A DNA stretch of 64,000 nucleotides from Geoglobus acetivorans (GCF_039641995.1 NZ_CP087714.1:1550001-1614000), one strand, 5' to 3'; shown: positions 1 to 64,000, counted from the first letter of the stretch. Program-made: numbers and translations. Notes: generated by a model from the letters alone, not told the origin.

Positions 1-37
1 CGGGAACAAACCTTCCTCCAAACTCTCCAAATCTCAT
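1..37 (-). CDS. trpB: Tryptophan synthase beta chain, first 12 codons only
   Basis: Only the start of this gene is inside the window. Reading the minus strand from position 37, the frame gives M-R-F-G-E-F-G-G-R-F-V-P, the conserved N-terminus of TrpB, which makes tryptophan from indole and serine with pyridoxal phosphate. Its ATG shares one base with the trpF stop (TGATG), so it is translationally coupled as the sixth cistron of the trp operon. The rest lies to the left of position 1. The call rests on 12 residues plus operon context. Confidence 0.8.
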   Translation of the reverse strand, partial: MRFGEFGGRFVP

Positions 38-675
38 CAGATCACCTTTTCTGACACTCCTGCCTTGGCGCTTCTCACAAACGCCCTGACAAGGGATTCG
101 TCCTTCATACTGTTCCTCTCAACTCCACCTGAAACGTCAACGCCCAGAGGTTTCACGAACTCAGCAGCAGCTCTAACGTTCTCAGGATTGAGGCCACCGG
201 CAAGGATCACCCTTTCCACTTTTGCCACCTCCCTGCTCACTCTGAGGTCGTGGGTCTCTCCGGTACCCTTCCCTGTGTCGAGGAGAGAAAAATCCGGCCT
301 GTACTGGTCTATCCTCCTGATTATCTTCTCAGAATCCTTCCTGAAATCTGTGGAGCTTTTTGGAACCCTGAACGCCTTGATCAACCTGAATCCGTGTTCT
401 CTGAGTTTCAGGAAATCCTCAACTGGAAAACTCTCCGAGTGTATCTGCAGGTTTTCTGCATTGAGGTCGGTTGCGGTTCTGTATGCATCTTCAAAACTTC
501 CACAGGTGAGAACCGCAAATACCGGGATTGATGCCACCTCAATTATCTCTCTTGCCTTCTCTCGATCGGCAAATCTCTTCGAGCTGCTGTCCATAACGAC
601 TCCCGTAAAATCCGCATACTTTTCGACAAACTCGAGCTCCTCAGCTGTCTTTATCCCGCATATCTTCACGATCAT
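37..675 (-). CDS. trpF: Phosphoribosylanthranilate isomerase
   Basis: TrpF rearranges phosphoribosylanthranilate to CdRP, the third step of tryptophan synthesis. The protein (212 aa from the ATG at 675) is a TIM barrel of normal length. It opens with KICGI, whose Cys6 is the general base in this family, and carries the general acid Asp133 in LLDTGKGTG. Phosphate-binding glycines are in ILAGGLNPENV and VDVSGGVE near the C-terminus. The frame also opens with a GTG at 681, but the ATG at 675 overlaps the trpG stop as ATGA, the junction type used throughout this operon, so I prefer it. Confidence 0.95.
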   Translation of the reverse strand: MIVKICGIKTAEELEFVEKYADFTGVVMDSSSKRFADREKAREIIEVASIPVFAVLTCGSFEDAYRTATDLNAENLQIHSESFPVEDFLKLREHGFRLIKAFRVPKSSTDFRKDSEKIIRRIDQYRPDFSLLDTGKGTGETHDLRVSREVAKVERVILAGGLNPENVRAAAEFVKPLGVDVSGGVERNSMKDESLVRAFVRSAKAGVSEKVI

Positions 676-1232
676 CTGCACGCCTCCACGAAGTTCTTTA
701 TCATCCTGAACCCCTCCGTCCTCGGGGTGAGCACACTCTCGGGGTGGAACTGCACACCTTCCAGCATCCCGTCCCTGCTCCTGATGCCCATAACCACCCC
801 CTCGGAAATGGCGGTAACCCTGAACCCGTCCGGCACCCTGGTTACCGCGAGGGAGTGATACCTCCCGGCTCTCAGCGGGCTTGGAACCCCGCGAAAGACA
901 CCTTTGCCATCATGCTCAATCAGGCTCGCCTTCCCGTGAACGGGGCTAACCCTCTCAACCCTGCCTCCAAACACCTGAGCGATGAGCTGGTGTCCGAGAC
1001 ACACCCCGAGGACGGGAACGTCAGCCTTCAGGATTATTTCCGGGCTGTTGCCAACGTCCCTCCTGCTTTCAGGATGTCCGGGGCCAGGGGATATGATTAT
1101 GCCATCTGGACTGAGTCTTCTCACCTCTCCTGCTGAAACCGTGTTTTCCACAACCCTCACCCTGTCAAACAGAGAAACGTATTCTACGAGGTTCCACACG
1201 AAAGAATCGCGGTTGTCAACGATGAGAATCAT
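672..1232 (-). CDS. trpG: Anthranilate synthase component II, glutamine amidotransferase
   Basis: This 186-aa subunit hydrolyses glutamine and passes ammonia to TrpE. It is a class I amidotransferase with the catalytic triad visible: Cys78 in GVCLGHQ, and His163 and Glu165 in QFHPES. The oxyanion-hole motif SPGPGHP (residues 48-54) and the PVHGK segment (97-101) are typical of TrpG. Length is normal for a stand-alone subunit, so there is no TrpE-TrpG or TrpG-TrpD fusion. It overlaps trpE by 4 nt (1229-1232) and trpF by 4 nt. Confidence 0.95.
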   Translation of the reverse strand: MILIVDNRDSFVWNLVEYVSLFDRVRVVENTVSAGEVRRLSPDGIIISPGPGHPESRRDVGNSPEIILKADVPVLGVCLGHQLIAQVFGGRVERVSPVHGKASLIEHDGKGVFRGVPSPLRAGRYHSLAVTRVPDGFRVTAISEGVVMGIRSRDGMLEGVQFHPESVLTPRTEGFRMIKNFVEACR

Positions 1233-2524
1233 CTTTCCACCCTCAAAGCTCTTAAAACCGCGTCCATTTTTCTTTCAGTCTCGAAGAACTCCTTTTCAGG
1301 AACGGAATCTGCCACTATTCCTGCACCAGCCCTGACCCTGACCTTTTTTCCAAATTCCGCCATCCTGATCGCTATTGCAAAGTCTGCCTCCTTTGAGAAG
1401 TAGCCCACCGCCCCGCCGTAAACTCCTCTCTTGGATCGCTCGATCTCGTTTATGATCTCGATCGCCCTGAGCTTCGGCGCTCCCGTGAGCGTTCCGGCCG
1501 GAAAGCATGCAGAGATTGCATCGAACACGTCGCAGCCCTCCTTCAGTCTCCCCCTAACCTCGCTCTCGATGTGCATCACGTGGCTGTACTTCAGCACCTC
1601 CATGAACCTGACGACCTCCACACTTCCCGCCCTGCACACCTTCCTGACGTCGTTTCTTGCCAGATCCACAAGCATCACATGCTCGGCACTCTCCTTCTCG
1701 TCCTCCAGAAGCCTCATCACAATTTTTGCATCCTCTTTCTCGTCTCTACCTCTCCTTGCGGTTCCCGCTATCGGGTTGACTTTCAGGTAGCCATTTTCCA
1801 CGCTCGCGAGTGTTTCCGGAGAAGAGCCTGCAAGCGCAACGTCAAATTCCAGGCAGAACATGTAGGGGCTGGGGTTCACCTCCCTCATGTTCAGGTAGGC
1901 CTGAAAGGGAGACAGGTCAGTGTCCACAAGATACTCCCTCGAAATGACAACCTGAAAGACGTCTCCAGCAAAGACATGCTCCTTCGCCCTCAGAACGTCC
2001 TCGACAAACTCCTCCATCCCCGAATCCTGTCCGGTAATTTCGGACTTCTCATCTCCAAGTTCGGGCACGACTCTCTTTGCCCTTCTCACGACACCCTCCG
2101 CCCACCTGGCCTTCTCGTCGCTGTCGGTGAAGAAGTACAGCCTGTTTTCGAGGTGATCGAAGGCAAAAAACGAGCCGTAGTGCCCGAAAACAGAGCTTTT
2201 CTCCACCTTTTCACCAATATGCTGAAGGACGCTGTCGTATGAGATGTAACCAACGAACCCTCCGGAAAAGCGCTCTCCTGACACGCTAAGGCTGAAGCTC
2301 TTGAGGGCCCTGAAGGGGTCTCTCTCCCTTGAAACAAGCTTTCCGTCCACCATCGTTCCCCTCTCGCCTACCTCAACCACAAAATCTGGATTTGCAGAGA
2401 CGTAGGAATATCGGGCCCTTCTGCTGTGCCTGTCTGCGGATTCGAGGATGAACGGGTAGTTTTCCTCTCTCAAAACGCTGTAAAGCTTAACTGGCTCTAC
2501 GGGCTCGAGGTGCTTGACACGCAT
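1229..2524 (-). CDS. trpE: Anthranilate synthase component I
   Basis: TrpE converts chorismate to anthranilate using ammonia from TrpG. The 431-aa protein has the chorismate-binding core in its C-terminal half: HVMHIESEV, PAGTLTGAPK and GGAVGYFS are all recognisable. Near the N-terminus FILESADRHSRRARYS (about residues 25-40) matches the LLES region that binds feedback-inhibiting tryptophan, so the enzyme is probably allosterically regulated. The length is typical of compact archaeal TrpE. The start ATG lies 28 nt inside the end of trpD. PabB is an alternative for this family, but the trp operon position makes TrpE secure. Confidence 0.95.
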   Translation of the reverse strand: MRVKHLEPVEPVKLYSVLREENYPFILESADRHSRRARYSYVSANPDFVVEVGERGTMVDGKLVSRERDPFRALKSFSLSVSGERFSGGFVGYISYDSVLQHIGEKVEKSSVFGHYGSFFAFDHLENRLYFFTDSDEKARWAEGVVRRAKRVVPELGDEKSEITGQDSGMEEFVEDVLRAKEHVFAGDVFQVVISREYLVDTDLSPFQAYLNMREVNPSPYMFCLEFDVALAGSSPETLASVENGYLKVNPIAGTARRGRDEKEDAKIVMRLLEDEKESAEHVMLVDLARNDVRKVCRAGSVEVVRFMEVLKYSHVMHIESEVRGRLKEGCDVFDAISACFPAGTLTGAPKLRAIEIINEIERSKRGVYGGAVGYFSKEADFAIAIRMAEFGKKVRVRAGAGIVADSVPEKEFFETERKMDAVLRALRVER

Positions 2525-3477
2525 GCAATTTCCTCCAGTTTTTTCATAGCATTGCCATCGAGAACGCTCTCTGCGACCTCCCTTGCCTCAACGAAGTCGT
2601 CAAAGCCGCACAGGTAGAGTGCGAGAGATGCATTCAGCAGAATGAACCTCCTGTCCTCCTCCAGACCCTTACCCGAGAAGACTGCCCTGACTCTCTCCAC
2701 GCTCTCATCGGCAGAAAGGCACGGGACGAGTCTGCACCTCTTAATGCCAAAGTACTCGGGGGTTATCGTGTAGCTCTCCATTCTGTCACCTTCAACCTCC
2801 CACACGAGAGTTTTGCCTGACGGGTTGACCTCGTCGATCGGATAGCCGTGCACGACTGCTGCCCTCTCAGTGCCAAGCATGAGAAGGGCGCTGGCGATCT
2901 TCTCCGCCAAGCTCTCATCACTCACGCCCAGCAGAATCCTCTCCGGTCTCGCAGGATTCGCAAGAGGGCCGAGAATGTTGAACACCGTCCTTATTCCCAG
3001 ATTCTTTCGGACAGGCATTATCCTCGACAGGGCGGGGTGGTAGAGTGGTGCGAAGAGGAACGTGAAGTTCGTCTCCTCGAGCATCAGCCTCGCCTCACCC
3101 GGATCGAGCGCAATTTTGACTCCGACTTTTTCGAGAAAGTCTGCTGAACCGCTTTTCGAGGTCACGGATCTGTTTCCATGCTTCGCCACCCTTGTGAACA
3201 GTGAGAGGATGATGGCCGTTGCGGTGCTCACGTTTATCGTGGACATTCCATCACCACCCGTGCCTACAACGTCCGTCACCTCACCGAGGTTCAGCTGGAC
3301 TGCGTGGTCAACCATCGCCTTTGCGAACCCTGCCAGCTCTTCCGCCTCATACCCCCTCACCTCGAGAGCTGAGAGAAAACCGGCAATTCTGTATGGATTT
3401 TCTTCAAAAAGGGATGAGAACACATCGTATGCCTCATCGAACGACATTCTCCTGGATGAAAGTACATGCTCAAGCAT
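2497..3477 (-). CDS. trpD: Anthranilate phosphoribosyltransferase
   Basis: TrpD transfers phosphoribose from PRPP to anthranilate. The protein (326 aa from the ATG at 3477) has the PRPP/Mg signature GTGGDG at about residues 72-77, NVST at 82-85 and KHGNRS at 99-104, all diagnostic of the family. An upstream in-frame codon at 3495 would add six residues, but that stretch (MWGVVA) lies within the end of trpC and lacks family similarity, so I start at 3477. It overlaps trpC by 8 nt and trpE by 28 nt, so the three genes must be translated from one message. Confidence 0.94.
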   Translation of the reverse strand: MLEHVLSSRRMSFDEAYDVFSSLFEENPYRIAGFLSALEVRGYEAEELAGFAKAMVDHAVQLNLGEVTDVVGTGGDGMSTINVSTATAIILSLFTRVAKHGNRSVTSKSGSADFLEKVGVKIALDPGEARLMLEETNFTFLFAPLYHPALSRIMPVRKNLGIRTVFNILGPLANPARPERILLGVSDESLAEKIASALLMLGTERAAVVHGYPIDEVNPSGKTLVWEVEGDRMESYTITPEYFGIKRCRLVPCLSADESVERVRAVFSGKGLEEDRRFILLNASLALYLCGFDDFVEAREVAESVLDGNAMKKLEEIACVSSTSSP

Positions 3478-4168
3478 GGCCACCACCCCCCACAAACTCT
3501 CTGACCCTCCTTTCCATATCGTCAGCCAGCATGAATGCCGTACCTACAAGAACCGCATCCGCATGCCTCAGAGCGCGAGTCAGGTGGTCTAGAGTGGATA
3601 TCCCGCTCTCGCTGACCTTTAAAGCAGGTGTTTTCAGCAGGGGGGCAATTCTCTCGGTAACCTCCACGCCCCCGTCGTCAAGCTCGAGCCTCGAGATGTC
3701 CCTGTTGTTTATCCCAATCAGCCTGGCACTGGTTTCGAGGGCAATGTCTGCATCATACGGAGAGTGCACTTCAACGAGAGCCTCAACACCGTGGTCGTGG
3801 CATGAATCAACGAGTTCTGCAGTCCTGTCACCGAGAATTCTGGCTATCAGCAACAGTGCGGAACCTTCAGTCTCAGCCGTCCTCTCCACTTCGTCAACGC
3901 TTGTTACGAAGTCTTTCCTCAGAACAGGCAGATCTGTATTTCTGCAGATTTCCCTGAATGTCTCAAAGCTTCCCCTGAAGTGCTTTTTTTCGGTGATGTA
4001 CGATATCCCCGCGACATCGCATTTCTCGTACGTTCTCAGGATGTCGAGAACACTCCTGCCCCTGAGCAAATCCCCGTGCTTTGGAGAATGCACTTTAATC
4101 TCGGCTATCACCGCATTAAATTGCTCCTGTTTTCTGAGCTTAATCATTTTATACAGGCTTTTTCTCAT
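3470..4168 (-). CDS. trpC: Indole-3-glycerol phosphate synthase
   Basis: TrpC closes the indole ring from CdRP. This 232-aa TIM barrel shows IAEIKVHSPKHGD near the N-terminus (catalytic Lys25 region), the ITEKKHFRGS loop, PVLRKDF with a second catalytic lysine, and the C-terminal phosphate-binding KVSESGIST. It is the first gene of the trp operon. A TTTATAAA box is centred about 27 nt upstream of the ATG, so the transcript is probably leaderless and no attenuator-type leader can be present. Confidence 0.94.
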   Translation of the reverse strand: MRKSLYKMIKLRKQEQFNAVIAEIKVHSPKHGDLLRGRSVLDILRTYEKCDVAGISYITEKKHFRGSFETFREICRNTDLPVLRKDFVTSVDEVERTAETEGSALLLIARILGDRTAELVDSCHDHGVEALVEVHSPYDADIALETSARLIGINNRDISRLELDDGGVEVTERIAPLLKTPALKVSESGISTLDHLTRALRHADAVLVGTAFMLADDMERRVREFVGGGGHA

Positions 4169-4191
4169 TATCTGGGAACATACCTGGACTA

Positions 4192-4199
4192 TTTATAAA
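4192..4199 (-). promoter_or_regulatory. TATA box of the trp operon
   Basis: TTTATAAA on the minus strand is centred about 27 nt before the trpC ATG. That spacing puts transcription start at or next to the start codon. A second, separate box serves the divergent macro-domain gene. Confidence 0.6.
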
Positions 4200-4238
4200 G
4201 CTTTCCAGAATAACGGAAACGTAATGTGCTGGAAATGA

Positions 4239-4246
4239 TTTATAGA
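4239..4246 (+). promoter_or_regulatory. TATA-like box of the macro-domain gene
   Basis: TTTATAGA is centred about 25 nt upstream of the ATG at 4267, implying a leaderless mRNA. It lies in the same 98-bp divergent spacer as the trp promoter. Confidence 0.5.
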
Positions 4247-4266
4247 ATAACTGCAGTATTTAGAGC

Positions 4267-4851
4267 ATGGAGCCCGAAATCGTCCTGAACCTCAACGGTA
4301 TGGATGTAATGCTCGTTCAGGGAGACATAACAGCATATCCTGCCGAGGCCATTGTGAATGCAGCAAACAAGTATCTGGAGCATGGTGGTGGGGTTGCTTA
4401 TGCCATTGCGAAGGCGTGTGCAGGAAACGCTGCTGAGTACACTGAGATTAGCAAAAAGGCGATGAGGGAGCAGACTGGCAGAGACTACATAGACCACGGC
4501 GAGGTTGTGGTAACTCCGGCAATGAGGCTTGAGGAGAGGGGGATAAAATACGTCATTCACACTGTTGGACCAATATGCAGCGGGAGGTGGGACGAGAGTC
4601 TGAAGAAAAAACTATACCTGGCGTTTGAAGGACCGTTGAGAAAGGCTGAGGAAATGGGGCTCTCGAGCATCGCCTTCCCTGCGGTGAGTGCAGGTATTTA
4701 CGGCTGCCCCCTGAACAGGGTTGTTGAAACATTCCTTGAGACTGCAAAGGCTTTTTCAGCTGAAGCCACAAACCTCAGAGAGATAGCTCTGGTTATCTAT
4801 GACGAAGAGTCTGCAAGAGTTGCTGCGGAGATTTTCAGGGCTTTTTTCTGA
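4267..4851 (+). CDS. Macro-domain (ADP-ribose-binding) protein
   Basis: The 194-aa protein is a stand-alone macro domain. Visible family motifs are VQGDITAYPAEAIVNAAN (residues about 17-34), the glycine-rich HGGGVAYAIA that contacts the diphosphate, and FPAVSAGIYGCPLN, the second ribose/phosphate loop. Macro domains bind ADP-ribose and often remove it from proteins or from O-acetyl-ADP-ribose; the Archaeoglobus fulgidus homologue is a structural prototype. The substrate here is unknown. It is a single-gene unit, divergent from trp, and its 3' end overlaps larB by 17 nt tail-to-tail. Confidence 0.92.
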   Translation: MEPEIVLNLNGMDVMLVQGDITAYPAEAIVNAANKYLEHGGGVAYAIAKACAGNAAEYTEISKKAMREQTGRDYIDHGEVVVTPAMRLEERGIKYVIHTVGPICSGRWDESLKKKLYLAFEGPLRKAEEMGLSSIAFPAVSAGIYGCPLNRVVETFLETAKAFSAEATNLREIALVIYDEESARVAAEIFRAFF

Positions 4852-5566
4852 TTCTTCTTGAAATGAGATAGGCAAAAACTGCCGCTCCAAATCCGTTGTC
4901 AATGTTTACAACAGTAACACCTGAGGAACAGCTCTGCAGCATGGAGAATAGTGTTGTAATCCCTCCCAGATTTGTACCGTAGCCGACAGACGTCGGTACG
5001 GCTATGACCGGCAAATCAACCACTCCGGCAATCACCGACGGTAGAGCCCCCTCCATTCCGGCAACAACGATGATCGAATCGACATCCTCTTCAGACAGAA
5101 TTTCGAGAGGCTCGATCAGCCTGTGTATTCCTGCAACGCCAACATCGTAGAACTTCAGCACCTGAAGGCCGAGGAATTCCGCAGTTTCTTTTGCTTCCTC
5201 AGCAACACATGCATCCGAACTTCCGGCAGAAAAAATGGCCACTTTTCCTGTATTTTCGTGAAGCTTCAGATACCTTGCGGTTCTTGCTTTCCTGTTGATA
5301 TTCAGGCTGAGCTTATCCAGTTCAACCATCTGCTCTTCATTCAACCTGGTGAAGAGAATTGGTCTATTCTCTTCGATGGCGTTTTTCGCGATTTCAACGA
5401 CCTCCTCCTTTGTCTTGAACTCTGCGAGAACGGCCTCCGGCTTACCTGCTCTCAGGTGCCTCAGATGGTCGATGTTTATGTTCTCGGATAATTTCGAAAG
5501 AAATATTCTGGATATTTTTTTCCCGTCCAGCTTTTTCAGGAGTTCCTGAAACTCCTCCTCTTTCAT
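4835..5566 (-). CDS. larB: LarB, pyridinium-3,5-biscarboxylate mononucleotide synthase
   Basis: LarB carboxylates and hydrolyses nicotinate adenine dinucleotide in the first step toward the nickel-pincer nucleotide cofactor. The 243-aa protein has the N-terminal domain typical of LarB ([16 protein letters not shown] at about 31-46) and a C-terminal PurE-like domain with [27 protein letters not shown] and VPTSVGYG. It was formerly annotated as a PurE-related NCAIR mutase, but the N-terminal extension marks LarB. It is the last gene of the pycA-carB operon, with its ATG overlapping the carB stop by 4 nt. larC and larE are not in this window. Confidence 0.88.
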
Positions 5567-8500
5567 TCAAACTCACCGTGGTATTCCTGAATGCTCTTTA
5601 TGGTCATTTGCGCTCTTCTCATTGCCTCCATGCCCTTTACGGCAGCAATAGCTCCGCTTACTGTTGTTATGTACGGCACGCCGTGATCGACTGCAGTTCT
5701 TCTTATCATGAATCCCTCCGTTTTGCCCCTCTTTCCGCTTGGGGTGTTTATGATGAAGTCGATTTCCCTGTTGATTATCTTGTCAATGATGTTTGGCCTT
5801 CCCTGGCTTACCTTGAGAACTATCTCTGCCTGAATTCCATTCTTTCTCAGAAACTCTGCAGTACCATCCGTGGCGAGTATCCTGAATCCCATTTCGTATA
5901 ATTTTTTGATCGCCTGAATGATTTTCGGCCTGTCCTCCTTTCTGAGGCTTACGAAGACCGTGCCTTCAAGCGGCAGCCTCATTCCTGCGGCAAGCTGGGC
6001 CTTGTAGTATGCAACGCCGAAGTCATAATCCACACCCATGACCTCTCCGGTGCTTTTCATTTCAGGTCCGAGGACGGGATCAACGCCCGGAAGTTTGATG
6101 AACGGGAAGACCACCTCTTTAACCGCCACATGCTTTGGAAATATTCTCTCCTTCAGATTGAAGTCTCTGAGCTTTTTCCCGAGCATGAGTTTTGCCGCTA
6201 TTTTGGCGAGCGGGATTCCGGTAACCTTGCTCACAAATGGAACAGTTCTGCTCGCTCTCGGGTTTGCTTCGAGGATGTAGACCTTCTCATCCTTGACAGC
6301 ATACTGAATGTTCAGCAGTCCAACAACTCCCAGTTCGAGGGCGAGGTTTCTCGTGTATTCTATCACCGTGTCGATTATGTGTTTCGGAACACTCTGAGGT
6401 GGCAGCACACAGGCAGAATCTCCGCTGTGGACTCCAGCCTCCTCAATATGCTCCATCACTCCTCCAATGAAAACGTCCTCGCCATCGCAGAGGGCATCAA
6501 CCTCTATCTCGATCGCATCTTCTAAGAACTTGTCGATGAGGATTGGTTTCTCGGGGCTGACCTCAATGGCCTCTTCAATGTATCTTTCGAGTGTTTCTTC
6601 ATCGTAGATTATTTCCATCGCCCTTCCTCCAAGCACGTAGCTGGGCCTCACAAGCACAGGATATCCGATCTGTCCAGCTATACTCTTTGCCTCCTCGATG
6701 CTGTACGCTATACCGTTTTCTGGCTGGGGTATTCCGAGCCTTGTGCATATCTCTGCGAACTTTTCTCTGTCTTCTGCAAGGTCTATGGAGTCCACCGACG
6801 TGCCAAGAATCCTTGCACCGCTCTCTTCAAGCTGCCTCGCTATGTTGAGCGGTGTCTGGCCACCAAACTGGACGAACACACCTTCTGGCCTTTCGTTCTC
6901 GTATATGTCCATAACATCTTCATGTGTTATGGGTTCAAAGTAAAGCCTGTCAGAGGTGTCGTAGTCTGTTGAGACGGTTTCCGGATTGTTGTTGACCATG
7001 ATTGTCTCAAAACCCTCCTCCTTTGCACTCAACACCGCGTGAACACAGCAGTAGTCGAATTCAATACCCTGACCAATCCTGTTTGGACCACTGCCCAGAA
7101 TCATGACCTTCTTTCTCTCCGTTGGAGGAGCATCGTTTTCGGACTCGTAGGTGGAGTAGTAATACGGAGTCTTTGCCTCGAATTCTGCAGCACAGGTGTC
7201 CACCATTTTAAATGTGGAAACCAGGCCTTTTTTCTTCCTGGCTTTTCTGACTTCCTTTTCAGTTGTGTTGAAAATGCGTGCAAGCTGAACATCACTGAAA
7301 CCGTACTGTTTGGCCTTCTTAAGAACCTCAGGGGAAAGCTCGTCTATGGAATACCTTTTTGCAAGCTCTTTCAGCTCTTTTTCGACTTCAATTATGTTTT
7401 CGATTTTCTTGATAAACCAGGGATCTATTCTGGTAATCTCTGCAATTTCTTCAACGGAAAAACCGTTTTCGAGAGCGTATTTTATGTAAAATACTCTCTG
7501 GTGGTTGGGAGTGATGAGTTTTTGAATTATTTTATCTCTTGATGGCTTTTTGTCCTTACCATCGGCTCCGAGGCCGAATCTTCCTATTTCGAGGCTTCTG
7601 ATGGCTTTCTGAAGAGCCTCCTCAAATGTCCTTCCTATTGCCATAACCTCGCCAACACTTTTCATCTGGGTCCCGAGGGTTTTGTCTGCTGTAGGGAATT
7701 TGTCAAACGCAAATCTGGGGATTTTCACAACAACATAATCTATCGTAGGCTCGAAGCTTGCAGGAGTCTCTTTCGTTATGTCGTTGGGGATCTCGTCAAG
7801 CGTGTATCCTATCGCAAGTTTTGCAGCAATCTTTGCTATCGGGAACCCAGTTGCCTTCGAAGCGAGGGCGGAGCTTCTGCTAACTCTTGGATTCATTTCT
7901 ATTGCCAGAATTCTTCCGTTTTCCGGATGTACTGCGAACTGTATGTTGCTTCCTCCTGTTTCGACTCCTATTTCCCTGATTATCTTTATTGCGTAATCTC
8001 TCAGGGCCTGGTATTCCTGATCTGTCAGGGTCTGGGCAGGAGCGACCGTTATGCTGTCTCCGGTGTGTATTCCCATGGGGTCGAAATTCTCGATGGAGCA
8101 GATGATGACCACATTATCTGCCCGATCTCTCATCACCTCAAGCTCGAACTCCTTCCAGCCGATCACGCTCTCCTCTATCAGCACCTGGTTTATCATCGAG
8201 AGCTCTATTCCTCTTTCTGCTATCTCTCTAAGCTCATCTCTGTTGTAGGCGATTCCTCCACCCGTTCCTCCGAGGGTGAATGCGGGTCTGACGACAACCG
8301 GATACCCAAGTTCATCTGCAATTTCAAGAGCTTCATCCACACTTTCCGCAATTTTGCTTCTCGGGACGTCGAGCCCTATATTTTCCATAGCCTTTCTGAA
8401 GAGGTCCCTGTCTTCTGCCTTTTTTATTGCGTCGATATTTGCACCTATCAGCTGGACACCATACCGGCCGAGAATCCCCTCCTCGTAAAGCTGAACAGCA

Positions 8501-8793
8501 AGATTCAGGCCTGTTTGACCGCCAAGTGTTGGTAATAATGCGTCGGGTCTCTCTCTTTCAATTATCTTTTCAAGCACATCTGGTGTGAGCGGCTCAATGT
8601 AGGTTCTGTCCGCCATCTCGGGATCCGTCATTATCGTTGCAGGATTTGAATTGACAAGCACAACCTCGTAGCCCTCTTCTCTGAGGGCCTTGCATGCCTG
8701 ACTCCCCGAGTAATCAAATTCTGCAGCCTGACCGATCACTATCGGCCCGCTACCAATGACCAGAATTTTCTTGATATCTTCCCTTTTCGGCAT
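5563..8793 (-). CDS. carB: Carbamoyl-phosphate synthase large subunit
   Basis: CarB makes carbamoyl phosphate from bicarbonate, ammonia and two ATP for pyrimidine and arginine synthesis. The 1076-aa chain has the expected duplicated architecture: ATP-grasp half one ([17 protein letters not shown] near residue 14), the oligomerisation domain in the middle, and ATP-grasp half two ([17 protein letters not shown]). It ends in an MGS-like allosteric domain with [13 protein letters not shown] and INTPSGKRG. Length matches the single-polypeptide form; some archaea split this gene, but it is intact here. It sits 9 nt after carA and overlaps larB. Confidence 0.97.
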
Positions 8794-8802
8794 CGCATCA
8801 CC

Positions 8803-9885
8803 CTAATAGCTCCTGAGCATTTTCACAAACTCGTCGAAGAAGAAGTACGTATCGTGGGGACCGGGTCCTGCCTCCGGATGGTACTGGACGCTTATAAGCG
8901 GTATCTCCTTATGCCTCATCCCCTCAACCGTCATGTCATTCAGGTTGATCTGGGTGACCTCGAATCCATCAGGCAGGGTCTTTTCGTCAACGGCAAATCC
9001 ATGGTTCTGGCTCGATATGAACACTCTGCCCGTTTCAAAATCCTTTACAGGCTGGTTTGCGCCATGGTGTCCAAATTTGAGCTTGAATGTTTTGGCGTTG
9101 AAAGCCCTCGCAATGAGCTGGTGTCCCAGGCAGATGCCCGCAAGCGGGAGCTTACCTGCCAGCTTCTTTATGGTTTCAACACTTTCCGAGACTCTGGCAG
9201 GGTCCCCGGGCCCGTTGGAGATGAATATTCCGTCAAAATCGTGTTCAAGTATTTTCTCAGCCGGATAGCTGTACGGGAACAGGGTAACGCTCACACTCCT
9301 GAGCAGAAGCTGTCTTACAATGCTGTTCTTTATTCCGTGATCTATTAAAGCGACTTCAAACTTCTGATTTTCTGCTTCAATTCTTTTTGGCTCTGTTACG
9401 CAGACCTTATCCACAAGGTCAAGCTCGGTTATTGAGGGCTGGTTTTTCGCCCTTTCAACCAGCTTCTCTCTGTCGATGCTGTCTCCAACGGCTATAACTG
9501 CTTTCATTGCTCCGTAAATTCTCGTCTTCTTGGTCAGCATTCTTGTATCAACACTTTCTATTCCGGGGACGTCGTACTCTTTCAGCAGGTCATCAACACT
9601 CATTTCGCTTCTCCAGTTGCTCGGATGCCTGCAAAGCTCCTTGACAACAAAACCTTCCACCTTGACCCCGTCGCTTTCAAAATCCTCTCTGCAAACCCCG
9701 TAATTGCCTATGAGCGGATAGGTCATCATGAGGATCTGACCCTTGTAGCTCGGGTCTGTCAGGGCCTCAACATAACCTGTCATGGCTGTATTGAACACAA
9801 GCTCTCCTTCGGCATCCTTTTCAGCACCGAAAGCCTTACCTTCAACCACAGTCCCATCTTCAAGGGCGAGATAAGCCTTAACCAT
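8803..9885 (-). CDS. carA: Carbamoyl-phosphate synthase small subunit
   Basis: CarA is the glutaminase that supplies ammonia to CarB. The 360-aa protein has the N-terminal CPSase domain (VFNTAMTGYVEALTDPSY, about 30-47) and a C-terminal class I amidotransferase. The triad is intact: Cys252 in AGICLGHQ, then His336 and Glu338 in VQYHPEAGPGPHD. Its ATG overlaps the purC stop by 8 nt, so purine and pyrimidine enzymes are translationally coupled. Confidence 0.97.
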   Translation of the reverse strand: MVKAYLALEDGTVVEGKAFGAEKDAEGELVFNTAMTGYVEALTDPSYKGQILMMTYPLIGNYGVCREDFESDGVKVEGFVVKELCRHPSNWRSEMSVDDLLKEYDVPGIESVDTRMLTKKTRIYGAMKAVIAVGDSIDREKLVERAKNQPSITELDLVDKVCVTEPKRIEAENQKFEVALIDHGIKNSIVRQLLLRSVSVTLFPYSYPAEKILEHDFDGIFISNGPGDPARVSESVETIKKLAGKLPLAGICLGHQLIARAFNAKTFKLKFGHHGANQPVKDFETGRVFISSQNHGFAVDEKTLPDGFEVTQINLNDMTVEGMRHKEIPLISVQYHPEAGPGPHDTYFFFDEFVKMLRSY

Positions 9886-10903
9886 CGTACACCTCCATAA
9901 ACTCGGAAATTTTCTTCATCACATCCTTCAGACTGGGCGTGTCGAAAAACTTCATTCCGGTTATTTCATTGCAGGCAGACATGTACATCTCCGAAACGGC
10001 ATTTTTGAGGTCTTCAGGCAGTTTGGGCGGTTTTCCTGCATGGCCTCTCCAGTTCTCCTCCCCTTTGAATTTCTCAACAAGCCTGTACCACTCCGTTTTT
10101 CTGTAAAATTTCCTCAGGATTTCCTTGCTCATTTCTATGCCATCGAAACTGAATCTGCACTCGTCCGGTGTGCCGACAGCGTCAACCAGCATTAATTTTC
10201 TGTTCTCGTCCAGTGCAAACTCAACCTTGCCGTCCAGGTTTTCTATGCCTGCTTTTCCAACCTCCTCAGTTATAATCCTGTCAATTTTTTCAGCAAGTTC
10301 TGCAAGTTCTTCAAACTCCTCTTCGCTCAATCCCGAGATCTCTAATGCCTCTCTTCTTCTGAGATACCTGTCTGTGTCCTCAAGCTTGGTGGAAAAATCG
10401 ATAACCGGTTTTTCGAGCCTTGAACCGGGGGTTGGTATTTCCGTCAGCCCGAGATCCTCGGGACCGATTTCTCCTTTCCTTAGCCTTCTGAAAACGCTGC
10501 TGCCTTCAGGCAGGGAGTTTCTGTAGATCACCTCGAGAGGTATGAGGTAATTACCATTCAGATTTTTGAAAATGCTGTAATCATATCCCGAGCCGGTTCT
10601 TTCAGGCTCCACAACTCTGACCAGTCTTACTTCCATCTCATTCACTGCACCATCAAGCTCGTCGAGCCTCTTTGCCTTTTCCTCTTCAACCAGACCGATG
10701 TAGTGGGTTGAAATGCCGTCCTTCTCAAGAATCTCAAAGAAATAGGCCGATATGAGACAGAGGGCCTTACCCTTGTTCTCTATGAGATCTGGCATCTCTC
10801 CATAGTCGAAAACGGAATACCGGTCTGAAAAAAGAAACCTTCCGATCCCGGTTCTGTCATCCTCTGGCTTTTTGATAACTGTCAGGTCTTTAACACTACC
10901 CAT
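9878..10903 (-). CDS. purC: SAICAR synthetase, long archaeal form
   Basis: PurC condenses CAIR, the product of PurE, with aspartate in purine synthesis. The 341-aa length fits the longer archaeal-type family, against about 240 aa in many bacteria. The N-terminal FLFSDRYSVFDYGEMPD resembles the ATP-binding region of the family, and VEFALDENRKLMLVDAVGTPDECR contains the catalytic/metal segment preceding the DE pair. It follows purE by 26 nt and overlaps carA by 8 nt. Confidence 0.93.
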   Translation of the reverse strand: MGSVKDLTVIKKPEDDRTGIGRFLFSDRYSVFDYGEMPDLIENKGKALCLISAYFFEILEKDGISTHYIGLVEEEKAKRLDELDGAVNEMEVRLVRVVEPERTGSGYDYSIFKNLNGNYLIPLEVIYRNSLPEGSSVFRRLRKGEIGPEDLGLTEIPTPGSRLEKPVIDFSTKLEDTDRYLRRREALEISGLSEEEFEELAELAEKIDRIITEEVGKAGIENLDGKVEFALDENRKLMLVDAVGTPDECRFSFDGIEMSKEILRKFYRKTEWYRLVEKFKGEENWRGHAGKPPKLPEDLKNAVSEMYMSACNEITGMKFFDTPSLKDVMKKISEFMEVYDG

Positions 10904-10929
10904 CCGGGATACCTCCTATGAAATGCATA

Positions 10930-11403
10930 TTAAATACTTTTTGCTTCCTCATCGGCTCTCTCGATTTCCTCTTTCTTCTTTCTCTGGTATTCTTTGACTT
11001 TTTCGGCCACTTTTCTGCTTTTCAGGGCGAAAATCTTTGCTACCGCAAGGGCCGTATTTTCGGCATAAATTACGAGCATCGGGGCAACGCCCGAAGGCAT
11101 GTTTATGCTCGAGAGAAGATCCATACCTGCAAATTTATCGCTGACAGGTGGTGAGGCGATTACAGGCCTGAACGTGTTTGCGTCTGCAAACCCGCTCAGG
11201 GCATTGCTTCTCCCTGCAATCGTTACGAAAACGACATCATCATCTTCGTATTCTTTCAGAATTTTCAGAGCTTTTTCGGGAGTTTTGTGAGCTGATGCAA
11301 TTCTCAGGACACTGTCTATCCCAAAAAATTTCAGCTTTTCAGCTATTTTTTTCCCGTAGTCAATATCACTTTTTGAACCCATAATTATTACGGCCTTCAT
11401 CAT
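10930..11403 (-). CDS. purE: AIR carboxylase PurE, class II-like
   Basis: The protein (157 aa) has MGSKSD near residue 8 and SAHKTPE near residue 41, the AIR/CAIR-binding core of PurE. The middle motif reads AGRSNALSG and the later one SDKFAGMDLLSSINMPSG. These resemble class II PurE, which fixes CO2 on AIR directly, more than class I enzymes (AGGAAHLPGM, MPRGIPV), which need PurK to make N5-CAIR. No purK lies in this operon, which agrees with a class II reaction. It overlaps the HTH gene by 4 nt. The PurE call is firm; the class assignment is an inference from motifs. Confidence 0.9.
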   Translation of the reverse strand: MMKAVIIMGSKSDIDYGKKIAEKLKFFGIDSVLRIASAHKTPEKALKILKEYEDDDVVFVTIAGRSNALSGFADANTFRPVIASPPVSDKFAGMDLLSSINMPSGVAPMLVIYAENTALAVAKIFALKSRKVAEKVKEYQRKKKEEIERADEEAKSI

Positions 11404-11681
11404 CCCATCCTCCTGAGTTCTTCAACAACCCTCTCGTACACCTCGAAAAGGTCCTTCAGAGACCTCAATTTTATAAAATAGTATTTTTCCGGATGTTTTA
11501 CCTCATAGTCCAGTATTCCGAGGTCGTATAGCAGTTTCAGATGTCTTGAAGCATTGTATTCTGAAATACCAAGTCTTTCGGCAATTTCATGCACGCTGAG
11601 CTTTTCGTCTTTCATGATCTCCTTCAGGATTTTCCTTCGTATTCTTGCCCTCAGCGCCCTTGCCAGTCTTTCGTCGGGCAT
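11400..11681 (-). CDS. ArsR-type winged-helix regulator inside the carboxylase operon
   Basis: The 93-aa protein has a winged helix at about residues 28-60 (SVHEIAERLGISEYNASRHL, then LYDLGILDYEVKHPEKYYFI as wing). A C-terminal helix, about 73-92, is probably for dimerisation. No cysteine metal-binding motif is present, so it is not an obvious metal sensor. I use the ATG at 11681, which overlaps the pycA stop as TGATG; a GTG at 11690 would add three residues. Its place between pycA and purE makes it a candidate regulator of the operon. The ligand is unknown. Confidence 0.8.
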   Translation of the reverse strand: MPDERLARALRARIRRKILKEIMKDEKLSVHEIAERLGISEYNASRHLKLLYDLGILDYEVKHPEKYYFIKLRSLKDLFEVYERVVEELRRMG

Positions 11682-13234
11682 CACATCCACCCCAGGCTTC
11701 TCAATCTGTGATATATCTTCCAGGACTGGCTGACCTTTGCCTCAACAAGCCCCTCTATTCTTTCGTTTTCAAGATACGCCATGACCGCCGATACTGCGAT
11801 CGCTACTGGATCGTAATCCTTCCTGACTCCATTCACTCCACGGAAAATGTCGTCCAGCCTGTGCTTCAGGTGTCTGATATTTTTGATCGAAGCAAGCACT
11901 CTCTCGGGGATGTGCCTTTCGTCAACAAACTTTGTGTGGGTGTTACCCTTGGCGAATTCCTCATCCTCCACAACGACCATGTGGAACGGGATGTTTGTCT
12001 CCACTCCCTCGATTATGTACTCGTAGAGTGCCCTTCTCATTCTTGCAATGGCTTCAATTCTGGTTCTGCCCCAGGTTATCAGCTTGGATATCATCGAGTC
12101 ATAATACGGTGAGATCTCATAACCCATGTGAACCCCGCTATCCACCCTGACACCTGGCCCTCCAGGGGACCTGTAGTGTGTTATCCTGCCGCTTCTGGGC
12201 AGAAAGCTTACGGGGTCTTCAGCATTTATTCTCGCCTCTATGGCATGTCCTCTGATCCTGACGTCTTCCTGATCAAAACCTATTCCGGTTCCGTACGCTA
12301 TCCTGATCTGCTCCTTCACGATGTCTATTCCGGTAACCATCTCGGTTATTGTATGTTCTACCTGCAGCCTCGTGTTCATTTCTAAGAAATACAGCTCCCC
12401 GTCCTGATACAGAAACTCCATAGTGCCTGCGTTCGTGTACCCAATGTGTTTTGCACCCTTAACGGCAATTTTTCCAAATTTTTCTCTCATCTCTTCGTTG
12501 AATATGGGTGATGGGGCCTCTTCAATCAGCTTCTGATGTCTTCTCTGGATGCTGCACTCCCTCTCACCCAGATGAAGGACCTTATCACCATCGGATAAAA
12601 TCTGAAACTCGATGTGTCTGGGCTTTGGAAGGTATTTTTCAACGTAAACTGTCGAATCCCTGAAGTACTTTTCACCGAGTTTTCTGCTTTTTTCAAACGC
12701 CCGCCTGACCTCTTCGCTGCTGTAGGCTATTGTTATGCCTATTCCCCCTCCACCTCCGCTGGCCTTGATCACGACAGGGTATCCGATTTTTTCGGCAAAA
12801 TCAACAGCATCATCCTCACTTTTGAGGACGTCACTTCCAGGTACGACAGGTACTCCTGCTTCCTTCATCAACCTCCTGGCGTTGATTTTGGACCCCATCG
12901 CTTCGATAACTTCTGGTTTTGGGCCTATGAAAACGAGACCTTCTTCATTACATCTTCTCGCAAACTCCGGATTTTCTGCAAGGAATCCGTATCCGGGGTG
13001 TATCGCCTCCGCCCCGCTCCTTTTTGCCGCATCGATTATTGTGTCAATGTTCAGGTAGCTTTTTGACGGCTCGGGCTCCCCTATGAAGTAGCATTCATCA
13101 GCATAAACTCTGTGAAATGCATGCAGGTCAGCCTTGGAGTAAACAGCAACGGTTTTAATCCCGAGCTCCTTACAGGCTCTCATAACCCTTACTGCTATTT
13201 CTCCCCTGTTCGCAATCAGAATCTTCCTGAACAT
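11681..13234 (-). CDS. pycA: Biotin carboxylase subunit (pyruvate carboxylase subunit A type)
   Basis: This 517-aa ATP-grasp enzyme carboxylates biotin with bicarbonate and ATP. It has [12 protein letters not shown] at the N-terminus, the glycine-rich [10 protein letters not shown] loop, [37 protein letters not shown] and [16 protein letters not shown], and extends beyond the minimal carboxylase. In Archaeoglobales the biotin carboxylase is split from the carboxyltransferase/BCCP chain (PycB), which is not in the window. An acetyl/propionyl-CoA carboxylase role is possible but less likely. The ATG at 13234 is chosen over an upstream TTG because it begins the family's N-terminus and lies about 28 nt from a TATA-like box. 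It is the first gene of the operon. Confidence 0.9.
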
Positions 13235-13257
13235 TGCATAGTTGCACAATACGGCAA

Positions 13258-13266
13258 GTTAAATAG
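13258..13266 (-). promoter_or_regulatory. TATA-like box of the pycA-larB operon
   Basis: CTATTTAAC on the minus strand is centred about 28 nt from the pycA ATG. No other convincing box appears between the seven genes, so one leaderless transcript may cover all of them. Confidence 0.45.
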
Positions 13267-13391
13267 TTTTCGAAATCTCGGAAGAGGAAATACCCTCCAA
13301 AAAGGTTCGGCCGATTCCAGCCAGGAATATGTGTTTTTTGCCAGTACCAGTAAATGGTTGCGGTATCGTGATCTCCTGCAGCGATTTGTGA

Positions 13392-14234
13392 TTAAAAGAT
13401 AAGTCTCTGGACAGGAATTACGAGAATGTCTCTCGCTCCAGCTTTTTTGAGTTTCTGCACAACTTCAAAAAGTTCGCTCTCATGGATCACAACATGAACT
13501 GCAACCATGCCGTTGGATTCGACCTTCATCACGGTTGGCCCTTTCAATCCCGGTGCGACACTTTTCACATCTTCAAGCATCTCTTCGGGAACGTTCATCA
13601 TGAGGTACACCATTCCCCTTGCGTTCAGAACACTCTCAATGGCAGTTTTAAGGGCCTGAACATTGAAGTCGTCGACATAACTTCTGTTGGCTATTAAAAC
13701 GGCTTCAGTTTCAAGTATCTCGTGAATGACCCTCAGGTTGTTCAGCCGGAGTGTCTCTCCTGTTGATGTCAGGTCGATAATTGCGTCTGCAATACCCATA
13801 GCCGGGGCGATTTCGCATGCTCCGCTCACCTCAACTATTTCGGCATCAATTCCGTGATTTTCCAGAAAGCGTTCTGCGATTTTTCTGAATTCAGTGGCAA
13901 TTGATCTTCCGCTAAGATCATGTATGCTGCTGATTTCGGAATTTTGAGGGATTGCAACCACTATCTTCGCCCGGCCGAAACCGAGCCTGAGTAGCACCTC
14001 AACATCGACTCCTGTTTCCTCCACCATATCAAGCCCGGTTATGCCCACCTGTGCGGCATTTTTGTACACGTATTCTGGAATATCCTTCGCCCTGACGAAG
14101 AGAACAGAGATGTCCTCTCTGTTCGTACTCGCAACGAGTCTCCTTGTATCTGCTTCTACCTTTATCCCGGCAGATTTCAGCAGTTCGACTGCTGGTTCCC
14201 TGAGCCTCCCTTTATTTGGCAGAGCAATTATCAT
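13392..14234 (-). CDS. hisG: ATP phosphoribosyltransferase, long form
   Basis: HisG joins ATP and PRPP in the first step of histidine synthesis. The protein is 280 aa, the long HisG form with a C-terminal ACT-like regulatory domain (about residues 210-280) that binds histidine, so no HisZ partner should be needed. Recognisable parts are IALPNKGRL at the start, AQVGITGLDMVEE at about 61-73, and DAIIDLTSTGETLRLNNL, the PRPP-binding region, at about 154-171. It is monocistronic here. Its promoter is the palindromic TATA at 14257-14265. Confidence 0.95.
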   Translation of the reverse strand: MIIALPNKGRLREPAVELLKSAGIKVEADTRRLVASTNREDISVLFVRAKDIPEYVYKNAAQVGITGLDMVEETGVDVEVLLRLGFGRAKIVVAIPQNSEISSIHDLSGRSIATEFRKIAERFLENHGIDAEIVEVSGACEIAPAMGIADAIIDLTSTGETLRLNNLRVIHEILETEAVLIANRSYVDDFNVQALKTAIESVLNARGMVYLMMNVPEEMLEDVKSVAPGLKGPTVMKVESNGMVAVHVVIHESELFEVVQKLKKAGARDILVIPVQRLIF

Positions 14235-14256
14235 TCTGACACCACTGCATCAAAGC

Positions 14257-14265
14257 TTTTTAAAA
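14257..14265. promoter_or_regulatory. Palindromic TATA between hisG and the divergent gene
   Basis: TTTTTAAAA is centred at about 14261. It lies 27 nt from the hisG start (14234) and 26 nt from the divergent start (14287). The spacer holds no other good box, so one element may serve both directions with leaderless transcripts each way. Confidence 0.5.
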
Positions 14266-14286
14266 TCTTTATGGAGAAATTAGAAC

Positions 14287-14685
14287 ATGAAAGTCAGCGA
14301 GGCCCCCAGAACAGCAACGTCAATTATTGTCAGGAGTACTGCAAGTGCAAGGATTACTCAGTCAAAAAATCCGTTTCTCGAACTAATGAGGAGGGTTTTC
14401 AGGAAGGAGGAAGTAGCATTAAAGGCAATAAAATTTGTAACTCTTGTTGAAGAGAGACAGAAATCCGGAAACCCGCTGAGGGTTGATGAGTGGGAGGAGA
14501 CGATGAAAATGCTTGAAATGAACAGGTCTTCCTTTTATTCCATGAGAAATAAACTGCTCGGTGCGGGAATGATAGCAATAAGGAATGGAGAATACAGGCT
14601 TTCGGGAATGTTCAGCAGAGATCTGATGGACATGGCCAGGTGGTGGTGGACAGTTGTGCTTGGAAACGACCCTGAATCACTCTGA
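14287..14685 (+). CDS. Hypothetical protein with helix-turn-helix-like C-terminal half
   Basis: I do not recognise this 132-aa protein. The N-terminal 30 residues are basic and rich in Ser/Thr/Ala and may be flexible. Residues about 35-115 look like an all-helical domain with a wHTH pattern: [23 protein letters not shown] reads as a recognition helix followed by a wing with the typical MI..RNGEY turn. It ends with an unusual WWWTVV tract. It is divergent from hisG across a shared TATA and overlaps a zinc-ribbon gene tail-to-tail. A transcription regulator is plausible but unproved. Confidence 0.65.
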
Positions 14686-14811
14686 TTCCTTTATATCATA
14701 CTCAACAGACTCAAAACCGCATTTATGGCACTTTTTTGAGGTCCTTTTTGTCCCATTCTGCTCTTCCGTCGTCATCTCAAGTTCGTTACCGCAAACGGGG
14801 CATTCGTTCAT
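14677..14811 (-). CDS. 44-aa zinc-ribbon protein
   Basis: This small gene encodes 44 residues with two CxxC knuckles: CPVCG at residues 4-8 and CHKCGF at 28-33, the classic layout of a single zinc ribbon. The body is charged ([16 protein letters not shown]) and the tail acidic. An AT-rich TATA-like stretch (TTTTTAAAT) lies about 25-30 nt upstream. The last 9 nt overlap the convergent gene ending at 14685. The function is unknown; such minimal ribbons bind nucleic acid or protein partners. Confidence 0.75.
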
Positions 14812-14893
14812 TATTAATTATTGAACAATTTTCATTTAAAAATTTTGCTATTTTTTATGTTGATGCCACAATATTTCCCGGAAATTCAGAAAG

Positions 14894-14903
14894 TTTTATA
14901 TAT
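14894..14903 (+). promoter_or_regulatory. TATA box of the symporter operon
   Basis: TTTTATATAT lies 43-52 nt upstream of the accessory-protein ATG, leaving a leader of roughly 20 nt that contains an AAGGTGAT Shine-Dalgarno sequence at about 14935-14942. Confidence 0.55.
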
Positions 14904-14945
14904 TTGATACTATGTCGCACTGTAACAAACTGACAAGGTGATGGA

Positions 14946-15041
14946 ATGCTGGGGTTTGGAGATGCGTGGACGGCAGCGGGATACGTTCTAACTCTGCTGA
15001 GTGTGATTGGAGGGATACTGTACGGTCTTTTGAGGAGGTGA
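14946..15041 (+). CDS. 31-aa symporter accessory membrane protein
   Basis: The 31-residue product begins MLGFGDAWTAAGYV, continues as one hydrophobic helix (VLTLLSVIGGILYGLL, about residues 14-29) and ends in two arginines, so it should be a single-pass membrane peptide. It matches the pattern of the 'symporter small accessory protein' encoded just before sodium:solute symporters in archaea and bacteria. It is preceded by AAGGTGAT, and its own last codons carry the GAGGAGGTGAT Shine-Dalgarno sequence of the symporter, whose start is only 4 nt past its stop. The two should be co-translated. The call is from pattern and context. Confidence 0.75.
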   Translation: MLGFGDAWTAAGYVLTLLSVIGGILYGLLRR

Positions 15042-15045
15042 TCTG

Positions 15046-16614
15046 GTGAATACGGCGTTTTTGATTTTTATTGTCGTGGTGTATCTACTCGTAACAGGGT
15101 ATCTCGGGTATTACGGATTCAGAACAACAAAAAGCTCGGAAGATTACCTGGTTGCTGGCAGGAAGATACATCCTGCGGTCATGGCATTGTCCTACGGAGC
15201 GGCGTTTATCTCAACCTCTGCCATTGTTGGGTTTGGAGGCATAGCGAGCATTTTTGGCTTTCCTCTTCTCTGGCTGACATTCATGAATATATTTGTCGGA
15301 ATAGTCATAGCGTATGCAGTTATAGGTAAAAGAGTGCGGAGAAAGGGTCTTGAGCTGAATGCACTCACCTTTCCGGAGCTTCTTGGAAGGATGTACGGTT
15401 CGAGGTTCATTCAGGTATTCGCCGGAATTGTTGTTTTTCTCTTCATGCCTCTCTATGCGGGAGTGGTTCTCATCGGAGCGGCAAGGTTCATTGAGGTGTC
15501 TTTAAACGTTGATTACAACGTTGCACTGCTCATAATGTCTCTTGTGATAGCAGTTTACGTCGTCTATGGTGGAATTATCGCGGTTCTCTATACTGATGCA
15601 TTTCAGGGACTTATAATGCTTGCAAGTATGATTTTGCTTCTGGTTTCGGCCTATGCGTGGTTTGGTGGAGTTGTGCCTGCACACGAAACGCTGACAGGTC
15701 TGAACGACATTGCGATTAAAACGTTTGCAGGTAAGATCGACGGATATGTGGGGTGGACAGTGTTTCCAAAATTCGGCAGTGAGGCGTGGATAACTCTCGT
15801 GACCTCTCTGATCCTCGCTGTGGGAATTGGTGTTCTTGCTCAGCCACAGCTTGCCGTCAGGTTTATGACGGTTGCAAGCGACAGGGACCTTGACAGGGCA
15901 GTACCGGTTGGCTCGATTTTCATATTCTTCACGGTAGGCACGGCATTCATTGTGGGGGCTCTCAGCAATGCCTACTTCATTGAAACTGCTGGCATGCCGT
16001 CTATTGCTGTCGCGGGCGGAAACGTTGACAAGGTAATTCCCGCATTCATCAATGCCTTCATGCCTGACTGGTTTGTGGCGGTGTTTCTCGTAACTCTGCT
16101 CGCTGCAGCGATGTCAACGCTGAGCAGCCAGTTCCACACCATAGGCTCGGCTTTGGGAAGGGACGTTTTTCAGGCCGGATTTCTTGGAGGAAGGCATGCT
16201 GAAAGGACGGTTTTCATAACAAGATTTGCAATCGCAGCAGGAATACTTTTCAGCATATTTCTCGCATACGTTCTGCCTCCCGGAGTCATAGCGAGGGGGA
16301 CAGCCATGTTTTTCGCTCTCTGCGCTTCGTCGTTCATGCCAGCATACATTGGCGGACTTTACTGGAACAGAGCAACGAAAACGGGAGCGGAGGCAAGCAT
16401 AATTTCTGGATTTGTGGTTTCAATGATTTACATCGCTTTCTTCCACATAAAGGAATCCTCAGCTCTGGGAATAGCAAAAATGCTGTTTGGAAGGGAAGCC
16501 CTTGCGGGATTTCCGTGGACGGTTCTGGATCCAATGGTTATAGCTCTGCCCCTCTCGGCACTGATTTTTGTGGTCGTCAGCTTTCTGACAGGGGCTGACC
16601 GTGGAGGTAGTTGA
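15046..16614 (+). CDS. Sodium:solute symporter (SSS family)
   Basis: This 522-aa protein is an SSS-family secondary transporter with about 13 membrane helices. Visible landmarks are FRTTKSSEDYLVAGRKI after helix 1, ALSYGAAFISTSAIVGFGG for the sodium-site helix, and AAAMSTLSSQFHTIGSALGRD for helix 8 with the second sodium-site serines. Substrate cannot be told from sequence; acetate, lactate, pantothenate or proline relatives are possible. It starts with GTG behind a strong GAGGAGGTGAT and is paired with a 31-aa accessory protein. Its 3' end overlaps the methylthiotransferase gene by 38 nt, convergent. Confidence 0.9.
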   Translation: MNTAFLIFIVVVYLLVTGYLGYYGFRTTKSSEDYLVAGRKIHPAVMALSYGAAFISTSAIVGFGGIASIFGFPLLWLTFMNIFVGIVIAYAVIGKRVRRKGLELNALTFPELLGRMYGSRFIQVFAGIVVFLFMPLYAGVVLIGAARFIEVSLNVDYNVALLIMSLVIAVYVVYGGIIAVLYTDAFQGLIMLASMILLLVSAYAWFGGVVPAHETLTGLNDIAIKTFAGKIDGYVGWTVFPKFGSEAWITLVTSLILAVGIGVLAQPQLAVRFMTVASDRDLDRAVPVGSIFIFFTVGTAFIVGALSNAYFIETAGMPSIAVAGGNVDKVIPAFINAFMPDWFVAVFLVTLLAAAMSTLSSQFHTIGSALGRDVFQAGFLGGRHAERTVFITRFAIAAGILFSIFLAYVLPPGVIARGTAMFFALCASSFMPAYIGGLYWNRATKTGAEASIISGFVVSMIYIAFFHIKESSALGIAKMLFGREALAGFPWTVLDPMVIALPLSALIFVVVSFLTGADRGGS

Positions 16615-17854
16615 ACTTTGCTTCGACTATTTTCACATTTTTGAACTCTCCTATTTTTCCACTGTCCAGTATTACCGGGCGGTACGAATCAGTTCTTGAA
16701 AGCAGTGTTCCATTTTTACCCTCCTTTGTTACAAGGACTCTTTCCTTTTTTCCGATGAATTTGATGTTGTTCTCAAGGCCGATCTCTCTCGTAAGCTCTG
16801 TAAGCTTTCTGCTTCTTTCCTTTTTAATCCAATCCGGGATATCTCTGAGCTTTGATGCGGGAGTTCCTTTCCTTGGTGAAAATCTCGTTATGTTCACGAT
16901 GTCCGGTTTTGTCCTTTTAATCAGCTCATAGCTTTTCCAGAAAGATTCTTCGGTTTCTGTTGGAAAGCCCACTATTATGTCTGTCGAGATAACAACATCG
17001 TCAAAATTCCTCCTGAACTCCGAAATAACTTCCTCGTAATCCTCGACAGTATGTCCCCTCCTCATGTCCTCGAGGACTCTGTTGTCCCCACTCTGCACAG
17101 GAATGTGCAGGAACTTGTAGATCTTTTCTGATGAATAAGCGTTGATAAGCTCGTCAAGAATCATTCTTGCGTGCTGGGGATTCATCATCCCCACTCTAAC
17201 CCTGAAGTCTCCGTCAAGGCCGGAAATTTTCTTCAAAAGCCCGGCAAGATTTGTGTTTTTGTCAATACCATACGCTCCCGTGTCCTGGGATGTGAGCTGT
17301 ATTTCTCTGAAACCGGATTTGAGGGCGATTTCGATCTCTCTGACTATACTGTCGGGGGAAAAGCTCCTCAATCTGCCCCTGGCGATTTTTGTTGCGCAGT
17401 AGCTGCAGCTCCCGAGACAGCCCTCAGAAATGGACACAATGGCGATGGCATTCTCATTTAGCCTTCTCTTAAATTTGCAGAGTTCTGATTTGTCAGTGTT
17501 GGATACCTTCAAAATTTCGGCTTTTTTTCCAGATATGACATCCTCAACCGCTTTACCGATCACGTGAATGTTGTCTGGGCTTACAATCGCATCCGAAATT
17601 TCAAGCATCCTCTTTCTTGAAATTCTGGCAAGACATCCGGTTGAGATCACTCTTTTTCCCGATCTTTTTAGCTCGGTGATTCTTCTGATGATCTTTCTCT
17701 CAGTGTAACCTATCACCCCGCAGGTGTTCACTACAACGATGTCTGCTTTGGCATCGGTATCCACGATTTCGTATTTTTCTGACAGGATCCCTCTGATCAG
17801 ATCCGAGTCCGCCTGATTCGTTGTGCATCCGTAAGTCTCTATGTATATCCTCAC
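16577..17854 (-). CDS. tRNA N6-threonylcarbamoyladenosine methylthiotransferase (e-MtaB type)
   Basis: The enzyme adds a methylthio group to t6A37 of ANN-decoding tRNAs. From the GTG at 17854 it is 425 aa. The UPF0004 cluster cysteines are Cys10, Cys45 and Cys74, the radical-SAM CxxxCxxC is Cys146/150/153, and a TRAM-like domain lies at the C-terminus. The sequence fits the archaeal/eukaryotic e-MtaB branch, not bacterial MiaB. Upstream in-frame starts at 17896 and 17920 fall on or beside the TATA centred near 17906, where no transcript could include them, so I choose the GTG, which has a GGGAG about 11 nt before it. Confidence 0.9.
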   Translation of the reverse strand: MRIYIETYGCTTNQADSDLIRGILSEKYEIVDTDAKADIVVVNTCGVIGYTERKIIRRITELKRSGKRVISTGCLARISRKRMLEISDAIVSPDNIHVIGKAVEDVISGKKAEILKVSNTDKSELCKFKRRLNENAIAIVSISEGCLGSCSYCATKIARGRLRSFSPDSIVREIEIALKSGFREIQLTSQDTGAYGIDKNTNLAGLLKKISGLDGDFRVRVGMMNPQHARMILDELINAYSSEKIYKFLHIPVQSGDNRVLEDMRRGHTVEDYEEVISEFRRNFDDVVISTDIIVGFPTETEESFWKSYELIKRTKPDIVNITRFSPRKGTPASKLRDIPDWIKKERSRKLTELTREIGLENNIKFIGKKERVLVTKEGKNGTLLSRTDSYRPVILDSGKIGEFKNVKIVEAKFNYLHGQPLSES

Positions 17855-17901
17855 AGTCTGATCTGCTCCCGAATGGCTATAAAAATTAACCTGCATGGTA
17901 A

Positions 17902-17910
17902 ATTTTAAAT
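17902..17910. promoter_or_regulatory. AT-rich TATA shared by fadD and the methylthiotransferase
   Basis: ATTTTAAAT is centred 26 nt before the acyl-CoA synthetase ATG at 17932. It is nearly palindromic, so it could also fire leftward with a start near 17880, giving about 26 nt of leader before the GTG at 17854. Confidence 0.45.
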
Positions 17911-17931
17911 TATTAATCACGTAATTGTGGT

Positions 17932-19659
17932 ATGGATGTGGAAAACATTATTGGTGTTGAGGGAAAACACCTTGGAGAGGTTAAAATAGAGGAAATTAAC
18001 AGAGTATGGCTGAAACATTATGATGAATGGGTGAGGCCGAGTCTTGAATATCCAGAAATCCCGCTTTTCAGGCTCCTTGAAGATACTGCAAGAACAAAAC
18101 CTGAAAACACGGCGATTGTATTTTTTGGCAAGGAGATCGCCTACAGGGAACTTGATGCGCTTTCGAACAGGCTTGCGAACTATCTGAAATCCCTTGGAAT
18201 CAAGAAGGGCGATGGTGTGATACTTGCAATGCCAAACATTCCCCAGTATGTCGTTTCATACTATGCAGTGCTCAAGGCAGGGGGCATCGTCGTTCAGGCG
18301 AATCCAATCTACACTGAACGGGAATTCAAGCACATCGCCAGCAACAGTGAGGCGAGGGTGGCTATAATTCTCGACCAGATCTTCGACAATGTCTATCCTC
18401 TGAAGAGAGACGGGCTGGTGGATCACATAATTCTTGCGAAGGTTGAGGATTACTTGCCGTTTCCGCTGAGCTTTCTGTACCGGTTCAAGAAAAAGAAGGT
18501 CAAGGTGCCTGCTGAGACGGGTATTCATGAATGGAAGGCTGCACTGGCCAGTGAAGAGCTTAAAGAAAGGCCTGAGGTAAATCCAAAAGAGGACATCGCA
18601 GTGCATCAGTACACCGGTGGAACCACAGGCTTTCCGAAAGCTGCCATGCTCACACATTACAACCTCGTTGCGAACGTCTATCAGACGATCGAATGGATTC
18701 CCGGCAAGGGAGAGGGGGACGTATTCCTTGGTGCGCTTCCATACTTCCATGTTTTTGGCATGACAACGAGCATGAACGCCCCAGTGGCTGTTGGGGCTCC
18801 GATGATTCTGGTTCCAGATCCGAGAGACATCAAGAGGGTGATTCAGGCCATCGATAAATACCGGGTTTCAATATTCTGTGGGGTGCCAACACTGTTCAAC
18901 GCAATTCTGAATTATCCGGACCTCAAAAAGTACGATCTCAGCTCCCTTAAGGCCTGCATAAGCGGGGCTGCACCCCTCCCGGTTGAGCTGAAGAGATCGT
19001 TCGAAAAAGAGACAGGTTCCAAACTCATTGAGGGCTACGGGTTGAGCGAGACAAGCCCCGTAACACACGGAAATCCGTTTTATGGTTTGAACAAAGAAGG
19101 GAGCATTGGAATTCCGTTCCCAGATACATACGCCCTCGTCATAGACGAGGAAGGAAAAGTCCTTCCTGTGGGCGAGATTGGCGAGCTCGCCATCTACGGC
19201 CCACAGGTGATGAAGGGCTACTACAAGATGGAGGAAGAGACGAGAAAAACCCTGGTCAGCGGATGGCTTTTGACAGGAGACATGGCGAAGATGGACGAGG
19301 ACGGTTACTTCTACATAGTTGACAGAAAGAAGGACGTAATCATAGCCGGAGGATACAACATCTATCCAAGAGAGGTTGAAGAAGTCCTCTACGAACACCC
19401 TGCCGTACTGGAGGCTGCGGTTGTAGGAGTGCCAGACAAATACAGGGGAGAAACAGTAAAGGCGTTCATCGTCCTGAGACCCGAACACAGAGATAAGGTC
19501 ACAGAAAAGGACATCGAGCAGTTCTGCAGGCAGAAGCTCGCAGCCTACAAGGTCCCCAGAATAATTGAGTTCGTCGACGAACTTCCGAAATCAGCAGTCG
19601 GCAAGGTCCTTAGAAGGGTGCTCAGGGACCAGGAAGTTAAGAAAATGGAACAGTCCTGA
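17932..19659 (+). CDS. Long-chain acyl-CoA synthetase (AMP-forming)
   Basis: This 575-aa ANL-superfamily ligase activates a carboxylic acid, probably a fatty acid, to its CoA thioester via acyl-AMP. Motifs: the P-loop-like YTGGTTGFPKAAMLTH at about residues 226-241, GYGLSETSPVTHG (A5), LLTGDMAKMDEDGYFYIVDR (A7/A8) with the hinge aspartate, GGYNIYPREVEE, and the catalytic C-terminal lysine in KSAVGKVLRR. Archaeoglobales carry many such ligases for fatty-acid oxidation or aromatic acid use; the chain-length preference cannot be read here. It is monocistronic. Confidence 0.9.
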   Translation: MDVENIIGVEGKHLGEVKIEEINRVWLKHYDEWVRPSLEYPEIPLFRLLEDTARTKPENTAIVFFGKEIAYRELDALSNRLANYLKSLGIKKGDGVILAMPNIPQYVVSYYAVLKAGGIVVQANPIYTEREFKHIASNSEARVAIILDQIFDNVYPLKRDGLVDHIILAKVEDYLPFPLSFLYRFKKKKVKVPAETGIHEWKAALASEELKERPEVNPKEDIAVHQYTGGTTGFPKAAMLTHYNLVANVYQTIEWIPGKGEGDVFLGALPYFHVFGMTTSMNAPVAVGAPMILVPDPRDIKRVIQAIDKYRVSIFCGVPTLFNAILNYPDLKKYDLSSLKACISGAAPLPVELKRSFEKETGSKLIEGYGLSETSPVTHGNPFYGLNKEGSIGIPFPDTYALVIDEEGKVLPVGEIGELAIYGPQVMKGYYKMEEETRKTLVSGWLLTGDMAKMDEDGYFYIVDRKKDVIIAGGYNIYPREVEEVLYEHPAVLEAAVVGVPDKYRGETVKAFIVLRPEHRDKVTEKDIEQFCRQKLAAYKVPRIIEFVDELPKSAVGKVLRRVLRDQEVKKMEQS

Positions 19660-19661
19660 CA

Positions 19662-20192
19662 TCAATTTTTTTCTGTTTTTATTCTGAGCTTTGCAAATTC
19701 CTCTTTTATTTCAAACTTCAGCCCCATGCCCTCAAAAACACCCTCGAGGAATTTTTTCGTGAACTCTTTCACCTCCTCGTTGCCGGTAACTAATGTGTAC
19801 TCCCCCTCTTTAACGTTCAGTCTGAAAAAGTTACAGGTTTCGAGTCTTTTCAGGATGAAGTTCACGTCTTTACCCCTGAACTCGTCTGCATGGGCTTTTG
19901 AGACGTTTTCATGCACTCTCCAGAATTCGTCGCTATCCGGGTGATTTTTGATGAATCTGAGGAATGCCACCAAGTGGTCGATATCGAGTATTACATGCTC
20001 CCCTTCGGAGAGCATTTCCACGTAGGTTTTGATTTTGAACGGATCATAATCTTCGAGAAAGCTGAATTCCCGGTAAAATTTGAGCAATTCTCTAAAGAAC
20101 TCACTTGCACTGCTGAATGACTCTTTAAGCTCGTTGAATATGCTGTAAGTTTCGTCATCAAGTGCTATGGATATTCTGGGCGGATTCTTCAT
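19662..20192 (-). CDS. Ribbon-helix-helix protein with unknown C-terminal domain
   Basis: The first 45 residues of this 176-aa protein (RISIALDDETYSIFNELKESFSSASEFFRELLKFY) form a CopG/MetJ-like ribbon-helix-helix: a short basic beta strand and two helices. The remaining 130 residues are mixed alpha/beta with LETCNFFRLNVKEGEYTLVTGNEEVKEFTKKFLEG, resembling a small sensor or dimerisation domain I cannot name. It could be a DNA-binding regulator; its target is unknown. It ends 3 nt from the convergent acyl-CoA synthetase gene, and an AT-rich 234-bp spacer separates it from amtB, a possible target. Confidence 0.65.
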   Translation of the reverse strand: MKNPPRISIALDDETYSIFNELKESFSSASEFFRELLKFYREFSFLEDYDPFKIKTYVEMLSEGEHVILDIDHLVAFLRFIKNHPDSDEFWRVHENVSKAHADEFRGKDVNFILKRLETCNFFRLNVKEGEYTLVTGNEEVKEFTKKFLEGVFEGMGLKFEIKEEFAKLRIKTEKN

Positions 20193-20397
20193 AATTCTGC
20201 CATTTTCCCGTGAACTTAAAAAATTTTTGATTAAACGGACAATACGCTAAAGATTATTTACTTATCTGGCCGAATTGCATAAAACTTGATAGCCGGTTCA
20301 GATTTAAATTTTGAATGGAAGATAATTTAAAATTTTTTTAGTTTTTTGGACTATTCACTCATGTTTTATGAAGTTTTAAGAAAATTTACTAAATAAC

Positions 20398-20405
20398 TTT
20401 AAATA
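20398..20405 (+). promoter_or_regulatory. TATA box of amtB-glnK
   Basis: TTTAAATA is centred about 25 nt before the amtB ATG. An ATCC-N8-GGAT inverted repeat (20410-20425) sits between the box and the start codon, where a repressor would block initiation. The rest of the 20193-20426 spacer is very AT-rich, and I see no gene in it. Confidence 0.5.
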
Positions 20406-20426
20406 CGCTATCCTGTTTCCCGGATC

Positions 20427-21955
<1,529 letters not shown>

Positions 21956-22047
21956 CCGGACTTTTATTTTTCAATTATTATTTCAGACAATATTACTCGA
22001 AACCGTGTTCAATAAAGTTTATATTAAGCCGAATTCTGCTGATTTTG

Positions 22048-23634
22048 ATGAGAGTTCTGATAGCAAGCAACATAGACAGCCACGCCATTGAAAGGATGGA
22101 AAAGGAAGGTCTCGAAGTTGATGTAATGCCGGGACTCGATGAGGAAGAGCTTGAAAGGATTATTGAGAATTATGATGCCCTTGTTGTCAGGAGCTCTCCA
22201 AAGGTTACGGCAAGGATAATTGATAAGGCGAAGAAGCTGAAGATAATTGGGAGGGCTGGAGTTGGTGTTGACAACATAGATGTGAGCTATGCCACCCAGA
22301 AGGGAATTGTGGTGGTTAATGCTCCTGGAGGAAACACGGTTTCCACTGCAGAACTCACGATCGGCATGATACTCGCTGCTGCGAGAAAAATTCCACAGGC
22401 GGATAAAAGCGTGAAAGAGGGAAGATGGGAGAGGAAGAAATTCGTTGGTAAGGAGCTGAGAGGCAAAACGATCGGTATAATCGGACTTGGAAGAATTGGA
22501 TACGAGGTTGCCAAGAGGGCAAGGGCCTTTGAGATGAATGTGATAGCCTACGACCCCTACATCTCCGAGGCGAGAGCGAGAGAGGTTGGTGTTAAGGTTG
22601 TCGATCTGGACGAGCTTGTCAGGAATGCCGACATCATCACTGTCCACGTTCCCAAGACCAAGGAGACTGAAAACCTGATTGGTGAAGAAGAATTCGAAAA
22701 AATGAAGGAAGGAGTCATAGTCATCAACTGTGCGAGGGGAGGTATCATTAACGAAAAGGCACTCATAAATGCCCTTAAGAGTGGCAAAATCTATGCAGCA
22801 GCACTTGATGTTTATGAAACCGAACCTCCTGACTTCGACAGTGAGCTTTTCACCTTCGATAACGTTGTAACCACGCCCCATATTGGTGCATCAACAAAGG
22901 AAGCTCAGGAGATTGTGGGAATGATCATTGCAGAGGATATTGTGAATATGCTTCATGGCTATCCTGTCAAAAATGCGGTAAATCTTCCGTCCCTTAGCCC
23001 GGAAGATTTCGAATTTCTCATGCCATATCTCAAGCTTGCCGAGAAGATGGGCAAGATAGCTGCAGCAAGGCTTTCGGGCAACTTTGAGAGGGTCAAGATA
23101 ACCTATCGAGGAAAGCTCGCCGAAAAAGATACGTCTTACCTGTCGAGGGCAGTACTCAAGGGTCTTCTGGAATACATTCTGGGCCCGAACATCAATCTGG
23201 TCTCCGCACCGCCCATCGCCAAGGAAAGGGGCATAGAGGTGGAGGAAAGCAAGATAGAGAGAACAGATAGCTACGAGAGCATAATTGAGATGGAGGTTCT
23301 GGGACGAAATGGTTCGATATACATTGCCGGAACGAGCTTTGGCAGGGATGATTACAGGGTTATAAGGATCGACAAGTACAAGGTGGATTTTGTGCCTGAA
23401 GGCCATTACATTATATCCCTGCACGAGGACAAACCTGGAGTCATCGGCAGGGTTGGAACTCTGTTTGGGAGGAACGGCATAAACATTGCCGGAATGATCG
23501 TCGGCAGGCATGGGAACAAGCCGGGCGGAATACAGCTGATGCTGCTCCTCGTGGATGACCCGCCATCCGACGAAGTTCTCGAAGAAATGGAAAAGCTTGA
23601 TGGCATACTGGATGCGACATACATCTGTCTCTGA
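22048..23634 (+). CDS. serA: D-3-phosphoglycerate dehydrogenase, long form
   Basis: SerA oxidises 3-phosphoglycerate to start serine synthesis. The 528-aa protein has the D-2-hydroxyacid dehydrogenase core: RAGVGVDNID, the Rossmann GLGRIGYEVAKRA at about 150-162, NCARGGIINE, and the catalytic His in TTPHIGAST. The intervening ASB domain (about 315-450) and C-terminal ACT domain (YIISLHEDKPGVIGRVGTLF) follow, so serine feedback is likely. The ATG at 22048 follows TTTATATTAA by about 26 nt, giving a leaderless start; the TTG three bases earlier is ignored. Confidence 0.95.
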   Translation: MRVLIASNIDSHAIERMEKEGLEVDVMPGLDEEELERIIENYDALVVRSSPKVTARIIDKAKKLKIIGRAGVGVDNIDVSYATQKGIVVVNAPGGNTVSTAELTIGMILAAARKIPQADKSVKEGRWERKKFVGKELRGKTIGIIGLGRIGYEVAKRARAFEMNVIAYDPYISEARAREVGVKVVDLDELVRNADIITVHVPKTKETENLIGEEEFEKMKEGVIVINCARGGIINEKALINALKSGKIYAAALDVYETEPPDFDSELFTFDNVVTTPHIGASTKEAQEIVGMIIAEDIVNMLHGYPVKNAVNLPSLSPEDFEFLMPYLKLAEKMGKIAAARLSGNFERVKITYRGKLAEKDTSYLSRAVLKGLLEYILGPNINLVSAPPIAKERGIEVEESKIERTDSYESIIEMEVLGRNGSIYIAGTSFGRDDYRVIRIDKYKVDFVPEGHYIISLHEDKPGVIGRVGTLFGRNGINIAGMIVGRHGNKPGGIQLMLLLVDDPPSDEVLEEMEKLDGILDATYICL

Positions 23635-23707
23635 GCTTGACCAATTTCTGCGTTATTTTTTATCTCCATCAAAAGACTTATAACCAATCGAAGTGTTGGT
23701 GTTTCTG

Positions 23708-24280
23708 ATGTTCTACAGTAAAGAGAGACTCGCAAACTGGCTGGAGAGGATAAACTCAGAGGAAATCGACATTGAAACCGGTAAGGGAATTGATGTATTC
23801 GACAGAATGCTCGAAGACTACATTATCGCCTGCCGGAACCTGATGAGAAGCATTAAGGCGAGAGAAATAACCAAAAAAGAAGCCATTGCACTCATTAACG
23901 AAAGTGAGAAGGTTCTTGAAAAATCGTTCGACTTCGGTGATGAGCTGAAGGGAGAGCTTTTTGAAATCACCAAGGAACAGATGAAAATAGTTCTTGAGGC
24001 TCTCAAGCTCGTTATTGAGGGGAAAGTTAGCAAAAAGAGCTTTGATAAGCTTTTAAATGAGGCGTTTAAGAAAGAACATGAGGGCGATATTGAGGGGGCG
24101 TTTGAGAGTGTCGTTAAAATTGCGGCAAAAGTTCTCGCTGGCGAGGAGTTTCCGGAGGATATAGAGATTCCGGATGAGGACCTCATCGTGGTGGGCTGGC
24201 TGGATGCAGTTGACGCAATAAATACGATAAATGTCCTCTCCGAGATTGATAAGAGCGAGATAGAAGACGATGTGGAATAA
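23708..24280 (+). CDS. DUF2150-family protein
   Basis: The 190-aa protein is acidic and almost entirely helical, starting MFYSKERLANWLERINSEE and ending in an acidic tail. It resembles the archaeal DUF2150 family, a group without known function; I assign this from general sequence pattern only. A central region (GDIEGAFESVVKIAAKVLAGEEFPEDIEI) is the most characteristic part. The ATG at 23708 is chosen over one five codons earlier because a CTTATAACC box lies about 28 nt upstream. It overlaps the SWIM gene by 11 nt, so the two probably work together. Confidence 0.6.
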   Translation: MFYSKERLANWLERINSEEIDIETGKGIDVFDRMLEDYIIACRNLMRSIKAREITKKEAIALINESEKVLEKSFDFGDELKGELFEITKEQMKIVLEALKLVIEGKVSKKSFDKLLNEAFKKEHEGDIEGAFESVVKIAAKVLAGEEFPEDIEIPDEDLIVVGWLDAVDAINTINVLSEIDKSEIEDDVE

Positions 24281-24611
24281 GATCAGAGAACTCAAAAAAT
24301 TCGATAAACTTGATTTTTCTCTTTACAGGTTTTTGATCGATAATTTTGGGAAAAGGGGCGATAAGGCATTTTTCTATGTTAAGGAAGAGAGGGTCAAAAA
24401 ATATCGTGATTTTTTTGTTGTTGTGGGCAATGAGGAATACATAGTGGATGATGAATTCTGCACATGCAGGGACTTCCAGCTAAATTTGAAGGGTCTTAAA
24501 CCATGCGCTCACATTATAGCCGTTCATGTTGCCAGAAATACTGGTAATTTCGATAGGGTGGATACATACTACATCGACTTCACGAATATGGGACGGAGGA
24601 TAAAAATCTGA
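24270..24611 (+). CDS. SWIM zinc-finger protein
   Basis: The 113-aa protein carries a SWIM motif, CxCx(n)CxH: CTCRDFQLNLKGLKPCAH, at about residues 66-83. SWIM domains bind DNA or protein and in archaea occur in small proteins linked to recombination or modification. The N-terminal 60 residues (KKFDKLDFSLYRFLIDNFGKRG) form a separate charged region. It overlaps the DUF2150-like gene by 11 nt and lies 52 nt before the dUTPase gene, which has its own promoter. The target is unknown. Confidence 0.85.
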   Translation: MWNKIRELKKFDKLDFSLYRFLIDNFGKRGDKAFFYVKEERVKKYRDFFVVVGNEEYIVDDEFCTCRDFQLNLKGLKPCAHIIAVHVARNTGNFDRVDTYYIDFTNMGRRIKI

Positions 24612-24663
24612 ATTTTTGGGGCTGCCGGTTAAATTTATTAAATCGGGTCATGTTTCACCCATC

Positions 24664-25167
24664 ATGACTGCCCTTTCAAAAAAGGAAATTAGGAGCCTCA
24701 TTCTGGAAAAGGAGCTGGTTGCTGATTACATTGACCTTGATACTCAGCTTCAGCCAAACGGTTTTGACTGCACGATGAGGAAGGTTGCGAGAATCTCCGG
24801 AACTGCAAAAATAGATTTTGACAACTCTGAGAGGGTTTTGCCTGAAGTTGAGGAAATTGAATTCGAAAACGACTGGGTCTTTCTTGAAAAGGGGTATTAC
24901 AGGGTTTATCTCAACGAAGTGGTTAGAATTCCTGAGGACATGATGGCACTTGCAAGGCCGAGATCGAGTCTGATAAGGGCCGGAGCAAATGTGCTTACAG
25001 CTGTATGGGATGCAGGATACATTGGGAGGAGCGAGGTCGGTCTTGTTGTGTACAATGAAAGCGGGATATATTTGAAGAGAAACGCCAGAATAGTTCAGCT
25101 CGTGTTTTTCAGACTCGACAACAGGACTGAGGGTTATTCTGGAATTTACAGCGGAGAAAACCTGTGA
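24664..25167 (+). CDS. dut: Deoxyuridine triphosphatase (archaeal Dut, DCD-like fold)
   Basis: The 167-aa protein belongs to the dCTP-deaminase/dUTPase superfamily. YIDLDTQLQPNGFDCTMR (about 21-38), ARPRSSLIRAGANV (motif with the nucleotide-binding RSS) and AGYIGRSEVGLVVYN match the archaeal dUTPase branch. It hydrolyses dUTP to dUMP, keeping uracil out of DNA, which matters at high temperature where cytosine deaminates quickly. A dCTP deaminase activity cannot be excluded. The ATG at 24664 lies about 26 nt from AAATTTATTAAAT, so it is preferred over in-frame starts upstream. It ends 2 nt from the convergent amidohydrolase gene. Confidence 0.78.
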   Translation: MTALSKKEIRSLILEKELVADYIDLDTQLQPNGFDCTMRKVARISGTAKIDFDNSERVLPEVEEIEFENDWVFLEKGYYRVYLNEVVRIPEDMMALARPRSSLIRAGANVLTAVWDAGYIGRSEVGLVVYNESGIYLKRNARIVQLVFFRLDNRTEGYSGIYSGENL

Positions 25168-25169
25168 AC

Positions 25170-26135
25170 TCAGCTGAAATAAATTTTTTCTCTTATTATG
25201 CATTCAATATCGCAGCTTTCGAGTCTTTTTACCACTGAGATTACAGGATTTTTCAGATTCGGAAACCTATCCAACCTGGCCACCGTGTAGCTCTCGTAGA
25301 ATGGATTTCTCGTAGCGGCGCTGAAGAGTTTATCAGCCTCAATGAAATTGCTTGCGAATTTGAGTTCATCGAGCATTGAGGGCGTGGCTATCATGACGTT
25401 GTCCGTGCCTATGTGCCAGTTTTCATATTCTGAAAGCGTTCTGTAGGTTTCAACACTGAACACGTCGAAGAATGCGTTGGATCTGAAGCACGTTACGATT
25501 TTTATCCCCTCATCCAACGCTTTTTTCAGCAGACTCCGGCCTGCCATGTTCATGTGTATCAGAAAATCCGGTTCGAGCGTTATTGCGTCCTCCACGTCCT
25601 TGCTGTCGACCTCTCCAGCATGGATTGCGAAGATCAGTCCTCTCCTTCTGGAAAGCTTTCTGCAGTATTCCAGAAGCTCTGAATCCGCATCTCTCGTGCT
25701 GCTGAAATTGAATCCCGGAGATACTTTGGATAGTGCTTCTGCTTCCTCCACGTTTGACGGTCTTGAAAGGGCTATGAGTCTTTTTTCCTGATCTGCTTTC
25801 AGGTAGAGTTCGTACCCGTCAGTGCCACCCTCCCTGAATTCGAGGGATGTTGCAGAGGTTTTCTCTATCAGGTCTATGGACTTCCTCATGCCCTCAATAA
25901 TTCTCTCCTCTCCTGACTCTCTCAGAACCGAAAATTTGTAGCCACCTGGACCCACAAGCTCATGCACGCTCATTTTTGGAGCTTCCACGACCGAATCTGC
26001 TATGTGGGTGTGAGCGTTAAAGAATGATGGAAACAGGATGCGGTCTGGAGTGACATCCGAAACCTCGAACCTCCAGCACCTGTCTTTAATGAGAAGTCCG
26101 GTTTCACCGCTCGTGAGGTCGAGGACTTTATACAT
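25170..26135 (-). CDS. Amidohydrolase-superfamily protein
   Basis: The 321-aa protein has a metal-dependent hydrolase pattern: NAHTHIADS (first HxH, about residue 41), AIHAGEVDSKD (third ligand His, about 172), LIHMNMA (fourth His) and the metal aspartate in HIGTDNVMIATP. This layout is close to cytosine deaminase/chlorohydrolase-type enzymes (COG0402-like), probably deaminating or dechlorinating a ring substrate, but no substrate is readable. The ATG at 26135 is preferred because the six preceding codons fall in the AT-rich promoter. Confidence 0.8.
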   Translation of the reverse strand: MYKVLDLTSGETGLLIKDRCWRFEVSDVTPDRILFPSFFNAHTHIADSVVEAPKMSVHELVGPGGYKFSVLRESGEERIIEGMRKSIDLIEKTSATSLEFREGGTDGYELYLKADQEKRLIALSRPSNVEEAEALSKVSPGFNFSSTRDADSELLEYCRKLSRRRGLIFAIHAGEVDSKDVEDAITLEPDFLIHMNMAGRSLLKKALDEGIKIVTCFRSNAFFDVFSVETYRTLSEYENWHIGTDNVMIATPSMLDELKFASNFIEADKLFSAATRNPFYESYTVARLDRFPNLKNPVISVVKRLESCDIECIIREKIYFS

Positions 26136-26173
26136 AGCAAAATTAAAATACATCCGGTATAATACACTTCCTC

Positions 26174-26347
26174 ATGGCAAAGAAGGAAAAAGCGCCACCA
26201 TTGATGTCATCTGCTGGAATCATGAGGTATTTTGAGGAAGAGAAGACTCAGTTCAAGGTAAGCCCCAGGGCCGTTGTCGCCTTTGGACTGGCTGTGGGTA
26301 TCCTTGCAATAATAATGAATGCATACTATGGACTCTGGCCGGGTTAA
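26174..26347 (+). CDS. secG: Preprotein translocase subunit Sec61-beta (SecG)
   Basis: This 57-aa gene encodes the beta subunit of the archaeal SecYE-beta channel. It starts MAKKEKAPPLMSSAGIMRYF, the N-terminal pattern shared with other archaeal Sec61-beta proteins, then FKVSPRAVVAFGLAVGILAIIMNAYYG, where the conserved SPRAVV precedes a single C-terminal membrane helix (about 34-50). It overlaps the following EngB GTPase gene by 20 nt in another frame. Confidence 0.92.
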   Translation: MAKKEKAPPLMSSAGIMRYFEEEKTQFKVSPRAVVAFGLAVGILAIIMNAYYGLWPG

Positions 26348-26918
26348 TCTGGAGATAATTTTCACCGGACGATCAAATGTGGGAAAATCGACCCTTTTTT
26401 CTCAACTTTTTGGCGTGAATGTGAGGAAGGGTAAAAAGCCTGGAACAACAATTGCACCCAATTTCTACCATTACAGGGACTTTCTCGCCACGGACCTGCC
26501 TGGTTTCGGGTATGTGAAGGGTGTCAGCAGAAAATTCAATGAACGGGTGAAGGATTTCATCGTGAGATACATCGAAGATTATGCAGAAAGGATTGCTGCA
26601 GGAATAATAGTTATTGATTCGGGGTCCTTTGTGGAAATTGTGGAGCGGTGGGACCGGAGAGGTTACATCCCCATTGATGTTGAAATGGCCGATTTTCTGC
26701 GGGATGTGGGGATTGAGGTGGTGGTTTCAGCCAACAAGTTTGATAAGGTGGACAGTCCGGAAGAGACAATCGAATACATATCGGAAAAGCTGAAAGTCTC
26801 GAGAGAACGGATCATTCCAACTGTGGCAAAGAAAGGCGATGTTGGTGGCGTGAAGAATTTTATAAGACAGATTTTCATAAAAAACAATAGACATGATTTG
26901 ATTAAGGTTTTAAAATAA
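26328..26918 (+). CDS. engB: EngB-like GTP-binding protein
   Basis: The 196-aa GTPase has G1 GRSNVGKST at about residue 15, a switch region with KKPGTTIAP, G3 DLPGFGYV, G4 NKFDK and a weak G5 (TVAKKG). This is the EngB/YsxC layout; bacterial members help assemble the large ribosomal subunit. The ATG at 26328 is used; an in-frame ATG at 26319 is equally open. Either start lies inside the end of the Sec61-beta gene, suggesting translational coupling of a secretion-channel and a ribosome-assembly gene. Confidence 0.88.
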   Translation: MDSGRVNLEIIFTGRSNVGKSTLFSQLFGVNVRKGKKPGTTIAPNFYHYRDFLATDLPGFGYVKGVSRKFNERVKDFIVRYIEDYAERIAAGIIVIDSGSFVEIVERWDRRGYIPIDVEMADFLRDVGIEVVVSANKFDKVDSPEETIEYISEKLKVSRERIIPTVAKKGDVGGVKNFIRQIFIKNNRHDLIKVLK

Positions 26919-26996
26919 TATAGGTGGAAACATCTTCAAAAGGAAGCTGAGAAGATTAATATAGTTGAAATAACATATATTATACTGTGATCGAGT

Positions 26997-27158
26997 ATGA
27001 GGCGGTTTAACTGGAGACTTTTCAAAAGAAAAGGTACGAAAAAGGAAAGCATGAAAGATGAGAAACTTCTCCTGAAAAATGTTGATGATATTAAAAACCC
27101 CCGTGATGAGAGGGACATTCATGAAGTCGCAAAAGAGGTCCTCCCAGAAGAAGATTAA
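26997..27158 (+). CDS. Possible 53-aa charged protein
   Basis: An ATG frame of 53 codons encodes a highly charged peptide: basic first half (MRRFNWRLFKRKGTKK), acidic end (EVLPEED). It overlaps the next gene by 38 nt in a different frame. TATA-like runs lie at about 26953-26962 and 26973-26984. I recognise no family, and the unusual overlap could mean it is a chance frame. Confidence 0.35.
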   Translation: MRRFNWRLFKRKGTKKESMKDEKLLLKNVDDIKNPRDERDIHEVAKEVLPEED

Positions 27159-27363
27159 GGCCAAATTCATTTTTTTGGGAGGTTTCGAATTTAGAGAAAA
27201 GGAAATTGAAGCTGACCCTGGCGTCAGGTATTCGGAGCTTCTCAGCTCTCTTGGAATAAACCCTGAAACCGTCGTTGTTATACGAAACGATGAACCAGTC
27301 CCCATCGATTCTGAAATTGTGCCTGGTGAGGTCAAGGTTTTGAGGGTCATTTCTGGTGGATGA
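27121..27363 (+). CDS. Ubiquitin-like/MoaD-ThiS small protein ending in Gly-Gly
   Basis: From the ATG at 27121 the product is 80 aa: a basic 15-residue tail (KSQKRSSQKKIK) then a beta-grasp fold (KFIFLGGFEFREKEIE, YSELLSSLGI, VVVIRNDEPVP, VKVLRVISGG). The C-terminal Gly-Gly is the adenylated or thiocarboxylated end in MoaD, ThiS and the archaeal modifiers called SAMPs. Sequence alone cannot decide between sulfur carrier and protein modifier; no moeB/E1-like gene is adjacent. The start at 27121 is the last Met before the basic tail; earlier in-frame Mets lie inside the preceding frame. Confidence 0.85.
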   Translation: MKSQKRSSQKKIKAKFIFLGGFEFREKEIEADPGVRYSELLSSLGINPETVVVIRNDEPVPIDSEIVPGEVKVLRVISGG

Positions 27364-27463
27364 TGATAGTGATTATTGGGAAAATATTTAAGAAAACAAA
27401 ACTGAATATTTGACCACACACCTCTGTGGTATCCAATCATGACAAACACGCTGGTGCATGTTG

Positions 27464-28054
27464 ATGAGGTCTCATACCATAATTTTGGCAGATCCCGGAT
27501 ATGGAGGCCCGTCTCTGGCCTATAACATCTCCTCGACAATTTCGGATAAGGTTCTGTGGTTCTCTTCAGAGAATCCAAAGGTAGCTGAGAATATCGCAAG
27601 ATCGTACGGGAAGAAGGTGCGGCTGGACGTCATCAATTCGAGAAGGATAAACATCGCAAACCTCAATGAGATAAATATCCAGCTTTCCAGATATCTGGAG
27701 ACTGTAAGTGATGTGCCCGCGATCTGCCTCACTCTGGTTTCAGAACTGATTCTGATTCATGGGCTTGAAAAGGTGTATCTGTTTCTGAGTAACCTGATCA
27801 ACAAGGTTGAGGCCAAAAGAGGAACTGTTATCTCTCTGGTAATCAAGGGGGCGCAGCAGAGGAGGGATGAAATACTGATTTCAAGGCTATTTGCCAATGT
27901 TTTCACACTTCATGGTGAATATGAAAATGAGGTTAGAAAATTTATCCTCGAGAGTGACGGACCGATAAACGACAGATTTCTGTTCGAACTCCAGTCAGAG
28001 GGCTACAGGATTGACCTCCCCCCGGATATTGAAAAATTCATCAAGGGGATTTAA
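27464..28054 (+). CDS. Hypothetical protein, possibly a degenerate KaiC/RecA-like domain
   Basis: I do not firmly recognise this 196-aa protein. It begins MRSHTIILADPGYGGPSLAYNISS, where a strand-loop-helix resembles a RecA/KaiC P-loop position, but the loop lacks the GxxxxGK[ST] residues. It continues with alternating strands and helices (KVLWFSSENPKV; ICLTLVSELILIHGLE; RGTVISLVIKGAQQR), consistent with a Rossmann-like ATPase fold that has lost nucleotide binding. An ATG two codons upstream (27458) is an alternative start. A perfect inverted repeat, ACCACA-N6-TGTGGT (27413-27430), lies just upstream. Confidence 0.5.
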   Translation: MRSHTIILADPGYGGPSLAYNISSTISDKVLWFSSENPKVAENIARSYGKKVRLDVINSRRINIANLNEINIQLSRYLETVSDVPAICLTLVSELILIHGLEKVYLFLSNLINKVEAKRGTVISLVIKGAQQRRDEILISRLFANVFTLHGEYENEVRKFILESDGPINDRFLFELQSEGYRIDLPPDIEKFIKGI

Positions 28055-28087
28055 AACCGGGTTGAATCTGGCCTGAAACCTGCGTTT

Positions 28088-28675
28088 TTATTTATCGAGC
28101 AGGTTTATAAGTTTTGCAGACAGCAGATCTGATTTGGTCCTTTCTATGGAGTTTCTGGCCACATCCAGCTTTGGTCTCAGGTTTCCAGTAAGCCTGTCGT
28201 GGAAATCGAATTCAATGAGTATGTGATAGAGTTCTTCCATGATCTCGACAACCTTCCTGATTTTTTCGTCACTCTCTCCCTTCACCATCATCGTCAGCGC
28301 AAACCTTCTCAGCTCTCCGATGCAGTCGGCCATTCCTGGAAGCAACGCCTGTGGTATGCTGACCGGAAACCTTTCGGGAATTTTCAATTCTTGAACGATG
28401 TGTGTGAATGTGTATGCCTCAACAAGCTCCTGAAGCGCATCGTGGGCAAGGTAAAACTGATCTGGGTGTTTTTCCCTGTAATTCAGCAGATCTTCGGCAA
28501 GGTAGAGGGCGTTGTTCAGATATTCCTCAGCAGCTTTTAGATCTTCCCTGTGTACGTTTGCAATCGCTTTTGAGCTGCTGAGTCTGACTTTTCTTGATTT
28601 TACTATGATTTCTTCCCTCATCTTTTCTTTTTCCTCAAGTTCACGCCTGATTTTTTCGAAAAATTCATCTCTCAA
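28088..28675 (-). CDS. Translin/Trax-family nuclease-like protein
   Basis: This 195-aa all-helical protein resembles archaeal Translin/Trax, including the A. fulgidus Trax-like protein shown to assemble into an RNase. Typical segments are RKVRLSSSKAIANVHRED at about 27-44, DALQELVEAYTF near 81-92 with acidic residues in the catalytic position, and the C-terminal NLRPKLDVARNSIERTKSDL. Eukaryotic Trax supplies the catalytic acidic residues of C3PO and trims pre-tRNA fragments. It overlaps the wyosine-synthase gene by 11 nt, so it is translationally coupled to a tRNA-modifying enzyme. Confidence 0.85.
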   Translation of the reverse strand: MRDEFFEKIRRELEEKEKMREEIIVKSRKVRLSSSKAIANVHREDLKAAEEYLNNALYLAEDLLNYREKHPDQFYLAHDALQELVEAYTFTHIVQELKIPERFPVSIPQALLPGMADCIGELRRFALTMMVKGESDEKIRKVVEIMEELYHILIEFDFHDRLTGNLRPKLDVARNSIERTKSDLLSAKLINLLDK

Positions 28676-29534
28676 GAAGAATCACCCTGCTAATCTCGCT
28701 TTCGTCCTTTATCTCATATCCGCTCAGTTTTGCGAGGCGTTCGGCAAAAGCCCTTACCTCATCGTGTTCCGGCATCGCATCCCTGCTGAGTCTCAACCTT
28801 GAATGTCCGAGATGCATGTATGCCTTTGCCTCTATGTATTCAGGCTGGGCGGCGTTTATTACATCCAGAAACTTTTCAGGTTCCATGTTTATCCCCTTTA
28901 TCAGCGTCAGCCTGATCACCGTTTTTGTGTCTTTCTCCGACATTATCTTCATCGTTTTCTCTATTCTGTCCCACAAACCGGCGTTCTGCAACCTTCTGTG
29001 GGACTCCTCGTTCCAGGCCGTAATGCTCAGATACAGCTGATAGGGACTGACAGCTTCAACAGCATCCGGGTTTGTTCCGTTTGTAACGAGAAACGTCGTG
29101 AACCCGTTTTTGTTGTAAATTTCCACGAGTTCCGCAATTTTCGGGTATATAGTCGGCTCACCAATCAGACTGATTGCAACCTGGTTTGGTTCGTAAGCCT
29201 CTCTGAGCTTTTTTTTATTCACGCCCTCGGTACCGTGAAAACCGCTCAGAAGCCTTTGCTGGGCTTTAATCGATTCTTCGAAAATAAATTCAGGCTCATC
29301 CCAGCTTTCGAATGGAGGCATCAGGTTGAGGGGCCTCCAGCAGTGGATGCACGAGAAGTTGCATATCAGTGCAGGAGACATCTGCAAACATCTGTGGCTT
29401 GCTATTCCGTAAAATTTCTGCTTGTAACAGTAACCCTGATCTTTCAGGGATTTTTTGAGCCACAGGCAAGTTTTCACCGCAGAGTGCTTCCCCACGATCT
29501 GGTAACCCTTCAGCTCTTCTAAGCTTTTCACCAT
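28665..29534 (-). CDS. taw1: 4-demethylwyosine synthase (TYW1/Taw1)
   Basis: This radical-SAM enzyme condenses pyruvate carbons onto m1G37 of tRNA-Phe to make 4-demethylwyosine. The 289-aa protein has both clusters: Cys58/Cys62/Cys65 in CNFSCIHCW for SAM, and Cys23/Cys36/Cys49 for the second cluster, with the 13-residue spacing known from Methanocaldococcus Tyw1 (26/39/52). SLIGEPTIYP and FLVTNGTNPD complete the core. It lacks the flavodoxin domain of eukaryotic TYW1, as is normal for archaea. It is the first gene of a pair with the Trax-like gene. Confidence 0.93.
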   Translation of the reverse strand: MVKSLEELKGYQIVGKHSAVKTCLWLKKSLKDQGYCYKQKFYGIASHRCLQMSPALICNFSCIHCWRPLNLMPPFESWDEPEFIFEESIKAQQRLLSGFHGTEGVNKKKLREAYEPNQVAISLIGEPTIYPKIAELVEIYNKNGFTTFLVTNGTNPDAVEAVSPYQLYLSITAWNEESHRRLQNAGLWDRIEKTMKIMSEKDTKTVIRLTLIKGINMEPEKFLDVINAAQPEYIEAKAYMHLGHSRLRLSRDAMPEHDEVRAFAERLAKLSGYEIKDESEISRVILLER

Positions 29535-29557
29535 TCGTCTTCACTAATTTAGTGGGG

Positions 29558-29872
29558 TTAAAATAATTTGCTTACCGAGAGTATTGTGAAATGGATGATG
29601 ACTCCCAGCATTATTGAAATGCCAGCGTTTTTTGTTCTGGAATACACAAGCGCTATGAAAATCAGAGCGATGGTATTGGTCAGGTATTTGCCCACGTCCG
29701 GCTCTGTGCTGAAAAAGGAGGTTACAAACAGTGCAGAGATTATTGCCGCTGAAGAGCTTGACAGATATTTTTCAGCTGACTCAATATTGATCCGATCTGA
29801 CAGATAGAATGGCAGGACTCTCGCAAGATATGTCCCCAAAGCCACTGCAAGAATTGCGATCAGCCTCTCCAT
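29558..29872 (-). CDS. azlD: AzlD-family branched-chain amino acid exporter subunit
   Basis: The 104-aa protein has three to four hydrophobic helices and the AzlD pattern (LGTYLARVLPFYLSDR at about 12-27, then SSSAAIISALFVTSFF). With AzlC it forms a branched-chain amino acid or small-substrate exporter. The frame is open far upstream, but the ATG at 29872, 13 nt inside azlC, gives the normal family length and N-terminus. Confidence 0.85.
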   Translation of the reverse strand: MERLIAILAVALGTYLARVLPFYLSDRINIESAEKYLSSSSAAIISALFVTSFFSTEPDVGKYLTNTIALIFIALVYSRTKNAGISIMLGVIIHFTILSVSKLF

Positions 29873-30504
29873 TTCAACACCTCTCCCGCTTTTGCTGTCA
29901 GCAGCGGTGTCAGAATTCCTGCCCCTATAACTGCCAGAGATGAAAGTCCTGAAAAAAGGAAAATTGCTGAAATGATCCCGCCCACCATAACGGAAACCCG
30001 GTGTCTTCTGATGCTGGGGAGAAGAAGAACGAAGAATAGTGCGGTTATCGAGAACACGAGTGATGGATAAAGGGGAGTGGATATCAGAAGGTTGCCGAAG
30101 TATATGCCAGCCAGTGTTCCAAAAACCCATGCCGAGTATGCGCCGATTTCCAGACCGTGTATGAACTTCTCCGTTGCTTTTGTTGACACAGTGGTGGCGA
30201 AAACCTCGTCTGTTAGCCCGAAAGCAGTGAGGTAGGGTTTTCCTGTTTTCACTGTTCTATGCACGATAGTGCTGTAAACGAGGTGCCTCAGGTTGAGAAA
30301 CACCGGCACTATAACTGATTCCGGGAATGTGGCTGCAGAAATGAGGGCAAACTGGCTGGCTCCGGCAAAAATCAGTAATGAACACAGAAAGGTTTCGAGT
30401 TCTGTAAATCCTGCTGTTCTGGCAAGAACACCGAATGTAACCGAGACCGGAAAGTAGCCGAGGATAATTGGTGTGCTGAATGCAAGCCCTTTTCTGAAAT
30501 CCAT
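29860..30504 (-). CDS. azlC: AzlC-family branched-chain amino acid exporter subunit
   Basis: The 214-aa membrane protein has the AzlC hallmarks GYFPVSVTFGVLARTAGF at about 17-34, FAGASQFALISA at about 46-57 and LNLRHLVYSTIVHRTV at about 71-86, with five or six membrane helices. It is translationally coupled to azlD and lies 45 nt beyond the 3' end of the SRP RNA gene on the same strand. Confidence 0.88.
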   Translation of the reverse strand: MDFRKGLAFSTPIILGYFPVSVTFGVLARTAGFTELETFLCSLLIFAGASQFALISAATFPESVIVPVFLNLRHLVYSTIVHRTVKTGKPYLTAFGLTDEVFATTVSTKATEKFIHGLEIGAYSAWVFGTLAGIYFGNLLISTPLYPSLVFSITALFFVLLLPSIRRHRVSVMVGGIISAIFLFSGLSSLAVIGAGILTPLLTAKAGEVLKWRG

Positions 30505-30548
30505 ACGGTTGGATGGGCTGTGGATTAATAAATATTAATGGAATGAGA

Positions 30549-30860
30549 GGTGGGCGCGCCTCCGGTCGACCCTTCTGGCTGGAGGGTTATTTTCGCCCCT
30601 CCCCTCCTCTCCGCACCCCCAGGAGCGCCGAACGTCCGGAGTTAGCCTGCTCCCTTCCGGGCCTGAGCCGGTTCCTCCGGCAAACATGGCGGACATCCCC
30701 TCCGGGAAGCCCAACCATGACCGCCGGCCCCCTGGGACGGAGACTCTGCAGGGCGGGGCGACTTTACCCCCCAGCCTTCCAGGCCTTCCGTCGGCTTCGG
30801 CCCCCGCGTAACGGCGGTTTCGGGTTACAGGGGACGCCGAACCCCCCGGCCTAGCCCACC
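30549..30860 (-). ncRNA. ffs: Signal recognition particle 7S RNA
   Basis: A GC-rich island of about 312 nt stands out from its AT-rich flanks. On the minus strand its ends pair (GGUGGGC at the 5' end with GCCCACC at the 3' end), as helix 5 of archaeal SRP RNA does. The helix 8 signature CUCAGGCCCGGAAGGGAGCA, with the GGAA tetraloop and the asymmetric loop that binds SRP54, is at 30646-30667. A TATA box lies 26 nt upstream. The length is normal for archaeal 7S RNA with SRP19-binding helix 6. The ends are set by the terminal pairing and may be off by a few bases. Confidence 0.95.
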
Positions 30861-30882
30861 GTATTAATGTATGCTGTCAGGG

Positions 30883-30889
30883 TATAAAA
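30883..30889 (-). promoter_or_regulatory. TATA box of the SRP RNA gene
   Basis: TTTTATA on the minus strand is centred 26 nt from the predicted 5' end of the 7S RNA, supporting that end. Confidence 0.65.
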
Positions 30890-30902
30890 CATTAATCAAT
30901 GA

Positions 30903-31193
30903 TCACCCTCTTGAAAGGATGAGTTCGGTCAGAACCCTCCCCTCTTCGGTCAGGTAAATTCTGTCTTCACGAAATTCTATGCAGCTGCCCTTTGTCAGAA
31001 TGTCCAGGTGGTATTTCAGGAGTTTTTCCTCCACTCCGAGTTTATCAGCAAGCTCGTGGGCACGTCTGCTCCCGCCATAAAGTTCTGTCAGAATCTTCCT
31101 TCTTATCGGGTTGTTTATTGCCATTTTGAATCTTCTTCTCAATTCTTCAGCCTTTTCGGGGTCTTCCGATTTCGTCCACTCTTCAAACTTCAC
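30903..31193 (-). CDS. ArsR-like winged-helix regulator
   Basis: The 96-aa protein has a winged-helix core: NNPIRRKILTELYGGSRRAHELADKLGVEEKLLKYHLDIL at about 27-66, then a wing (GSCIEFREDRIYLTEEGR). The recognition-helix motif KLLKYHLDIL is typical of archaeal ArsR/HTH_20 proteins. It has no cysteine cluster. Its target is not known; it is divergent from the KaiC-like gene, whose promoter region (31194-31286) it borders. Confidence 0.8.
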   Translation of the reverse strand: MKFEEWTKSEDPEKAEELRRRFKMAINNPIRRKILTELYGGSRRAHELADKLGVEEKLLKYHLDILTKGSCIEFREDRIYLTEEGRVLTELILSRG

Positions 31194-31286
31194 GGATATA
31201 CTTTGTTTTTTATCATTCTAATCTTTTCCCCTAACATCTTAGTATGATACAAAATTTTTTATACTCAATACTGCATAATATTAACC

Positions 31287-32135
31287 GTGGCGAGATATTA
31301 TGAATTGAAGGAACTGGAGACAAAGGCTCCAAAGCTCTTCGGGATTCCGACAGGGACGAAACTCGATGACATGTTTTACAGGATTGAGAGGGAGGGAGAC
31401 AGGTACATTAAGAAACCTCTCGGAGGGATACCCCACCTTGCCGTTATGAACATCACCGGTGTACCCGATACAGGCAAGAGTGTGTTTGCAGAACAGTTTG
31501 CAGTAACTCAGGCTAACAGCGGCTACAGGGTTCTATTTGTCACTGTCGAAAGTCCGGCCAATTTTCTCTACACTGCCCTGAAACAGAAGGCCGAGGCGAT
31601 GGGTGCTGATTTCTCCAGGGTGGAGGAGAACATTGTTGTTATTGATGCTGCCGAAAGCGACGAACTCCGGGAAAATGTAAGAGCCCTCATAGATACGATG
31701 GCGTATGCCATCAGGGAGAAAAAAACGTCGAATGTTATTATTGACAGCATTACCGGCCTGTATGAACATAAAGAGGTGATGGCGAGGCAGATTGTGCGTC
31801 AGGTTTTCAACTTCCTCAAAAAGTTCAGGCAGACGGGTATTCTGGTCTCGCAGAAGAGAAGTGCTCAGGCAAGTGAAAGTGCTGAGGCAGCAGGAGGTCT
31901 GGCAGTTGCGCACATCGTCGATGGCACGATAGTTCTTGACAAGAAACTCATCGAGACGAGATGGGATGTCAATCTCTACGGTTTGCCTCTTGGAGAGGTT
32001 CTGAGAACTTTGAGGATCGATGGTTGCAGATTGACTGCCCACGACAGCAAGACGTGGGTTTTTGAAATCACCGATACCGGACTGGTGGACATCATTTCCC
32101 CTCTAAGCGATTACGTAGAATCGAAAATAAGGTGA
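31287..32135 (+). CDS. Single-domain KaiC-like ATPase (AF_0351 type)
   Basis: The 282-aa protein has one RecA/KaiC domain: Walker A GVPDTGKS at residues 58-65, FVTVESPANF at the catalytic-glutamate position, Walker B NVIIDSITGLYE, then GILVSQKR. It lacks the second KaiC domain and the autophosphorylation tail. The next gene encodes the KaiC-proximal domain protein, so it fits the narrow archaeal family named after AF_0351 whose members occur with that partner. The start is GTG, about 28 nt after a TTTTTTATACT box, hence leaderless. The role is unknown; regulation or signalling is likely. Confidence 0.8.
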   Translation: MARYYELKELETKAPKLFGIPTGTKLDDMFYRIEREGDRYIKKPLGGIPHLAVMNITGVPDTGKSVFAEQFAVTQANSGYRVLFVTVESPANFLYTALKQKAEAMGADFSRVEENIVVIDAAESDELRENVRALIDTMAYAIREKKTSNVIIDSITGLYEHKEVMARQIVRQVFNFLKKFRQTGILVSQKRSAQASESAEAAGGLAVAHIVDGTIVLDKKLIETRWDVNLYGLPLGEVLRTLRIDGCRLTAHDSKTWVFEITDTGLVDIISPLSDYVESKIR

Positions 32136-32163
32136 AGAACTGTCGGGGGGAGGTGGTGGGGTT

Positions 32164-32781
32164 ATGGAGATTATTGCAAGGCCAAAGGGTGGAGATGTGG
32201 ACAGGATGGCAGAAAAGGTCTTCATGAAGAGCATAGAGATTCTCGGAGGGCTGAAAAAGCTCGTTGAATACCGGAATCTTACCTGGCTGCCTTCACTGGC
32301 CGAGGCGGCTTACGTTATTGTTCTCAGGAATGAGGCTCTCAAAACCTATTCCGAGATTGCGAGGGAGCTCGGGATCACTGAGGCAACCGCAAAGAACATA
32401 GCAACTGCCGATGATGTGAAGGTTCTGGACTATATCAGAGGGGGGCTTGAGGAAAGGCCTAAAGAACACATGGCGGGAGGCATCGCAAAGCTTGCATACA
32501 GAGCTTTGAAGGAATCTGGAGAACTGGATCTGGATGAAGTTTCGCTGAACGATGAGATGACAGAAATTCTGGAGATTGCGTGGGCGGTTCAGGTACTTTC
32601 TAAGATAAAGGGCCTCGATTTCCCTGCTGGGAAGGAGCAGCTTGCCGAAAGGCTTGCAGGGATACTTGTGAAGGAAAAGGGCAGAGAGTACAGGATCGAG
32701 GAGCTGCTTGACAGAATTGATTATCCTGTGAAGAGTCCTTCAGAGCTTTTACATAAGCTGAAAATGGCAGCATCCGCATGA
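32164..32781 (+). CDS. KaiC-proximal HTH regulatory-domain protein
   Basis: This 205-aa helical protein includes an HTH at about residues 60-82 (TYSEIARELGITEATAKNIAT) within the domain described as the putative regulatory domain found next to archaeal KaiC-like genes. It starts 28 nt after the KaiC-like gene, preceded by a GGGGGAGGTGGTGG run that serves as a Shine-Dalgarno sequence. The C-terminal 80 residues are acidic and helical. It may bind DNA under control of the ATPase; this is inference from context. Confidence 0.75.
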   Translation: MEIIARPKGGDVDRMAEKVFMKSIEILGGLKKLVEYRNLTWLPSLAEAAYVIVLRNEALKTYSEIARELGITEATAKNIATADDVKVLDYIRGGLEERPKEHMAGGIAKLAYRALKESGELDLDEVSLNDEMTEILEIAWAVQVLSKIKGLDFPAGKEQLAERLAGILVKEKGREYRIEELLDRIDYPVKSPSELLHKLKMAASA

Positions 32782-32840
32782 TTTGTCATTATCAAAGATG
32801 TGCGCTTGTATTTCTCTGAATTCTGACATTCAATTTTTTT

Positions 32841-32859
32841 GGCTGAGATGTTCTCAGCC
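32841..32859. terminator. Perfect 8-bp hairpin after a T-run, end of the KaiC unit
   Basis: GGCTGAGA-TGT-TCTCAGCC is a perfect stem of 8 bp. It directly follows CAATTTTTTT (32831-32840), the kind of T-run where archaeal transcription ends. A weaker GACCC/GGGTC stem follows at 32864-32883. The T-run may end the KaiC operon transcript; the hairpin may instead mark a regulatory site ahead of the cdrS promoter. Confidence 0.4.
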
Positions 32860-32908
32860 ACCCGACCCGGCATATTCTGGGTCTTATCTCATTATGATAA
32901 TAGAAACA

Positions 32909-32916
32909 TTTTTATA
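32909..32916 (+). promoter_or_regulatory. TATA box of cdrS-ftsZ
   Basis: TTTTTATA is centred near 32913, predicting transcription start at about 32938-32940 and a leader of about 108 nt before cdrS, far longer than elsewhere in this window. Confidence 0.55.
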
Positions 32917-32939
32917 GGTGGACATCAATAGTACATTGT

Positions 32940-33047
32940 CCGACAAATGGGGACTAATGTTGCATCTTTGTCACCCATTGGGTGGCGGCGGTCTCCGGCG
33001 GGAGGACTGTGGTCCTCCCCAATTTCACCTGTAAGGGGCGAAGAGTG
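32940..33047 (+). promoter_or_regulatory. GC-rich structured 5' leader of cdrS-ftsZ
   Basis: The leader is GC-rich compared with the flanks and holds two strong stems: a 7-bp stem with ATT loop at 32970-32986 (GTCACCC/GGGTGGC, one G-U), and an 8-bp stem with TGTG loop at 33000-33019 (GGGAGGAC/GTCCTCCC). A GGCGGTCTCCGGCG linker joins them. The frame through part of this stretch is open in phase with cdrS, but the residues look unlike protein. It may be a cis-regulatory RNA or an independent small RNA; I recognise no known riboswitch class. Confidence 0.5.
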
Positions 33048-33236
33048 ATGAGAAAAATATCTATCCGTGTCACGGACCAGCAGTACGAATTTATCGAACA
33101 GCTTGTTGCAAGTGGTGATTACGCTAATACGAGTGAAGTTATCAGAGAAGCTCTCAGGCTTTTTATGAATGTTAAGCGGAAAGAAATGAAGGAAGTTTTT
33201 GGTGACGAAATTAGGTGGAGAGGGGAGAATGTATGA
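33048..33236 (+). CDS. cdrS: CdrS-like ribbon-helix-helix regulator of cell division
   Basis: The 62-aa product starts [19 protein letters not shown] and has the compact ribbon-helix-helix pattern (beta strand, helix, then [14 protein letters not shown] as second helix), ending in a charged tail. In haloarchaea a short RHH protein, CdrS, is encoded directly upstream of ftsZ2 and controls division genes; here the stop overlaps the ftsZ ATG by 4 nt, the same arrangement. I start at the ATG at 33048 because upstream in-frame codons lie in the structured leader. Confidence 0.8.
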
Positions 33237-34390
33237 AGTCGTTTATTAGAGATGCTCAGGAATATTATAGAAGGGAAATGGAAAGCAAGAGACAGAACTT
33301 CTCGATTGAGGAGTTTGGAACACCAAACATAGTTGTTGTGGGCTGTGGTGGAAGTGGAAACAACACCGTGAACAGGTTGAAGAATATAGGCGTGGATGGA
33401 GTTACGACAATTGCAATCAATACTGACAGACAGCATCTTGAGATGATAAAGGCGGATAAAAAGATCCTGATTGGAAGAAGCCTCACGAAGGGTCTCGGAG
33501 CAGGAGGATATCCTGAAATCGGAAGGAAAGCAGCGGAACTTGCGAGGGGCGTGCTTGAGGATCTGCTAAGAGATGCGCATCTCGTTTTCGTCTGTGCAGG
33601 CCTTGGCGGTGGAACCGGAACTGGCTCCGCTCCGGTCGTTGCAGAGATTGCAAAGAAGCAGGGTGCGATAGTTATCGGAATGGTTCAGATGCCGTTCAGC
33701 GTTGAAAGGGCAAGAATAGAAAAAGCAAGAGAGGGACTCGAGGAGCTGAAGAAGCACACTGACACGGTCATTGTGCTGGATAATAACAAGCTCCTTGAGT
33801 ATGTTCCAAACCTGCCCATAGAACAGGCTTTCAGCGTTATGGACCAGATCGTTGCTGAGACGATAAAGGGCATTGTTGATACAATTACCAAACCGTCCCT
33901 GATGAACATCGACTATGCTGATGTCAGGGCAATCATGGGGCATGGCGGTGTGGCAGTGATGCTTGTTGGTGAAGCAAAGTCCCAGAACAAGGCTCAGGAA
34001 GTCGTCAGAGACTGCCTGTCTCATCCGCTTCTCGAGGTCGACTACAGGGGTGCGACGGGTGCACTGATCCACATAACCGGTGGACCCGATCTCTCGATAA
34101 AGGAGGCAGAGGAGATAGTCAGGGACCTTACATTCGAGATTTCAGACAGTGCAATGGTCATCTGGGGTGCGAGGATTGACAGGGAATTCGAGGGTATCGT
34201 CAGGGTTACTGCGATAATGACAGGGGTGAACCCTGAAAAAGCTTTTGCAGCCAAGGAGGAGGAATTCGCACATTTTTCCGGAAACGGTAGGAAGAAGAGC
34301 AGCGGATATGTTAAATCCCACAGCACCTCTGAACCGCACCCGGTCCCGTCAATGGTTGCAAAGAACTTTGGTGGTATCGACGTTCTTTAA
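33233..34390 (+). CDS. ftsZ2: Cell division GTPase FtsZ (FtsZ2-like)
   Basis: FtsZ polymerises into the division ring. The 385-aa protein has [15 protein letters not shown] at about 32-46, the tubulin/FtsZ signature [17 protein letters not shown] at about 124-140 and the T7 loop [15 protein letters not shown]. The N-terminal tail ([17 protein letters not shown]) and [14 protein letters not shown] resemble haloarchaeal FtsZ2 more than FtsZ1, and the cdrS partner agrees. A disordered linker ends in a short conserved-looking tail (KNFGGIDVL) that may bind a membrane partner such as SepF. No second ftsZ is in the window. Confidence 0.93.
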
Positions 34391-34444
34391 TCTTTCCATA
34401 AACAATTTTTAAAATTTTTATTCCGGTTTTGTCCATTTTTCTTT

Positions 34445-34735
34445 ATGATCGCTGAAATATCTGTTGTGCCGGTGGGTGCTGGGGAGTCTGTCAGCCGGTA
34501 TGTTGCTGAGGTCTTAAAGGTTATCCGCAGCAGGAATCTGAAATATGAACTCTCTTCGATGGGGACTTCTGTAGAGCTGGATAACTATCTCGAACTTGGG
34601 GAACTCCTGCAGGAAATAGATGACAGACTGGTGGAGATGGGTGTCGGGAGGGTTTACATGGTGGTAAAGATAGACAGCAGGGTGAAGGGGGGCAGTATAG
34701 AGCAGAAAAAAGAATCCGTAATGGAAAAGCTATGA
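34445..34735 (+). CDS. MTH1187/YkoF-type thiamine-binding family protein
   Basis: The 96-aa protein matches the DUF77/MTH1187 family: MIAEISVVPVG at the start, SRYVAEVLKVIRSRNLKYELSSMGTSVE (about 20-47) and GVGRVYMVVKIDSR. These ferredoxin-like proteins bind thiamine or a related small molecule in structural studies, but the cellular role is unclear. It overlaps the convergent reverse gyrase gene by 6 nt and follows ftsZ2 with a 54-nt gap containing a TTTTTAAAATTTTTATT run, so it probably has its own promoter. Confidence 0.88.
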   Translation: MIAEISVVPVGAGESVSRYVAEVLKVIRSRNLKYELSSMGTSVELDNYLELGELLQEIDDRLVEMGVGRVYMVVKIDSRVKGGSIEQKKESVMEKL

Positions 34736-37700
34736 TATCTCCGAAATCTCCGTGTACATGTCCTCAAGCACATCAATGTAGTCTGCAATTCCCTTCTCAA
34801 TTTCGTCCATTTTCTCTTCCAGCAGTCTCGTTCTGCTTTCTGATACGAACTTTTCGTAGTTCTTCACGAGGTAGTCGAAAACGTTCCTTCCGGTCTCTGT
34901 CGGAATCAGTTTTCCGCCACGTTCAATCACGTATTTTCTCAGAAACAGCTTTTCAATAATTGTGGCGTAGGTGGATGGCCTCCCGATCCCCCTCTCCTTC
35001 ATGAGCGATATGACGTCGGACTGAGTGTACAGCGGAGCCTTCGGAACCTTCAGCAGCTTTGCTTTAACTTTATGTTTTCCTTCTGGCAGCTCTTTCCTGA
35101 CCCACACAGATTTGTAAAGTTCAAATGCCCTTCCTCTGGCGTTTACAGCCCTCTCCTCGTCAAATTCCTTTGAATCTGCTGTTATTCTGTATCTGACAAT
35201 CTCCACCTCGTAATTCTTACACTGGCTGGCCATGAATCTTCTGAAAATCAGGTCGTAGAGTGAGAGGTGTCTCCAGGTGATATTCTCCGCCTGAATGACT
35301 CCTTCCTGAATCAGTCTCTGCACATCGTACCTGTCTAAAGGTCTTGTGGGTCTGATACACTCATGCGCCCCCTCGGCCTCCCACCTTCTCCCGGCAAAGT
35401 CCTCTCCAAGGTACTCTTCTGCCACCCTCAGTCCGACCTCGCTCACCGTGGTGGAATCCGTTCTGTGATAAGTTATCAGGCCGCTCTCGAAAAGCTCCTG
35501 GGCAAGTCTCATGGTCTCTCCTGCCGGGACCTTCAGTATGTTACTGGCGTCCCTCAACATGGTATCCGTTGTGTACGGGGGCAAAGGTGTCCTGCTCTCG
35601 ACCCTTCTCTCCAGAACCTGTATCTCAATCTCCAGAGTATCGCTTTCAACATCCTCAAGGTAAAGACCGAGTGATTCGATGAATGCAACTTTTCTCTTCT
35701 CCCGACTCTCGTTGAACCTCTCGATTATCCATCCCAGCACAGGGGTCTGGGCTCTGCCTGCTGAAAGGTTTCTGTTTTTGAACACCTCCCACAGCTTCTG
35801 ACTCAGAACAAAACCGATCCATCTGTCCTCTATTCTCCTAACGATCTGGGCCCTGACGAGGTTCTGGTCAATGTCTCTCAGTTCGTTCAGCGCTTTCAGA
35901 ATTGCTCTCCTCGTAACCTCATGAAATTCTGCTCTTTTTATTTCCCCACAACCCTTCAGAAGATTTGCAATATCCCATGCGATTTTTTCACCTTCGGAAT
36001 CGGGGTCCGTCCCTATTATAACATGTCCTGTCTGCTTTGCAAGCCTTCTCAGAAACTCTATCCTTCTCTTTGAGTCATCGACATTTTTACCTCCGCACCT
36101 GGGGCAGTCTTCTCTCTCCTCAGTGAACTGATATCCGCAATCGCGACACTTTTTTATCGACGAGTATATTGGCCTGAATATGTTTCCCTCTACCTCAACT
36201 CCGTGGAATGCTCTGTTTGTTATCAGGTCCGTGATATGCCCCAGGCTTGCAGTGATCAGCAACACACGTTCTGCGGTTGGCACCTCATATACTATCGACA
36301 CTCCACTGTCGTAGTTGAAGGCCTTGATGCTGGGCTGACCGAAAAACCGGGCTATCTGCTTTGCTTTGGTGGGACTTTCCACTATGAACAGGGTTGGTTT
36401 GATCAGGTCCTGCATTTCATGCCGTTTCATGAACTTCTGCCTGGATTCGTTTATCTCCTTGACCAGTGCATCGAAGTCAACGTCTTCGGCTTTTTTGAAT
36501 TCCACATCGTAGTATCTGGCTCTCTCGATAAACGCGTTCCTCACATCCTCTTCATCCTCGAGCAAAAAACTGGCACCCTTTGTGATGCCCCCTGCGAACA
36601 GCCTTGACGCTCTCCCCGATCCCTGTATGTAGGTTCTGATGTCCGGGAATATTATTTCCATTTCCCTGATAATAACGTCCTTTCCGCGTCTGTTACCCTC
36701 TTGCAGAATTTCCCTTAGTGCCGATCTGAGCTGATCAGCCTGACCTTCCTTCAGGGAACTGAGGTATGGTATGTATTTTTTCACCCTTTCGTCGTCTCTG
36801 AATATCAGGGCGAGGGTTCTTAGCATGTTATTGCTCAGACTGTCCAGATCCTCAATCTTCACCCTGAAAACTGGCGCCTTTACGAAGACCACGAATCTTA
36901 TTTTTTCGGGAAGGTCCAGACCTCTGACGAGCGTTCCGTAATAGTATGCTGTTCCGACGATGTGATCGATCTCGCCCCTTTCGAACCTCTCATAATCCTT
37001 TTTGCTTTTCGCACTTACAATCCCTATTTTGAATTCCTCTCTCAGCGACTCGTAAATTTTTTCCGCCTCCTCCGTGCTGCGGGCGTAGATCACACCGCCG
37101 CTACCCATCCTCCTGAGGATTTTCCTGAGAGTTTCGATATCTGAGCTTTCGATCATTATGTCCTCAATGTTTCTTACCGAATGGGTTGTCGTTCCGACAT
37201 CGAAATTGAGCAGCTCTCTGAACAGTCTCACCTTCTGCCCCTTCTTTGCTGTGGCGGTTGAAACCATCAGCACTCCCTTTGCTGTGCCCCTCCAGCCGTC
37301 CTTCGTTCTGACGAATCCGAGAAGCTGAATTATCCTCTCCACGTTTTTTGAAGCTTTCAGAACTGCATCTACATCATCCACGAAAATGAAGTCGAATGTG
37401 TTTTTTATCTCTTCAAAATTCTTCGAGAGGAATGCTGTGGTGGTTATCAGGATATGGTAGCTTTTGCTTTCGAGAGTCTCAAAAAAGCTCTCTTTTTCAC
37501 TTTTTTTCATTTTGCCGTGGTAGTAGCACACAGTCACATCTGACTGTTCGTTAAGTCCCACTCTCTTTCCGACCTTTTCTGAAATCTGGGAGATTTTTTC
37601 AACGGCCTGATCCACGAGCAGGGTGGTTGGGAAAATCAGATAGGATTTTTTTCCCTTCCCGGCGAGGAAGAGTGCCATAGCTATGCCAAAGGACGTCTTT

Positions 37701-37948
37701 CCAATTCCTGTAGGGGCAACGGTAGCAAAACTTTCATTCTGGAATATCCTTCTGGCCCAGAATATCTGAATGCTTCTCGGCTCTCCTATGGCCTTTTCAA
37801 AAAACTGGATGAATTCAGAGGTTATTTCATCAGTGTGATGCAGGCAGAGGGGTTTGTTCTCTTTCAGGCAGATATTGCCCTCAATTTCTTTCTCGAAGAG
37901 GGAAGAATTGCACACACTGCAGAGGTTTTCATATCTTGTAAAAATCAT
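34730..37948 (-). CDS. rgy: Reverse gyrase
   Basis: Reverse gyrase introduces positive supercoils and is the hallmark of hyperthermophiles. The 1072-aa chain is complete: N-terminal zinc finger (Cys10, Cys13, Cys27, Cys35), helicase-like half with Walker A APTGIGKTS (78-86) and VDDVDAVLK, then the topoisomerase IA half starting LFIVESPTKAKQIARFFG. That half contains a second zinc finger (CRDCGYQFTEEREDCPRCGG), TDPDSEGEKIAWD for Toprim, and the active-site tyrosine in GLITYHRTDST. It is close in layout to A. fulgidus reverse gyrase; no split or intein is seen. A CTTTAAAA box lies 26 nt before the ATG, so the mRNA is leaderless. Confidence 0.98.
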   Translation of the reverse strand: MIFTRYENLCSVCNSSLFEKEIEGNICLKENKPLCLHHTDEITSEFIQFFEKAIGEPRSIQIFWARRIFQNESFATVAPTGIGKTSFGIAMALFLAGKGKKSYLIFPTTLLVDQAVEKISQISEKVGKRVGLNEQSDVTVCYYHGKMKKSEKESFFETLESKSYHILITTTAFLSKNFEEIKNTFDFIFVDDVDAVLKASKNVERIIQLLGFVRTKDGWRGTAKGVLMVSTATAKKGQKVRLFRELLNFDVGTTTHSVRNIEDIMIESSDIETLRKILRRMGSGGVIYARSTEEAEKIYESLREEFKIGIVSAKSKKDYERFERGEIDHIVGTAYYYGTLVRGLDLPEKIRFVVFVKAPVFRVKIEDLDSLSNNMLRTLALIFRDDERVKKYIPYLSSLKEGQADQLRSALREILQEGNRRGKDVIIREMEIIFPDIRTYIQGSGRASRLFAGGITKGASFLLEDEEDVRNAFIERARYYDVEFKKAEDVDFDALVKEINESRQKFMKRHEMQDLIKPTLFIVESPTKAKQIARFFGQPSIKAFNYDSGVSIVYEVPTAERVLLITASLGHITDLITNRAFHGVEVEGNIFRPIYSSIKKCRDCGYQFTEEREDCPRCGGKNVDDSKRRIEFLRRLAKQTGHVIIGTDPDSEGEKIAWDIANLLKGCGEIKRAEFHEVTRRAILKALNELRDIDQNLVRAQIVRRIEDRWIGFVLSQKLWEVFKNRNLSAGRAQTPVLGWIIERFNESREKRKVAFIESLGLYLEDVESDTLEIEIQVLERRVESRTPLPPYTTDTMLRDASNILKVPAGETMRLAQELFESGLITYHRTDSTTVSEVGLRVAEEYLGEDFAGRRWEAEGAHECIRPTRPLDRYDVQRLIQEGVIQAENITWRHLSLYDLIFRRFMASQCKNYEVEIVRYRITADSKEFDEERAVNARGRAFELYKSVWVRKELPEGKHKVKAKLLKVPKAPLYTQSDVISLMKERGIGRPSTYATIIEKLFLRKYVIERGGKLIPTETGRNVFDYLVKNYEKFVSESRTRLLEEKMDEIEKGIADYIDVLEDMYTEISEIS

Positions 37949-38123
37949 GGATAATGGTTTTACGGGGTTGTTTTAAAGGTTTCCGTACCGGTATGGTTTT
38001 ACAGGTGGCAGCCCTGCTCTCTCTGAACTTATGGGTTATGGCGCCGTCCGCATGGGTGATATGACTGATCCGTTCTTTGTGAAAAATCAAAATTGATAAA
38101 TAATTTCACGTAACGTTAACATC

Positions 38124-39509
38124 ATGATAAATGGGGATGAATATATCAGGCGAATAAAATGCTATTCGAGGGACATGTACGTCATGGGTGAAAGGGTTGG
38201 TTTTGACCATCCCAACGTGGAGCCAGTTTTAAAGGCAATCTCCATAACCTACGATCTGGCAAAGGAGAAGGGATACCACACGTACTCGGAGCTTGTCAAC
38301 AGAGAGGTCAACATTCTGAACACCTGCTGCAGAACTCCTGATGATCTGATCAAGAGGTACGATTTTCAGAGAGAGCTGAGCATGAGACTTGCAACGTGCA
38401 ATTACAGGTGTCCGGGGGCGGATGCGATAAACGCGTTTATGTCGGTTCTTGAAGGGGATGAGAGAGATCGGTTTCTTGGCTTGCTGAGAGAGATTCAGGA
38501 GAATGATTACGCATGCACCTCTGCCCTCACGGACCCAAAGGGAGACAGAAGCAGGAGACCTTCGGAGCAGAGAGAAATGTATGTCAGGGTTGTTGAGGAA
38601 CGAGAAGACGGAATAATTGTTGAGGGGGCAAAGATACACCAGAGTGGTGCTTTCGCTGCTGACGTGAACTTTTTCCTGCCGGGACAGACCTTCAGGGAAG
38701 GCGAGGAAGAGTTTGCGGTAGCGTTCGCCCTCAAACCCGAAGACAGGGGTGTGAAGTACATCCTTCAGAACACAGGAATGCAGGCCAAACAGCGTGATGG
38801 TGGGGAATTTGAACGCGGAAATCCTTACGGAGACAGGATTACCTGCACTGTTGTCCTCGACAGGGTTTTTGTTCCGTGGGAAAGGGTTTTCATATACGGG
38901 GATCTGAAGAAGGTTCGGGAACTGCTCACTGCCTTTGCGAACTCTCACAGGTGTGTTGGTGCAGCGTGCAAGGCGGGATTTGTGGATTCGATGACAGGTG
39001 CAGCAAGCCTCATGATCAGGGCGAATGGTCTCGAAAAGGTTCAGGCTCTCAGGTCAAAACTTGGTGAGATGTCGGCTGTTTCTGAAGGAGCTTACGCCAT
39101 TGCCGTAGGCGCTGCGGTGAAAGGGGTCGAGAAAAACGGGGTCTGGCTGCCGGATGCGATCATGGCGAATGCCGGGAAGGTTATAGGTGTTGAGGGTTTT
39201 GCGAAGGCCATGAGGCATCTTGCGGACATAGCGGGAGGAATTCCAGGGACTGCACCATCCGAGTTCGATTTGAGGAGCGAAGAAACAGGCAGATACGTGG
39301 AAAAATATGTCAGAGGGGCAGAGGATTTCAGTGCGGAGGATAGGCTCAGGCTGATAAAGTTCATTGAGTTCTGGCTTACAAGCTCCCATTACATTGGAGC
39401 GTTGCATGGTGGTGGGAGCGTTTCAGCATCGGTGATTTTCCTGCAGTACATGAGCGATTTCAGCACAAAGGAGGATGCCGTGAGAAAAGCGATAAATCTA
39501 AAATCCTGA
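38124..39509 (+). CDS. 4-hydroxybutyryl-CoA dehydratase family protein
   Basis: This 461-aa flavoprotein-family member is often annotated as 4-hydroxyphenylacetate 3-hydroxylase, but an oxygenase makes little sense in an anaerobe. The [4Fe-4S] ligands of Clostridium 4-hydroxybutyryl-CoA dehydratase (C99, C103, H292, C299) appear here with identical spacings: Cys92/Cys96 in TCNYRC and His275/Cys282 in SHRCVGAACK, plus the following lysine. The position of Tyr296 is a glycine (279), and HQSG (172-175) replaces HQTG. So the cluster is kept but the substrate or reaction may differ. A GATAAATAAT box lies about 26 nt upstream. Confidence 0.82.
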   Translation: MINGDEYIRRIKCYSRDMYVMGERVGFDHPNVEPVLKAISITYDLAKEKGYHTYSELVNREVNILNTCCRTPDDLIKRYDFQRELSMRLATCNYRCPGADAINAFMSVLEGDERDRFLGLLREIQENDYACTSALTDPKGDRSRRPSEQREMYVRVVEEREDGIIVEGAKIHQSGAFAADVNFFLPGQTFREGEEEFAVAFALKPEDRGVKYILQNTGMQAKQRDGGEFERGNPYGDRITCTVVLDRVFVPWERVFIYGDLKKVRELLTAFANSHRCVGAACKAGFVDSMTGAASLMIRANGLEKVQALRSKLGEMSAVSEGAYAIAVGAAVKGVEKNGVWLPDAIMANAGKVIGVEGFAKAMRHLADIAGGIPGTAPSEFDLRSEETGRYVEKYVRGAEDFSAEDRLRLIKFIEFWLTSSHYIGALHGGGSVSASVIFLQYMSDFSTKEDAVRKAINLKS

Positions 39510-39525
39510 CCTCAAATTTTTTCTG

Positions 39526-40638
39526 TTGAGGGTGCTGATTTCTGGTGGGGGCGTAGCGGGAAGCACATCAGCCATAAATATCGGGGAAAAGGCAGAGGTA
39601 ACGATTTTTGAGGCCAAATCAGCGTCAGGGTTTCCTGTTAAGTGTGGCGGGCTGATAAGTGAGGACTGTTACGTAGCATATTCGAAATATGTTGATGTTA
39701 AAAAGGCCCTGCTGAACAGCATTAGAGGTGCATTCTTTTTCTCTCCATCTGGAAAATACCTTGAACTTTACGGAAGCTCGGGAGCCGTGGTTATTGAAAG
39801 GAAAATCTTTGATCAGCTCCTTTTGCGAGAAGCCTCAAAATCTTCAGAGGTGGTTGTGAAATCAAAAGTTGATGCGGTCGGAGACAGGAAGGCGAGGATA
39901 ATCACGCCCGAGGGTGAGAAATTCGTTGAATTCGATGTTGTGATTGGCGCTGACGGGGCTGAAAGCAGGGTTGCGAGGGATCTGGGCTTCAGAAGACCGG
40001 AATTCTTTGTGGCTAAGCAGTACCTCATGGAGTTCGAGGTTCTTGATGAGAAGATGGTGGAGCTGTACTTTGGCAGAAGTTATTCGGATGGGTTTTTTGC
40101 GTATGCGATACCGCTGGAGGATGATCTGGCGAGGGTGGGTGTGGTTTCGAGAGGTAACCCTGACGAGCATCTCAGGGTGCTCTTGGAAAAACATCCGGAT
40201 GTGTCCCGTAGAAAAAAGGGTGGCATTCTGGAGGTCAATGCCGGAGCAATACCTGCAGGGCTGGCGGAGTTTGTCAGGGCTAATGCGGTTTTGATAGGTG
40301 ACTCAGCAGGAATGGTGAAGCCGTACACGGGTGGAGGGCTGTATTACCTGCTTAGAGCATCTGAGATCCTTGGAGAGGTTTTTCCTGATCTGCAGGCATT
40401 CAGGAAAGCATATCTGGGTGAGCTCGGGAAGGAGTACCGGACTGGAGAAAGCATTCAGAAGCTTTACGGGATTCTCAACGATTCTGAATATGATTTCCTC
40501 ATTGAAATTGGAAAGGATGTGGATTTCTCGACAATACACATGGATTCTCCATCCTCGCTTATCAGGCTGATCCCTTCTGCCCTGAAGATGATAAAGAAAC
40601 CCGCTCTGATCAAAAAAATAGCGGGTTCATTCCTTTGA
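39526..40638 (+). CDS. Geranylgeranyl-reductase-family FAD oxidoreductase
   Basis: The 370-aa flavoprotein starts with an FAD Rossmann motif (ISGGGVAGSTSAI, residues 5-17), then SGFPVKCGGLISE, the PxxCGG-type segment of digeranylgeranylglycerophospholipid reductases, GADGAESRVARDLG, and the C-terminal FAD motif VLIGDSAGMVKPYTGGGLYY. It probably reduces isoprenoid double bonds in lipids or quinones; menaquinone-type substrates are possible in Archaeoglobales. The start is a TTG 17 nt after the dehydratase homologue stop, so the two may be cotranscribed. Confidence 0.82.
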   Translation: MRVLISGGGVAGSTSAINIGEKAEVTIFEAKSASGFPVKCGGLISEDCYVAYSKYVDVKKALLNSIRGAFFFSPSGKYLELYGSSGAVVIERKIFDQLLLREASKSSEVVVKSKVDAVGDRKARIITPEGEKFVEFDVVIGADGAESRVARDLGFRRPEFFVAKQYLMEFEVLDEKMVELYFGRSYSDGFFAYAIPLEDDLARVGVVSRGNPDEHLRVLLEKHPDVSRRKKGGILEVNAGAIPAGLAEFVRANAVLIGDSAGMVKPYTGGGLYYLLRASEILGEVFPDLQAFRKAYLGELGKEYRTGESIQKLYGILNDSEYDFLIEIGKDVDFSTIHMDSPSSLIRLIPSALKMIKKPALIKKIAGSFL

Positions 40639-40744
40639 ATTCCTGCTGTGCCAATTTTCTGGGGGTGAATGACTGATCTGTCAGACTCCGTTAAAAAAAG
40701 AAAATGTTTTAACCGCATTATTATCTATTAATTTCGGTGATATT

Positions 40745-41563
40745 ATGGTGAAGGTTGGAGTTCTGAAAATGGGTGCAATTGGCACGGCTCTCCTTGTGGA
40801 GTATCTTCTTGATGAGAGAGCGGATAGAGGAGATATTGAGGTTAGGGTAGTTACAAGCGGTGCAAAAATGCAGCCTGAAGAGGCTGTTGTTGCTGAAAAA
40901 CTCAAGGAATTTGACCCGGACGTTGTTATAGTAATATCCCCGAATGCGGCACTTCCCGGACCTAAGGCAGCGAGGGAAGCATTCGAAGGAAAGCCCGTGA
41001 TAGTCATCAGCGACGCGCCTGCAAAGAAGGCCAAGGAGGAGTTTGAGCAGAAGGGCTTTGGTTATATCCTCATCAACGCTGACTCGATGATTGGTGCGAG
41101 GAGAGAGTTCCTTGACCCAACGGAAATGGCCCTGTTCAACTCCGATGTGGTAAAGGTTCTTGCGGCAACAGGTGCTTTCAGGATCGTCCAGGAGGAGCTT
41201 GACAGGGTTATTGAGGCGGTCAAGAAGGGCGAGACTCCTGAGCTGCCGAAGATTGTGATCTCTGCTCAGAAAGCAGTTAAGGCCGGAAACTTCCAGAATC
41301 CGTATGCAAAGGCCAAGGCAATGGCGGCATACTTCATTGCTGAGAAGGTCGCGGACATCGACGTTAAGGGATGCTTCATCGAGAGAGATCCCGAGAAATA
41401 CATACCTCTCGTTGCATCTGCCCACGAGATGATGAGGGTTGCGGCGCTGCTTGCCGACCAGGCAAGAGAGATTGAGAAGAGCAACGATACGGTTTACAGA
41501 ACACCACACTCAAAAGAGGGAGAAATACTTAAAAAGTTTGAACTCATGGGAAAACCTGAATGA
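40745..41563 (+). CDS. mtd: F420-dependent methylene-tetrahydromethanopterin dehydrogenase
   Basis: Mtd interconverts methylene- and methenyl-H4MPT with F420, a step of the C1 branch used oxidatively by sulfate-reducing Archaeoglobales. The 272-aa protein matches the family throughout: KVGVLKMGAIGTALLVEYLLDERADR at the start (in two stretches), ISPNAALPGPKAARE, SDAPAKKAKEE, RREFLDPTEMALFNSD and the C-terminal RTPHSKEGEIL. Its ATG follows a GGTGAT sequence. It overlaps the K+ channel gene by 4 nt, an unexpected pairing. Confidence 0.96.
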   Translation: MVKVGVLKMGAIGTALLVEYLLDERADRGDIEVRVVTSGAKMQPEEAVVAEKLKEFDPDVVIVISPNAALPGPKAAREAFEGKPVIVISDAPAKKAKEEFEQKGFGYILINADSMIGARREFLDPTEMALFNSDVVKVLAATGAFRIVQEELDRVIEAVKKGETPELPKIVISAQKAVKAGNFQNPYAKAKAMAAYFIAEKVADIDVKGCFIERDPEKYIPLVASAHEMMRVAALLADQAREIEKSNDTVYRTPHSKEGEILKKFELMGKPE

Positions 41564-42519
41564 GAAGGAGAGCAATTTTATTAGTATCTCTATTTATTTT
41601 TACAATTTTAGTTATTTCTGTAGTTGCATACCACATCAAGCAGATGGAGGGTGATGAGGTTTCGTTTGTTGATGCGATTTACTGGACAATAACCACGATG
41701 ACAACCGTGGGTTATGGCGACATCGTGATGAAAACACCCACAGGAAAAATATTTTCGATCTTTGTGCAGATTTACGGCATTGCATTTCTTTTCGGCATAG
41801 CTTTTCCCTACATAGTTGTTCCATGGGCCGAAAGGAAATTTCTTCTGAAACTCCCTGAAAAAGCTGAGCTTGAGAGGCATGTTGCTGTTTTCGGGTTTAC
41901 CAGACTCACACCGTTCCTTGTGGAAGAGCTTGAGAAAATGGGTATTGACTACATCATCGTTGAGAATTCGAGGGAGAAAGCCATACAGGCCATAGAGAGC
42001 GGTTACAGTGTGGTGTATTCGCAGATGGATAACGTGGTCGAAACCGCAAACTTGGAGAAGGCAATGGCAATCGTCATAATGTGGGAGGAGGTGGAGAAGA
42101 GCATAGATGTGCTGATAACTGTAAAGGACATGAGCGTTCAGAAACTTGCCGTGGTTTCGGACCCACGTTACGCAAAGTATCTCCATTATGCAGGGGTTGA
42201 TAAGGTCATAACACCCAAGAGCGTTGCTGGAGTTCACATCGCCAACATCCTCACGGAAAAGCAGAGGGGTGTCCTGAATATAAGAAAAATCCTGGCAAAC
42301 CACGGAATCACCGAAATAATGCTGCCAAGGAAGTCCAGACTGGCGGGATCAACCGTTGAAACCATTCAGAACAGATACAACGTGAAAATAATAGCTGTTT
42401 GCAGAGAAGGGCGTCTCGTATTCAGGCCAGTCAGAAACTACCGGATTGGTGAGGGGAGCATAATCCTTGCGTTTGGGGAAGACAGAGACCTTTACAGACT
42501 GCTGAGGGATGCATCATGA
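41560..42519 (+). CDS. Two-helix potassium channel with RCK domains
   Basis: The 319-aa protein has an N-terminal membrane helix (residues 5-24), a pore loop with TTMTTVGYGD, the K+ selectivity filter, at about 46-55, a second membrane helix (65-85), then cytoplasmic RCK_N (HVAVFGFTRLTPFLVEEL at about 107-124) and RCK_C (LAGSTVETIQNRYNVKIIAVCREG) domains. This is the MthK-like layout: four subunits form the pore and RCKs gate it by ligand. It is coupled to mtd upstream and to a free RCK protein downstream (4-nt overlaps). Confidence 0.92.
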   Translation: MRRRAILLVSLFIFTILVISVVAYHIKQMEGDEVSFVDAIYWTITTMTTVGYGDIVMKTPTGKIFSIFVQIYGIAFLFGIAFPYIVVPWAERKFLLKLPEKAELERHVAVFGFTRLTPFLVEELEKMGIDYIIVENSREKAIQAIESGYSVVYSQMDNVVETANLEKAMAIVIMWEEVEKSIDVLITVKDMSVQKLAVVSDPRYAKYLHYAGVDKVITPKSVAGVHIANILTEKQRGVLNIRKILANHGITEIMLPRKSRLAGSTVETIQNRYNVKIIAVCREGRLVFRPVRNYRIGEGSIILAFGEDRDLYRLLRDAS

Positions 42520-43130
42520 AGGTTCTCCTGATCGGTTTCGGAGACGTTGGAAGGGCTGTTGCCAGAATTCTGCTGTCCAGGAATATTGAGGTTACTGCAG
42601 TGGATATATCTGAAACGAGAATGGACGGCGTGAACTTCATCAAGACAGACGCACTATCCGAGGAGCTTTACGAATTTGTCGATCTTGATGAATATTCTGC
42701 GGCGATTATTGCGCTGCCCAATGACGTTGATGCACTGCTCTGCATAATGATGATCAAAAAGAAAAAAGAGGACCTGCTGGTCTTTGCCCGGTGCAACAAC
42801 CCCTCTTACAGGGAAAAGATGAGCATTGCCGGGGCAGATTACGTGGTGGATATATCCACGATCACGTCTCAGATGATCCTCTCGACGATTTTCAGGGAGG
42901 AGGCGGAGAAGAGGCTCCTCTATGAAAACATCCACGTGAGAACCTACACAGTTTCTGAGAACTCCCCACTGGTGGGGAGGAGAGTGGAAGATTTTGATGA
43001 TGTTTTAATTCTGGGTATTGAGAAAGACGGTGCCGTCAGGCATGACGGGGTTATTGAACCCGGATCTAAGATAGCGGTGGTGGGAGAGATTGAGGTTCTG
43101 AAGGCATTTGAGGAAAGGTTTATGACTTAG
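42516..43130 (+). CDS. TrkA-like RCK protein
   Basis: The 204-aa protein has an RCK_N Rossmann domain (LLIGFGDVGRAVARILL at about 4-20, DALSEELYEFVDLD, IALPNDVDALL) and an RCK_C domain (ENSPLVGRRVEDF, then IEPGSKIAVVGE). It has no membrane segment. It could assemble with the RCK ring of the channel encoded just before it, or serve a TrkH transporter elsewhere. It overlaps the bactofilin-like gene by 11 nt, tail-to-tail. Confidence 0.87.
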   Translation: MKVLLIGFGDVGRAVARILLSRNIEVTAVDISETRMDGVNFIKTDALSEELYEFVDLDEYSAAIIALPNDVDALLCIMMIKKKKEDLLVFARCNNPSYREKMSIAGADYVVDISTITSQMILSTIFREEAEKRLLYENIHVRTYTVSENSPLVGRRVEDFDDVLILGIEKDGAVRHDGVIEPGSKIAVVGEIEVLKAFEERFMT

Positions 43131-43527
43131 ACACTATTATCTTTCCCCCTTCGAGCCTTCCGATCTTTGCGTAACCCTCTATGACTATTCTGTTGGCCTT
43201 CACGAACCCTATAACGCTTCCTTCCTTTATTATAACTGAATCGCCTTTGACGAATCTGCCCCTGCACTTTGGAAAAATCAGAACGTTTCCATCGGCAACA
43301 ATCTCGTTGAACTCAGTTTTTGGCCCGATAATTGCTTTTTCGCACAGTATTGATCCCCCAACAAAGTTCCTTCCGGCAAGCTTTACCTCACTGGCCTCTA
43401 TATTGCCCCAGAAACTTGACAGGATTCCCGCAAAAACGGTTCCATCAAATCTGAGGTGCTTGTCAACTATCGAGTCTTTCCCCACTATCAGGGTTTTTCC
43501 GTCCCTGCTGAGCCTGTATTTCTTCAT
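43120..43527 (-). CDS. Bactofilin-like beta-helix protein
   Basis: The 135-aa protein consists of repeated short beta strands with regular hydrophobic and glycine positions (IVGKDSIVDKHLRFDG, IEASEVKLAGRNFVGG, VIIKEGSVIGFVKANRIVIEG, KIGRLEGGKIIVSKS). This matches the polymer-forming bactofilin right-handed beta-helix. Bacterial bactofilins form cytoskeletal scaffolds; the archaeal role is unknown. It is translationally coupled (4-nt overlap) to the PUA protein and ends within the trkA-like gene, convergent. Confidence 0.7.
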   Translation of the reverse strand: MKKYRLSRDGKTLIVGKDSIVDKHLRFDGTVFAGILSSFWGNIEASEVKLAGRNFVGGSILCEKAIIGPKTEFNEIVADGNVLIFPKCRGRFVKGDSVIIKEGSVIGFVKANRIVIEGYAKIGRLEGGKIIVSKS

Positions 43528-43991
43528 TTTCTTACCCCCTGTCTCACGTCCACCGCCACACCCCTCTGGAATTCAAGCATTTCAAAGGCAGAAAGAACGG
43601 CTTTCCCGGTGGCAAGCAGATTGTCGCTCTCATCGACCACGATAACCTCGTCGTTGGCCCTTATGGTGCTGTCAACATCGACCACATGCTTTGCAAAGAC
43701 GTTTTTGCCTTCAGCAATGAACTCCGCAACCCTGCTGTCAACCACAACTCGCAGCTGGGGATATGGAAGCAGGTCCTTCAGTCTCCTTGCACCCTCTATG
43801 CTTATGGATAGCCAGCCACTTTCGGGTTTGATTGTGGCGATTCTCCTGCCGTCATCCATAATCTGTCTGATTTTTCCGGTTTTTCTGGATACTATGAACT
43901 GGCATGATTCCGGAAAAAGCGCTTTTCCGGCACCTCTTCCGAACTGATAATCCGCCAGAACCCTAACGGTCTTGAGGTATCTATCTTCCAT
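43524..43991 (-). CDS. PUA-domain protein related to archaeosine TGT C-terminus
   Basis: The 155-aa protein matches the C-terminal region of archaeal tRNA-guanine transglycosylase: ADYQFGRGAGKALFP near residue 13, VSRKTGKIRQIMDDG, then a PUA domain (PQLRVVVDSRVAEFIAEGKNVFAKHV, DEVIVVDESDNLLATGKAVLS, FQRGVAVDVRQG). There is no TGT catalytic domain. Such stand-alone PUA proteins bind RNA, possibly tRNA. It overlaps the cis-prenyltransferase-like gene by 11 nt and the bactofilin-like gene by 4 nt. Confidence 0.88.
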   Translation of the reverse strand: MEDRYLKTVRVLADYQFGRGAGKALFPESCQFIVSRKTGKIRQIMDDGRRIATIKPESGWLSISIEGARRLKDLLPYPQLRVVVDSRVAEFIAEGKNVFAKHVVDVDSTIRANDEVIVVDESDNLLATGKAVLSAFEMLEFQRGVAVDVRQGVRK

Positions 43992-44586
43992 ATCTTCTCT
44001 CCCTCTTCTGGTATTCTCTCAGGATTCTCAAAAAGTCAATGTATCTTAAGTTTTTCCAGTCAACATCATAAAACATGTGCTCGCTGTATATGCTCTGCCA
44101 TATCAGAAAATCGTCAAGCTCGAAATTGGCCCGGAGTATAAGGTCAGGTTCGGATTTTACCCTCAATCTTTTTTCGATCTCTCTTTCATCTATTGCGTCC
44201 GGCATGACCTTTCCTTCCAGAACCTCCTCTGCCAGCTCTTTTGCAATTTGAACGAGCTCCCTCCTCCCACTCAGAGCGTTCAGAAAAACCTTTACCCTGC
44301 CCTCACCGCTTTTTTCAAGAGTCGTGTTTTCTGTAACGATACATGCCCGGTAGGGGATCCTGTATGCGAGTTTTTTCAGGTTTTCAAAACTTGCATTCCC
44401 GTTTATGGCGAACGTAATCTCTCTCACATCGAAGCTGTCACACCACCTGATAAAACTTCGGACGCCGTTAAACCCCTCGTTTATTTCCTTAAATGAGGTG
44501 ATGACCATAATGTGAGCTGGAACGTTTTTTCCTCTGACCTCTTTTTCGAGTTTTCTGATGTAGAGCCTGTAAATGAGTTCGATCAT
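43981..44586 (-). CDS. Degenerate cis-prenyltransferase (UppS-like, NgBR/Nus1-type) subunit
   Basis: The 201-aa protein aligns with undecaprenyl diphosphate synthase from end to end, for example IRWCDSFDVREITFAI at about 46-61, then PDLILRANFELDDFLIWQSIYSEHMF (two blocks, about 147-172) and IDFLRILREYQKRERRYG. However, the phosphate-binding HxxxxMDGNRRWA block is missing (HIMVITSFKE instead), and the second IPP-binding Arg and Ser are not conserved; Arg152 and the C-terminal RxG (RYG) are kept. That combination is seen in the non-catalytic NgBR/Nus1 subunits of heteromeric enzymes. A catalytic partner is not in this window. The call of degenerate member is firm; the subunit role is inferred. 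Confidence 0.75.
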   Translation of the reverse strand: MIELIYRLYIRKLEKEVRGKNVPAHIMVITSFKEINEGFNGVRSFIRWCDSFDVREITFAINGNASFENLKKLAYRIPYRACIVTENTTLEKSGEGRVKVFLNALSGRRELVQIAKELAEEVLEGKVMPDAIDEREIEKRLRVKSEPDLILRANFELDDFLIWQSIYSEHMFYDVDWKNLRYIDFLRILREYQKRERRYGR

Positions 44587-44594
44587 TTGGATAC

Positions 44595-44618
44595 CTTTTT
44601 ATTCAAACGCAAATAAAA
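44595..44618. promoter_or_regulatory. Interleaved divergent promoters, UppS-like and DUF92 genes
   Basis: CTTTTTATTC (about 44595-44604) lies about 28 nt before the DUF92 ATG at 44628. ATTTTTATTT read on the minus strand (about 44609-44618) lies about 27 nt before the UppS-like ATG at 44586. The two boxes sit within 24 bp, so transcription in one direction should hinder the other. Confidence 0.45.
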
Positions 44619-44627
44619 ATGTTCCCG

Positions 44628-45806
44628 ATGGACATAGCACTGGCGCTCCTGGCATACCTGTACCCGAAACTGGATGTGATGGGGGTTACCGGACTTGCAA
44701 TCGCACTTCTGATTTACCGGGCCTCAAAAATCCGTAAAATTGAACTCAGGGGCAACTTTGAAGAGGACTCTTTTTTCGCCATTCTGCTTTTCATATTTCT
44801 GACTTTATCTGCTCATTTCAATCTCATACCTGCCTACACTGTCGTGCCTGCGATTTTCGTGTCATCACTGAGAGTTAGAATGCCCTACTACCTTTCAATT
44901 CCGGTTTATTTCGCAATGTCTACGGTTTTTCTGAGTTATTTTCCCAACCCCTGGAATTTCACTCTGATTTTGCTGATCTCTCTGACAGTTTCACTTGCCA
45001 CGACCCTGATAATGCATGCTGCGGAGAACACATCATATTCGATCCCTCTGGTACTCACGAACCTCTCTGTGCTCATCGCATTCGAAATCTACAGGATAGA
45101 TGTCAGTGAAGTCGAGCTGATCACTGGATTTCTGCTCGCGTTCGTTCTCAGCATGATTGCCTACCGGGCCGGTGTTGCGGATGAAACAGGACTCATGGCA
45201 GCCACTATAACGGGGATGCTCATAATCGTATCTGCAAACCTGAAATTCTTTGTCATTCTTCTCCTTTTCTACGCTGTGGGGTCTGCTGTAACGAAATACC
45301 GGTATAAAGAAAAGGAACGGCTCGGAGTTGGGGAGCCTGCAGGTGGGGCGAGAGGATATGTGAATGTTTTTGCCAACAGCTTTCCGGCACTGTTTTTCTC
45401 CCTGAATTTCGGCTACCTGGACGAACGGGTGTTTGCCCTCGCATTTACCGCAAGCCTTGCAACCGCTCTTGGAGACACAATGGCCAGTGAGATAGGCAAG
45501 ATGGCTAAGAGGGTGTACCTCATCACGACGTTCGAAAGAATAACGGCGGGAGAAAGCGGAGGGATCTCGGTCAGGGGCGAAATTGCCGCTCTCACGGGAG
45601 CCGCACTGATTTCCCTTTCTGCATCACTTTTTGGAATTCTCACCCTCCAGGAGGCTTTGGTTTCCATGGTTGCAGGATTTGTCGGGGTTCATGTGGATAG
45701 CGTTCTCGGGGCAACACTGGAGAAAAAAGGTATGTTGAACAATGCAGGTGTTAACTTTTTCGCCACACTCTCCGCAGGATTGCTGTGCCTGCTAACAGTG
45801 CTGTAA
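44628..45806 (+). CDS. DUF92 (TMEM19/VTE6-like) membrane protein
   Basis: This 392-aa protein has about nine to eleven hydrophobic helices. Its C-terminal half carries the DUF92 pattern: GVGEPAGGARGYVNVFANSFPAL, SLATALGDTMASEIGK, and a loop with ITTFERITAGESGGISVRGE. Plant VTE6 of this family is a phytyl-phosphate kinase, so archaeal members are thought to act on prenyl phosphates. It lies head-to-head with the cis-prenyltransferase-like gene, which supports an isoprenoid-phosphate role. An ATG three codons upstream (44619) is also in frame. It overlaps the Lon-like gene by 56 nt, convergent. Confidence 0.83.
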   Translation: MDIALALLAYLYPKLDVMGVTGLAIALLIYRASKIRKIELRGNFEEDSFFAILLFIFLTLSAHFNLIPAYTVVPAIFVSSLRVRMPYYLSIPVYFAMSTVFLSYFPNPWNFTLILLISLTVSLATTLIMHAAENTSYSIPLVLTNLSVLIAFEIYRIDVSEVELITGFLLAFVLSMIAYRAGVADETGLMAATITGMLIIVSANLKFFVILLLFYAVGSAVTKYRYKEKERLGVGEPAGGARGYVNVFANSFPALFFSLNFGYLDERVFALAFTASLATALGDTMASEIGKMAKRVYLITTFERITAGESGGISVRGEIAALTGAALISLSASLFGILTLQEALVSMVAGFVGVHVDSVLGATLEKKGMLNNAGVNFFATLSAGLLCLLTVL

Positions 45807-47595
45807 CAGCAACGGTGCTTTCAAATCCGGGCAGGCTGAATATTTTCTCTATCTGTCTTTCCACTATTGTTGGGACTTCCGGCGTTATTTTCATTTCAGG
45901 GTGCCTGTAATTGACTTCAACAAGCTCAACGCTCTCCTTGCCACCTATAGCCACCAGTGTTTTCGCTATTCTTTCCGAGAGCTTGTAGTAGTACAGCTTC
46001 CACACCCCATCCGATGTCTCTCCAAACTCGTAATATGCATAGGGGAGCATAGGTATTGTGTATTTCTCGGCAATGCCTATTGCGTTCTCCACAGAGCTTT
46101 TTGAGGTGTTTATTTTCTCGTTGAGGTCTTTATCGCTGTTTATTGCGAGGACCTCGATGGATATTGCGGATTTGACCATGCTGTCTATTGCCGAGAAAAC
46201 CGTTCCGGCATAGTAACCGTTGTTGTAGAGTTCTTCAGCGAGCTTCAAGCTCTCGTCAGCCGAGCTATCACCGTAAAGGAGTGACTGCACTCCTCCTATT
46301 TCCCCGGCATAAACGAACAGGGACTCTGCCATGCTCAGGTAGAAATCTGCCCTCCTCTTTATTTCGTCAGGGTTCATTCTTGTATCCTCTTTAATTTCCG
46401 GCAGGAGAGACATCCAGACCTTTGCACTTTCGACCCTCTCCTTTGCAAGTGCGAGATTTGCGATGGCATCGTCCCAGTTGCTGGCAGTGGTCGCTTTTTC
46501 GAGGTAATTCTCAGCTTTTGCAAGTCTTTCCTGCGCAGCTCCAACTATCTGGAATGATGCGAGACCCATTTCGTATGACTCAGCGACCCTCTTGGTGGAT
46601 TCTATCTCGTCTCTGATGACCTTCGCCTCCAAGCTGAACGATGAATCGTCCTTTATCTTGGATCTGTATATCTCTTCCCTCATGAGTATCTTGGCAGTGA
46701 AATAGGTGCTTGTCGACGAGTAGTAATATCCCTCGCTGTAGTATTCTTCACCTTTTTTGAGTCTCTCGTCAATGGATTTTTTCGTTTCAGAATCCGCAAT
46801 CTTTTCAAATTCCTTGTACAGATCCATTGCGTCTTTTTTCATTCTTTCAGCGAGGATTTTCATCAGGTCGGCGTATTTCTCGGTTTCCAGCTTACCCTCC
46901 TCGTGCTTCAGCTCAACCCCGGCGTAGTATTTCAGTGCCTCGGTGATATTTTCGATCTCAACAACTTTGACGCCGAGTGACTGTCCGTATTTTACAAGGT
47001 CCACGGTTTTTGTCTCTGTGTTGACAATTATGAACGGGCCTTTGTGAGTTTTCTCTGTTTCAAGGACCTTTTCATATCTCTGACCCTTGGGGATCAGAAA
47101 TATCTTGGCTCCGTTCTCTGCAGCAGCCTCCAGCTTGTACTTTATCCCTCCAACCGGGCCTATGCTTCCGTCGGGATAGATCATTCCGGTCATGTAGACA
47201 TCTTTTCTGAGGGTCAGGTTTTCGAGAGCCGCAATTGTGGCGATTGTCATCACGGCCCCTGCTGAGGGCCCGCCAACGATGGTGGATTTCGCTTCAATGG
47301 TGTAGAAAAAGTCATGCTTCAGAAAATCGTTTCCTGTCAGATCGCAGGCAGTCAGAGCGGCAAGCTGTGCGCTGCCCTGCATGTCTATTTCGGTAAATGG
47401 AGAAACCGACACGAAAACCCTCCCTGTTCCGGGGGTGACTATTACGGAGATGTCTATGGTTGCACCCTTGTTCTCACCACTCACGACCGCAACTGCCTTT
47501 ATCTGCCTTTCAGTATAGTTTGCAAACTGTGCATTGGCGTATGGGGCTAACAGAATCAGAATGAGGAAAAAAGACAGAATATTTTTGACTTTCAT
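45751..47595 (-). CDS. Surface-anchored S16 Lon-like protease with PGF-CTERM-like tail
   Basis: The 614-aa protein begins with a signal peptide (residues 1-22, cleavage near ANAQ). It then has an S16 protease domain without any ATPase: the Ser-Lys dyad is Ser111 in GGPSAGAVMT and Lys154 in PVGGIKYK, 43 residues apart as in Lon. Residues about 240-580 are helical with TPR-like repeats. The C-terminus reads FSLPGFESTVAVTALLAGTAILRR then basic residues, a tripartite PGF-CTERM-like signal (PGF, hydrophobic helix, basic end) that archaeosortase A type enzymes process. The ATG at 47595 is chosen because it starts the signal peptide and lies about 26 nt from GTTATTAAAT. Confidence 0.85.
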   Translation of the reverse strand: MKVKNILSFFLILILLAPYANAQFANYTERQIKAVAVVSGENKGATIDISVIVTPGTGRVFVSVSPFTEIDMQGSAQLAALTACDLTGNDFLKHDFFYTIEAKSTIVGGPSAGAVMTIATIAALENLTLRKDVYMTGMIYPDGSIGPVGGIKYKLEAAAENGAKIFLIPKGQRYEKVLETEKTHKGPFIIVNTETKTVDLVKYGQSLGVKVVEIENITEALKYYAGVELKHEEGKLETEKYADLMKILAERMKKDAMDLYKEFEKIADSETKKSIDERLKKGEEYYSEGYYYSSTSTYFTAKILMREEIYRSKIKDDSSFSLEAKVIRDEIESTKRVAESYEMGLASFQIVGAAQERLAKAENYLEKATTASNWDDAIANLALAKERVESAKVWMSLLPEIKEDTRMNPDEIKRRADFYLSMAESLFVYAGEIGGVQSLLYGDSSADESLKLAEELYNNGYYAGTVFSAIDSMVKSAISIEVLAINSDKDLNEKINTSKSSVENAIGIAEKYTIPMLPYAYYEFGETSDGVWKLYYYKLSERIAKTLVAIGGKESVELVEVNYRHPEMKITPEVPTIVERQIEKIFSLPGFESTVAVTALLAGTAILRRVWRKS

Positions 47596-47859
47596 GTTTA
47601 TTAAGTAACAAGATATCGATTTAATAACTTTTTGACTCCCGAACCGTTCTGCTTTCTGACACGATACCTTCACCTGAGTAATTCCACTTTGGATTTGTGT
47701 GGTTTAAATGCAGCATGCCCGAGTGCATGTCCGACACATATCTGCTGAAAACACTCAGGAAATTACTAAATATGATGCGCTGAATAGCTTGTAATGTGTG
47801 GTCTCAAACAGCCCGGGGAAAGACGTTGCTGTTTAGGCTCTGAAAAATGAGGTGATGAT

Positions 47860-48738
47860 GTGGACAAATCGTATGTGGTTTTTGTGCTCTCGCTGCTTGC
47901 CGGAGTTTTGGTCGTCGCCGTGTTGAGCGGATGTTCTGACCAGAACGCAGGTATAGCCCCATCTGACCAGATGAAAGAGAATTATGCAGGTGGTATAAAG
48001 GACATATCAAAAATTGCGCCTGCCAATCTGACTAATGGTGTAATCTCGTACACAAACCTGAAGCAGATTAGGGAAGATACGGGTATGCAGAATGCATACG
48101 CCATGCTGGTTGAAGGACTCCGTGTTTTCAATCTGACATTCTCTGTAAATGCTGAGGACATCGATTCCTATGTCCGGGGCATAGGCTGGGGAGCAATTAC
48201 CGGAAGTTTTGATATCGAGGGTGTTCGAAACGCTCTGAACAATCTCGAATTCAGCCAGGGTGAATACAAGGGCGTGGAATTCTGGACACCGCAGTCAAAT
48301 GACAATGGCGCAATTGCAGTGATGGAGAACATGCTGATTTTTGGGGAAAAAGACGTTGTCATGGGGATAATCGATAACATGAAGGGGGCGAAATCCTCTC
48401 TTTATGATTACAGCGAGTCTGTGAGGACCGTGGTCGATGACCTGCCTGACGGCTTCATAATGCGTCTAGTCCCATCAGCAGGACTCTATTACGAGGGGGC
48501 GGAGGCAATTGGTGCCAGCGTGGTTAAGGATGTAGATGGCACTCTCAAGCTGATTGGAGTTTTCAAGTTCAACAGCTCCACATACGCCGAGAAGGTTGGG
48601 CCTGAGATCGAGACAAACTTCCAGAAGTCTCCGTATTACAGTGACGTGAGCCTCGTTCAGTCGGGGGAGATTGTGAAGGTTGTTGCAGAACTTGATGCCG
48701 GAAACGCCACAGAATTCGTGGTGAGGATGGGGTACTGA
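47860..48738 (+). CDS. Predicted membrane-anchored lipoprotein, function unknown
   Basis: This 292-aa protein starts with a hydrophobic signal and a lipobox-like LSGC (about residues 22-25), so it should be exported and lipid-anchored. The mature part is acidic, with DUF-like alternating strands (GFIMRLVPSAGLYYEGAEAIG; YYSDVSLVQSGEIVKVVAELDAG) and several N-x-S/T sites. I recognise no enzyme motif. The GTG start follows GAGGTGAT, with a TATA-like TACTAAATAT near 47766, giving a leader of about 65 nt. The spacer 47596-47859 holds this promoter and that of the Lon-like gene; I see no gene there. Confidence 0.7.
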   Translation: MDKSYVVFVLSLLAGVLVVAVLSGCSDQNAGIAPSDQMKENYAGGIKDISKIAPANLTNGVISYTNLKQIREDTGMQNAYAMLVEGLRVFNLTFSVNAEDIDSYVRGIGWGAITGSFDIEGVRNALNNLEFSQGEYKGVEFWTPQSNDNGAIAVMENMLIFGEKDVVMGIIDNMKGAKSSLYDYSESVRTVVDDLPDGFIMRLVPSAGLYYEGAEAIGASVVKDVDGTLKLIGVFKFNSSTYAEKVGPEIETNFQKSPYYSDVSLVQSGEIVKVVAELDAGNATEFVVRMGY

Positions 48739-48880
48739 CTTTTTAATTTTTTTAATACCGCCTATTTTTGAACATTTCTATCTGGTTTTGCCGGGTCTTT
48801 TATGGGCATGAGCAATCTGCACCGGATATACAGAAAAATTTATATTGAAACTCATATCCATTGAAAGCCGGGTGATTCTC

Positions 48881-50221
48881 ATGGAGGAGATCAGGGAGAT
48901 TGCCAAGAAATTTGAGCGATACAGCGCCCATTCACACATCACAGGTCTCGGACTTGACGAGAATCTTGTCGCAAGGGACATTGGAGGTGGACTTGTCGGG
49001 CAGAAGAAAGCAAGAGAGGCTGCAGGCATAATCGTGAGGCTGATCAGGGAAGGAAAAATGGCTGGCAGGGGAATTCTCATAGCTGGTCCACCGGGGACCG
49101 GTAAAACAGCGATAGCCGTTGCGATAAGCAAGGAGTTGGGGAAGGATATCCCGTTTGTCCAGATTTCTGCGAGTGAATTTTACAGCAGTGAGATGAAGAA
49201 AACCGAGGCGCTTCTCCAGACAATGCGCAAGGCAATTGGAGTGAGAATCAGGGAGACAAGGAGAGTGCTTGAGGGTGAAGTTGTTGAGATAAACTACAAC
49301 ATGGTTCCCAACCCCTACAATCCAACCCAGAAGGTTCCGGAGTCGGCAACGATAACCCTCGCAACAAAGAAGGAAAAGAAGACATTCAGTGTGGGCAGCA
49401 GGCTTGCACTACAGTTCATGTACTCTGGAATTTCGGAGGGAGATGTCATAATAATCGACAGGGAAACCGGAAGGATTTCGAGGGTTGGCAGGAGCAAGGA
49501 GTCGAGGAAATACGATATTGACGAATACGACTTTGTGGAAAGGCCTGATGGACATATAGAGAAGGACAAGGAATACACGTTTGTGGTGACCCTTCACGAT
49601 CTGGACGAGGCGAGGGCAAGAAGGGGGAGCATATTCAGCCTGTTCAGCTCGGAATCGAGGGAGATAGACAACGAGATCAGAGAGGCGGTTGACCAGCAGG
49701 TCAAGGAGTGGATAGAGCAGGGAACTGCGGAACTGATTCCGGGTGTTCTTTTCATCGACGAGACACACCTCATGGACATCGAACTGTTCGCCTTCATGAA
49801 CAGGGCAATGGAGAGCGAAATGGCACCGATAATAATTCTCGCATCCAACAGAGGTTTTGCGAGGATAAGGGGGACGGACGAGGTATCCCCTCACGGCATC
49901 CCCCTCGACCTGCTTGACAGGCTTTTGATCATAACGACTGAACCGTACAGCAGGGATGAGATAAGGCTGATTGTGGAAACGAGAGCTGCAGAGATGGGTC
50001 TGCTCGTGGACGACGAAGCACTCGAAAGGCTGACTGACATTGGTGAGAGGTACAGTCTCAGGTATGCAATACAGCTTCTCGCCCCGTCAAACGAAATCGC
50101 AAAGATCAGAAATTCCGGAAAAATTGAAGTACAGGACGTTGATCGGGCAGAAAAGCTGTTTGCTGATGTATCCAAAAGTTCTGCCTACCTGAAAGAGTGG
50201 GAGGAGAAACTGCTTCAATGA
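48881..50221 (+). CDS. TIP49/RuvB-like AAA+ ATPase
   Basis: The 446-aa protein is an archaeal homologue of eukaryotic RuvBL1/2 (TIP49, pontin/reptin), which work in chromatin remodelling, snoRNP and PIKK assembly. Visible parts are HSHITGLGLDENLVARDI (about 18-35), Walker A GPPGTGKT (69-76), the inserted OB-like domain II (about 115-270), Walker B FIDETHLMDIE, and sensor/lid GIPLDLLDRLLII. The 2-nt gap to the convergent fno stop leaves no room for a terminator. The ATG at 48881 is chosen over an earlier in-frame start because the upstream codons lie in the TTTATATTG promoter. Confidence 0.92.
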   Translation: MEEIREIAKKFERYSAHSHITGLGLDENLVARDIGGGLVGQKKAREAAGIIVRLIREGKMAGRGILIAGPPGTGKTAIAVAISKELGKDIPFVQISASEFYSSEMKKTEALLQTMRKAIGVRIRETRRVLEGEVVEINYNMVPNPYNPTQKVPESATITLATKKEKKTFSVGSRLALQFMYSGISEGDVIIIDRETGRISRVGRSKESRKYDIDEYDFVERPDGHIEKDKEYTFVVTLHDLDEARARRGSIFSLFSSESREIDNEIREAVDQQVKEWIEQGTAELIPGVLFIDETHLMDIELFAFMNRAMESEMAPIIILASNRGFARIRGTDEVSPHGIPLDLLDRLLIITTEPYSRDEIRLIVETRAAEMGLLVDDEALERLTDIGERYSLRYAIQLLAPSNEIAKIRNSGKIEVQDVDRAEKLFADVSKSSAYLKEWEEKLLQ

Positions 50222-50878
50222 TCAGACGAACCTCACTCCCAGTTCCACTGTTTTATTTTTCTTTGCCAGATTTATGAGCATGGGTGTCAGTGCCTCAATA
50301 GTCCTTGAACTGTCGAGACTGCCGGCGTCAAAAGCTCTGAGACCTTTTATGCTTGAGACGATTTCCATTACCACCTTTTTTGCATCATCATCGTCTGAAC
50401 ATACTGCAACGTCCCACTCGAATTTCTCTGCAGGATTGGCGAACCTTTTTGCAGGGATGTTGTTGAACGCAACGACAACGCTGCTCTCGCCAAGAATTCT
50501 CTGAAGCTTCAATCCTGCAGAACCCTCTTCTGGTGGTGTGTATCTGAAAATGCCGTTTTCCACGACCATTGGTACAATGGGTGAGATTACAATCTTCCCC
50601 TTCAGCTTGTTTTTGAGTCTTTCAGCTGTCTCAAAGGCATGCTGCCAGGGAATCGTAATGACCGCCACGTCTGCCAGTTCTGCGGCCTCATCGTTCAGCC
50701 TGCCCTCTATGTCTCCCTTCCCACCAAGACTTTCAACGAGATTGTTAAAATGTTCTGCCTTTGACTTTGCCTTTTCTTCACTTCTTGAGCCTATTATGAT
50801 GTCATACCCTGCCAGTTTTAGCCTGAAAGCGAGACCTTCCCCTATGTTGCCTGTTCCACCAATGAGCGCAACCTTCAT
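50222..50878 (-). CDS. fno: F420H2:NADP+ oxidoreductase
   Basis: Fno moves hydride between reduced F420 and NADP+. The 218-aa protein begins KVALIGGTGNIGEGLAFRL, the NADP-binding Rossmann motif, followed by IIGSRSEEKAKSKAEHF with the phosphate-recognising SR pair, and VITIPWQHAFET, all typical of Fno. The A. fulgidus enzyme is the structural reference. It supplies NADPH in a cell whose main electron carrier is F420. A TTTATAA box is centred about 26 nt upstream of the ATG. Confidence 0.93.
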   Translation of the reverse strand: MKVALIGGTGNIGEGLAFRLKLAGYDIIIGSRSEEKAKSKAEHFNNLVESLGGKGDIEGRLNDEAAELADVAVITIPWQHAFETAERLKNKLKGKIVISPIVPMVVENGIFRYTPPEEGSAGLKLQRILGESSVVVAFNNIPAKRFANPAEKFEWDVAVCSDDDDAKKVVMEIVSSIKGLRAFDAGSLDSSRTIEALTPMLINLAKKNKTVELGVRFV

Positions 50879-50925
50879 TGTATGCAGGAACGATGGAGTT
50901 TATAAAAAATCTTTGTAGTTTTCCG

Positions 50926-52557
50926 CTATCCTCTCAGAGCTGACGGCGTGCAGTGCATTCCATCTCGATTAACCATTAAGAATTCTCTCATCCTCTTCGG
51001 ATCGTCGGTGATCACGCCGTCATATTTGCCTGCCAGTCTGTCCAGCAGCCCTTTCTGATAGAATGTTTCGTCCCGATATGCCCAGAAAAACACCTTCAGC
51101 CCATAGGCCTTCATCTCATCGAGGAATTCCTCCAATCTGCCATCTTCGGTCTTTGCGGCAATTTCAATCGGTATGGCTATGCACCACAGTCTCAGTTCTT
51201 CAGCCAGGGAGAGCAATTCAGACAGCTCGGCATCCATCCTGATGAGCCTTGCAGCCCCTTCAAGGTCTCTGAGCAATCCGAGCTTTATTCTGTCATTGAT
51301 GCTCCTGCAGCCCCTGAGGGTTTCGGCGTCGAAAGATGTGATCAGGGTCCTGTCCTCATCGTGCTGGCCTATGACCCTCATGACTTCCTCAACCGCATCC
51401 CTGTCCTTCACCTCAATGTCGACGATTACATATTTGGGAAGGGCGCTCAGAACATCCTGGAGGGATGGGATCCTCTGTCCCATTTCGAGGCTCACGCCCT
51501 TCAGTTCGTCGAATGTCAGTTCCTTCACCTCTCTGGGGTCTCCGTTCACCCTCTCAAGTGTGCTATCGTGGAACACGAAAGCCACACCATCTCTGGAAAG
51601 CCATACGTCCAGCTCAACGCCATCCGCTTCGGCATAGATCGCCTCTACAAATGAAATGATCGTGTTTTCCGGGTATTTTGCCGAATACCCCCTGTGGGCA
51701 AGCACCAATGGCACATCCCTGCTGCCCTGAGATCTCTGCGAGGCCCACAATACTGCGTTCCGTATGAGTTTTATCAGGTATGGGTTGCTGCCTGCTATCG
51801 AGTTCTTCAACCCTTCGCGCCTGTCGCAGCTGTTTATCCAGATTGCCTTCCCACTTCCGTAGTCCCTGCATGCAACAAGGGGCAGAGATTCCGGTGGCGG
51901 AGTTCTGTACAGGACTGCAACATCCTCATCCCACCTGCCCCAGACGATTTCACCATCTTCAAGCTCGAACTCATCCGGAAGGTCTCTGAAAATGATGTGG
52001 CTTTCCATATCTTCGTTTTTAACATATCTGACCACCCCGGTCCTGTGGAATTCGGTCATCTCCCCTCCAAAGACTTCTTTCAGGATCTCGTTTCTTGTCC
52101 TTCTGTATATTATGTCATGCCCGCCAATCAATCCCCCACCTTTTTCTACGTACTTCTTCAGCCATTCCTGAATTTCCACTCTTTTGTCTTCGTCCTCCGA
52201 CAGCTTCGTAACATCTGTTACAATGAAAAGCACTGCGGGAATTATTCTGCTGCTTTGCGGGTATCTGAACACGTCCTCTGGAGATTCAATGGAGATGACC
52301 CTGAACCCGTCACCCAGCTCCCTCTCCAGGTTTGAGGATAATTTTGCAAGCAGAAAACCGTCATCAACCCAGACGAGAACAACTGGCTTTCTGTCTGTGA
52401 TGTATCTGCCGTATGTGTAAAGGATGTTCAGGACCCTGAACAGTTCGCCTTTGAACCATGCTGCCGCCACCAGTATTGCCGTTACAGCAATATTCAGAAA
52501 CAGACCTTTAAAAACGTCGAGCGCTGAAGGCAATGGCGAAAAATTCAGGTCGAGCAT
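50926..52557 (-). CDS. Membrane-anchored ThuA/GATase-like + glycerophosphodiesterase fusion
   Basis: The 543-aa protein has three parts. Residues about 13-35 form one membrane helix. Residues about 55-275 look like a ThuA-type class I amidotransferase-like fold (VVLVWVDDGF, EWLKKYVEKGGGLIGGHD, WGRWDEDVAVLYRTPPP, DYGSGKAIWIN), without an obvious catalytic Cys. Residues 283-530 are a GDPD domain with His288-Arg289, Glu298, Glu315/Asp317 and His330, plus DGVITDDPKRM near the end, so phosphodiesterase activity is expected. A lipid-headgroup substrate is plausible. A TTTAAATTT box about 26 nt upstream supports the ATG at 52557. Confidence 0.8.
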   Translation of the reverse strand: MLDLNFSPLPSALDVFKGLFLNIAVTAILVAAAWFKGELFRVLNILYTYGRYITDRKPVVLVWVDDGFLLAKLSSNLERELGDGFRVISIESPEDVFRYPQSSRIIPAVLFIVTDVTKLSEDEDKRVEIQEWLKKYVEKGGGLIGGHDIIYRRTRNEILKEVFGGEMTEFHRTGVVRYVKNEDMESHIIFRDLPDEFELEDGEIVWGRWDEDVAVLYRTPPPESLPLVACRDYGSGKAIWINSCDRREGLKNSIAGSNPYLIKLIRNAVLWASQRSQGSRDVPLVLAHRGYSAKYPENTIISFVEAIYAEADGVELDVWLSRDGVAFVFHDSTLERVNGDPREVKELTFDELKGVSLEMGQRIPSLQDVLSALPKYVIVDIEVKDRDAVEEVMRVIGQHDEDRTLITSFDAETLRGCRSINDRIKLGLLRDLEGAARLIRMDAELSELLSLAEELRLWCIAIPIEIAAKTEDGRLEEFLDEMKAYGLKVFFWAYRDETFYQKGLLDRLAGKYDGVITDDPKRMREFLMVNRDGMHCTPSALRG

Positions 52558-52633
52558 ATTGGTTTTACACTCCGCTAAATTTAAAGCTTGCCACTGTTCT
52601 GCTTAAACAAAAATGGAATGAAATTGTGAAGGT

Positions 52634-53872
52634 TCAGACGCTTTCAAGCCTTTCAACGACTGCCTGGGCAAATTCTCTCGTTCCGACCAGGTTGCCACCC
52701 ATGTGTCTGTGCAGGTCGTAGGTTACGATCCTGTCTGCGATGGTAAGCTCAATTGCCTTCTTTATCATCTCTCCCGCCCTCCTCCATCCGAGGTATTCAA
52801 GCATGAGAACCCCTGTGAGGATCTGGGCGGTCGGGTTTACCTTGTTCTGACCGGCGTATTTCGGAGCCGAGCCGTGGACAGGCTCAAAGACACCCATGCC
52901 GTCTCCTATGTTGCTTCCCGGAGCAACTCCCAGCCCTCCGACCAAGGCTGCTGCTGCGTCGCTCATGTAGTCTCCATTGAGATTGGGCATGGCGAGGACG
53001 TCGTACTCGGCCGTTCTGGTGAGGAGCTGCTGGAACATGTTGTCTGCAATTCTGTCGTTGATGAGTATCTTCCCCTTGGGAAGCTCTCCGTTGTAGTTGT
53101 TCCATAGCTCGTCTTCCGTTATCACTCTGTCTCCGAATTCGTCCTTTGCGACCTCGTATCCCCAGTCCCTGAAGGCTCCTTCCGTGTACTTCATGATGTT
53201 CCCCTTGTGCACGAGGGTTACACTTCTTCTCTCGTTATCTATTGCATACTGGATCGCAAGCCTGACGAGCCTTTTTGTGGCGAATTCGCTGATTGGCTTT
53301 ATCCCAATTCCGGAGTCGCTCCTTATGCTGACCCCAAGCTCGTCTGAAAGGAATTTTATTATCTTGTTGGCCTCTTCACTTCCCCTGGGCCACTCTATGC
53401 CGGCGTAAACGTCTTCGGTGTTTTCTCTGAAAATGACGAGATCAACTACTTCGGGACTCTTCAACGGGCTTGGAAAACCGTTCAGGTAGTAGACTGGCCT
53501 GACGTTTGCGTAGAGGTCAAGCACCTGCCTGATTGTTACGTTCAGACTTCTGAACCCTCCTCCAACAGGTGTCGTCAGCGGGCCCTTGAACGCCACCCTG
53601 TACTCTCTTACAGCGTTAAGCGTGTCTTCGGGCAGGTATGTTCCGTAAATTTTGTGAGCATCCTCTCCAGCATAGGTTTTGAACCAGACAATCTCCTTGC
53701 CGATTTTTTCAACTGCAGCATCGATAACCATTTTTGCAGCGGGAACAACGTCCTTTCCTATACCGTCTCCCTCAAAATAGGGTATTACCGGACTATCCGG
53801 GACTATGAGCTTTCCATCACTGTATGTTATTTTTTCTCCGTTTTCTGGAGGCGTTATTTTCTCAAAGTTCAT
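52634..53872 (-). CDS. icd: Isocitrate dehydrogenase
   Basis: The 412-aa protein is an isocitrate dehydrogenase of the bacterial/archaeal type, oxidising isocitrate to 2-oxoglutarate. [12 protein letters not shown], the serine-containing substrate loop [43 protein letters not shown], and [19 protein letters not shown] are typical. The length and the NADP-type C-terminal region point to NADP. It is monocistronic and leaderless, with TTTTATAA about 28 nt before the ATG. Confidence 0.95.
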
Positions 53873-53956
53873 AAGCTGACATCAAAGGCCGGTTATAAAA
53901 TTTTTATCGACAGTTTTTGAAAATCCAGATGAAACTCCGACATCTTTTAATAATTA

Positions 53957-54424
53957 ATGGGCGAAATTGAGGCGATGAATGAAGAGTACCTCAGAAAACT
54001 CAATACCTGCATTCAGTGCGGGACCTGCATTGGAAGCTGTTTTTCAGGAAAGGTTACCGCCCTCAACACTCGAAAAATTCTGATGGAGTATATTGCCAAG
54101 GGAAAACCCGTAAAGGAAGATGATACCATCTGGTTTTGTGTAACCTGCTATGCCTGCCAGGAGAGGTGTCCCCGCGGGATCCCCCTTACTGACATTCTCA
54201 TTGAAGCGAGAAAGGAGCTTGTGAGGGAGAAGGGTCTTCCCGGAAGGCTTAAAAATGCATTCGGCTTTCTTGCCGAATACTCTGCCCTCGTTCCCGCAAG
54301 GGATGAACATGCAAAGCTCAGAGAAGAGCTTGGATTGCCCCTGTATCACTCCCAGTTTGTGGACGGGGCAAGAAAAGAGGTGGTTGAAATCGTCAGGAAA
54401 CACTTGGGAGGGGTTGTCAGGTGA
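53957..54424 (+). CDS. hdrC: HdrC-like iron-sulfur subunit
   Basis: The 155-aa protein has two [4Fe-4S] motifs: CIQCGTCIGSC at about 18-28 and CVTCYACQERCPRG at about 61-74, the HdrC ferredoxin-like pattern. It should pass electrons to HdrB, encoded 4 nt overlapping. An alternative ATG at 53975 is 26 nt past TTTTAATAAT, so the true start may be six codons later. There is no HdrA here; the partner may be elsewhere or be another flavoprotein. Confidence 0.85.
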   Translation: MGEIEAMNEEYLRKLNTCIQCGTCIGSCFSGKVTALNTRKILMEYIAKGKPVKEDDTIWFCVTCYACQERCPRGIPLTDILIEARKELVREKGLPGRLKNAFGFLAEYSALVPARDEHAKLREELGLPLYHSQFVDGARKEVVEIVRKHLGGVVR

Positions 54425-55224
54425 AATTTTTTCCAGGCTGCATGATTCACAACCGGTATCCCGGAATCGAGAAGGCTCTTTATTATGTCTTTGAGAAACT
54501 CGGCATTGAAATATCTCCGCTCGAAGGATCTTCGTGCTGCCCGGCCCCCTCCATAACCCGGTCTGTTAGCAGCGAGCTGTGGGAAGAGCTTGCACAGAGA
54601 AATCTGAAGCTTGCGGATGGGGAGACGGTGATTACTGCATGCAACGGTTGTTTCACGACCCTTCTGGAGGTCTCTGAAAAATTCGGGGCTGGGGATGTGA
54701 GGCATGTGGCTGAGTTCTTCTATGCTGAGATTGGAGCTGAAGAACTGAAGAAATATGTGGAAAAAAGACTCCCCTTAAAGCTTGCGATCCACTACGGATG
54801 TCACTTCTTCAGGCCGAGCAAGCACAAGAGGTTCACGTCTCCTGAGAGGCCGAAGATGCTTGACGAGCTTGTGGAGGTTTTCGGTGCTGAGAGCGTGGAT
54901 TACAGATACAAGTTCATGTGCTGCGGCGGTGGTGGGGGCGTTAGGGCCGGAGCCACGGAGGTTTCCCACGACCTCCTCAGGAAAAAAATGGACGGTATTG
55001 CTGAGGCTGAAGTTGATGCGATCGCTGTGATCTGTCCTCTGTGCATGAATCAGTTTGACAACGGTCAGAAGGAGCTGAGGGAGCTTGGCGGAGAGGACTA
55101 CGGCATCCCCGTGATTCACTATGTGCAGCTACTCGCGATTGCCATGGGTATGGATGTTGAGGACACTGGCCTGGAAAGGCATGCGATTGTGAGCCACAGC
55201 TTTATAGAAAAGCTCGTGAAATGA
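54421..55224 (+). CDS. hdrB: HdrB-like CCG-domain subunit
   Basis: The 267-aa protein has two complete CCG domains: Cys7, Cys39-Cys40, Cys74, Cys77 in the N-terminal half and Cys127, Cys167-Cys168, Cys205, Cys208 in the C-terminal half. In methanogen HdrB these ligate two non-cubane clusters that reduce a disulfide. All ligands are present, so it is probably active. In a sulfate reducer such HdrBC pairs may handle a disulfide from the sulfur or thiol pathway. It is coupled to hdrC. Confidence 0.88.
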   Translation: MKFFPGCMIHNRYPGIEKALYYVFEKLGIEISPLEGSSCCPAPSITRSVSSELWEELAQRNLKLADGETVITACNGCFTTLLEVSEKFGAGDVRHVAEFFYAEIGAEELKKYVEKRLPLKLAIHYGCHFFRPSKHKRFTSPERPKMLDELVEVFGAESVDYRYKFMCCGGGGGVRAGATEVSHDLLRKKMDGIAEAEVDAIAVICPLCMNQFDNGQKELRELGGEDYGIPVIHYVQLLAIAMGMDVEDTGLERHAIVSHSFIEKLVK

Positions 55225-55273
55225 GAAAAGGTTGAGGACTAAATTTTTATCCTATAACTCCTACAGGATTTTT

Positions 55274-56401
55274 ATGGATTTCAGGCCCCTGAAGTGCTAC
55301 GGCATAAAGGAAGGAAAATACGGAGTTGGTGTGGCTGTTATCGATGGGAAAATCTATGCGGTTTACACGAAAAACAGAATCAAAGCAGCACCGGTCATTT
55401 TCAATCAGAATAATCTTGGCGAGAGGGTTAAGGGCATTATAGTAAACTCCGGGAACGCCAATGCATTTACCGGGGAGGAGGGAATGAAACTGGCTGAAAG
55501 AATGGCGGCGTTTCTTGCCGAAAAGCTCGGTTGTGACACTGGGGAGGTGGCGATCGCTTCAACCGGAGTGATAGGCGTCCTTCCTGACATGGAGAAAATC
55601 GAACAGCTAGCAGAGGAGGTTCTGAAAAGGCTTGAAAGCTCCGAGGCTGGCGTTGAAGCATTTGCCAAGGCGATCATGACCACTGACAAATTCCCGAAGA
55701 TTTCGTTCAGGGAGGTGGGCGGAGTCAGGGTGCTCGGGATTGCGAAGGGGGCGGGCATGATTGCCCCGAACATGGCGACAATGCTGGCTTTCATCTTCAC
55801 AAACGCAAAAACCCCGGAAATGGATGCTGTTTTTAGAAAATGTGTTGACGAGACATTCAACAGGATAACGGTTGATGGTGATACATCTACCAACGACACT
55901 GTTTTTCTCGTAACGACTGAGGAGGCTGAGATTCCACGGGAAAGGTTCGAAAGTTTGCTGAGGGACGTTATGCTCGAGCTTGCTGAAATGATCGTTATGG
56001 ATGGGGAAGGAGCTACAAAGCTCTTCCACGTGCATGTTTATGGAGCAAAAAGTGACGAGGATGCAGACAGGGTTGCAAGGGCTGTGGCAAACTCTCTGCT
56101 TGTAAAAACAGCCATTTACGGAGAGGATCCAAACTTTGGAAGGATAATCGCTGCGGCAGGCTATTCCGGGGCTGAGGTGGATGAGGTTATAACCCTGAAA
56201 CTCAGGAGCAGTTATGGTGAGGCTGTGATTGTTGACAGGGGGAGGGTTGCCGAGGGGAACATTGGGCATGCTGAAAGAGTTATGAAGGCCAAAAAGCTCG
56301 AAATAGTCCTTGACCTGCATAAAGGGGATGGTTACGGATTTGCGATTGGGTGTGATCTCACGCACGACTACGTTGAGCTGAATTCTGCCTACACAACGTG
56401 A
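55274..56401 (+). CDS. argJ: Bifunctional ornithine acetyltransferase / N-acetylglutamate synthase
   Basis: ArgJ recycles the acetyl group from acetylornithine to glutamate. From the ATG at 55274 it is 375 aa. The self-cleavage site is APNMATML, where Thr169 becomes the N-terminal nucleophile of the beta chain. VNSGNANAFTG, TTDKFPK and YGEDPNFGRIIAAAGYSG are also characteristic. The ATG is preferred over an earlier in-frame one because TTTTTATCC lies about 26 nt upstream. Its stop overlaps the next gene by 4 nt, an odd pairing of arginine synthesis with ion transport. Confidence 0.95.
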   Translation: MDFRPLKCYGIKEGKYGVGVAVIDGKIYAVYTKNRIKAAPVIFNQNNLGERVKGIIVNSGNANAFTGEEGMKLAERMAAFLAEKLGCDTGEVAIASTGVIGVLPDMEKIEQLAEEVLKRLESSEAGVEAFAKAIMTTDKFPKISFREVGGVRVLGIAKGAGMIAPNMATMLAFIFTNAKTPEMDAVFRKCVDETFNRITVDGDTSTNDTVFLVTTEEAEIPRERFESLLRDVMLELAEMIVMDGEGATKLFHVHVYGAKSDEDADRVARAVANSLLVKTAIYGEDPNFGRIIAAAGYSGAEVDEVITLKLRSSYGEAVIVDRGRVAEGNIGHAERVMKAKKLEIVLDLHKGDGYGFAIGCDLTHDYVELNSAYTT

Positions 56402-57615
56402 TTTCAATGCACATAATCGTCGGTGGGGGAAGAGTGGGAAGACAGCTTGCCGGGAGGCTGGGGGACGTAATTATCGTGGAAAAGGACAGGAAGACAGCAG
56501 AAGAGCTTGAAAATCTCGGCTTCAATGTCGTGCTGGAGGATGCGACGAACAGACACCTGTGGGAAAAGCTGCCTGTGGAAGGTTCGACCGTGATTCTTGC
56601 CACAAACGATGATGAGGTGAACTTGAGGATTGCAGGAATTCTCAGGGAATTTGAACCCGGCGACATCATCGCTCGGATCGAGTCTGAGGAGTATTCTAAG
56701 GAATATCTCAATCTGGGTGTGAGGGGGATAAGCTGTGGAAAAACGATCGCATCAGAACTGCTCAGCGAGATTGCCGAGTCAAGAAGGAGATATTTTGAGA
56801 TCCAGGTTGGGCCGGATAACTTTGCAGGAAAAAGGCTTGCGGACATTGACACGGGTGACAACTGCACAGCCATACTCGTCTTCAGAGAGGGGAAGATCCT
56901 GAGACCACACCCTGATCTGGTTCTTGAAAACGGAGACCTGATAGGGATTCTGTGCGGGAGAGAGATAAAGAAAACGAAGAATCCGTTTGACGAGGTGCTC
57001 GCAATAATCCGTCATCCGGAGAAGTTTGAAGGGGTAATGAGGGAGGCGAGAATAATTGCTGAAAGGTTCGAGGCAGATTTGCTGATCCTCCACAAGGAAG
57101 ACGGGAAGGTCATGTGCTCTCTCTCAGCACCCAAGGTGGAGTACATGAGCATAGGTGAGGCAATGGAACTCCTGATCGATCTGGAGGACAAGGTCGACCT
57201 CATTGTGACCGAATCTCCCACGAAAAAAATCGAGATCAGGATGGAGGTTTTCCGCAAGTTCCCCGTCCTTCTTGCGAAGGGTAAGGAATCATACGACAGC
57301 ATTCTGGCCGTGGTGAACACAGAAACCCCGGAGGAGGTGCTGACATACGCAACGTCCTTTGCAAACAGGTTCGGAAAGTGTGTCGTGCTTTTCCTCGACA
57401 GGGAACAGCTGAAATCCGTCCCATCTGCCATAGAGTCCCCGACAGTTGAGGTCAGGACAGCAGAATTCAACCCTCTGATAGAGGTGGTCAGGGAGGTCAG
57501 GAAGGGCTACGATCTCATAATATTCTCCATCTCGAACTCTGCGGGCAATCTCGATGCGGAGTTCCTCTGGAAGTTTATAATCGACACTGAGTCCTCAGTA
57601 CTGGTGGTAAGATGA
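56398..57615 (+). CDS. RCK-type regulator with C-terminal USP-like domains
   Basis: The 405-aa protein has an RCK_N domain (HIIVGGGRVGRQLAGRL at about 5-21; VVLEDATNRHLWEKL; IARIESEEYSKEYL) and an RCK_C domain (about 135-205; GPDNFAGKRLADIDTGD). Two regions of alternating strands and helices follow (residues about 210-400), resembling universal-stress-type folds, such as DEVLAIIRHPEKFEGVMREARII and SILAVVNTETPEEVLTYATSFA. It probably gates the antiporter encoded next (ATGA overlap). The start is a GTG at 56398 overlapping argJ; an ATG at 56407 is an alternative. Confidence 0.78.
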   Translation: MISMHIIVGGGRVGRQLAGRLGDVIIVEKDRKTAEELENLGFNVVLEDATNRHLWEKLPVEGSTVILATNDDEVNLRIAGILREFEPGDIIARIESEEYSKEYLNLGVRGISCGKTIASELLSEIAESRRRYFEIQVGPDNFAGKRLADIDTGDNCTAILVFREGKILRPHPDLVLENGDLIGILCGREIKKTKNPFDEVLAIIRHPEKFEGVMREARIIAERFEADLLILHKEDGKVMCSLSAPKVEYMSIGEAMELLIDLEDKVDLIVTESPTKKIEIRMEVFRKFPVLLAKGKESYDSILAVVNTETPEEVLTYATSFANRFGKCVVLFLDREQLKSVPSAIESPTVEVRTAEFNPLIEVVREVRKGYDLIIFSISNSAGNLDAEFLWKFIIDTESSVLVVR

Positions 57616-58730
57616 ACGACATCTTTCAAATTTCGGCAGTGGCAATCATAGCCTTCGCATCGCCGATAATATCTGAGAGGATAGGAGCTCCGGCCGTCAT
57701 CGTTGAGATCATGGCTGGCTTCATCCTGGCGTACTTCCTCGCGGACCTGATTCGATCCGAGTGGTTCCATTTCTTTTCTTCAATTGGCCTGATATTTCTG
57801 ATGTTCCTTTCCGGGCTGGAAATAGATTTTTCACTCCTATTCAAGAAAATCAGGCAGTACTGGAAGGTTCCGCTCTATGTCTTTCTCTCGCTAATCCTGT
57901 CATTCGTTTTTGTGAAAGTCTTCAACATGGCGACAATTTACGGTGTTTTCCTCGCCAACGTATCTCTCGGCATTGTTATGCCTGTCATGAGGGAAATGAA
58001 CCTGGTCTCTACCGATTTCGGTCAGAAAATTCTTTTTGCGACCTTTCTAACCGATCTCATAACCATATCTCTTCTATCCGGGCTTGCAATAGGTTACAGG
58101 GTGTCCGGGAGCTACCTGGAGCTTTTACTGCCCGTTGCGCTTGTTCCTCTGTTCGTATTTGCGTACCATCTCGGGAGGTACCTCATCTGGCACTTTCCGG
58201 ATTTCATGGCCAGGTTTTTTGACGACCCGATGGAGCTCGGTGTCAGAGGGAGCTTTGCGATCATGATCCTCTTTTCCGGCCTTGCGTTTATCCTCGGCAG
58301 CGAGGCCATACTCGGGGCGTTTCTCGCCGGCTCCTTAGTATCGCTGACATTCAGGGGTGCCGGCAAGCTTGAAGAAAGTCTGATGGGCATAGGATACGGG
58401 ATTTTCATACCGTTCTTCTTCATCAAGACCGGTGCGGACATGTACTTCAGCATATCCGAGCTAACCCTGACCATGCCGTTAGTGCTGCTGCTGGCGGGGT
58501 TTGCCGTGAAGATTCTGCCCTCCGCTGTGTTCGTCAGGGATATTGGAGTCAGAGCTTCGCTGGCTTTCGGAACGATTCAGAGCTCAAAACTCGGTCTCAC
58601 TCTGGCCGGGGCCGAGATAGCCAGGGAACTTGGAATAATAACCTCTGGAGAGGCTGCGGGGATCGCTCTCTGGACAATCCTGTCCGCGTTCATATTTCCT
58701 GTAATGTTCAGAAAGGTGGTGAGAGATTGA
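57612..58730 (+). CDS. CPA2-family cation:proton antiporter
   Basis: This 372-aa membrane protein has about 11-12 helices with the Kef/NapA pattern: ISERIGAPAVIVEIMAGFIL near residue 17, GLIFLMFLSGLEIDFSLLFKK (about 57-77, with the GLE/D motif of CPA2 transporters), and FILGSEAILGAFLAGSL. It lacks its own C-terminal RCK domain, and the preceding gene supplies one. A K+ or Na+/H+ exchange role is likely. Its stop overlaps the TTG of the FAD protein. Confidence 0.88.
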   Translation: MNDIFQISAVAIIAFASPIISERIGAPAVIVEIMAGFILAYFLADLIRSEWFHFFSSIGLIFLMFLSGLEIDFSLLFKKIRQYWKVPLYVFLSLILSFVFVKVFNMATIYGVFLANVSLGIVMPVMREMNLVSTDFGQKILFATFLTDLITISLLSGLAIGYRVSGSYLELLLPVALVPLFVFAYHLGRYLIWHFPDFMARFFDDPMELGVRGSFAIMILFSGLAFILGSEAILGAFLAGSLVSLTFRGAGKLEESLMGIGYGIFIPFFFIKTGADMYFSISELTLTMPLVLLLAGFAVKILPSAVFVRDIGVRASLAFGTIQSSKLGLTLAGAEIARELGIITSGEAAGIALWTILSAFIFPVMFRKVVRD

Positions 58731-59947
58731 AAGTGGCTGTAATCGGAGCTGGGCTTGCCGGGCTGAATGCTGGCAGAATCCTTTCAGAGTATGCTGATGT
58801 TGATGTTTACGAAAGCTCGGCGAAGGGAGGACTTGCAGGATCGTTCTGCACTGAGGATTACTGCATAGAGGTGTTTTATCATCACTTCTTCAGGCAGGAC
58901 AGCTATCTGATCGATCTGCTGGGCGAGCTGAAGCTCAGAAGCAGGATTGTGTGGAACACTTCAAGGGTCGGGCAGGCTTTCAGAGGGAAAATTTACCCCC
59001 TCAACACACCTCTCGAGATTCTCAGATATCCCGGAATGAGCCTGCTGGATAAAATCAGGCTCGCAAAATTTACGGTTTCCGCAAAGAAAAAGAAATACGA
59101 GCTTTTTGACAATACCGGCGTTATCGATGGTCTGAAAAAGGATGCGGGGGACAGGCTCATCGAGAGGTTTTTCCTCCCCCTGCTGAAATCCAAGTTCGGT
59201 AATAACTACAGTGATGTCAGCTACGCATGGCTCCTCGCCCGGGTAACTCTCAGAAGTAACAGAAAGCTAAGCGGGGAGGAGCTGGGGTATCTGAAGGGGG
59301 GATTTCACCAACTGATCGACAGGTTATCTGATGGACTTGAAATCGTTGGCGAGAGGGCGAAAGTGAAAAAGAACGGGCAGTGGAACGTCAACGGTGTTGA
59401 CTACGATGCTGTTGTTTTCACGGCACCACTCCCTGAGCTTGGAGAGCTCGGGAGGAGGATGGGCATTCAGGATGTCAGGTACCAGAGCAGCATCTGTCTC
59501 CTGATTTCAATGGACTCCCCGTTCACGGACGATCTTTACTGGATCAACTATGATGCAGAACCGTTTGGCGCGACAATAGAGCACACGAACTTCATGCCCC
59601 TTGAGGATTACGGCGAGCACCTGATGTATGTTGCATCATACACGACCCCTGATAGGGTTCATTCCCTTACCGACAGCGAGATTTTCAGACTTTACCTCTC
59701 TGCTCTCAGAAAGTACGGGCTGGACGAAAACTCGATAAAGTGGTGGAAGGTTTTCAGAGCCAGATTCAGTGGTCCAGTTTATGAGAAAAACTTCAGGAAC
59801 AAGATAACACCCTACAGGGCAGCGGAAGGATTTTACATAGCAGGAATGACTTCCGATACGAACTATCCGGAAAGGAGCATGAATGGCAGCCTTCTTGCGG
59901 GCAAAAAAGCGGCCGAGATCATTCTGAGGGATTTTTCGCTGCTGTAA
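58727..59947 (+). CDS. FAD-dependent amine oxidase/protoporphyrinogen oxidase-like protein
   Basis: The 406-aa flavoprotein begins VAVIGAGLAGLNAGRILSE with an FAD Rossmann motif, then KGGLAGSFCTEDYCIEVFYHHFF, a pattern seen in NAD(P)-binding 'protoporphyrinogen oxidase/phytoene desaturase-like' proteins. EGFYIAGMTSDTNYPERSMNGSLLAGKKAAE forms the C-terminal FAD contact. Substrate is unknown; relatives act on isoprenoids, sugars (UDP-galactopyranose mutase-like) or amines. The start is TTG, overlapping the antiporter stop, so it is the third gene of that operon. The 3' end overlaps the DUF1152 gene by 29 nt. Confidence 0.75.
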   Translation: MKVAVIGAGLAGLNAGRILSEYADVDVYESSAKGGLAGSFCTEDYCIEVFYHHFFRQDSYLIDLLGELKLRSRIVWNTSRVGQAFRGKIYPLNTPLEILRYPGMSLLDKIRLAKFTVSAKKKKYELFDNTGVIDGLKKDAGDRLIERFFLPLLKSKFGNNYSDVSYAWLLARVTLRSNRKLSGEELGYLKGGFHQLIDRLSDGLEIVGERAKVKKNGQWNVNGVDYDAVVFTAPLPELGELGRRMGIQDVRYQSSICLLISMDSPFTDDLYWINYDAEPFGATIEHTNFMPLEDYGEHLMYVASYTTPDRVHSLTDSEIFRLYLSALRKYGLDENSIKWWKVFRARFSGPVYEKNFRNKITPYRAAEGFYIAGMTSDTNYPERSMNGSLLAGKKAAEIILRDFSLL

Positions 59948-60851
59948 CTCTGTCCATTTCCTCCATTTCCTTTTCCAGGTCGTACTCGGTTTTTATGCCC
60001 ATCCTGTTGAGTATCTCGTTTGCCTCCACTATGCTCTCTGTGCTGTAAATTGCTCTGGCCATGGGGCTTCGCATGTAAACCTCCTTCAGGTTTAGATAGA
60101 ATATCAGTGAATTGAGGATTGAGATTTCAAGCTCAAGCTCTCCCCAGAAGTTGTATTTTCCGAAATATCCATTTCTTGCGATTGCCGGAATTTTTGAGGC
60201 CTCGCTCTCAACGTTCTTGAGGAACTCGATAATCTCGTTGCTCACATCCACAATGCTTACGCCATACACGGCACTGTGTAGATCTGAGAGGTATGCTTCA
60301 AGCTCCCTTTTGCTCAGCTCGCCGTCGCTTCCGAATCCCACAACGGCGAGGATGGAGTTCAGGTCGGAAAGGGCTGAAAGCATAACCGAATCCGCGAGAG
60401 GGCTCGTAAGGCCTCGTTCGTTTCCCCTTGCAAGGGAGTCTCCTCCCGCATCAACTCCAAAAACGATGTCGATTCCGCTGGCATTGATAAATTCCTGCAG
60501 ATCATTCCTCAGGGTAACGACACCCTCCGTGATGCTGACTGCAAGCACCCGTTCCTTCAGAAAGTCTGCGACCTGGGAGACGATGGGCGTTATGCTGCCA
60601 AGCCTTTCACTGCCCGAAACATATCCGAGCGTTCTGGATATCCTCTTGACCCCTTCTATCTCATCCAGACTCCTTGGACCGACTTTTCTGTCTCTTCTGT
60701 ATCTCTCCCACACGACTCCGCCGCAGATGCACTCCACTCCGAATTTTTCGAGGAAGTTCTTCACGTAAATCGTGCTTATGACGTCCCCTCCCCCACCTAT
60801 GCCTATCAGAAGAGCTTTTTCAGCTTTCATCGCGATGTCAATTATCTTCAC
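59919..60851 (-). CDS. DUF1152-family protein
   Basis: The 310-aa protein matches the archaeal DUF1152 family: ALLIGIGGGGDVISTIYVKNFLEKFG near the N-terminus, then CGGVVWERYRRDRKVGPRSLDEIEG, FGVDAGGDSLARG (a glycine/aspartate loop) and a long C-terminal helical region with YGKYNFWGE-like aromatic residues. The function is unknown; the glycine-rich start suggests nucleotide or cofactor binding. The frame opens with a GTG at 60851; an ATG at 60830 seven codons later is equally plausible. Confidence 0.75.
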   Translation of the reverse strand: MKIIDIAMKAEKALLIGIGGGGDVISTIYVKNFLEKFGVECICGGVVWERYRRDRKVGPRSLDEIEGVKRISRTLGYVSGSERLGSITPIVSQVADFLKERVLAVSITEGVVTLRNDLQEFINASGIDIVFGVDAGGDSLARGNERGLTSPLADSVMLSALSDLNSILAVVGFGSDGELSKRELEAYLSDLHSAVYGVSIVDVSNEIIEFLKNVESEASKIPAIARNGYFGKYNFWGELELEISILNSLIFYLNLKEVYMRSPMARAIYSTESIVEANEILNRMGIKTEYDLEKEMEEMDRVTAAKNPSE

Positions 60852-60922
60852 AGCTTAAGCTGATGAGGTGAGAACATATTATTTTCGAAAAAATCATATT
60901 TGATGATGATGCACCGATTTCC

Positions 60923-61402
60923 ATGAAAGTTGGAAACGGTGTATTCATCGCAGAAACTGCTGTCGTCAGAGGTGACGTGGAGATCGGAGACGATTCGAGC
61001 ATCTGGTTCAATGCTGTTGTCAGGGGAGATGTTGATTACATAACAATAGGTAGCGAGACAAACATCCAGGACAATGTCGTGGTTCATGTGGATGAGGGCG
61101 AGCCGTGCGAAATCGGGAGCAGGGTTACGGTTGGCCACTCTGCCGTCGTTCATGCATGCAGGATAGCCGACAACGTTTTGATAGGCATGGGTGCGATTGT
61201 TCTGAATGGGGCGGAGGTTGGAGAATACACGATCGTCGGGGCAGGTTCTGTTCTTACCGGTAAGAGGTATCCGGAGCACTCTCTCATACTGGGGGTTCCC
61301 GGAAAGGTTGTTAGGGAGCTGACCGATTCAGAGCTTGAATTCATAGAGAGGAGCTGGAGGAACTACATACGGCTAAAGAACAGGTATCTTGGCGTAGAAT
61401 GA
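60923..61402 (+). CDS. Gamma-class carbonic anhydrase-like hexapeptide protein
   Basis: The 159-aa left-handed beta-helix protein has the three gamma-carbonic-anhydrase metal histidines: His55 in NVVVHVDEG, His72 in VGHSAVVHA and His77. Repeats such as IGDDSSIWFNAVVRGDVDYITIG show the hexapeptide pattern. It is a compact form, lacking the acidic loop of the Methanosarcina Cam enzyme, more like CamH/YrdA proteins. It would supply or retrieve bicarbonate. It is divergent from the DUF1152 gene. Confidence 0.85.
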   Translation: MKVGNGVFIAETAVVRGDVEIGDDSSIWFNAVVRGDVDYITIGSETNIQDNVVVHVDEGEPCEIGSRVTVGHSAVVHACRIADNVLIGMGAIVLNGAEVGEYTIVGAGSVLTGKRYPEHSLILGVPGKVVRELTDSELEFIERSWRNYIRLKNRYLGVE

Positions 61403-61404
61403 AA

Positions 61405-61503
61405 TTATCGACCAGACTCGATTAAAATTTTTGAAGCCATTGACAGTCTCGCTGCCCTTTTCTTCCTCCTCTCGTCCTGCTGGACCCCCCGTCTCCAATC
61501 CAT
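61405..61503 (-). CDS. Possible 32-aa basic protein
   Basis: An ATG frame of 32 codons (MDWRRGVQQDERRKKRAARL, then SMASKILIESGR) lies in the otherwise empty spacer between the carbonic anhydrase and hsp20 genes, divergent from hsp20. It is strongly basic and could bind RNA or DNA. It shares the AT-rich promoter region of hsp20, but TATA spacing is poor (about 16 nt), and I know no family. It may be a chance frame. Confidence 0.3.
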   Translation of the reverse strand: MDWRRGVQQDERRKKRAARLSMASKILIESGR

Positions 61504-61511
61504 GTTGAGAA

Positions 61512-61522
61512 AATTTTAAATA
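61512..61522 (+). promoter_or_regulatory. TATA box of hsp20
   Basis: AATTTTAAATA is centred near 61517, predicting transcription start near 61543, within the CTAAC-N5-GTTAG repeat, and a leader of about 30 nt. Confidence 0.5.
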
Positions 61523-61531
61523 TGTGATATA

Positions 61532-61546
61532 CTAACTAAAAGTTAG
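61532..61546. promoter_or_regulatory. CTAAC-N5-GTTAG operator, HSR1-type heat-shock site
   Basis: CTAAC-TAAAA-GTTAG is a perfect inverted repeat with five-base spacer. The same motif has been described as the site of the heat-shock regulator HSR1 in Archaeoglobus fulgidus, where it controls hsp20 and cdc48. Here it covers the predicted transcription start of an hsp20 gene, where a bound repressor would block transcription until heat shock. Confidence 0.75.
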
Positions 61547-61573
61547 GAAATACAAGTTAAGGAGGTGATGTGA

Positions 61574-62005
61574 ATGAGAACATTCGACCCGTTTGACGAG
61601 GTAAGGCGGCTTCAGGAGAGGATGGTGAGGTTGCTCGACGAGTTTGACAGGTTTGCAGCCCCGGCAGCTGAGAAACTGATTGAGAGGCTTGGGATGCCGG
61701 TGGACGTGATAGATGAGGGAGACAAGTTCAGGATCGTGGCAGACCTTCCCGGTTTCGACAAGAACGACATCGAGATATACATCGAAGACGGCGACCTCGT
61801 CATAAAGGCAGTCAGAAAGGAAGAAAAAGAGGAGAAGGACAGAAACTTCCTCAGGAGGGAGAGGAGTTTTGGCGAGGTGTACAGGAGGATAAGTCTGCCT
61901 GCAGATGTTCAGGAGGACAGGATAAGGGCAAGATACAACAACGGTGTTCTTGAAATCGAGGTTCCAAAGACCCAGAGAGATAGGAAAATAATCAGGATTG
62001 AATAA
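61574..62005 (+). CDS. hsp20: Small heat-shock protein Hsp20
   Basis: The 143-aa protein is an alpha-crystallin-type chaperone that holds unfolded proteins. After an N-terminal helical arm (FDPFDEVRRLQERMVRLLDEFDRF), the core runs from PVDVIDEGDKFRIVADLPGF (about 42-61) through IYIEDGDLVIKAVRK and RRERSFGEVYRRISLP to NNGVLEIEVPKT, near the C-terminus. It has a strong Shine-Dalgarno sequence, AAGGAGGTGAT (61559-61569), 5 nt before the ATG. Control is probably by the HSR1-type site upstream. Confidence 0.93.
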   Translation: MRTFDPFDEVRRLQERMVRLLDEFDRFAAPAAEKLIERLGMPVDVIDEGDKFRIVADLPGFDKNDIEIYIEDGDLVIKAVRKEEKEEKDRNFLRRERSFGEVYRRISLPADVQEDRIRARYNNGVLEIEVPKTQRDRKIIRIE

Positions 62006-62013
62006 CCCTATTT

Positions 62014-63078
62014 TTATCTTGCATATACTGTTATCACGTCTCCGTCCTCAAGCTCGTGCTCCAGCCCGACCTTCTGCCCCTCGAATTTTACGCTCTTGCC
62101 CCACACTCTGGCGTACTTGAAGTTTTCGAGGAGATCTCTGTGGATTTTTCTGCAGACATCCTCGACCCTCGCACCCCTTCTGAGGATCATCGGCTCCTCT
62201 TCCACCTTTCCGCCGGGAGGTTTGAGGTAGACCCTTATGAAGTCCAGTTTGCGGTAAATTTCTTCTACAAGTTTATCAAGGTTTATCTTCTTCTCCGCAG
62301 AAACCGCTATGGCGTTTTCCGGGATTTCAGCATCCGGATACAGGTCTATCTTGTTAACCACCGTTATTGAGGGTATGTACGCCCTGTTTCCGAGAATGGC
62401 ATCGATCAACCTGTCGATGGTTATGTCCTCTCTTATCAGGACCTCGCCATTGTGTATCTTGTATTCCCTGAGAATGCTCCTTATTGTCTGCTCGTCGATG
62501 GACAGATCTACGGTGGATTTTATGCTCAGCCCACCCGTGGCCCTCTTTTTTATAACAACATCAGGAGGTTTTTCATCGAGCCGTATACCTCCCTCGTAAA
62601 GCTCATTTTTCAGAACGTCTATATTTTCGAGGGTGAAAACGTCAACGACGATTATTATGATGTCCGCATTTCTGACCGCTGCAAGGATCTCTCTACCTCT
62701 GCCTCTCCCCCTGGACGCTCCTTCAATCAGTCCGGGAACGTCGACAATCTGGATCTTTGCGCCATTGTATTCGAGCATTCCCGGAACGGGTTTGAGGGTT
62801 GTGAAATCATAATCCCCAACCTCACTTTTCGCCCCCGTCAGGGCGTTGAGTATCGTGGACTTGCCCACTGAGGGGTAACCCACAAGAACGGCCGTAGCAT
62901 CTCCTTCCTTTTTAATTGCGTATTGTTCCCCGCCAGTCTTCTTCCTCTGCTTCTCCGCTTCCTCTTTAAGCCTGGCGAGCTTGGCCTTCAGCCTGCCTAT
63001 GTGATGCTCGGTGGCTTTGTTGTACGGTGTTTTCCGTATCTCCTCTTCAAGCCTCTTTATTTCCTGCTGAATGTCCAT
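62014..63078 (-). CDS. DRG-family GTPase
   Basis: This 354-aa protein resembles archaeal DRG (developmentally regulated GTP-binding) proteins of the Obg superfamily, which associate with translating ribosomes. A coiled N-terminal helix (residues 5-50) is followed by G1 GYPSVGKS (67-74), the TTLKPVPG switch, G3 DVPGLIEG (113-120), the RGRGRGREI stretch of this family, G4 NKID, and a C-terminal TGS domain (about 275-354, with RRGARVEDVCRKIHRDL). Length is normal. The ends lie 8 nt from hsp20, convergent. Confidence 0.93.
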   Translation of the reverse strand: MDIQQEIKRLEEEIRKTPYNKATEHHIGRLKAKLARLKEEAEKQRKKTGGEQYAIKKEGDATAVLVGYPSVGKSTILNALTGAKSEVGDYDFTTLKPVPGMLEYNGAKIQIVDVPGLIEGASRGRGRGREILAAVRNADIIIIVVDVFTLENIDVLKNELYEGGIRLDEKPPDVVIKKRATGGLSIKSTVDLSIDEQTIRSILREYKIHNGEVLIREDITIDRLIDAILGNRAYIPSITVVNKIDLYPDAEIPENAIAVSAEKKINLDKLVEEIYRKLDFIRVYLKPPGGKVEEEPMILRRGARVEDVCRKIHRDLLENFKYARVWGKSVKFEGQKVGLEHELEDGDVITVYAR

Positions 63079-63151
63079 TGGATGGGAATGGTTACCTGCT
63101 TAATAAAAAGATACTGATTTCCGAAGTGAAACCAGATTAAGAAAATGGAAA

Positions 63152-64000
63152 TTAGAGGTATTTTCTCGGGTCTGTTATCTTACCCTCGATGGCCGTTGCT
63201 GCAGCAGTTGCAGGGGATGCGAGGTAGATTTCGGCCTCCGGGTTACCCATTCTGCCCTTGAAGTTTCTGTTCTGTGTTGAGACGCACACCTCTCCATCGG
63301 CAAGAATGCCCATGTGTATCCCGACGCAGGGACCGCATCCCGGAGGAATCACCATTCCGCCCGCCTCGACAATCGTCTTCAGGTATCCTCTCTCGTCGGC
63401 CTGAAGGTATATCTCCCTGCTTGCCGGCCCAACGATCAGCCTCACGTTTTCGGAGACCTTCCTCCCCTCGAGCATTCTGGCCACGATCTCTATGTCGCTC
63501 AGCCTTCCGTTTGTGCATGTTCCCACAAACACCTGATCGACTGGAGTCCCCTCTACCTCGGAAACAGGAGCGACATTGTCCACGTTGTGGGGCTTTGAGA
63601 CCACAGGCTCGAGATCTCCGGCATCGAAATACAGCTCTTTCTCGTATTCGGCATCGCTGTCGGGTTTGATCTCTCTGAACCTGTCTGCTCTGCCCCTTTC
63701 AGCCAGGAATCTCTTTGTTTCCTCGTCGCTCTTGAACAGTCCGGCCTTTGCCCCGCACTCAATTGCCATGTTGGCCATCGTCAGTCTGCCGTCGATGTAC
63801 ATGCTGTCGATAGTGTCTCCGTGGAACTCAAGAGCCTTGTACGTTGCGCCATCCACTCCAAGCTCTCCGATTATCGTGAGCATCAGATCCTTCGGATACA
63901 CTCCCTCAGGCATTTTTCCATTCACTTCAACTCTGAAAGTTTCCGGGACCCTGAACCAGTTTTTACCGAGGGCAACTGCGATCGCAACGTCAGTTGACCC
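63152..64000 (-). CDS. leuC: Aconitase-family large subunit (LeuC/homoaconitase type), 5' end cut
   Basis: The frame runs off the right edge; 282 residues are inside. Reading continues past the internal GTG at 63925, since positions 63926-64000 encode GSTDVAIAVALGKNWFRVPE in the same frame, which fits this family. The [4Fe-4S] ligands are in FVGTCTNGRLSD and PPGCGPCVG; EFHGDTI and STQNRNFKGRMG are also typical. 3-isopropylmalate dehydratase (leucine) is most likely; homoaconitase or a methylmalate relative cannot be excluded. The small subunit is not seen downstream, as the next gene is the DRG GTPase. Confidence 0.88.
   Translation of the reverse strand, partial: GSTDVAIAVALGKNWFRVPETFRVEVNGKMPEGVYPKDLMLTIIGELGVDGATYKALEFHGDTIDSMYIDGRLTMANMAIECGAKAGLFKSDEETKRFLAERGRADRFREIKPDSDAEYEKELYFDAGDLEPVVSKPHNVDNVAPVSEVEGTPVDQVFVGTCTNGRLSDIEIVARMLEGRKVSENVRLIVGPASREIYLQADERGYLKTIVEAGGMVIPPGCGPCVGIHMGILADGEVCVSTQNRNFKGRMGNPEAEIYLASPATAAATAIEGKITDPRKYL

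Follow-up and report, generated by a model that had tools for sequence, protein, structure and literature searches.

The genome of the archaeon Geoglobus acetivorans encodes, at one locus, a protein with only part of a cis-prenyltransferase, and the question arises what such a protein does and whether its neighbours act with it. Archaea assemble protein sugars on a long polyprenyl lipid. The sequence analysed, hereafter the window, comprises 64,000 nucleotides (NZ_CP087714.1:1550001-1614000) of a 1.9 Mb genome contained in one contig. A first-pass annotation, made from the window alone, had suggested that the protein (hereafter, cPTL) may form the accessory half of a heteromeric cis-prenyltransferase, coupled to new partners. 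The analysis described here indicates that cPTL is very probably the non-catalytic subunit of such an enzyme, with a canonical UppS as its catalytic partner. The accessory-half idea gains strong support, from a second uppS gene, from reciprocal motifs and from phylum-wide pairing of the two genes; the link to DUF92 likewise stands, and the proposal of new partners does not.

Gene content of the locus

An ORF check of the window located four open reading frames between positions 43120 and 45806, and domains were assigned with Pfam and NCBIfam profiles (Table 1). Both agree with the block as first described, namely a degenerate cis-prenyltransferase, a PUA protein, a bactofilin-like protein and DUF92; the TGT_C2 domain of the PUA protein had been missed. 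The three minus-strand genes are transcribed in the order cPTL, C2PUA, BacF, with overlaps of 11 bp (cPTL/C2PUA) and 4 bp (C2PUA/BacF). Relatives have all four in conserved synteny, which shows that the genes are real. On the BacF side of the block, the segment 41560-43130 encodes a potassium-channel protein with TrkA-N/C domains followed, with a 4-bp overlap, by a second TrkA-like protein, whose gene ends tail-to-tail with that of BacF (11-bp overlap).

Table 1. Features of the cPTL locus, in coordinates of the window
Feature	Position	Strand	Support
Geranylgeranyl-reductase-family flavoprotein	39526..40638	+	TIGR02032 166.7 bits, cut-off 158.8
BacF, bactofilin-like beta-helix protein, 135 aa, operon gene 3	43120..43527	-	PF04519 28.6 bits, cut-off 27.9
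C2-PUA protein (C2PUA), 155 aa	43524..43991	-	TGT_C2 1.4e-30 and PUA 9.8e-21
cPTL, predicted accessory (NgBR-like) subunit of a heteromeric cis-prenyltransferase, 201 aa	43981..44586	-	PF01255 1.4e-19; cis-prenyltransferase-like model
Divergent intergenic spacer common to cPTL and DUF92, 32 bp	44587..44618	.	Mostly ~10-60 bp in relatives
DUF92/TIGR00297 integral membrane protein, 395 aa, candidate polyprenol/polyprenyl-phosphate kinase	44619..45806	+	PF01940 9.5e-56; TIGR00297 238 bits, cut-off 206

cPTL retains the cis-prenyltransferase fold

The PF01255 match in cPTL spans profile positions 113-219 only, which corresponds to the C-terminal half. The DGNRR block is absent, and so is the RLSN motif that canonical UppS carries at the isopentenyl-diphosphate site. 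The C-terminus (...RERRYGR) retains RxG and aligns with the RRFG of the homodimeric UppS from B. subtilis and E. coli. The original observation that the DGNRRWA block was lost and the C-terminal RxG kept is thus accurate. At E<=0.001 the predicted structure (pLDDT 86) gave 182 matches in the PDB; cis-prenyltransferases were the best of these, with TM-scores of ~0.65-0.74 in the top rows. By fold and by PF01255 homology, cPTL belongs to the cis-prenyltransferases.

An alignment of 37 cPTLs has a mean identity of 34% and 15 invariant columns, which include R195, R197 and G200. The protein of a genome from the same genus (G001) is 97% identical to that of the window, and among the named matches Geoglobus records stand at 49-50% identity. 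When cPTL was used as a single-protein query against the genome contigs no match was obtained; matches were returned with the alignment as query. A search of 40 relatives with cPTL gave matches in 39, nearly all of them at two places corresponding to cPTL and UppS.

A second prenyltransferase and reciprocal loss of motifs

The genome contains exactly two PF01255 genes, one being cPTL and the other the second, canonical uppS that an accessory-half role calls for, so that cPTL is not the sole homologue. This UppS (254 bits) is encoded at C1:1258252-1258920 of the genome (G000), 335 kb from cPTL. At least two PF01255 matches were found in every one of the 118 genomes (completeness at least 95%) sampled from the phylum, most having exactly two. 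Some genomes have an extra short full-length copy, similar in size to the known MM_0014 class.

The motifs of the two proteins are complementary. DGNR occurs in none of 104 distinct cPTLs, and RxG lies within the last six residues in all except one, which ends ERKFGK. Conversely, DGNRR is present in all 44 distinct UppS sequences, and the tail lacks RxG in 42; of the two that score for it, one reads RQRAGG and the other has the motif inside a C-terminal extension. A separate DGNRR subunit without RxG is therefore encoded in the same genome as cPTL. Since the loss is reciprocal, parts that are found on each subunit of a homodimer are here split between cPTL and UppS. In one genome of 93% completeness (G036) the UppS lacks RxG and no cPTL was found; this is probably an assembly gap, as two PF01255 genes are present in another member of its family (G040).

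DUF92 is linked to cPTL across deep lineages

The plus-strand gene belongs to PF01940/TIGR00297 and encodes conserved acidic motifs: DTxxSE is kept in 76 of 78 homologues and DSxxGA in 75. Kinase activity on a prenyl substrate is known in the DUF92 family for plant VTE6, to our knowledge the only such member. Family membership and gene linkage suggest that the archaeal protein is probably a polyprenol or polyprenyl-phosphate kinase. Profile comparison of its two halves gave nothing to indicate an internal duplication (E 0.078), and no Pfam domain was found in its N-terminal part. An N-terminal Sec59-like domain is reported for a Methanosarcina member of the family (PMC5898192).

DUF92 stands head-to-head with cPTL in 31 of 37 loci from whole genomes and in 60 of 80 named loci, two sets that overlap in part, and the lineages concerned include Archaeoglobi, Methanoperedens, Methanocellales and Methanothrix. 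At 7 of the 37 and 14 of the 80, the stretch with cPTL also contains UppS. Given genomes of some two thousand genes, such linkage of the single genes DUF92 and UppS to cPTL is far above chance. The association with DUF92 noted at first pass is thus real, and it had already been published: DUF92 (arCOG02245) was linked to uppS, and a kinase step in isoprenoid metabolism was proposed (Makarova 2015, PMC5898192). In the passage concerned, accessory and catalytic PF01255 genes are not told apart; at the loci examined here it is the accessory subunit that is the tight partner of DUF92.

Other genes in these surroundings were also inspected. The UppS neighbourhood has conserved neighbours, none of them recognisably prenyl-related on inspection. 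The flavoprotein in Table 1, which lies upstream of an mtd-like gene, has a possible relation to dolichol saturation, and a protein of its family occurs beside the cPTL locus mainly within the genus. On the other side, a minus-strand gene (45751-47673) shares 56 bp with DUF92 at their 3' ends. It encodes an N-terminal signal-like stretch and a Lon-type S16 protease domain that lacks the AAA+ part, with a weak PGF-CTERM match, and its place next to DUF92 is conserved in most Archaeoglobaceae loci.

The PUA protein is half of an archaeosine TGT

Residues 3-154 of C2PUA align to residues 434-582 of the Pyrococcus tRNA-guanine transglycosylase (TGT; PDB code: 1iq8) with an E-value of 2e-50. It is the sole TGT_C2 protein of the genome, in which TgtA, of 476 aa, is without the C2 and PUA domains. 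These three observations identify C2PUA as the detached C-terminal RNA-binding half of TgtA: the archaeosine TGT is split, with C2 and PUA absent from the catalytic polypeptide and separately encoded. The gene lies ~730 kb from tgtA/arcS and is in the cPTL operon throughout Archaeoglobi. A TgtA in two polypeptides is likewise described for Methanosarcina acetivorans, in the passage of PMC11298593 that cites Nomura 2013; the difference is the location of the C2-PUA half, which is here in the cPTL operon. C2PUA is probably an operon neighbour that stands outside the prenyl pathway.

A third TGT gene was observed at G000:C1:1351642-1352796 (L095:1357-2664). It encodes 435 aa, almost all of them covered by a PF01702 match (410 bits), and is without the archaeal C-terminal domains; elsewhere the genome has a normal archaeosine TgtA/ArcS pair. 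This is possibly a bacterial-type queuine TGT.

The bactofilin-like protein and the extent of the functional unit

A PF04519 match is found in 19 of 21 BacF orthologues, the window protein lying just above the cut-off. The model is all-beta with a pLDDT of 96, and in a Foldseek search of the PDB bactofilins were among the best matches, none of which was significant. The overlap of the cPTL, C2PUA and BacF genes, and the conservation of their order through most Archaeoglobaceae genomes, could be read as the sign of a single polyprenyl-phosphate module. In such a module BacF, as a bactofilin-like beta-helix a plausible scaffold, would tether DUF92 and the heteromeric enzyme to the membrane, with the PUA protein as a dedicated partner. 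This reading is improbable given the identity of C2PUA as the C-terminal half of TgtA, on which account we reject it as a dedicated prenyl partner, and given the distribution of the genes. C2PUA and BacF share an operon with cPTL only in Archaeoglobi. Outside that group their homologues lie well away from cPTL, as in G029, G035 and G038 (in the last, cPTL at 219.8 kb, BacF at 346.7 kb and C2PUA at 459.9 kb). In three further genomes (G017, G024 and G025) only BacF has become separated, and C2PUA is still with cPTL. The claim of new partners thus fails, and outside Archaeoglobi BacF is rejected as a general partner of cPTL.

The conserved operon order may have been kept by selection because it secures joint expression, or it may simply have been inherited. 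Bacterial bactofilins position cell-wall enzymes. By analogy, a bactofilin-like polymer of Archaeoglobaceae, co-translated with cPTL, might act at the membrane to organise DUF92 and the heteromeric enzyme, which we regard as a long shot.

A proposed heteromeric enzyme

The heteromeric cis-prenyltransferase proposed here would operate by complementation between the two PF01255 proteins. UppS, its C-terminal RxG lost, would contribute the DGNRR diphosphate loop and most of the substrate-binding residues. cPTL, its diphosphate loop lost, would extend its C-terminal RRYG across the dimer interface and so complete the UppS active site, a donation of the tail as in human NgBR for DHDDS. The complex would make polyprenyl diphosphate, which after dephosphorylation and partial saturation would serve as dolichol phosphate, the sugar carrier; the same pathway probably includes DUF92 as a kinase acting on polyprenol or polyprenyl phosphate. 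The two genes, the fold, the reciprocal loss of motifs, the pairing throughout the phylum sample and the linkage of cPTL with DUF92 and UppS are observed here; the physical UppS-cPTL complex, its activity and chain length, and the chemistry of DUF92 are inferred.

It is also conceivable that cPTL has a regulatory role, or forms a homodimer that serves another function, and is no obligate subunit of an enzyme. We give this very little credence: invariance of R195, R197 and G200 together with loss of RxG from UppS is what obligate complementation of an active site predicts, and the pairing is universal in the phylum sample. That cPTL is a decaying pseudoenzyme, as loss of the P-loop and the short N-terminal half might suggest, is refuted by its open frame and by the residues conserved across the phylum, and its likelihood is close to nil.

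Relation to known systems and origin

Human NgBR (NUS1) and DHDDS likewise combine an inactive subunit with a C-terminal RxG and an active subunit with the catalytic loop, and the RxG of NgBR reaches across the interface into the active site of DHDDS (PMC7573591). Unlike NgBR, cPTL has no evident NgBR-like N-terminal membrane region. Nor is NUS1 the closest relative of the cPTL profile among the cis-prenyltransferases: it is matched at 1.5e-14, and bacterial UppS score higher. For the archaeal UppS profile, the best PDB match is human DHDDS (1.5e-72, 247 bits), the best bacterial one reaching 227 bits. Comparison of the cPTL and archaeal UppS profiles with each other gave an E-value of 1.3e-47, a very strong match that is compatible with duplication within archaea.

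Among archaea, MM_0618/MM_1083 of M. mazei is given as a heteromeric cis-prenyltransferase making glycosyl-carrier lipids, in the passage of PMC8131916 that cites Emi 2019. As here, there are two PF01255 paralogues, which in M. mazei make the glycosyl carrier lipid, and Methanosarcinaceae loci carry the same cPTL family. The systems differ in genus, and at Methanolobus-type loci cPTL does not adjoin DUF92. One of the relatives (G101) shows the same arrangement of BacF, C2PUA and cPTL opposite DUF92 as the window, with a cPTL of ~44% identity to the window protein. This genome is consistent with A. fulgidus DSM 4304; the positions of UppS (1,089.7 kb) and cPTL (638.9 kb) fit AF1219 and AF0707 by proportion, and it is from position that these tags are assigned. 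The A. fulgidus enzyme Af1219/Af0707 is said, in work by Sompiyachoke in J Biochem in 2022, to need both subunits and to be a probable heterotetramer. Dolichol phosphates of C55-C65 are reported for A. fulgidus (PMC10821996).

Implications

Both the type of enzyme and the link to DUF92 were already known; what is added here is the phylum-wide test of reciprocal motifs and the identity of the PUA protein. On the reading favoured above, cPTL as the accessory subunit, the role is settled for a gene that would be annotated as a degenerate UppS. The detached half of the archaeosine TGT is now placed. The conserved divergent pair of DUF92 and cPTL makes the kinase step of DUF92 in archaeal dolichol-phosphate metabolism testable. 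Although described in only one or two archaea, the heteromeric form of the enzyme probably occurs throughout the phylum, all sampled genomes of which carry at least two PF01255 genes.
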